DNA of 22,688 nucleotides from a virus: positions 1 to 22,688 of IMG/VR virus record IMGVR_UViG_3300018080_000619; one strand, written 5' to 3'. Under the pieces are notes generated by a model, which saw only the letters and a program-made list of their open reading frames with translations, did not search any database and was not told the DNA's origin. This document shows, one piece after another, positions 1 through 22,688 of this stretch. A program made the translations under genes and the position numbers. How positions within the stretch are numbered: the first letter of the stretch is position 1; every line of letters starts with the position of its first letter.

Positions 1-723
1 ACGGCTGAACGCTCCCAGTGCGCTGGCCGAGTCCAAGTACAGTGCGGCGTCGGCTGCTGTTGACTTGACAGAGACGATCTGTTGCGCGCTGCCATAAACG
101 TCCAGAGACACCGTCGGCGTACGACCGATACCGACGTTCCCATAGAACCGGGACAGCCCAGTCGTGGAGATGGTGAACTCGTCCGTGACCGCCGCGCCGG
201 CGATGCGCTGTATCTTGAACTCACCACCGCTGTCAACGTCGTGAACCGCACGAGCGTCACCACCAGCTGTGTCACTGAACGCTGCGAAGTACGCCCCGTC
301 TGCCAGGCTCTGACCGCCGGCCAGGGCGACGTAGCTGTTCGACACGGCCGAGCGAATCTCACCATTTGCTTGCAGCCTCACGATCGCGAACTCTGGCACG
401 GACCCGACGTCCACGTCCTGGTCCATCGCCTCGGCGTATGCGTATGGCGCGGCACTGAGGTGGTACCGCTCAGTGGCGGACCCACCCTGCAGCCCGGTCA
501 GGTCGTTGTTGTGGTTCACGGTCAAGGTCGTGACGTCCACCTGGAGGTCATACACACCACCGACCATCACCCACTTTAGTCCGTTACCAACCGTTGCTAC
601 CGCGTACTCACGGCCGCCGCTCTCGGAGGTCTTGCGCATGATGGTGCCGGCCGCGCCAATCGTTGGAATGACGGCGCGGTTCGCCAGCTCGCGCATGTAT
701 ATCGAGGAATAGTCTACAGCCAT
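1..723 (-). CDS. tail fibre-like protein, 3' end outside window
   Basis: This frame is open without a stop from the ATG at 723 to the window edge, giving 241 codons, so the C-terminus is missing. It starts MAVDYSSIYMRELANRA and ends its visible part with a GNVGIGRTPTVSLDVYG stretch. That GN-V-x-IG...LDV-G pattern is common in phage tail fibres and tail spikes, often just ahead of a C-terminal chaperone or binding domain. The ATG overlaps the TAA of the upstream tail-tip gene by one base (TAATG), so translation is probably coupled. Its place at the end of the tail module fits a receptor-binding or fibre protein. The binding target cannot be read from the sequence. The family call is moderate; that the frame is coding is near certain from its length, position and coupled start. 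Confidence 0.8.
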   Translation of the reverse strand, partial: MAVDYSSIYMRELANRAVIPTIGAAGTIMRKTSESGGREYAVATVGNGLKWVMVGGVYDLQVDVTTLTVNHNNDLTGLQGGSATERYHLSAAPYAYAEAMDQDVDVGSVPEFAIVRLQANGEIRSAVSNSYVALAGGQSLADGAYFAAFSDTAGGDARAVHDVDSGGEFKIQRIAGAAVTDEFTISTTGLSRFYGNVGIGRTPTVSLDVYGSAQQIVSVKSTAADAALYLDSASALGAFSR

Positions 724-2441
724 TATGCCTCCGTCTCGAACACGCGGACAAACATCTCGCCAAGTGAGTTAGCCTGCACGATGGACGTGAAGTCCACTGG
801 ACTTCCCACGCCCGTAGTCGCCAGTGAGATTGAGATCTTGCCGCCGCCCTCGTCGTTTACGATGCATGTCCACTGCGTGTACACGTCGCCCTCACGGTTC
901 GAGATGAGCCAGCCATTCATCAGTTGGTTCTCACCCCAATACACCCTGACCAGGCGCAGGTTGGTGTAGAGACCGGTCGACACCTCGGTCGTCCAGGAGT
1001 ATGGTGGGAAGTGCAGTATCTCTGTCTGAAGAGCCGTGGCCAAGATCTCCTCCGAAGTGTAGCCGGCGCCGGTGTAGTATTGGTCGTACACGGCGTCGCT
1101 GATTTGGTCCAGGGTCCACCGCACGCTTCCCTTGTCTTGCTTCTCCAGGGAGCGGTGCCTGATGCGGAACGGTGAGTCGATGGCGTACTCCGGGTGGATG
1201 ATGCGAACCACCTCACCAGGCAGGTGCTTGAGGTACTGGAGGCCAACGCGACCGGTGACAGTCGTGCGTGGGAACGACTCCTCACGCAGTATCTCGTAGA
1301 GACGCTTCGCGGCAGTCAGTGGTTCGCGGTGCAGGGTCAGGTCTATTGCGCCCTTCCTGGTCGAGCCTGTCAGGAACTCGTTGGACTGGTTGTACACCGA
1401 CAAGGCGACGTCCCTGGCTACGTCACGACGACCGGTGACCGCGAACGTCTCGTCAGCTGGTGAGTACTCGATCTCGTACGCCTGGGTCGTCTTCGCATCC
1501 AGGCGGTTGAGTGTCTCGTCCCAGCTCTGCATGGTCATCTTGAAGTCCAGGAAGTCCTCATTGGTCAGTGTGTCCTTGACCGCCAGGCCGTCCTGTGAGT
1601 AGAGTGCCAGGAGCTGGAACTTGCCCTGGTCGTTCAGGATGAGCTGGCAGCCGTAGTTGACCTGGATCTGGTCGATGGCTTTGCGCACGGCGTCCATCTT
1701 CTTGATCTGAAGGTTCACGCCGTAGTGCTGGTCGAAGAAGTAGTCGGCGGCTGCCTGGAAGCTGACCAGGTCGATGTCGTCCGGGTCGATGGCGAGGCCG
1801 TAGAGCGTGCTCGTCATCAAGGCGTACAGCACCGCGGCCGGGTTGTCGCCGTAGTCTACGTCAAACGTAGTCGGGACGGTGAAGGTCTGCGTGACCTTCC
1901 AGTTCGAGAACGGTGACACGTTGGCCAGGTTGCTGCGGACCACGACCTTGAAGTCATCAGGCGGCGCCTCGTTCTGCAGGTCCTTGTCCTCCAGCATATC
2001 GTCGGTCCAGAAGTCCGAGGCGTACGTCAGGCTGAAGTGCGCGAGGCCTTTGAGCGGCGGCACCACGTAGTTGACAATCGGGTGGTACACGCTGCGGTTC
2101 GCTGTCAACCACTCGTCAGACGGACGGTCGATGTCAGCGATGGCAACCGTCGGGTCTCCGTCGTAGTACGTGTGCACCTGGTCAGTGAACTGGGTGACGT
2201 TGCCCAGGAACGTGGTGAACTGGTTGCTCACACCGAACATGTCCACGGGCCCGTGGCACACGACATACCACATGCGCTTGATCTCACCACCGCCTCCGCC
2301 AGCACCGAACGCGACGAGTTTCGGACTGACCTGCTGCGTGCCGAAGACAATAGGGACCGCGTCGCCCTCACCAGTGGGGTCGTCCTTCAGGACACCCTAG
2401 ATGGGGCTGACGTATCTCCTGTCCCAATAGATTCCTGACAT
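723..2441 (-). CDS. tail-tip protein (host-specificity J/phage-tail_3-like) with an in-frame TAG codon
   Basis: A large tail-tip or baseplate protein, placed after the DUF2163 hub where GTA-like and lambda-like tails carry their J/megatron-type protein. The frame opens at the ATG at 2441 (AGGAG five bases upstream), reads MSGIYWDRRYVSPI, meets TAG at 2399-2397, and continues in the same frame with GVLKDDPTGEGDAVPIVFG and 557 residues in all to a TAA. The segment just after TAG (VPIVFGTQQVSPKLV, then a Gly-rich turn and MWYVVCHGPVD) looks like the usual N-terminus of this kind of protein (i-P-v-i-y-G, then v-v-y-a-l-x-x-G-P). It lies upstream of the first available ATG at 2273. If the TAG terminates, only a 516-residue product from 2273, with a weak ribosome site, would be made. 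Readthrough, suppression or a recent nonsense mutation are the options. Confidence 0.8.
2397..2399 (-). other. in-frame amber codon inside tail-tip gene
   Basis: The minus strand reads CCC ATC TAG GGT GTC here, in frame with both the well-supported start at 2441 and the long 557-residue frame downstream. A CAG to TAG transition would explain it as a mutation; UAG followed by G is also a context seen at some viral readthrough sites. Standard stop use elsewhere argues against global TAG reassignment: genes ending at 11829, 10747, 9941 and 9497 stop at TAG. Confidence 0.85.
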
Positions 2442-2446
2442 AGTTG

Positions 2447-2451
2447 CTCCT
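2447..2451 (-). promoter_or_regulatory. ribosome binding site for the 2441 start
   Basis: The minus strand reads TGAGGAGCAACT immediately before ATG 2441. AGGAG is five bases from the start and overlaps the TGA stop of the upstream hub gene. This strong, coupled site supports initiation at 2441, upstream of the in-frame TAG, rather than at 2273. Confidence 0.75.
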
Positions 2452-3314
2452 CAGATAACCGCTGACGATGGTTCAAAGTTCGGCATGTACGGGAACCCGG
2501 AAAAGTGCACCACGTTGTTGAACCGTGACGAGCAGTGGTTCACCGACTTGTTGCATCCTGGCCAGAGGTAGAGGAGGGTACCCACTTCAATGGTTCCCTC
2601 TGGGAAGGCGTACTGCATCGTGATCTTGATGTTGCCGCCGGCGTACAGACCGGCGCCACTGATGTCACGGTAGTGTCCGTTGAACATCACGGTGCCACCA
2701 ATCAAGTACGCGTCTGGCTTGTCAGTCAGAGTCTCACCGAATGAGTCTGCGAACCCGTCAGACAACACCAGCTGCCGCGGCTCCAGGTCAGGGAGTTCGT
2801 CACTGGTGTAGACAATGCTGCCGCCCAGGCGATAGTCATTCGCGGACAAGGTGCAGTTGACGTCGAACAGGGCATTGTTGCATGGTCCCTGGTACCTGGT
2901 CTTCGGCACGGCCTCCTTGACCAGGGTCGCGCCCCGGTTCTGGAAGGAGGCACTGCACTTGTAGTCCGCAATCGAGTACTCACGCAGCGTGCCGTAGAAC
3001 AGTTGCTGCGTCTCACCAGTGTCCAGTATCTTCGCGGTGATGGTCAGGCGCACGTCGCTGACCGGTACACGGTCCACGAATATCGAGAACGCCTCGTCGG
3101 TCGGACCACTGACTCGGCAGCTGACAGCCATGGACGAGAACTGCGACTCGATGTTGCCGCGCTGAATGACCTTCGAGTAGTACGTGATGCCGTCATGCAC
3201 CACGTTCTCGTTGTGCGACGTGTAGTAGTACGTGACGCCAGACTTCGACATCTCGTACAGCTCTGCGATGTTTCCGATCTGAGTGTCAGATGCCAGTCGC
3301 TCGTAGAAGTTCAT
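2451..3314 (-). CDS. tail hub protein, DUF2163/phage BR0599 family
   Basis: A 287-residue protein matching the two-part family known from phage phiJL001 gp84 (DUF2163) and BR0599, which forms the hub at the tail tip in gene transfer agents and related siphophages. Visible hallmarks are YQGPCNNALFDVNC (Cys145 and Cys154) and the C-terminal LWPGCNKSVNHCSSRF segment (Cys254 and Cys261) followed by FSGFPYMP. The four spaced cysteines are typical of the family and may bind a metal. The length is normal. The ATG overlaps the previous stop by four bases (ATGA), and the TGA overlaps the ribosome site of the next gene. In GTA-type tails a cell-wall peptidase gene usually follows this one; here the tail-tip protein follows directly. 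The family assignment is strong; structural role by analogy. Confidence 0.88.
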   Translation of the reverse strand: MNFYERLASDTQIGNIAELYEMSKSGVTYYYTSHNENVVHDGITYYSKVIQRGNIESQFSSMAVSCRVSGPTDEAFSIFVDRVPVSDVRLTITAKILDTGETQQLFYGTLREYSIADYKCSASFQNRGATLVKEAVPKTRYQGPCNNALFDVNCTLSANDYRLGGSIVYTSDELPDLEPRQLVLSDGFADSFGETLTDKPDAYLIGGTVMFNGHYRDISGAGLYAGGNIKITMQYAFPEGTIEVGTLLYLWPGCNKSVNHCSSRFNNVVHFSGFPYMPNFEPSSAVI

Positions 3315-3949
3315 GACTCCGCCTCTCCAACCGAGTACTCACGTATCAGTTCACGTAGGTTGACGTCAACCTGGCTCACGTGCGCGGTCTCGTACTTCAT
3401 GTTTAGTCCGTCCTTGTCGAACCTGGCCAGTAGGAACCGGCCGAACCAGGCGACCTGGGAGACCAGGACGTCGCGCTGCAGCACCGTGGCCAGGTACAGG
3501 AGCTCAGTGTTCGCGGGCCCGACGGCGACACTAGTCACGTGCCTGGTGATAAGATCACCGTCATGCGTCAGGATGAAGATGCGCTCGTTGCCCTGGTACG
3601 CGTCGAAGCACCCGGCATTATCAATGACCAGGTGGTCGTCATACATGACGGCGTCGTATGACAAGGTGTAGAGTTCCTTCCAGGCCGGCACCCAGAACCG
3701 CTGCGTCCGTCCGCGACGTGCCTCAAACCACTCCAGCAGCTCCTTCTCCTCGGCCTTGTTCACGTTCGTGTAGCGGTAGCGCAGGGAGTATGGCAGCAGG
3801 TCGTTGAGACTGGTGATCTCCACGGTCGTCGCACCGTCCTGGTGGATGACACGGTTCAGGTCGAACTCGCGCTTTGGTGGTGACGCCCAGTTCGGCTTGC
3901 GCATCCACCTCAGCTGCGTACGTGAGAGGTCCTGGACGTCGTTGCTCAT
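3311..3949 (-). CDS. distal tail/baseplate protein
   Basis: A 212-residue protein between the first distal tail protein and the hub. The central segment LLEWFEARRGRTQRFWVPAW (from about residue 71) has the W-F-x-x-R-x-G-R...F-W-x-P-x-W pattern seen in phage tail proteins found just ahead of hub genes. The corresponding place in gene transfer agents holds the distal tail protein. I cannot fix the exact Pfam family by eye (DUF2460-like is possible). No signal peptide or membrane segment is visible. It overlaps both neighbours by an ATGA. The upstream 213-residue protein has a weakly similar block, WLRLRHGTPFYCPLYVEP, so the two may be distant relatives that form successive rings at the tail tip; that is inference. 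Confidence 0.7.
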   Translation of the reverse strand: MSNDVQDLSRTQLRWMRKPNWASPPKREFDLNRVIHQDGATTVEITSLNDLLPYSLRYRYTNVNKAEEKELLEWFEARRGRTQRFWVPAWKELYTLSYDAVMYDDHLVIDNAGCFDAYQGNERIFILTHDGDLITRHVTSVAVGPANTELLYLATVLQRDVLVSQVAWFGRFLLARFDKDGLNMKYETAHVSQVDVNLRELIREYSVGEAES

Positions 3950-4587
3950 GGTATCTCCTGCAGCGTCAGTTCAAAGTCAGTCAGGCGACCGGTGATGTCA
4001 GTCATCTTCTCGCCTCTCAGCAGCCCGGTGAACGCTGGGAATCCAACCGTGTTCTCGAACGTCAGATTCTCAGTGATCTGCTCGGTCAGCAATACCTGGT
4101 TCGGGCCCACGTTCGTCAGCTCGGCCACCTGACCAACCTCCTCGTCTCGGTCCAGCACGAAGAAGAATGAGGCGTGGTTGTTCAGGTACCAGTAGTTGGA
4201 CAGGTCGGTCGTGGTTGGCAGTGTCGTCTGGCCCACCATCGAACCCGTCCCGGAGAACTCCACTGGCTCCACGTACAGCGGGCAGTAGAACGGCGTGCCG
4301 TGTCGCAGCCGCAGCCAGTTCTCGATGCGCGCATGGTACACGTGATGCGAAATGAGAACCTTCTCAGTTATGAGCGGCCGGCTCATCAGCGACGCACGGT
4401 ACTCCTTGTTCTCGTCGCTCTCAGTGACGGACGACATCTGCTCGTACTCGACACTGACTTCCTTGCGCCAGTCCGGCATGAACAGCACGTACCTGGTCGC
4501 GTTCAACGGAATATCGAGCTCGGGCGCAATGCCTTTGTACCAGCCGTCGCCGTATGCGCATTCTCCATAGGTGTCGAACTCGGCCAT
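3946..4587 (-). CDS. distal tail/baseplate protein
   Basis: A 213-residue tail protein that begins MAEFDTYGECAYGDG. The block FMPDWRKEVSVEYEQMSSV (residues about 36-54), followed by an E-x-R-x-x-L-x-x-R-P motif, resembles the N-terminal part of many phage tail proteins that start with P-x-W...T-x-v...s...G-x-E-x-R...R-P-R. A later WLRLRHGTPFYCPLYVEP block matches the R-x-G...P-x-w pattern shared with the next gene. The start is an ATG overlapping the radical SAM stop by one base (TGATG), and the end overlaps the next start by four bases. In an ordinary siphophage this gene would directly follow the tape measure; here two extra genes intervene. Likely part of the distal tail ring; the exact family is uncertain. 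Confidence 0.7.
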   Translation of the reverse strand: MAEFDTYGECAYGDGWYKGIAPELDIPLNATRYVLFMPDWRKEVSVEYEQMSSVTESDENKEYRASLMSRPLITEKVLISHHVYHARIENWLRLRHGTPFYCPLYVEPVEFSGTGSMVGQTTLPTTTDLSNYWYLNNHASFFFVLDRDEEVGQVAELTNVGPNQVLLTEQITENLTFENTVGFPAFTGLLRGEKMTDITGRLTDFELTLQEIP

Positions 4588-5462
4588 CAGCCAGCCTCCT
4601 TCAGTGACTCGTAGTATCGGTCACGGCCGTACGTCCCGCGGTACTTCTTCGTCACACCCTCCACGTCCAGGCGTCCCTCCTCTGGCTTCAGGGTGATGCG
4701 GTAGCCAGGGTCGTACGTATTCTCCTGGATGCTGCCGACGACCGTCGGGTCTATCCAGCAGGCCAGGACGTCGCCTGCCATCCAGCCGCCACGGATAATG
4801 ACGTTCTTGTGGTCAGGCAGGCAGCCGCACTCACGGCCGGTGTGCACGTACTCCTGGTCGATGACGTGGTCCATGTCGTGTTGTGTGTACCTAGTGAACT
4901 CCGTGAAGTCCTCGCCACGCACGTTGCCCTTGAAGTCCTGGACCTTGAAGTCGAAGCCTCGGGCAGTCCACATCGCCCTGGCCATCTCGATCTCCTCACG
5001 TTGGTCAGTGAACAGCAGCTCCTTGATGTAGACCGGCACGCCCTGGTCGCGGACCCACTCCGCCGTCTCCTCGAACCGACGTAGCAGGTCGTGGTTGTTC
5101 ACTATCATCTTGCGATGGAACGTGAGGCCGACGCGCTTGTACCTGGCCGGGTCCTGCAGCAGCCGCTCGTACGCGTCGCGCTCGCCCAGGCCGTTGGTCA
5201 GGAGGTCGACGCGCTCAACCGTCGCTGTCCTCAGGAGTGCCTGGACGTAGGCGGAGTTCAGGGTCGTGGACGGCTCCCCACCGTGCAGGTGCATCACGAT
5301 CTCCTCCGCGTCGACCAGGTGCGTGTCACGCCAGTCCACGTACTCCTGCATCGTGAACCCAGGTCCGCCGTAGTTTCCCTCGATGTACTCGTGCGTGTGA
5401 AAGCAGTAGTTACACCGCAGGTTGCAGTCGAAGAAGATCGGATATTGAACGTAGTATCTCAT
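4587..5462 (-). CDS. radical SAM enzyme in the tail module
   Basis: A 291-residue radical SAM protein. The cluster-binding motif is FDCNLRCNYCFHTH, with Cys13, Cys17 and Cys20 in CX3CX2C spacing, and HGGEPS (residues 60-65) matches the SAM-binding GGEP motif. The C-terminal third holds ECGC (Cys212, Cys214) and LACWID (Cys235) around a glycine turn. This resembles the shortened twitch/SPASM-like region of enzymes that modify peptides and carry an auxiliary iron-sulfur cluster. Such enzymes make 5'-deoxyadenosyl radicals that epimerise, crosslink, oxidise or methylate side chains; which reaction applies here is unknown. Its ATG overlaps the tail-fibre stop (ATGA) and has no strong ribosome site, so it is coupled to that gene. 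A post-translational modification of the fibre or a neighbouring tail protein is my inference. Confidence 0.9.
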   Translation of the reverse strand: MRYYVQYPIFFDCNLRCNYCFHTHEYIEGNYGGPGFTMQEYVDWRDTHLVDAEEIVMHLHGGEPSTTLNSAYVQALLRTATVERVDLLTNGLGERDAYERLLQDPARYKRVGLTFHRKMIVNNHDLLRRFEETAEWVRDQGVPVYIKELLFTDQREEIEMARAMWTARGFDFKVQDFKGNVRGEDFTEFTRYTQHDMDHVIDQEYVHTGRECGCLPDHKNVIIRGGWMAGDVLACWIDPTVVGSIQENTYDPGYRITLKPEEGRLDVEGVTKKYRGTYGRDRYYESLKEAG

Positions 5463-6448
5463 GTGGCCGACTCATACCAGAAGTGTCCGCACACCCATTT
5501 CGTGTTGCCGTTGCCCCACACGTCACCCGCCACCTTCGAGCCATTGTTGTTGAGGAGTGCCTTGGGGCCCGCGACGTTGATCACGACCGACGTGTTCAGT
5601 CGCGTGCCTCCTCCGCCAATCTCGCCGGCCGCTATGCGCGCCGTCACCGCGTCCTGGTTCGGCGCGAATGGAATGTCGAACTCCGTGGCGACGAGGTTGC
5701 CCGTGCCCGCGATGTCGAACTCCACGAACACCAGGCGTCCGACCTTCTTGTACCGGGCGGTGTTGGACGTGTACGCAGAGAACCCAGTCGAGTTGGTTGT
5801 GTACGCCTGCCAGATGGCTTTGTAGATGTCTCTGGTGCCGGACTCAAGGATGACGTCAGTGTTCTGAATCTTGATACCCGTGCCGCTCGAGTCCTGCAGA
5901 CTTATCCCCGCCGCGCCACCAGCTCGGATGGCATACCCGTTCGAGATCTCAATGTAGCTGTCGTCACGACGTATCCGCAGCATGTAAAACCCGTCACACG
6001 CCAACGTCATCCGGTGGTTCGTCGGGTTGTACTCGATGTATCCGTCGAGTTGTTTCGACGGGTTGCTCCAGATGATTCGTCCGACGTTAGTGGCGGGCGT
6101 CAGGAACTCGAGTGAGGCGGTTCCGTCACTCTCCAGTACAAGTATGGATGACGACTGTGCCGCGATCGTCCCGGCGGTGGCCTTGAAGATGTGCAAGAGC
6201 GCATCTGGGTCCGCGGTCGCGAGTCCCTGGCCGATGACGATGTTACCGGCGGCGTCGGCGTGAATAGCGGGGTCAGGACTGCCGTCAGACGCGACGAGTT
6301 TAGAGTGCTTGTGCTCGTTCACCACTAGCGTCTGCGACTGCTCCGGCAACTTGTCGATGATGGCCTTGAACAGGTCGAGCTCGCGGCTGCTCCAGTTGGA
6401 GGGTTCCGCGATGCTGTTCAGTTCGTACCCGCGATAGTCTTGTGGCAT
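5459..6448 (-). CDS. tail fibre or tail appendage protein
   Basis: A 329-residue protein with features of tail fibres. An AAGNIVIGQGLATADPDALLHI stretch (a GN-x-x-IG...LLHI pattern) sits near residues 67-88. A beta-rich middle section follows. The C-terminal domain contains WQAYTTNSTGFSAYTS and ARYKKVGRLVFVEFDI, then IPFAPNQD, a layout found in many phage tail proteins (A-R-Y-k-x-i-G-x-l-v-x-v...lPf-p). The start has AAGGAG nine bases upstream, overlapping the tape measure stop. Its position between tape measure and distal tail genes is unusual, since fibres normally come after the tail tip. It is coupled by ATGA to the radical SAM gene and may be that enzyme's substrate. Receptor or host surface partner cannot be inferred. 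Confidence 0.8.
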   Translation of the reverse strand: MPQDYRGYELNSIAEPSNWSSRELDLFKAIIDKLPEQSQTLVVNEHKHSKLVASDGSPDPAIHADAAGNIVIGQGLATADPDALLHIFKATAGTIAAQSSSILVLESDGTASLEFLTPATNVGRIIWSNPSKQLDGYIEYNPTNHRMTLACDGFYMLRIRRDDSYIEISNGYAIRAGGAAGISLQDSSGTGIKIQNTDVILESGTRDIYKAIWQAYTTNSTGFSAYTSNTARYKKVGRLVFVEFDIAGTGNLVATEFDIPFAPNQDAVTARIAAGEIGGGGTRLNTSVVINVAGPKALLNNNGSKVAGDVWGNGNTKWVCGHFWYESAT

Positions 6449-6460
6449 GTGCGTTTCTCC

Positions 6461-9280
6461 TTAGCCTATGATCTGCCGGACTTCATAACCGCGTTCTTGT
6501 ATGACGTTGAGGACGGCCTTCTGACCTTCCGGCGTGTCCAGGTATTTCTCCAGCAGCCGGTCGTCCAGGAAGTTCACTACGTTGACAGTTGGCTGGTCAC
6601 CGCCTTCAGCACCAGGCAACACCAGGCCTCCCTCCTGGAACCGCTTTGTCGGAGGCGAGAACGGTGTCAGGCCTCCCATACCAGAGAACACACCGCGTGG
6701 GATGCGACGCTGCCGCATCGCCTCGTAGACGCCGGCACCGTAGTACGCAACTGACTTGGCCGGCGCGACGAACTCGCCCTTGGACACGTATGCCGGCACG
6801 TCGTCTGCGGTTCCGGTCGTGCCCTGACGAATCAATCCGCCTTGGGCGGCACCAGGGAACTCCTGCCTGGAGATCTGCGCAATCTGGATTCCGGTCAGGA
6901 CCGCCGTGAGACCTGCCATGATGGCTCCGACGATTGGCCCGTAGTCTGCGAATCCCTTCAGGATTGCCTGCGCCGCGTTGATGATGGCCAGGGCGATGTT
7001 GGCGCGCTTCTGCTTCTCCCAGAGTTCCTTGGCCTTCTTGTATCCTTCCTTCTCCAGCTGCTGCTTCTTCTTTTGGATCTGCTCCTCGCTCGCACCTTCC
7101 TTCCGCATGTTGGACAAAATGGTCTCGATGCGATTGCGCTCGTCCGCCATCTCCTTCTGATATGCCGCGGCGTATATCTGCTGTATCTGGCCGACTATTG
7201 CGGACGCCGCGCTGAGCCAGTTGTTCAACGACTCCTGCCGCTGCTGGTCAGCCATCTGCTCCTGTTCAATGCGGTGCAGTGCGTGGGCTGCTGCGATCTC
7301 ATCCTTGGCAGCCTCGTGCTCTTCCAGCAGTGCGATCTCCTCTGACTGCCTCTGCCGCAGTGCGGCCAGCTCTGCCTCATGACGTTCCTGCAGTGACGCT
7401 GTGCCGCCGGCCACACGCTGGCCGATGCTGATGAGAATCTCCTCGCGCTTGGCTGCCTGTTCCGCCAGCTCCTCGTTCTGCTTGGCCAGGGCCTCGACTT
7501 CCTGCTGACTCAGCTTGACGTTCTCCGCCTTGGCCTCATTCAGCTTAGCCAGGATCTGCGCGTTGATTTGGCGCTTCTCGTTTTCGTCCTCAGTCAGCTG
7601 GTATATCTGCTGGAGGTACTTGATCTCCATGTCTGCGAACGCCGTCACCATCGCTCGCTTCGAGCCGTAATACTCCTCGGCCGAGACCAGGCCTTGCTTG
7701 TACGCGGCGTCCAGTTCTGCGAATGCTACCTTGGCTTGTGACGCGACGGTCCGCATCTCGGCAGCCAGGGCGGCCGCGGGCCCAGTACCAGCACCTTCGC
7801 CACCGAGGTCCGGGCCAGTCAGGTCTGGTCCCTCTTGCTGTTGCTTCTGCAGCTGCTCCAGTGTCTTTATCCAGGCGGGTGCCTCGATCTTTTGCTGGCC
7901 GGCGCCGCTGAACGTCTTGCCGATGTCCTCAACGCGTTTTTCAATCGCCTCCTGGATGGCGACCCACTCGTAGCCCAGCGTCTTCATCTGGTGAGCTGCC
8001 TCGCGGAAGTTACCAGTGATGAGACTGAATGATGCTCTGGCCAAACGGTGCACGGCCTCGATGGCGAGGATAACGTAGTCAACGATGGTGTTGACTATCC
8101 CAAGGACGATGCGCAATGTGCCAACCACGACCCGGATTCCGGATGACAGGTCAGTGATTGACGCCTTGGCCCCCTCCGCGTTGCCGGCGAACAACAGGAA
8201 CTGGTGCTGTAGCTCCTGGACCGCCGACATAATGGCTGGCCCAAAGGCTAGGATGAGATTGTCACGTACCAGGGCAATCGCGTTGGTCAGGAGCTTCGCC
8301 TGGACCGCAGGTGACTTCAGCATCTCGGAGAAGGCTGCACCCATCGCACCAGAGGAGTCGTTGATTTCGTCCAGGATGCTCTTGAACTCCTCCATCCGTT
8401 GCGACAGACCCAGGACACCTCGGGCGGCGCGAATGTCCGGGATGACCTTCTGCATCCCCTCCAGGTCGAGCTGCGCGTCAGCGATCGCCTGCATAGTCGG
8501 GATGAGACCGTTCCAGGTGATGCCGAGCCGGTCCATCTCGGCGCGTGCTTCCTTGGTTGGTGCAGCCAGTTTCGTCAGGCCGGCGCGAATAGACGTCGCT
8601 GCGATGGCGACCGGGAAACCGCCCTTGGTGAGGGTGGCCATTGCCGCAGATACTTCCTCGAGACTGACGCCGGCTGCACGGGCAATAGGTAGAATGGCGC
8701 CCAGGTTCTGCGCCAGGTCTGGGAAGGTCAAGACACCCTTCTTGACCGTCCGGAACATGATGTCGTACACGCGGTCCAGCTCGGTGATGCTGAGGCTGTA
8801 CGCGTTGATCGCGGCTATCCCGGCACGTGCCGCCGTCTGTGTGTCGGTGACACCTGCCGTGGCAGCCTGTGCTGACCGATAGAGGACGGCCAGTGCCTGG
8901 TCCGCCTCAACACCCGCGGACACGATGTCATACAAAGCGTTCGCCAATTCCTGGGAGGTCTGCGGCAGCTGTGACGTCATCTGCCTGACCGAGTCCCTCA
9001 TCTGAATGAACTGCTTCTCAGACAGGTCCATCAGCGTGTTGACCTCACGCATCTTGTTCTCAAACTGCGCGAACGCCTGGAAGGAGCGACGTGCCACAAT
9101 GACGAACCCAGCAGTCGCAGCCGTGACTGCGAGCCAGTTCTTCTTGAGACCATCCAAGGCACCACCGGCACGCTGCGCGAATCCCTTTGTCGACTTCTCC
9201 GCTACCCCCATCTTATTCTTGAGGTCGGTGATGTCGGCACGCAGCTGGATAATCAACTGGGCAATGTCAGCCTGTGGCAT
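6461..9280 (-). CDS. tail tape measure protein
   Basis: At 939 residues this is the largest gene in the window, placed directly after the tail assembly chaperones (TGA, one base, ATG). It acts inside the tail tube, where its length sets tail length; by the usual rule of about 0.15 nm per residue the tail would be roughly 140 nm (inference). The N-terminal 350 residues match the TP901-type minor tail/tape measure core (SQELANALYDIVSAGVEAD, then GITWNGLIPTMQAI). The middle (about 500-770) is rich in Ala, Glu, Gln and Lys and should form long coiled coils. A hydrophobic stretch near 772-815 (ALAIINAAQAILKGF, then PIVGAIMAGLTAVLTGI) could insert in the host membrane during DNA delivery. The C-terminus has Gly-rich segments and GQKAVLNVIQERGYEVR. 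Very secure assignment. Confidence 0.95.
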   Translation of the reverse strand: MPQADIAQLIIQLRADITDLKNKMGVAEKSTKGFAQRAGGALDGLKKNWLAVTAATAGFVIVARRSFQAFAQFENKMREVNTLMDLSEKQFIQMRDSVRQMTSQLPQTSQELANALYDIVSAGVEADQALAVLYRSAQAATAGVTDTQTAARAGIAAINAYSLSITELDRVYDIMFRTVKKGVLTFPDLAQNLGAILPIARAAGVSLEEVSAAMATLTKGGFPVAIAATSIRAGLTKLAAPTKEARAEMDRLGITWNGLIPTMQAIADAQLDLEGMQKVIPDIRAARGVLGLSQRMEEFKSILDEINDSSGAMGAAFSEMLKSPAVQAKLLTNAIALVRDNLILAFGPAIMSAVQELQHQFLLFAGNAEGAKASITDLSSGIRVVVGTLRIVLGIVNTIVDYVILAIEAVHRLARASFSLITGNFREAAHQMKTLGYEWVAIQEAIEKRVEDIGKTFSGAGQQKIEAPAWIKTLEQLQKQQQEGPDLTGPDLGGEGAGTGPAAALAAEMRTVASQAKVAFAELDAAYKQGLVSAEEYYGSKRAMVTAFADMEIKYLQQIYQLTEDENEKRQINAQILAKLNEAKAENVKLSQQEVEALAKQNEELAEQAAKREEILISIGQRVAGGTASLQERHEAELAALRQRQSEEIALLEEHEAAKDEIAAAHALHRIEQEQMADQQRQESLNNWLSAASAIVGQIQQIYAAAYQKEMADERNRIETILSNMRKEGASEEQIQKKKQQLEKEGYKKAKELWEKQKRANIALAIINAAQAILKGFADYGPIVGAIMAGLTAVLTGIQIAQISRQEFPGAAQGGLIRQGTTGTADDVPAYVSKGEFVAPAKSVAYYGAGVYEAMRQRRIPRGVFSGMGGLTPFSPPTKRFQEGGLVLPGAEGGDQPTVNVVNFLDDRLLEKYLDTPEGQKAVLNVIQERGYEVRQIIG

Positions 9281-9281
9281 G

Positions 9282-9913
9282 TCACTTTCCCTTCGCTATT
9301 TTCGCTAGCTCAGCGATCTTGTCTTTCGGACTGGCTTCAGAGGGAGAACCTCCTCCCCGAAGTTTATCTGGCGCATGGAGGGCGGTCGCAGTGCGCAGAG
9401 CCTCGGTTTGGAGATTCTCCTGTGCAGCCATGAAGTACGTCTCCACCTTATCGATGCTGTACTCATACAACACGTCGTGTTCAGAATGACCACGAGCTAT
9501 GAGGGCTTCGACGGCCCGGACGAGTTCCCACTCGACATCGAGAGGGCGAGTCCCTGGAGTACCTCGCTCGCCGGGCCCAACAAGTTTTTTAGGTGGTTGA
9601 TGTTCTGACGCATGATGGTCAGGGCAATTATCGTCGCGTCACCAAAAGGAATCTGACCCGCCTCCTCCGTATCCACCCCCAAGGTCACCGCAATGAACCG
9701 TGACAGGCGAGGAGCAATCGCCTTCACTACTGCCATCGGGTTCTCCTGGAACTGGTCCATCGTCAGACCAGCCACGACCAGTTCCCTGGCCGTCGCATCA
9801 ATGTCCTCTGCCAACTCGACTGCCTGGGCGAGAGTCCACGGCCGTATCACGTGGCCACAGACCTCCTGCTCAGGTATCAGTGTTGTCACATCTGCCTTCT
9901 TACCCTTGTTCAT
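9282..9913 (-). CDS. tail assembly chaperone long form (gpG-T), made by -1 frameshift
   Basis: This is the long form of the tail chaperone, expected from a -1 ribosomal slip at the A AAA AAC heptamer (9590-9584). After the slip the frame reads LVGPGERGTPG, then ELVRAVEALIARGHSEHD, LYEYSIDKVETYFMAAQ and on to a TGA at 9282. The slip adds 100 residues, for about 210 in total from the ATG at 9913. The added tail is rich in charged helix-forming residues and has no credible start or ribosome site of its own, as expected for a T-type extension. In lambda and many siphophages the G and G-T forms coat the tape measure and recruit tail tube subunits; both are absent from the finished virion. The tape measure ATG lies one base after this stop. 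Confidence 0.85.
9497..9913 (-). CDS. tail assembly chaperone short form (gpG-like)
   Basis: The zero-frame product is 138 residues from the ATG at 9913 to a TAG. It lies between the major tail protein and the tape measure, the fixed place of the tail assembly chaperone. A helical segment (TLAQAVELAEDIDATARELV) and a central IAPRLSRFIAVTLGVD segment fit a small chaperone that binds the tape measure. A GTG at 9916 is also in frame, but GGAGGG lies seven bases ahead of the ATG at 9913, so I prefer that start. The last 28 codons follow the slippery site and end in a Ser-Gly-Pro-rich tail, which is typical of unslipped chaperone forms. Sequence similarity to known gpG proteins is not obvious by eye; the call rests on position and frameshift. 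Confidence 0.85.
   Translation of the reverse strand: MNKGKKADVTTLIPEQEVCGHVIRPWTLAQAVELAEDIDATARELVVAGLTMDQFQENPMAVVKAIAPRLSRFIAVTLGVDTEEAGQIPFGDATIIALTIMRQNINHLKNLLGPASEVLQGLALSMSSGNSSGPSKPS
9545..9590 (-). promoter_or_regulatory. programmed -1 frameshift site (A AAA AAC plus downstream stem)
   Basis: The minus strand has CTA AAA AAC in the zero frame, so A-AAA-AAC (9590-9584) is a canonical X-XXY-YYZ slippery heptamer in the correct register. Eleven bases downstream GGCGAG (9572-9567) can pair perfectly with CTCGCC (9550-9545) across a 16-base loop. GAGG in that loop could also pair with a CCTC at the base of the stem as a pseudoknot, which is speculative. The -1 frame is open from here to 9282. 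Confidence 0.85.
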
Positions 9914-9940
9914 CACACGCCCTCCAGTGAGTTACGATGA

Positions 9941-10735
9941 CTACGAAGCGGCTGCTTCGTTGGTCGTCTTGTCGTACAGCACGAACCACGGCTCACTTGC
10001 GTGACCCGCAGCGTCCTTGAGCACTTCCATCTCGAACGGAATCTGGCCCCACTCCTCCGTGATCCACGGGATGTCGCCGGACGGCTTGATCTTCACCTTC
10101 CAGATCTCCATCTCGTACGTCGGACCAACAGCAGGAGCACCCACGAAGCGAAGGTAGCCCTCGATGGTGCTGTCGCTCAGTGCACTCACCTTCGGGTATT
10201 CCGTTGCGTCGTGGTTGTAGTCGACCAGTAGCGCCTGGCCTTCACTGATGCCGCCGCCAACGGTGGCCATGATACGGCCAATCGCGGTGTCGACTGTGAA
10301 GTCGGTGCCTTCCACGTACGTCACCGTGCCGGTCTGATCCGTCACGTTCACCGAGTGGACATTGCGCTTGGTCAACTCTGACCACTTGCCCAACCTTCCG
10401 GTGATGGGCTCGTTGGTCTGGTGACCGGTCGACTGCGTGTAGCTGGCCTCTCCTCCATCGTTCATCAGCGCGAGCTTCAGGTTCTCCCTGGAGTACTCGT
10501 CCAGGGTGAATGAACCAGTGAAACCAATGGAGGTATCGACACTCTTGTCCTTCTCCCTGATGCCGCTCATCGACTCGTAGTGATCGAGAGACTCGATCGC
10601 CGGAGTCAGGGTGAACGCGGGAGTATTCCCGAGGTCGATTTCGCCCGTCCGATTCCCATCAGAGTCGAGGCGGTCGAAGTAGACCTTGCCTTTTCCCAAG
10701 ATGTAGTTGTCGGTGTCGGGACCGAAACGTGACAT
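9941..10735 (-). CDS. major tail (tube) protein
   Basis: A 264-residue protein, the building block of the tail tube. It follows the tail terminator and precedes the chaperones, the standard place for this gene. The N-terminus NYILGKGKVYFDRLD, followed by a GNTPAFTLTPAIESLDHYES segment, is characteristic of siphophage major tail proteins: a beta strand, an acidic turn, then the S-x-x-x-L-x-H-x-x-S block. A second part (GTVTYVEGTDFTVDTAIGRI) resembles the strand-rich region that continues the tube fold. The C-terminus ends Asn-Glu-Ala-Ala-Ala-Ser before TAG; readthrough would add only three codons before a TAA. The start has a GGGGGTG purine run upstream, in an eleven-base gap after the previous gene. 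A strong assignment. Confidence 0.9.
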   Translation of the reverse strand: MSRFGPDTDNYILGKGKVYFDRLDSDGNRTGEIDLGNTPAFTLTPAIESLDHYESMSGIREKDKSVDTSIGFTGSFTLDEYSRENLKLALMNDGGEASYTQSTGHQTNEPITGRLGKWSELTKRNVHSVNVTDQTGTVTYVEGTDFTVDTAIGRIMATVGGGISEGQALLVDYNHDATEYPKVSALSDSTIEGYLRFVGAPAVGPTYEMEIWKVKIKPSGDIPWITEEWGQIPFEMEVLKDAAGHASEPWFVLYDKTTNEAAAS

Positions 10736-10746
10736 AAAGTCACCCC

Positions 10747-11214
10747 CTAGTAGTTAAGTTGAGTGAACGGGTCGGCGTACTTGGTCAGGTAGCGGATCTC
10801 CAACCGCATGGTCAGTCCACCCAGGCCAAGAATTGAGTCGTCTTCCTCGTCCTCTAGAATGACGTAGAACTTGTCCGCACCAATCTCTCTGGTTACAGCG
10901 CGCAGCGCACGCAGGGAGCTTGCGTCGCCGTACAGCCGTTCCTTGATCTTACCGCGAAGGTTCTCCGCCTGCTTGTTGTAGTCTCTTCCTTCACACCATA
11001 TCGCTATGCTCGCTGAGATCGTACCGGCCTCCAACCGGCTACGGGCTTCGATGTATTCTGTGTCATCCCACACGAATGCCAGTGGGTACTTGGCAGTGTC
11101 CTGGTCGATGACCGCAGGTGGTCTTCCCTCAACCATCTCCGGGTCGAAGTCCGTGACCGACTTCACGTCAGTCACCAGTGCTTCCATGATTTGGATCTTG
11201 ATTGTGTCAGCCAC
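10747..11214 (-). CDS. tail terminator-like protein
   Basis: A 155-residue protein directly before the major tail protein, where siphophages encode the terminator that caps the tail tube and joins it to the neck. It begins ADTIKIQIMEALVTDVKSV and has GRPPAVI, then PLAFVWDDTEYIEARSR, a layout seen in terminator and minor tail-U-like proteins: an N-terminal helix, a strand with W-D-D, then I-x-I-W-C-E-G. The start is a GTG at 11214 with CGGAG eight bases upstream, overlapping the stop of the upstream neck gene by eight bases. It ends with TAG, which indicates TAG is a working stop in this phage because readthrough would run far into the next gene in another frame. Assigned by position plus pattern; not a sure family call. 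Confidence 0.75.
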   Translation of the reverse strand: MADTIKIQIMEALVTDVKSVTDFDPEMVEGRPPAVIDQDTAKYPLAFVWDDTEYIEARSRLEAGTISASIAIWCEGRDYNKQAENLRGKIKERLYGDASSLRALRAVTREIGADKFYVILEDEEDDSILGLGGLTMRLEIRYLTKYADPFTQLNY

Positions 11215-11836
11215 GTTGCAACTCCGTGATGATGTCTATGGGTATCTGCCGTTTGACTTGTTTGACCTTCTGCCTCGGGTCCACCCGAGCCTTGATGACC
11301 ACCTTCTTCTTCAGTACGAACAACGGGACCAGGTTGCCGAACGTCTGGCCGGCACTCTTGCCCTTCTGCCGCACACGGCGACCCATGATTAGCAGGTTGC
11401 CGCTCCTGGACTTCATCACAAACGTGTCACCGAACACACCGCTGCGTGCGCTTCCCCTGGCCACACCAGCCTTAGTCTTGGCTGCGTCCAACGGGATGGT
11501 CAGGTAGCGCACGTTCTTCGGGCGGATGACGGTCTTCCGTCCACGCCTCCCAATGTGCACCCTGGCGTACGCCGTGCCAGCCGTGACGCCAGCCTCGACT
11601 CCAGTGGACGTGACCACCGCTCGCTTCGCCTTGACGTTCTGCCGCAGCTTGCCGCTTCTGACCGACACCGACTTGGACGACGTGGGCCCGGACAAGTCCT
11701 CAGTTCGTATGCGACTGACCAGGAGGACAACGGCCAGGTTGAACGACTTCTTGGTGGCACGAATGACCTTCGCCCTGCTGTACTTCCGCAGCAGCTTCTC
11801 GACCTCCTTCTTGCCAAGTACATTGAAGCTAAGCAC
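11207..11836 (-). CDS. neck protein, HK97 gp10-like
   Basis: A strongly basic 209-residue protein between the connector-region genes and the tail terminator, the usual position of HK97 gp10-like neck proteins that help join head and tail. The N-terminus (LSFNVLGKKEVEKLLRKY) is the usual G-x-x-x-L-x-x-x-L helix. A SVSVRSGKLRQNVKAKR segment matches the s-G-x-L-r-x-s motif of this family, and TAYARVHIG the Y-a-x-x-h-x-G element. The frame extends to an ATG at 11869, but I chose the GTG at 11836: it has GGAGG nine bases upstream and overlaps the previous gene's TAG by eight bases, while the longer start would overlap it by 41. Length is a little above the typical 130-180 residues. Confidence 0.8.
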   Translation of the reverse strand: MLSFNVLGKKEVEKLLRKYSRAKVIRATKKSFNLAVVLLVSRIRTEDLSGPTSSKSVSVRSGKLRQNVKAKRAVVTSTGVEAGVTAGTAYARVHIGRRGRKTVIRPKNVRYLTIPLDAAKTKAGVARGSARSGVFGDTFVMKSRSGNLLIMGRRVRQKGKSAGQTFGNLVPLFVLKKKVVIKARVDPRQKVKQVKRQIPIDIITELQRG

Positions 11837-12041
11837 CCTGCACGTCCTCCAGTGAAAGTGCTGAGTCATCCGGCGTCACCGGCTCCAGGTAGTTGTTGTC
11901 CTTCAACCACTCGGCTGCCGCGATACCGATAGTGTACTCCCGGCCGCTCGCCATCGTCACCTGGACGAACGTGCCGCCAGTGTCCAGCGTCCTGAGGAGA
12001 TCTTGCTCCTCGTCCTCGGTCAAGACTGTCGGGTCCGCCAT
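11829..12041 (-). CDS. small hypothetical protein in the neck region
   Basis: A 70-residue acidic protein of unknown function that begins MADPTVLTEDEEQDLLRTL and has a short strand-like part FVQVTMASGREYTIGI followed by AAEWLKDNNYLEPV. I do not recognise a family. The frame is open back to 12176, but the ATG at 12041 fits best: it overlaps the upstream TGA by one base (TGATG), and GGAG lies nearby. Its stop is a TAG overlapping the next gene's GTG start. Position among head-tail joining genes suggests a small accessory neck or head-completion protein. That is inference only. Confidence 0.65.
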   Translation of the reverse strand: MADPTVLTEDEEQDLLRTLDTGGTFVQVTMASGREYTIGIAAAEWLKDNNYLEPVTPDDSALSLEDVQGA

Positions 12042-12331
12042 CAGTCGTTCTCCAGTAGGTGTGACGTAAGCATCCGCACGTCCTTTTGCGTCTGCTCCGC
12101 GGTCTTCAGGATGGTGGCACGCTGTTCCTTCGCTTCGTCCAGGCGTGTCTCCACCAGTTTGTGCTTCTCCTGGCACAGATCCTTACGTACGTACTTCCCG
12201 TTGCCAGAGTTGTCACTTGTCTTGGTGCCGACCAGCTTCAATATCAGCTGCGCCCCCTCACGCACCACGATTCCAAACAGCGTCGCGATGAGTGCGATGA
12301 TTGCAGCCGTGACTGGGTTGATGCCTTCCAC
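12041..12331 (-). CDS. small membrane protein with N-terminal TM helix and charged tail
   Basis: A 96-residue protein with one strong hydrophobic segment near its N-terminus (residues about 6-32, including TAAIIALIATLFGIVVREG) and then a long charged, likely helical coiled-coil tail (EKHKLVETRLDEAKEQRATI). The start is a GTG at 12331 with GGAGGT six bases upstream, a strong ribosome site. It overlaps the next gene by one base. Single-span small phage membrane proteins are often holins or lysis accessories, but the layout (TM first, coil after) differs from XhlA, whose TM is C-terminal, and no endolysin is in the window. A membrane-anchored accessory factor expressed with the neck genes is equally possible. 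I cannot choose between these. Confidence 0.7.
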   Translation of the reverse strand: MEGINPVTAAIIALIATLFGIVVREGAQLILKLVGTKTSDNSGNGKYVRKDLCQEKHKLVETRLDEAKEQRATILKTAEQTQKDVRMLTSHLLEND

Positions 12332-12343
12332 CGTCTACCTCCA

Positions 12344-12682
12344 TCAGAGCGTGTAGTATTTGTGACGGTCAATGGCTATCTGCACGTCAGACAACCACTC
12401 GGCCACCTCCATCTTCGACAGCGTGCCATCCGGTGCAGTTACCGACACCAGGCCAAGGTCCTGGCGCCGACTGAACTCGTAGGCACACTGCTTCATCAGC
12501 GGCCGCTTCAGTGCGGCCGGCATGTCACCCGCGTCCTCGATGTCGTCGTTGTCCATGTAGTCCACGGCGATGGCGAGCACATCGTCAATGATGCTGGTCA
12601 GCACCGCGTCGTAGCCGCTGATGCTGTTCAGCTTCTGAAGGTAGTTGGCCTTCAACTCGGCAACCGTGATTGACACGCTCAT
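12344..12682 (-). CDS. head-tail connector (gp6-like) protein
   Basis: A 112-residue, mostly helical protein that begins the neck module. It has the shape of gp6-type head-tail connectors that bind the portal vertex after packaging: an N-terminal helix (VAELKANYLQKLN), an acidic stretch with two helices, then LKRPLMKQCAYEFSRRQD, which matches the k-x-A-i-x-x-q-x-a-y-x-x-x-R-R pattern, and a C-terminal AEWLSDVQIAIDRHKYYTL. The ATG overlaps the upstream CgeB-like gene by four bases (ATGA) even though that gene belongs to the sugar block, so the block and the neck genes form one translational chain. In phages without such a block the connector gene normally follows the capsid gene closely. Confidence 0.75.
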   Translation of the reverse strand: MSVSITVAELKANYLQKLNSISGYDAVLTSIIDDVLAIAVDYMDNDDIEDAGDMPAALKRPLMKQCAYEFSRRQDLGLVSVTAPDGTLSKMEVAEWLSDVQIAIDRHKYYTL

Positions 12683-13542
12683 GTCACCACTCCTTCCTCA
12701 ATCATCCAGCGGGCCCGCGCGTCATACGAGTGCTTGCGCTGGACCTGGTGGCAGCCGTTCGCCGCGATGGCCTCACGCTCGTGCGGGTGTGTGAGATAGT
12801 AGTCGATCTTCTTCAGGCACTCGTCAACGCTGCGGTAGACGTCCAGGTGGACACCAGGCGTGAACATGTTCAGCAGGTTGTCCGTTGGATTCGTCAGCAG
12901 GAACGTGCCGGCGCCCATGGTCTCATATGTTCGGTAGTTGAGGTCGACGCTGTAGTTGCGATTCAGGTGGATGCGGTAGCTGCGAACGGCCTCGACCATC
13001 GCGTCGCCCAGGACGCGGATGTCGGTCTGTATACGGGCCCGTTTCGCGACCTTCTCGTAGAACGGCCGGCGACCTGTCACCCAGGAGCCGCAGAAACCCA
13101 CGTCGTGCCGCTTCTCGCCGCGTCTGACAGGCTGTATCAGGTCGGACGGGTAGGCGTTAGGGCACCAGCGCGCCTGGCGACCTGGGCCCTTCAGCGCATT
13201 CACGTGCGCGGCTACCGAACACAGGACCATGCTGAACTTGTAGGCGTCACACTCCTGGACGTGACGGTTCATCGCGACGTGACTGTCGACGCACCAGAAC
13301 ACCCGGGGCCCGTGGAAGTGACGCAGCGTCCGCGGCAGCCACTTCGTCATCCCGTAGTTCTCGACAACCAGGACAGTCGTGGCTGCCGCCAGGAGCTCGT
13401 TGAACGCGGCGAACGACTCGTACCCAAGGCCGGTGACCTGGTTCGGGATGCCCTGCCTGGTGAACGCACGTGACAAGCACTCGCACTCGCGGTACTCACG
13501 GTTCTCAGGGTGCTTCCCACGGCTTTGGATTATCAGGAGCAT
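12679..13542 (-). CDS. CgeB-like glycosyltransferase (GT-B)
   Basis: A 287-residue GT-B type glycosyltransferase, the last gene of the sugar block. The C-terminal half carries NYSVDLNYRTYETMGAGTFL, then a run reaching LLNMFTPGVHLDVYRSVDE, and HPHEREAIAANGCHQVQRKH. This is the classic arrangement of CgeB/DUF3880-type transferases (N-x-R-x-y-E-x-m-a-s-G...L-t-n, a later G-x-h-l-x-x-y...L, then the h-p-x-e-r-x-x-i-a-x-x-g-x-x-x-v-x-x-x-h-s-y motif). The N-terminal domain is short but folds as a Rossmann-like half with VLVVENYG. The enzyme would transfer a nucleotide-activated sugar onto a glycan or protein acceptor in the cytoplasm; donor and acceptor are unknown. GGAG lies six bases ahead of ATG 13542, inside the end of the upstream gene (10-base overlap). 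Confidence 0.85.
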   Translation of the reverse strand: MLLIIQSRGKHPENREYRECECLSRAFTRQGIPNQVTGLGYESFAAFNELLAAATTVLVVENYGMTKWLPRTLRHFHGPRVFWCVDSHVAMNRHVQECDAYKFSMVLCSVAAHVNALKGPGRQARWCPNAYPSDLIQPVRRGEKRHDVGFCGSWVTGRRPFYEKVAKRARIQTDIRVLGDAMVEAVRSYRIHLNRNYSVDLNYRTYETMGAGTFLLTNPTDNLLNMFTPGVHLDVYRSVDECLKKIDYYLTHPHEREAIAANGCHQVQRKHSYDARARWMIEEGVVT

Positions 13543-14111
13543 CGTATCTCCGTGACGTCAGGTAGCTGTTCAATCAGCAGTGTCATTGGTCCAAACATTC
13601 GGTTGATTGCGACACGGTTCGTCGCGGTCAGTTGTTCCTTCCAGTTGCTCGCTCGAGGCGCGAACTCGAACGGCTTGTCCTGACCCACCCACTCCTGCAT
13701 GCGCTGGCGAACCGCCGGCTTGCTCAGTGCCTCATACCGCACGAACATAATGTCGTAGTTGCGCGGGTGATGTGTGAGCCAGCCCTTCAGATGCTCGTAC
13801 AACATGTACGCGTCGTACTCGTCCTGGAGGTAGTCAACGACCGTCCACTCCTTGCGCTGCGCCAGGTACTTCACGTTGCCGCTGACGTGCTTGCAGTGTT
13901 CGTATGGTGCCTTCATGAATCCACGTCGGAAGAAGGACATCAGCTGGTTGCGTGGGTCCCCGAAGACGTACATGAACCGCTGCCTGCCGATATGCACAAT
14001 CGGTGAGCGCGTGTGCGGACTCATGCGTGACTGGCTCCAGTACGGACGACCCCACTCCTCTATGGCGTAGGTTCCGACTCCTCCAGTCGAGAGCAGGTGC
14101 AGGTTGTTCAT
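13533..14111 (-). CDS. sulfotransferase-like protein
   Basis: A 192-residue protein that looks like a compact sulfotransferase. LHLLSTGGVGTYAIEEW (residues 4-20) can be the 5'-phosphosulfate-binding loop, a GG-x-G-T version of the P-loop. RFMYVFGDPRNQLMSFFRRG (45-64) matches the 3'-phosphate-binding R-D-P-r-d-x-x-x-S-x-x-R-R element, although a Gly replaces the usual Arg before Asp. YDIMFVRYEAL and a later ASNWKEQLT fit the E-x-L and x-W-K segments near the end of the fold. It would move a sulfate from PAPS to a sugar hydroxyl. At about 190 residues it is shorter than the usual 250-300. It overlaps both neighbours by 4 and 10 bases. No PAPS synthesis gene is visible, so PAPS would come from the host. 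Confidence 0.65.
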   Translation of the reverse strand: MNNLHLLSTGGVGTYAIEEWGRPYWSQSRMSPHTRSPIVHIGRQRFMYVFGDPRNQLMSFFRRGFMKAPYEHCKHVSGNVKYLAQRKEWTVVDYLQDEYDAYMLYEHLKGWLTHHPRNYDIMFVRYEALSKPAVRQRMQEWVGQDKPFEFAPRASNWKEQLTATNRVAINRMFGPMTLLIEQLPDVTEIRCS

Positions 14112-14752
14112 ACCTTCTCCAGCACGTACGTCATCGGGTGCAGGTGCATCGCGCGTACACTTCCTTCCAAGTGGTCCATCGTGTCTACCATGTTCAACAG
14201 CAAGCTATCTATTGTCCACCGGTCGTTGCACTCCGTCTCCGGAATGTTCCGGCCGCGCCAGTTCCCGCGTTTCTGCTCGGACACCAGGCGGTCGCCCAGG
14301 TACGTGCATTTCATGTCCTCGAGCACGTAGATTCCACCTGACCGCACGTACTTCCAGAGGTGCTTGAACGAGGCGATCGTCAGGCGGTTGACGTGGCTGC
14401 CGTCGTCGATGATGATGTCGAACTTGCCGCCACCGGCGTCCACCGCGCGGTCCAGGTCCTCAGGCTTCTCCTGGTCGCCAATGACGATGCGCGCCTTCCT
14501 GTACTTGACGTCCGCACACCGCGCGTCGTAGTCAAACCCAACCACGGCTGCCGCCGGGTGCTCGAAGTAGTCCTCCCACACACGTATGCTGGCGCCGCGC
14601 TTGACCCCGATCTCGAGGATGGACACAGGCACGGACTTCCAGCGACAGAAGTATTGCTCGTAGATGTCCATATAGTTCCGTCCCTGGAACGTGTGATGAA
14701 CGTCCACCTTGTCGGTGCCGTGCTTCTGCCCTAGCTGTTTCAGACCGGCCAC
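14108..14752 (-). CDS. SAM-dependent sugar O-methyltransferase (MycE/CmcI-like)
   Basis: A 214-residue class I methyltransferase. It opens with LGQKHGTDKVDVHHTFQ, the K-H-G-T-D-K...H-x-Y element typical of the MycE/MycF and CmcI-like sugar methyltransferases. SILEIGVKRGASIRVWEDYF (44-63) is the SAM-binding motif I region; FDYDARC follows as the acidic end of strand 2. FDIIIDDGSHVNRLTIASF (111-129) holds the D-D-G-S-H cluster that in this family binds a metal ion and catalyses. YVLEDMKCTYLG (142-153) gives the expected E-D motif. It would put a methyl on a sugar hydroxyl, most likely capping a glycan made by the neighbouring transferases. The start is a GTG with GGGAG eight bases upstream; it overlaps the previous gene by 13 bases. 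Confidence 0.85.
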   Translation of the reverse strand: MAGLKQLGQKHGTDKVDVHHTFQGRNYMDIYEQYFCRWKSVPVSILEIGVKRGASIRVWEDYFEHPAAAVVGFDYDARCADVKYRKARIVIGDQEKPEDLDRAVDAGGGKFDIIIDDGSHVNRLTIASFKHLWKYVRSGGIYVLEDMKCTYLGDRLVSEQKRGNWRGRNIPETECNDRWTIDSLLLNMVDTMDHLEGSVRAMHLHPMTYVLEKV

Positions 14753-15450
14753 TTCGGAACTCCCTGCACCGAGTACGCCTGGCCGACGAAGTTTGTCGGC
14801 GCCGTTCTCGGCACGCTGAACGGGTGGCCACCGCGACCAGGTGCGGTGCTTTCGTCATGTATGTACGTGCAGTCCTTCACGTGCGGCCACACCGCGTCGG
14901 CCAGCCACTCCTGGTCGCTGAACGGCAGGTGACCGACCCGCGGCTTGCTCTGGCTCATCGGCGTAGACAGGACGTGTTCCAGGCGCGCGTCGTAGCTCGC
15001 CCTCAGGTCAGGAACCAGTTCGTGCACGGCGTCCGGGACGCAGCCCCACATGCCGCCCATCAGCGGCGCCGTGTGGGAGCGGTGGTCCCGCATCACGTGT
15101 ACTGGCTCGCCGGACTCCAGCCACTCGAACACACAGACCGTCTCGCGGTCGCTTGGCCGGCTGTCGGTGTCCCGGAACAGCACGTGGTCGACCTCCTCGT
15201 CGAACAGCGCATCCAGGCGCCAGTACAGACCCACTCGCCGCGGGTCTCCGTCCGGCTGGCCGATTCGCACCTCCCCACCGCGCTGTACGATCTCCGCGGC
15301 GAGACGCGTCAGACCAGGCGCCAGATAGAACCTGTACGTCCAGTCCGGGTAGTGGCGCTCACGCAGCACCAGGTTCGAGATGGCTCCACGGGTGTAGACC
15401 GGGTCCTTGCCCCAGACCGCAAACGCAATGATGTTCTTACCGCCTTGCAT
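14740..15450 (-). CDS. putative GT-A glycosyltransferase with DTD motif
   Basis: A 236-residue protein that is probably a GT-A type glycosyltransferase. It begins MQGGKNIIAFAVWGKDPVY and later has VDHVLFRDTDSRPSDRE (residues 88-104), where D-T-D (94-96) would be the metal and nucleotide-sugar-binding DxD motif, then PVHVMRDHRSHTAPLMGGMW (116-135), a loop like those beside the acceptor site. I chose the ATG at 15450 over the in-frame start at 15483 because a perfect AAGGAGG lies six bases upstream. It overlaps the upstream gene by 14 bases and the methyltransferase by 13. I cannot name the CAZy family. Confidence 0.75.
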   Translation of the reverse strand: MQGGKNIIAFAVWGKDPVYTRGAISNLVLRERHYPDWTYRFYLAPGLTRLAAEIVQRGGEVRIGQPDGDPRRVGLYWRLDALFDEEVDHVLFRDTDSRPSDRETVCVFEWLESGEPVHVMRDHRSHTAPLMGGMWGCVPDAVHELVPDLRASYDARLEHVLSTPMSQSKPRVGHLPFSDQEWLADAVWPHVKDCTYIHDESTAPGRGGHPFSVPRTAPTNFVGQAYSVQGVPKWPV

Positions 15451-16159
15451 ACCCAACCTCCTTAAGAGTCTTCGCAATTTCATTGGCGACGCCCTCCACT
15501 CGCTTGTAGCCAGCTGCCTGTGGCAGCTTCACCGTCTGCAGTCGTGTCCAGGTAGAGTCACGATGCTCCGGCTTCAACTGTCCGTTGTGCTCGTGCCTGA
15601 TGTGCACGTCCGGCAGGTAGCGAAGGAGGCCGCACATCTGGCCAACCTGCTTCCACACTGTGTCTATCATGTCCGCTGCGAACGGCGCCATGAACTCGTG
15701 CCTGGTAGCGCGCACCAGTTTCCGGGACGTGACTAGGTGCACGCACATCTTCTCGTGCTGGATGTAGTCATCGTCACCGTATACGATGGCGACGCCTTCG
15801 TCCTCGTTCAGTGCGGCCAGGAACGCGGTGTCCCATCCTTGCGAGACGAACACCATATCGTCACCGAACATGCTGACTGCCCAGTTGTCTTGCCAGTGCT
15901 CGGTCTCGGCGTAGCACCGGTTGTAGAAGTACGCCAGGTGCGGAGCCTTGGTCTCCAGGTTCCAGATGATCTGGTAGCTGACCAGGTCGTCACACTCGGA
16001 CTCTATGGCCGTGACTGTGTCCACGTCACCGATGTCAACCACGAACACCACGTGCAGCCGGCCAACGTCGTCCGCGGTCTCCTTCATGGACGACAGGAAC
16101 TTTCGCAGCCGGTCTGGCCGCTTCCGAGTTGGCAGGAATATGTTGATTCCTTCAAGCAT
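15437..16159 (-). CDS. GT2-like glycosyltransferase (GT-A)
   Basis: A 240-residue GT-A enzyme related to family 2. It starts INIFLPTRKRPDRLRKFL (residues 5-22), the usual p-t-r-x-R-p-x-x-L nucleotide-binding start. WAVSMFGDDMVFVSQGWDTA (93-112) carries the DxD-type acidic motif in the form G-D-D, followed by the g-W-d element that such enzymes show. A second acidic cluster lies at YGDDDYIQH (127-135). The enzyme likely adds a sugar from a nucleotide donor to a glycan; the donor and acceptor are unknown. The ATG at 16159 overlaps the previous gene by eight bases, with GGAG eleven bases ahead. Its C-terminus (EIAKTLKEVGYARR) contains the ribosome site of the next gene. Confidence 0.8.
   Translation of the reverse strand: MLEGINIFLPTRKRPDRLRKFLSSMKETADDVGRLHVVFVVDIGDVDTVTAIESECDDLVSYQIIWNLETKAPHLAYFYNRCYAETEHWQDNWAVSMFGDDMVFVSQGWDTAFLAALNEDEGVAIVYGDDDYIQHEKMCVHLVTSRKLVRATRHEFMAPFAADMIDTVWKQVGQMCGLLRYLPDVHIRHEHNGQLKPEHRDSTWTRLQTVKLPQAAGYKRVEGVANEIAKTLKEVGYARR
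15457..15463 (-). promoter_or_regulatory. ribosome binding site deciding the 15450 start
   Basis: AAGGAGG on the minus strand ends six bases before the ATG at 15450 (spacer TTGGGT). It is a full match to the anti-Shine-Dalgarno core and selects the 236-residue start over the in-frame one 33 bases upstream. The site lies inside the end of the upstream glycosyltransferase gene. Confidence 0.8.
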
Positions 16160-16973
16160 CGAGTGCGAACTCCTCTATACGTTTGAGGTACGGTCGCGTC
16201 ACCAGGCCGTCCCACCCGTCCAACATCGCTCCCAGGTCGAGAGCCATGCCGCCGTGCTGCTTGACCAGGTGGCAGTATATCTTGCCAAGGCCACCAGCAC
16301 CGACGATGAACAACCGCCCGGCCAGCGACCCTTGCGACTGAATCGTCTCGCAGATCTTGTGGTACCGCTGCGGATAGTGTGGTCCACCGGTCCAGGCGTC
16401 CACGAACTTCTGCAAGCCGCTGTTGGTGCGGTGCCACATGAAGTGCTCCGGCTGGATGAGTTCAGCACGGACGGTCTTCAGTTTCGGGAACCGCTCCTTC
16501 AGTTTCGCCGGCAGCCGGTCACGACACGTGATGATGTCCAGGTGCGTCCGCCTCTTAATGATCGTTTGGAACGTCGCCAACTGCCGCCACAGAGTGAAGA
16601 TGTCATAGAAGTAGAACGTCGCTTTCTTCGGCATGTGCTTGTTCACGAACTTGTCGACGCCGTTCCACTTCGGATACCCGTACGCCTCACGGAAGCACGG
16701 GATGCCGAGGAAGTCGCACTGCCTGAACGACGCCAGTATGAGTTCCGCCAGTCCAACCAGCTCGGTGTGCTTCACGCTGGTGGCGTTGTCTTTGCCGAAC
16801 CACCTGGTGAACTTGTCCATGAACTCGGTGTCGTTGTGAACGATGCCGGCCGCATACTTGCACACCTCGTACTCACCGTCACCGAACCGCAGCAGGCTGA
16901 ACGGCTTGCCAGCCTCAACCGCGCGCAGCAAGCGGATGTTCAGTCTGTCGGGGGTGAGCCAGCTCAGTGCCAT
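16152..16973 (-). CDS. GT-D fold glycosyltransferase, second of a tandem pair
   Basis: A 273-residue GT-D (DUF1792) family protein. The hallmark SLLRFGDGEYEV (26-37) includes D-G-E (32-34), the D-x-E motif that replaces DxD in this fold. A C-terminal VGAGGLGKIYCHLVKQHGG, then ALDLGAMLDGWDG, is the second hallmark, near residues 224-257. Between them come QCDFLGIPCFRE and IITCRDRLPAKL. GT-D enzymes are known from glycosylation of serine-rich bacterial adhesins, where they extend protein-linked glycans. The frame is open back to 17192, but the ATG at 16973 overlaps the previous TGA by one base and has GGAG seven bases upstream. The neighbouring upstream gene is clearly a paralogue of it. Confidence 0.85.
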   Translation of the reverse strand: MALSWLTPDRLNIRLLRAVEAGKPFSLLRFGDGEYEVCKYAAGIVHNDTEFMDKFTRWFGKDNATSVKHTELVGLAELILASFRQCDFLGIPCFREAYGYPKWNGVDKFVNKHMPKKATFYFYDIFTLWRQLATFQTIIKRRTHLDIITCRDRLPAKLKERFPKLKTVRAELIQPEHFMWHRTNSGLQKFVDAWTGGPHYPQRYHKICETIQSQGSLAGRLFIVGAGGLGKIYCHLVKQHGGMALDLGAMLDGWDGLVTRPYLKRIEEFALDA

Positions 16974-17740
16974 CACAGTCTCCAGGTGTCTATCTCGTTT
17001 TTGATGTGCGTGCGAGTTAGCTTGCCGGCCCACCCGTCGAACAGGCTGCCCACGTCCAAGGCAACTCCACCTCGTTCCTTCACCATCTTTGCGTATATCT
17101 TCCCTGCCCCGCCGGCGCCGATGAAGAACACCTGGCCAGGACGACAGTGCTGGTCCAGCCACCGCGGCATTGCGCTGAACAGTGTCGGCCAATGCTTCAA
17201 CCCGTTCGCCATGTCCGGGCCCACCAGCGGCTTCAGCTGCGGCGGCAGGTAAAAGAACTCGATCTCCTTCAGTTCATGGCACGTCCGCCTCAGCTCCTTG
17301 CGGACGTCGCGACACGTGATGCAGCAGAGACGTTCGACACCCTGGATGAGCTTGGGTATCCAGCGTTGCCGCTGTATCCACAACACCGAGTCCATCCCAC
17401 ATATCTCCTGGCCGGAGTGCAACAGCTTCTCGGCGTGGATGATGCGGAGGACACTGCGCCAGTCCGAGTTGAGGTGCATGTGCCGTGTCTCCGGGACGCC
17501 GACCAGGTCGCAGTGCTTGACGCTGTCACGCACCTGGTCTGCGAACCGCTTCAGGTCCTCGTCGCTCATACCCTTGCAGCCGAACCACTTATCCAGGCGC
17601 TTCACGTAGCGGTCGCGTGGCGTCTCGTTCGGGTAGCCCAGGACGATGCCCTCACCGTCGCCGTACCTGGCGAACATGAACGGGTTTCCACGTTGCACGG
17701 CTTGCCGCATCTTGTTGTACGCACCTTCGTGGTTTATCAC
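16973..17740 (-). CDS. GT-D fold glycosyltransferase, first of a tandem pair
   Basis: A 255-residue GT-D (DUF1792) protein. It has FMFARYGDGEGIVLG (21-35) with D-G-E at 28-30, then HCDLVGVPETRH, ITCRDVRKELRR, and a C-terminal IGAGGAGKIYAKMVKERGG, then ALDVGSLFDGWAGKLTR. It shares all these blocks, in order, with the next gene, so the two arose by duplication, though they have diverged widely in between. I chose the GTG at 17740: it overlaps the upstream stop as GTGA and has a GAGGGGGTGG purine run ahead, whereas the ATG at 17794 would need a 58-base overlap. It should act in the cytoplasm on a protein-linked or lipid-linked glycan; the sugar is unknown. Confidence 0.85.
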   Translation of the reverse strand: MINHEGAYNKMRQAVQRGNPFMFARYGDGEGIVLGYPNETPRDRYVKRLDKWFGCKGMSDEDLKRFADQVRDSVKHCDLVGVPETRHMHLNSDWRSVLRIIHAEKLLHSGQEICGMDSVLWIQRQRWIPKLIQGVERLCCITCRDVRKELRRTCHELKEIEFFYLPPQLKPLVGPDMANGLKHWPTLFSAMPRWLDQHCRPGQVFFIGAGGAGKIYAKMVKERGGVALDVGSLFDGWAGKLTRTHIKNEIDTWRL

Positions 17741-18666
17741 AGCCACCCCCTCACGGCCGTCATCACCTGGCCGACAGACAGCTGCTTCATGCACCGCGGG
17801 TCATCGCACTTCTCGAATGGCCCGACGTACTGACAGGGCACGCACTCCACGTTGGCACGCACTATCCGGTTGCGGTGGTTCACGGGCCCGTTCTTCGAGA
17901 CCAGGCTGCCGCCGAACAACACCACCTGGTCGACGTCCACCGCGTCCGCTATGTGCATCAGGCCGGTGTCAGTCGTGACCAGGAGCTCGACCATCCACTG
18001 CAGCACCGCGGCCGTCTCCGTGATTGACAGCGCGCCGGTCAGGTCCAGATCCAGGTCGACGCCACGCAGCTCACGTGGTCCACCCACGCCGACGATACTG
18101 ACACCGTATCGCTTTCGCAGCAGCTTGGCCAATGTGTTGAAGTGCGGCCAGCACTTGGGCCCACGCATCTTGGCGAACCCACCATTGCACAGGGCAACCC
18201 ACCGGCTGCGCGCCTCGAAGACGTCCTTCAGGTTCGCCGGCACCTTGGCCAGGGGAACACGCTGCGGCGGCGTGTCACCGACGTACTCAAAGCACTGGCG
18301 CGCGATGTTCATGTAGTAGTCCATCTCGTGCATCAGTCCCTTGCGCCAGTTCACCTTGTGCCCGATGTTCGGGTTCTTCGCCTGGAACAGCTGGAGTGCT
18401 GCGGACCCTTCGCTGTGCCTGGAGTAAAACCACCTGGTGTACTTCCGTGGGTTCAGTGCCTCGGCCGGGTGACGAATGACCTTGCGCACGAACGGGCTTT
18501 CCTTTATGAGCTCCATGACCGCTGGTGTCCGGGAGTCCTCCCAGTCACTGTCCACGACCATGTCGATCTTGCCGCTGTCCTCTTGACTAGCTATCGCCTG
18601 AAGTGCTGGAGTCATCAGCACCCAGTTTCCGATTCCGTTTTTGAAGTAGGCGGCCGTGGAGGTCAT
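17737..18666 (-). CDS. GT9 (heptosyltransferase-family) glycosyltransferase
   Basis: A 309-residue protein of family GT9, the family of ADP-heptose:LPS heptosyltransferases. It begins AAYFKNGIGNWVLMTPALQA (residues 5-24), the usual g-x-G-D-x-x-x-x-t-P-a-l start with Asn in place of Asp. PKCWPHFNTLAKLL (170-183) corresponds to the K-x-W-P motif, and LLVTTDTGLMHIADAVD (228-244) is the s-x-D-T-G-x-x-H-x-A-x-a motif at the donor site. The C-terminus holds CVPC (275, 278), then Cys287 and Cys292, as in many GT9 members. The GT9 family uses several donors, so an LPS role is not implied. The start has two purine runs (AAGGAG and GAAGG) in the 14-base gap. Confidence 0.88.
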   Translation of the reverse strand: MTSTAAYFKNGIGNWVLMTPALQAIASQEDSGKIDMVVDSDWEDSRTPAVMELIKESPFVRKVIRHPAEALNPRKYTRWFYSRHSEGSAALQLFQAKNPNIGHKVNWRKGLMHEMDYYMNIARQCFEYVGDTPPQRVPLAKVPANLKDVFEARSRWVALCNGGFAKMRGPKCWPHFNTLAKLLRKRYGVSIVGVGGPRELRGVDLDLDLTGALSITETAAVLQWMVELLVTTDTGLMHIADAVDVDQVVLFGGSLVSKNGPVNHRNRIVRANVECVPCQYVGPFEKCDDPRCMKQLSVGQVMTAVRGWL

Positions 18667-18680
18667 ATTCCTTCTTCTCC

Positions 18681-19286
18681 TTAGACCGCGACTTGCTTCG
18701 GGGTACGGGGACTTTCGTTGACCGTCTCACATTCGCCCTCCGTGAAGAATGGTGACAGGACCTCGCGCAGGTACATGTGGAAGCAGTACAGGTCCTCCAT
18801 CAGGTACATCCTCAGGCCACGCCTCTTGCACTTGTCGTAGTAGTCCACGTCCACGTGGAAGAAGCTGTCTGTCTTGAAGCCGCCAACCATCTTCCAGGCA
18901 GCCTTGCTCGTCATCATGAAGAATCCACTGAACCGGCAGCCGCGCGTCTCGGTGTGGTCGCGTATGATACCTGCCCGCGTCTTCCACAGGTTCCTGGCGA
19001 ACTCACGGTGATAGTTCATGTCGAAGTTCTCAGGGTCGACACCAGGAGCGACCTGTGTCTTGCAACCGATGCGATTCGTGAAGCAGGTGACCAGGCCGGC
19101 GCGGTCGCTCACACGGTCGATGGCGCGGCAGCAGATCTCATGCCACCGCGGGTTCATAATCATCACGTCGTAGTCCATGAGGATTGCCCAACCGTCCTCA
19201 GGCAGCCGCTCCATCTCGCGGTTGTACGCGCGGCCGATGCAACGCTCCTCCATGAACGGGACGATGACTGGCAGGTGGCGGTTCAT
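18681..19286 (-). CDS. GT-A glycosyltransferase with DYD motif
   Basis: A 201-residue GT-A type glycosyltransferase. It starts MNRHLPVIVPFMEERCIGRAY and has WAILMDYDVMIMNPRWHE (33-50), with D-Y-D (38-40) as the DxD motif. RFSGFFMMTSKAAWKMVGGF (118-137) matches the g-x-x-m-x-x-r-x-a-w-x-x-v-G-G-F acceptor-loop pattern of family 2, and FFHVDVDYYDKCKRRG (142-157) the E-D-x-D-y-x-x-R-x-x-x-x-G helix with Asp in place of Glu. The frame is open back to 19370, but the ATG at 19286 overlaps the upstream stop (ATGA) and has GGAGG eight bases ahead. It is shorter than a typical GT2 (about 250) because the N-terminal nucleotide-binding part is brief. Confidence 0.8.
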   Translation of the reverse strand: MNRHLPVIVPFMEERCIGRAYNREMERLPEDGWAILMDYDVMIMNPRWHEICCRAIDRVSDRAGLVTCFTNRIGCKTQVAPGVDPENFDMNYHREFARNLWKTRAGIIRDHTETRGCRFSGFFMMTSKAAWKMVGGFKTDSFFHVDVDYYDKCKRRGLRMYLMEDLYCFHMYLREVLSPFFTEGECETVNESPRTPKQVAV

Positions 19287-20392
19287 TCGACCACCTCCTC
19301 GACGGCCTTCCAGAAGTCCGCCGGTGCACGTGACAGCTTGTCGCGCATGTCTTCGTCGTTGAACTCCCAACTGACGTGACCGACCTTCTCATTGACTATG
19401 GGCGTGCAGCCACACAGTCGTGACTCGAAGTATACACGCTCGCCTGCCCAGTCCTGCACCGGCTGGTGGAGCATGAACTCGCACCGGCTGTAGTGCTTGA
19501 CCATCTCGTGCCTTGGGCACCGCTTGATGTACTCCACTCTTTGTGGCGGCAGCGGGATGGCACACTGGCCGATGATGAGGAGGTTGCGGTCCGGGTTCTG
19601 ACCCAGGTACGTCTCCAGGTCGTGCGGGTTCATCTTCTGCGGCGTGGGAACGATTGTCAGACCACGCTCTCGCTTCATGCCGTGTGCCGGCTTGTACACG
19701 TCCACCTCGATGGCCAGGGGAAGCACGACCGACCTGGCAGTGCACTCGGCGCCCAAGGCCTTCTGATAGATACCCTGGTGCAGCGGCGAGATGAACACGA
19801 CCAGGGCCGCGTCCCGGAACAGCGGCCGCGAGATATTGACACGCCTCAGCTCACGAAGGTCATGCTCGTACTTGACGTACGGTACACGCTTCTCATGCAG
19901 CAGCTGGCGGACCGTCGTCAGCTGAGACGGACTGAACTCGAAGAAGTTGTTGACGACAACCAGGTCTGCCTGGCCGAGCACCCTGGTGTCGAACAGGGAG
20001 GGAGTGACGCCCACGATGTCATAGCCGAGTTGTTCACCGACCTTGACTACCGCGTAGTTGCTGAGTTCAGCTCCGCCGACCTTCTTGAAGTCCTGTATCC
20101 AGGCCACTCGTCGGCCGGCGGAGTTGGGATTGAATCCAGTCGTTCGCTTCAGATACTCTGGTGCGTGGGCCGGTGGTACAGACGGGGTGCGAGCCGCGGC
20201 CGCAGATGGCGAACCAGCTTGGTCCGCGCGCGTGAGTGAGGACTGCTGCTCGTCACCATTCTCTGTATCGAACTCCACCAGACCCAGTGAGGCCAGCTCA
20301 TGGGCTTTGGACTCGTCCTCAAAGAGGAAGTCACCGTAGTGCCTCTTGAGGTCTTCGTCTATGACACGACATCGTATGAATCCTCCACCCAT
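19283..20392 (-). CDS. GT-B glycosyltransferase fused to a small phage-type N-terminal domain
   Basis: A 369-residue two-part protein that opens the sugar block. Residues 1-45 (MGGGFIRCRVIDEDLKRHYG, then an acidic FEDESKAHELASLGLVEF) resemble the small proteins often coded just after phage major capsid genes: a short beta strand, a charged part, then an E-L...G-L/A-v/a-e end. A low-complexity Ser/Ala/Pro linker (about 46-80) leads to a GT4-like GT-B domain. The domain starts RRVAWIQDFKKVGGAELSNY (94-113), with the G-G-A-E motif, has ADLVVVNNFFEFS and AALVVFISPLHQGIY, and ends with ERVYFESRLCGCTPIVNE (318-335), an E-x-x-x-x-G motif of the donor site. The start at 20392 has GGAGG ten bases upstream; the open frame back to 20569 would overlap the capsid gene. 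Confidence 0.8.
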   Translation of the reverse strand: MGGGFIRCRVIDEDLKRHYGDFLFEDESKAHELASLGLVEFDTENGDEQQSSLTRADQAGSPSAAAARTPSVPPAHAPEYLKRTTGFNPNSAGRRVAWIQDFKKVGGAELSNYAVVKVGEQLGYDIVGVTPSLFDTRVLGQADLVVVNNFFEFSPSQLTTVRQLLHEKRVPYVKYEHDLRELRRVNISRPLFRDAALVVFISPLHQGIYQKALGAECTARSVVLPLAIEVDVYKPAHGMKRERGLTIVPTPQKMNPHDLETYLGQNPDRNLLIIGQCAIPLPPQRVEYIKRCPRHEMVKHYSRCEFMLHQPVQDWAGERVYFESRLCGCTPIVNEKVGHVSWEFNDEDMRDKLSRAPADFWKAVEEVVE

Positions 20393-20402
20393 GGAGCCGC
20401 CC

Positions 20403-20407
20403 CCTCC
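20403..20407 (-). promoter_or_regulatory. ribosome binding site deciding the 20392 start
   Basis: GGAGG on the minus strand lies ten bases before the ATG at 20392, within the 29-base gap after the capsid gene stop. It supports the 369-residue start over the longer open frame, which would invade the capsid gene by almost 150 bases. Confidence 0.65.
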
Positions 20408-20421
20408 GTGTGCACTACTCC

Positions 20422-21768
20422 TTACGAAGTAGCATCGTTGAGTATCGCAAACGCCTTCGGCACCGCCGGCTTTCCGTCCATCCGTGCGACGAAGCGGATA
20501 CCCGTCTCGTCGTACTCGAACCGCGAGTGGATGGAGGTGTCGATGGTCAAGGCCTGACGCGGCGTCCACAGGTACATGGACAGGTCGCCGAGAATCAGGT
20601 CACCCTGGCTGCCGAGTGCCGGAACGTTCCGGGTCCGCATGACAGGGTAGCTGACCATTGATGGCGGATGCAAAGGCTGCCCACTGAACACCGCGTAGTC
20701 GGCCATGAAGATCGGCCGCTGGTTGTTGTCACGCAGTGCCATGAGCGTGTTCTGCGTCGTCTTCCTGCACATCCAGGTGAGGTCCGTGAAGTTCTCATCC
20801 AGTGCGTTGTCCAGGTTGACTACGTCAGGGTACGAGATGGTGCCCGCAGCCGTCCGAGCGATGATGTTCACGCTCGGGTCGTTCACGATTCCCATCGGCT
20901 GGCCCGTGCCGCTGCCGGCGATGATGACTCTCTCCATCTCATACTGGAATGCTCTGGTGAACAGGCCAGTGATGTAGTTGGTGATGTTGATCATCGAGTC
21001 GGCAATCAGCTCGTCGGTCAGGTAACACAGCCCGATGAGCTTCTGCGCGGTGAAGGTCAGCTGCTGGAACTGCGGCTTCGTCTTGGTCTTCAGCTCGGCC
21101 TCGTCCTTCCAGTACAGCGTGATGCCGCCGAAGTACGAACCTGCCGCCTGTACCAGCCGCGGGATCTTCAGCACGTTGCTCGACATCGGCAACTGCCAGA
21201 CCCGCGAGAGAATCGGTGACTGCTGCGTGGCGAACTCGATGACGGTCGCAGCATACTCGACCGGCACCAGCACTCCGCCGTCCGCGGCAACACCTTCGGA
21301 CATCCCAGCAGCCTTGTACTCCTCCAGGCACGTCTCGTTGTAGTCCTTGAGATTGATGCCGGCAGCAACCATCTCGTGCGGCTGGAACCTGCACTTCATG
21401 ATGGTCACGAAGTCCTGCACCTGCTTGGAGAGCCTCAGCCACGGTCCGCCGGCGTGAAGCAACTGCTTGGCCATCAAGATGCTGTTGGCCTTGATACCGG
21501 CGCGCCCGTTGAAGCGGTACGACTTGTTGAAGAATGAGCAGTCGACGACACTGTCGCCAATGCCCTGGAGACACTCGTCACCCAGCGAGCTCGTCGGGAA
21601 GACGGACTTCTGCCCGGCCTCTTTGATCTCTGCCTTCAGCTCTGCAATCTGCTCGGCCGTCTGTCCCTTCACGGCCTCCACGCAGATCGACTTCAGATCG
21701 TCAACAGAGATCTCCTGCGGTTCGTCGGTGGCGACGGGGGTTCCCTGGTCTTTGTCCTTGGGGTCCAT
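20422..21768 (-). CDS. major capsid protein, HK97 fold
   Basis: A 448-residue HK97-type major capsid protein. Residues 1-60 are charged and helical (EAVKGQTAEQIAELKAEIKE), like the delta domain that is removed or acts as an internal scaffold; a cut somewhere after residue 50 is plausible. EGVAADGGVLVPVEYAATVI (158-177) begins the N-arm and spine region, followed by QSPILSRVWQLPMSSNVLKI. VIIAGSGTGQPMGIVND is the highly conserved G-x-G-x-x-x-P-x-G-i block of the A domain, and a YDETGIRFVARMDGKPAVP segment near the C-terminus is the usual f-x-x-d-x-x-x-x-R-x-x-x-R-x-d-g-x-v strand. The ATG directly follows the TAA of the upstream gene. Its 3' flank leads into a large block of glycan genes rather than into a connector gene. 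Confidence 0.95.
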   Translation of the reverse strand: MDPKDKDQGTPVATDEPQEISVDDLKSICVEAVKGQTAEQIAELKAEIKEAGQKSVFPTSSLGDECLQGIGDSVVDCSFFNKSYRFNGRAGIKANSILMAKQLLHAGGPWLRLSKQVQDFVTIMKCRFQPHEMVAAGINLKDYNETCLEEYKAAGMSEGVAADGGVLVPVEYAATVIEFATQQSPILSRVWQLPMSSNVLKIPRLVQAAGSYFGGITLYWKDEAELKTKTKPQFQQLTFTAQKLIGLCYLTDELIADSMINITNYITGLFTRAFQYEMERVIIAGSGTGQPMGIVNDPSVNIIARTAAGTISYPDVVNLDNALDENFTDLTWMCRKTTQNTLMALRDNNQRPIFMADYAVFSGQPLHPPSMVSYPVMRTRNVPALGSQGDLILGDLSMYLWTPRQALTIDTSIHSRFEYDETGIRFVARMDGKPAVPKAFAILNDATS

Positions 21769-22688
21769 TTACTCAACCCGTCCTTTGGCTCGGTCGAGCT
21801 CGGTCTTGACCGCGGAGCTTGCTGCTGTCCCCACGGCCTCCACCAGCTCGGCACGTGATTTGATACCAGCAACCTTCACACCGGTCTTCGGTGCTGGTGC
21901 TGATGGCTTTTTGTCCACCAGGACGAAGTCCTTGCCCTTGAACTTGGGCTTGTCCTCCGCCTCTGGCTCCTCTGTCGGCGCCGGCGGTTGTTCTGCATCC
22001 GGTTCGTCCTCGCCGTCAGGCGTGGTCTCCGGTTCCTCCTCAGATGCAGGCGGCTCCTCCACAGGAGTCGAGGATGGCTCCTCTGCCGGTGGTTCTTCAC
22101 CAGGTTCCTGGGAGGCCGGCGGCTCCTCCTCAGGTGGCGCGTCTTCTTCGTTGGCTGGTCCGGCGTCTGCGGCGTCTACCATCTTGACGAGGTGCTCCCG
22201 GAGGCTCTTGACCCCCTCCTCATCGGCCATGGCCGCAAACTCCTCTACCAGGCCAACTGCATATGGCTCCAGAAGGCTGACGAGTTCCTTCAGGAGCTTC
22301 TGTGCTTTCTTCACGTCGGTCACGCCGAACAGGGAGTCCACGAATGCGTAGAACACCGTGTGCAGCGCGTTGTAGTTCACCTCAGCCCGGACACGTTCCA
22401 TGCTCTTCTCGTCGCCACTGGCCGGCTCGAACTTGATGCCCTTGTGGCTCTTGCAGTGGGCCCGTGCCTCGCTGGTGGTCCAGGACTTCTTCGGGTAGCG
22501 GAACGCCTGGCGCTTCCACTTGCCGTCCTTCTGCTTCTGATAGATGACGTCGTACTTCTTGCCGTCATGGTTGCCCTCACCGTTCTTGCGCCTGGTCGGT
22601 GCGTCCTTGACCGGCTCCATGAGGCGACAGGCGTGCTCGTTGGGATACGGCTTGACGTCGGCCAGGGGAAGGTCCTTCACGCTGACGT
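21769..22688 (-). CDS. head maturation/scaffold-type protein, 5' end open at window edge
   Basis: The frame is open to the window edge, so the N-terminus is probably missing; a GTG at 22680 is possible but I can see no ribosome site in the eight bases left. The first 70 residues have HACRLMEP, then RRKNGEGNHDGKKYDVIYQK and WTTSEARAHCKSHKGIKFEP, a module found in phage head proteins near the protease/scaffold (R-x-x-x-G...v-i-y-g...a-f-R-y-p...W-x-x-x-e-A-R-x-h-C-x-x-H). A helical part follows, then about 80 residues very rich in Glu and Pro (roughly 175-255), and a basic C-terminal stretch ending SSAVKTELDRAKGRVE. It directly abuts the capsid gene. It probably serves in capsid assembly; the catalytic part of a protease, if any, would lie beyond the window. 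Confidence 0.7.
   Translation of the reverse strand, partial: VSVKDLPLADVKPYPNEHACRLMEPVKDAPTRRKNGEGNHDGKKYDVIYQKQKDGKWKRQAFRYPKKSWTTSEARAHCKSHKGIKFEPASGDEKSMERVRAEVNYNALHTVFYAFVDSLFGVTDVKKAQKLLKELVSLLEPYAVGLVEEFAAMADEEGVKSLREHLVKMVDAADAGPANEEDAPPEEEPPASQEPGEEPPAEEPSSTPVEEPPASEEEPETTPDGEDEPDAEQPPAPTEEPEAEDKPKFKGKDFVLVDKKPSAPAPKTGVKVAGIKSRAELVEAVGTAASSAVKTELDRAKGRVE

Follow-up and report, generated by a model that had tools for sequence, protein, structure and literature searches.

Ten genes lying between the major capsid protein (MCP) gene and a connector-like gene of the uncultured phage IMGVR_UViG_3300018080_000619 probably form a virion glycosylation cassette, which would build an O-glycan on the C-terminal serine of the MCP and of the tail tube protein. 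The window, i.e. the whole stretch of DNA analysed here, is an IMG/VR fragment of 22,688 bases. The original prediction of a methylated, perhaps sulfated glycan on the virion is supported by synteny, by the serine endings and by the lack of membrane segments in the block proteins, while its sulfation part depends on weak matches. The terminal serine as acceptor goes beyond that prediction.

All ten predicted genes are present on the minus strand (20392-12679), flanked on one side by the MCP gene and on the other by the small connector-like gene, which is followed by the gene of a Neck1 protein. Syntenic homologues of the connector-like protein precede the neck gene in 25 loci. A gap of 29 bases separates the MCP from the GT-B gene, and a gap of 14 lies between the GT-A and GT9 genes. 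Overlaps were found at the remaining junctions: GT-B/GT-A (4 bases), GT9/GT-D 1 (4), GT-D 1/GT-D 2 (1), GT-D 2/GT2-like (8), DxD/methyltransferase (13), methyltransferase/sulfotransferase-like (4) and sulfotransferase-like/CgeB-like (10). The GT2-like and DxD genes overlap by 47 bases, or by 14 with the better-supported ATG at 15450, near whose methionine the homologues start; with this start, the predicted overlap of 1 to 14 bases at nearly every junction holds. The coupling of the block to the connector was also confirmed, the CgeB-like gene sharing the four bases ATGA with it. No excess of sigma-70 promoters or terminators over chance was detected in the block region. Values of pN/pS between 0.23 and 0.45 were obtained against the closest relative for the nine block genes which it has; the methyltransferase gene, absent from that relative, gave about 0.42 against a second one. 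All ten block genes are under purifying selection, and the block is no chance arrangement.

Table 1. Position and supporting evidence of the block genes and of the flanking and tail virion genes in the window.
Feature	Coordinates	Strand	Evidence
Major capsid protein (MCP), HK97-fold family, ends ...LNDATS	20422..21768	-	PF05065 E 7.6e-45; phrog_10 E 1.4e-59
GT-B glycosyltransferase, first block gene	19283..20392	-	AlphaFold2 model and fold matches
GT-A type glycosyltransferase	18681..19286	-	phrog_14179 glycosyltransferase E 1.6e-15
GT9 (heptosyltransferase-like) glycosyltransferase	17737..18666	-	PF01075 E 1.5e-15
GT-D fold glycosyltransferase 1	16973..17740	-	PF22882 E 3.3e-11
GT-D fold glycosyltransferase 2	16152..16973	-	PF22882 E 1.7e-6
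GT2-like glycosyltransferase	15437..16159	-	phrog_14945 glycosyltransferase E 2.9e-15; DDM motif invariant
Putative DxD glycosyltransferase	14740..15450	-	start moved to ATG 15450; RDxDSR motif
Sugar O-methyltransferase, TylE/MycE kind	14108..14752	-	PF13578; phmmer vs PDB
Sulfotransferase-like protein	13533..14111	-	weak profile matches to PDB sulfotransferases
CgeB-like glycosyltransferase, GT-B C-terminal domain protein	12679..13542	-	PF13524 E 1.1e-28
Connector-like protein, downstream block boundary	12344..12682	-	synteny; ATGA junction
Major tail (tube) protein, Ig-like domain, ends ...NEAAAS	9941..10735	-	phrog_807 E 6.5e-59

Eight of the genes had been predicted to be glycosyltransferase-like. 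Family, PHROG or fold evidence was obtained for seven of them; the eighth, the DxD gene, gave no match in family and PHROG profile searches and is assigned by an RDxDSR motif that is invariant in 10 sequences. The GT-B enzyme was modelled with confidence (AlphaFold2, pLDDT 90.1), and the fold search returned 120 PDB matches at E <= 0.001, the best being Gtf3 of Streptococcus (E 2.4e-10), with GtfC of Limosilactobacillus also among the best. Its N-terminal domain (about residues 1-40) is separate and tied on via a disordered linker (residues 45-68). Fusions of this N-domain were found with GT-B, with GT-A and, in the case of L053, with a GT2 enzyme; in other phages it stands free directly after the MCP. 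The C-terminal domain of an L060 enzyme looked like the N-domain by eye, but profile comparison gave no support for this. Motif conservation is clear in several enzymes: D38/D40 of the GT-A DxD are invariant in the alignment, and both GT-D genes pass the Pfam cut-off for PF22882 and display the R-x-GDGE motif, with R, GD and E invariant among 18 sequences and with the metal-binding DxE feature.

The assignment of the methyltransferase to the MycE kind was confirmed by its Pfam family and by TylE (8ia9, E 2.7e-18) and MycE (3ssm, E 3.2e-17) as best PDB matches; the IIIDDGSHVN segment, in the DDGSH-type metal/active-site region, is aligned. The sulfotransferase-like call stood in part. All 13 PDB matches listed are sulfotransferases, headed by SULT1C3 (E 2.3e-4) and including an amine sulfotransferase (E 1.3e-3), and STGGVGT- and GDPR-type motifs resemble PAPS-binding motifs; these matches are weak, and the fold model was set aside because it is too poor (pLDDT 51).

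Homologues of the block were searched in IMG/VR. Among 57 distinct GT-B homologues, 51 have an MCP family gene at most 2.6 kb upstream, and a connector or neck gene, found in 17 of the loci, is always located downstream, 1.0-8.4 kb off. GT9, present in 25 of the 27 GT-B loci with at least 6 kb of downstream sequence, and GT-B are the enzymes retained most widely. The interval is cassette-like: GT-B comes first, GT9 is common, and the middle varies between glycosyltransferases, methyltransferases, acyltransferases and nucleotide-sugar enzymes. L002 lacks the methyltransferase only, a single-gene loss in place. In favour of the original prediction, the block is retained between the same two genes, with variable content, and the GT-B homologues distant from an MCP are remote ones (L184, L188, L190, L192, L193). 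In L143, the same GT9/GT-B pair adjoins an unrelated MCP family (phrog_138, E 6e-63). No GT-B or GT-D relatives were detected in 50,697 records of cultured phages. A large group of uncultured phages has a common, variable cassette fixed beside the capsid gene. The variable middle could be expected of a passenger (moron) cassette with no role in the virion. This explanation is extremely unlikely, since the block persists, with the pN/pS values given above, where MCPs have diverged to about 50% identity, and GT-B occurs in as many as 51 MCP-adjacent loci.

The MCP ends in serine in 42 of 44 block-bearing phages versus 13 of the 86 relatives that lack GT-B (Fisher P 4e-20, where the counts are not independent trials because block-bearing phages share ancestry). 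Entropy is 0.31 bits at the last position and 1.9-2.8 bits at the seven preceding ones. The serine stands 4-7 residues past the last conserved leucine, and both the neighbouring residues and the lengths vary. The low entropy and the variable spacing together indicate that the end itself is kept, rather than an aligned column. The same ending was observed in the major tail protein, in 14/14 of the block-bearing phages first seen and, as a subsequent test, in 7/7 additional records. Another, separate set of tail-protein homologues gave terminal serine in 16/16 with the block and 5/38 without it; where the block is missing, many of the tail proteins have threonine as last residue, and none of six cultured phages with homologous tail proteins has a terminal serine. 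Connector, neck and tail-completion proteins never show it (0/42), and other proteins do so in about 6% of cases. Since the serine ending is common to the MCP and the major tail protein, both are the likely glycan targets.

Independent lineages show this ending too. The MCP of L143 ends LVSS. In L058, L060 and L061, a GT2 gene lies one or two genes after an MCP ending VPSVS; their relative L063, without this gene, has an MCP ending VPQA. Counterexamples are L076, which has a glycosyltransferase cluster downstream of an MCP ending TIP, and L159, in which GT-B is present and the MCP ends in glutamine. Alternatively, the block could glycosylate virion proteins at internal sites, or other proteins such as fibres and decoration proteins, the terminal serine being kept for assembly. 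A tail-chaperone-like protein (w18), expected to be absent from the virion, also ends in serine in 9 of 12 cases, and the MCP of L102 does so with no glycosyltransferase nearby. These observations fit the alternative, which is nonetheless rather unlikely: the ending is common to two unrelated proteins almost exclusively where the block is present, and bacterial enzymes with a C-terminal serine sequon exist (PilO/TfpO). Against it also stand Che8 (endings KTGS/SDGS) and the Corndog-like Firecracker and Catdawg (LVGS/KGDS), whose capsid and tail tube proteins both end in serine. No terminal serine was seen in the mycobacteriophages D29, TM4, Bxb1 and Cosmo; Myrna was left out of this comparison, its capsid gene being outside the stretch fetched and its tail tube uncertain.

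Glycosyltransferase genes in phages may serve other ends than decoration of the virion. The gtr modules of temperate phages change the host surface glycan, and the block could likewise act in serotype conversion or superinfection exclusion. GT9 and GT2 enzymes typify LPS and O-antigen loci, and genes for WbqC and epimerases occur in relatives. On the other hand, no flippase, polymerase, ligase or membrane glycosyltransferase is encoded in the block and no membrane segment was found in any of its proteins, which makes a membrane-made host-surface glycan unlikely. The block also nearly always adjoins the MCP and is coupled to virion genes, and, at the patterns used, a scan of 84,980 species genomes revealed no prophage carrying a close MCP. 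Taken together, modification of the host surface is very unlikely. As regards the host, those species genomes yielded no close MCP, a search of five genomes gave no match to GT-B, and no tie of this phage to actinobacteria was found. DNA is a frequent target of phage glycosyltransferases as well, and T4 alpha-glucosyltransferase is among the fold matches of GT-B. Almost no weight is given to base modification, because no base-modifying genes occur in the window, the matches of the capping enzymes are to sulfotransferases and to a methyltransferase of macrolide sugars, and the MCP adjacency and the link with terminal serine would be left unexplained.

From the computed gene content, synteny, selection, terminal serines and their link to the block, we infer an acceptor chemistry, an order of enzymes, a docking role for the N-domain and a benefit. 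During production of capsid and tail subunits in the infected cell, the soluble, cytoplasmic enzymes would assemble an O-linked oligosaccharide on the last residue, serine, of the MCP and the major tail protein. The GT-B enzyme with its N-domain probably attaches to the nascent capsid protein, or close to it, and begins or primes glycan synthesis; the fusions of the N-domain to different enzymes and its free-standing form after the MCP speak for such docking. The GT-A, GT9, GT2-like, DxD, CgeB-like and both GT-D enzymes would elongate it, and the methyltransferase, and less surely the sulfotransferase, would cap it. Related phages exchange the middle part of the cassette, so that every lineage would display a glycan of its own. 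The most likely benefit is that virion surfaces are hidden from whatever binds them, or that this contact is tuned. We lean slightly towards a broader reading, in which the C-terminal serine of MCP and tail tube is a general acceptor of phage virion O-glycans, at which phages have arrived repeatedly by means of unrelated enzymes. In the present group, the exchangeable and serotype-like cassette would serve this acceptor, with a small domain common to different glycosyltransferases tethering its first enzyme to the capsid.

To our knowledge, most demonstrations of virion glycosylation in tailed phages come from a few mycobacteriophages. The cassette would be a variant of this known process, and the acceptor result, the terminal serine, is new. 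When both major shell proteins end in serine, this readable mark predicts the sugar-bearing proteins and the residue. A survey of all phage genomes is therefore possible, and the chemistry is testable in E. coli with one capsid gene and a few enzymes.

Among the closest known systems is the virion glycosylation of mycobacteriophages such as Che8 and Corndog. The C-termini of mycobacteriophage capsid and tail-tube proteins are reported to bear glycans (Freeman et al. 2023, Cell Host Microbe, pmid 37329881, as cited in PMC12619734), and in Che8 and Corndog-like phages both proteins have a terminal serine. Phage-encoded glycosyltransferases occur in either case, here as eight glycosyltransferase-like genes inside the virion operon that would act on the particle, and Corndog-like phages also encode an O-methyltransferase. 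In contrast to the ten genes between MCP and connector, the corresponding set of Corndog-like phages comprises four genes, located between portal and protease, with no convincing match to the block enzymes (blastp none better than E 0.86; profiles at most 4.7 bits), and the first 14 kb of Che8, with the structural genes, has no annotated glycosyltransferase.

In streptococci and lactobacilli, the loci for serine-rich adhesins (Gtf3, GtfC, dGT1) make O-glycans on serine, provide the best folds for GT-B and, like the block with its two, include a GT-D enzyme (dGT1). Sequence identity is only about 13-16%, and a Gtf1/Gtf2 pair, an accessory secretion system and a serine-rich adhesin were all not seen in the window. 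The pilin oligosaccharyltransferases PilO/TfpO and TfpM use a C-terminal serine (or Ser/Thr) as sequon, and the acceptor is a major pilin subunit. A C-terminal serine is also present on the putative acceptors here (MCP 42/44; tail protein 14/14 and 7/7). The pilin oligosaccharyltransferases are membrane enzymes moving a lipid-linked glycan, unlike anything encoded in the block. The block likewise lacks the GtrA flippase and the membrane-bound GtrB/Gtr of serotype-conversion modules. In contrast to O-antigen and capsule clusters, it lies inside a virion operon and has no flippase, polymerase or ligase. It does share with these clusters conserved flanks and a middle in which transferases, methyltransferases, acyltransferases and sugar-nucleotide enzymes can be exchanged, suggesting that phages diversify the glycan of their particle surface much as bacteria diversify their O-antigens.

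The window corresponds to a complete IMG/VR record (linear fragment, 22,688 bases), and every likely gene is carried on the minus strand, in a morphogenesis operon of the siphophage type. An acidic, scaffold-like protein and the major capsid protein (MCP) come before the ten-gene glycan block; after it lie a connector-like gene, Neck1, tail completion and the major tail protein, then a chaperone-like pair, the tape measure protein and the distal tail genes. Among the latter, a radical SAM gene displays the motif CNLRCNYC and matches PF04055 just under the Pfam cut-off (E 8e-6); 12 related phage records, which included fragments, yielded no relative of it.

The coordinates and strand of the block and its ATGA coupling to the connector agreed with the original prediction. 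Most of the overlapping junctions were also recovered, but gaps of 29 and 14 bases separate MCP from GT-B, the first block gene, and GT-A from GT9, respectively. Eight genes had been called glycosyltransferases: six have family support, GT-B is backed by a confident structure model, and the DxD gene, whose start is most likely at 15450, is recognised by its invariant motif only. Among solved structures GT-B best matched Gtf3 and GtfC, which belong to loci for adhesin glycosylation; this is a resemblance and not an assignment since the GT-B fold is common. The methyltransferase is indeed of the TylE/MycE kind, and the sulfotransferase is a plausible call with weak support. Values of pN/pS were 0.23-0.45 for the nine block genes in common with the nearest relative.

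GT-B directly follows MCP in nearly all sufficiently long relatives retrieved with MCP at 50-86% identity; one exception is L053 (L-numbers denote related phage records or loci from IMG/VR), where the N-terminal domain of GT-B is fused to a GT2 enzyme instead. All ten genes occur in the same order in L003 (38-55% identity), and L002 lacks the methyltransferase alone. Scanning with a GT-B alignment gave 73 loci. Of 57 distinct GT-B sequences, 51 have an MCP of this family at most 2.6 kb upstream. The remaining six are five remote GT-B without adjoining MCP and that of L143, where a GT9/GT-B/GT9 set adjoins a capsid gene from an unrelated MCP family (phrog_138) whose product also ends in Ser, which suggests that either the cassette or the capsid gene was transferred. 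In 17 cases, those with a long enough contig and a recognisable gene, connector or neck genes lie downstream of GT-B; GT9 lies downstream in 25 of the 27 loci with at least 6 kb of downstream sequence. In many loci GT-B opens the interval and GT9 closes it just before the connector, with a different middle. Pfam analysis of 85 middle proteins revealed GT2 (14), methyltransferases, hexapeptide acyltransferases, DegT-type aminotransferases, GT17, WbqC and PIG-L deacetylases, and L155 also carries an NAD-dependent epimerase. A location between the same two genes in related phages, proposed earlier as a check, is maintained with a varying middle, and the interval is organised like an exchangeable glycan locus. 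In L191 (same contig as L007), GT-B is encoded in two overlapping frames, which may mean a frameshift, an error in sequencing or an enzyme in two parts.

Coordinates of features in the window and in related phage records
Feature	Record	Position	Strand
Ten-gene glycan block	window	20392-12679	minus
DxD gene, most likely start	window	15450	minus
Tail-chaperone-like protein (w18)	window	9497-9916	minus
Radical SAM gene	window	4587-5462	minus
GT9/GT-B/GT9 set	L143	7665-11757
Split GT-B (two frames)	L191	5575-6664 (5575-6012, 5996-6664)
65-aa open frame after MCP	L102	2345 onward

MCP ends in Ser in 42 of 44 phages with the block (one each of the other two ends in Thr and Gln), against 13 of 86 relatives without GT-B (Fisher P 4e-20, uncorrected for shared ancestry). 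Block-bearing phages are related, so that such counts overstate independence. The preceding residues are free to vary, and the end lies 4 to 7 positions beyond the last conserved Leu, which argues that the terminal position itself is constrained. In L058, L060 and L061, MCP ends in VPSVS and a GT2 gene is the first or second gene downstream of it; in their relative L063, without this gene, MCP ends in VPQA. L076 and L159 are exceptions to the link.

Ser is also the last residue of the major tail protein, which has no sequence relationship to MCP, in 14/14 phages first seen and in 7/7 retrieved afterwards from further block-bearing phages as a test. A separate scan for homologues of this protein, overlapping the first sample, gave 16/16 with the block, their MCPs likewise wherever found. 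Without the block, 5 of 38 homologues end in Ser; two of these five, L251 and L263, lie on short contigs and seem to be copies of block-bearing ones. The homologues in six cultured phages end in Val or Ala. Terminal Ser was never found in the connector, neck and tail-completion genes of the same phages. In 9 of 12 block-bearing phages the tail-chaperone-like protein, whose gene follows that of the major tail protein, has a terminal Ser too, a misfit since the presence of this protein in the virion is not expected. Many tail proteins without block end in Thr, which could be an O-glycan acceptor too. In another group with homologous tail proteins (L275-L279), several virion genes have C-terminal Thr or Ser runs (L275 major tail protein, ...TTTTTTTTTT; L276 MCP-family protein, ...KAGTTTTT; others in L277 and L279), which may represent expanded repeats or tails for O-glycosylation at several sites; neither the GT-B nor the GT9 profile of the block gave a match in this group.

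The first ~40 residues of GT-B are predicted to form a separate folded unit, followed by a disordered linker. Its profile detected the same domain on a GT-A enzyme in L052, L054, L055, L057 and L134, on the GT2 enzyme directly after MCP in L053, and as a small stand-alone gene immediately downstream of MCP in L153, L170, L172, L182 and L186. As it moves between glycosyltransferase folds yet stays beside the capsid gene, it is best read as a putative docking domain. An open frame right after MCP in L102 shows a weak likeness to it (E 0.0095), according to which the domain may be an ordinary capsid-adjacent protein taken up by glycosyltransferases.

Among mycobacteriophages, capsid and tail tube both end in Ser in Che8 and in the Corndog-like Firecracker and Catdawg, and neither does in D29, TM4, Bxb1 and Cosmo. 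Che8 and Corndog are reportedly among the phages studied by Freeman et al. in 2023. According to a passage in PMC12619734, that study placed mycobacteriophage glycans at the C-terminal ends of the capsid and tail-tube proteins. C-terminal Ser acceptors do exist, as bacterial pilin transferases recognise such a sequon (PMC12645811). The case for the putative acceptor draws its strength from agreement across two proteins unrelated to each other, another MCP family, another type of glycosyltransferase and the mycobacteriophages. For the phage, the advantage might be shielding, or contact with host or environment. The Corndog-like enzymes, located between portal and protease and proposed to modify the capsid (PMC4351075), do not match those of the block. 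The block is a real, conserved cassette, probably for virion glycosylation, and would be a variant of an already known kind of system, with a specific and testable acceptor prediction.
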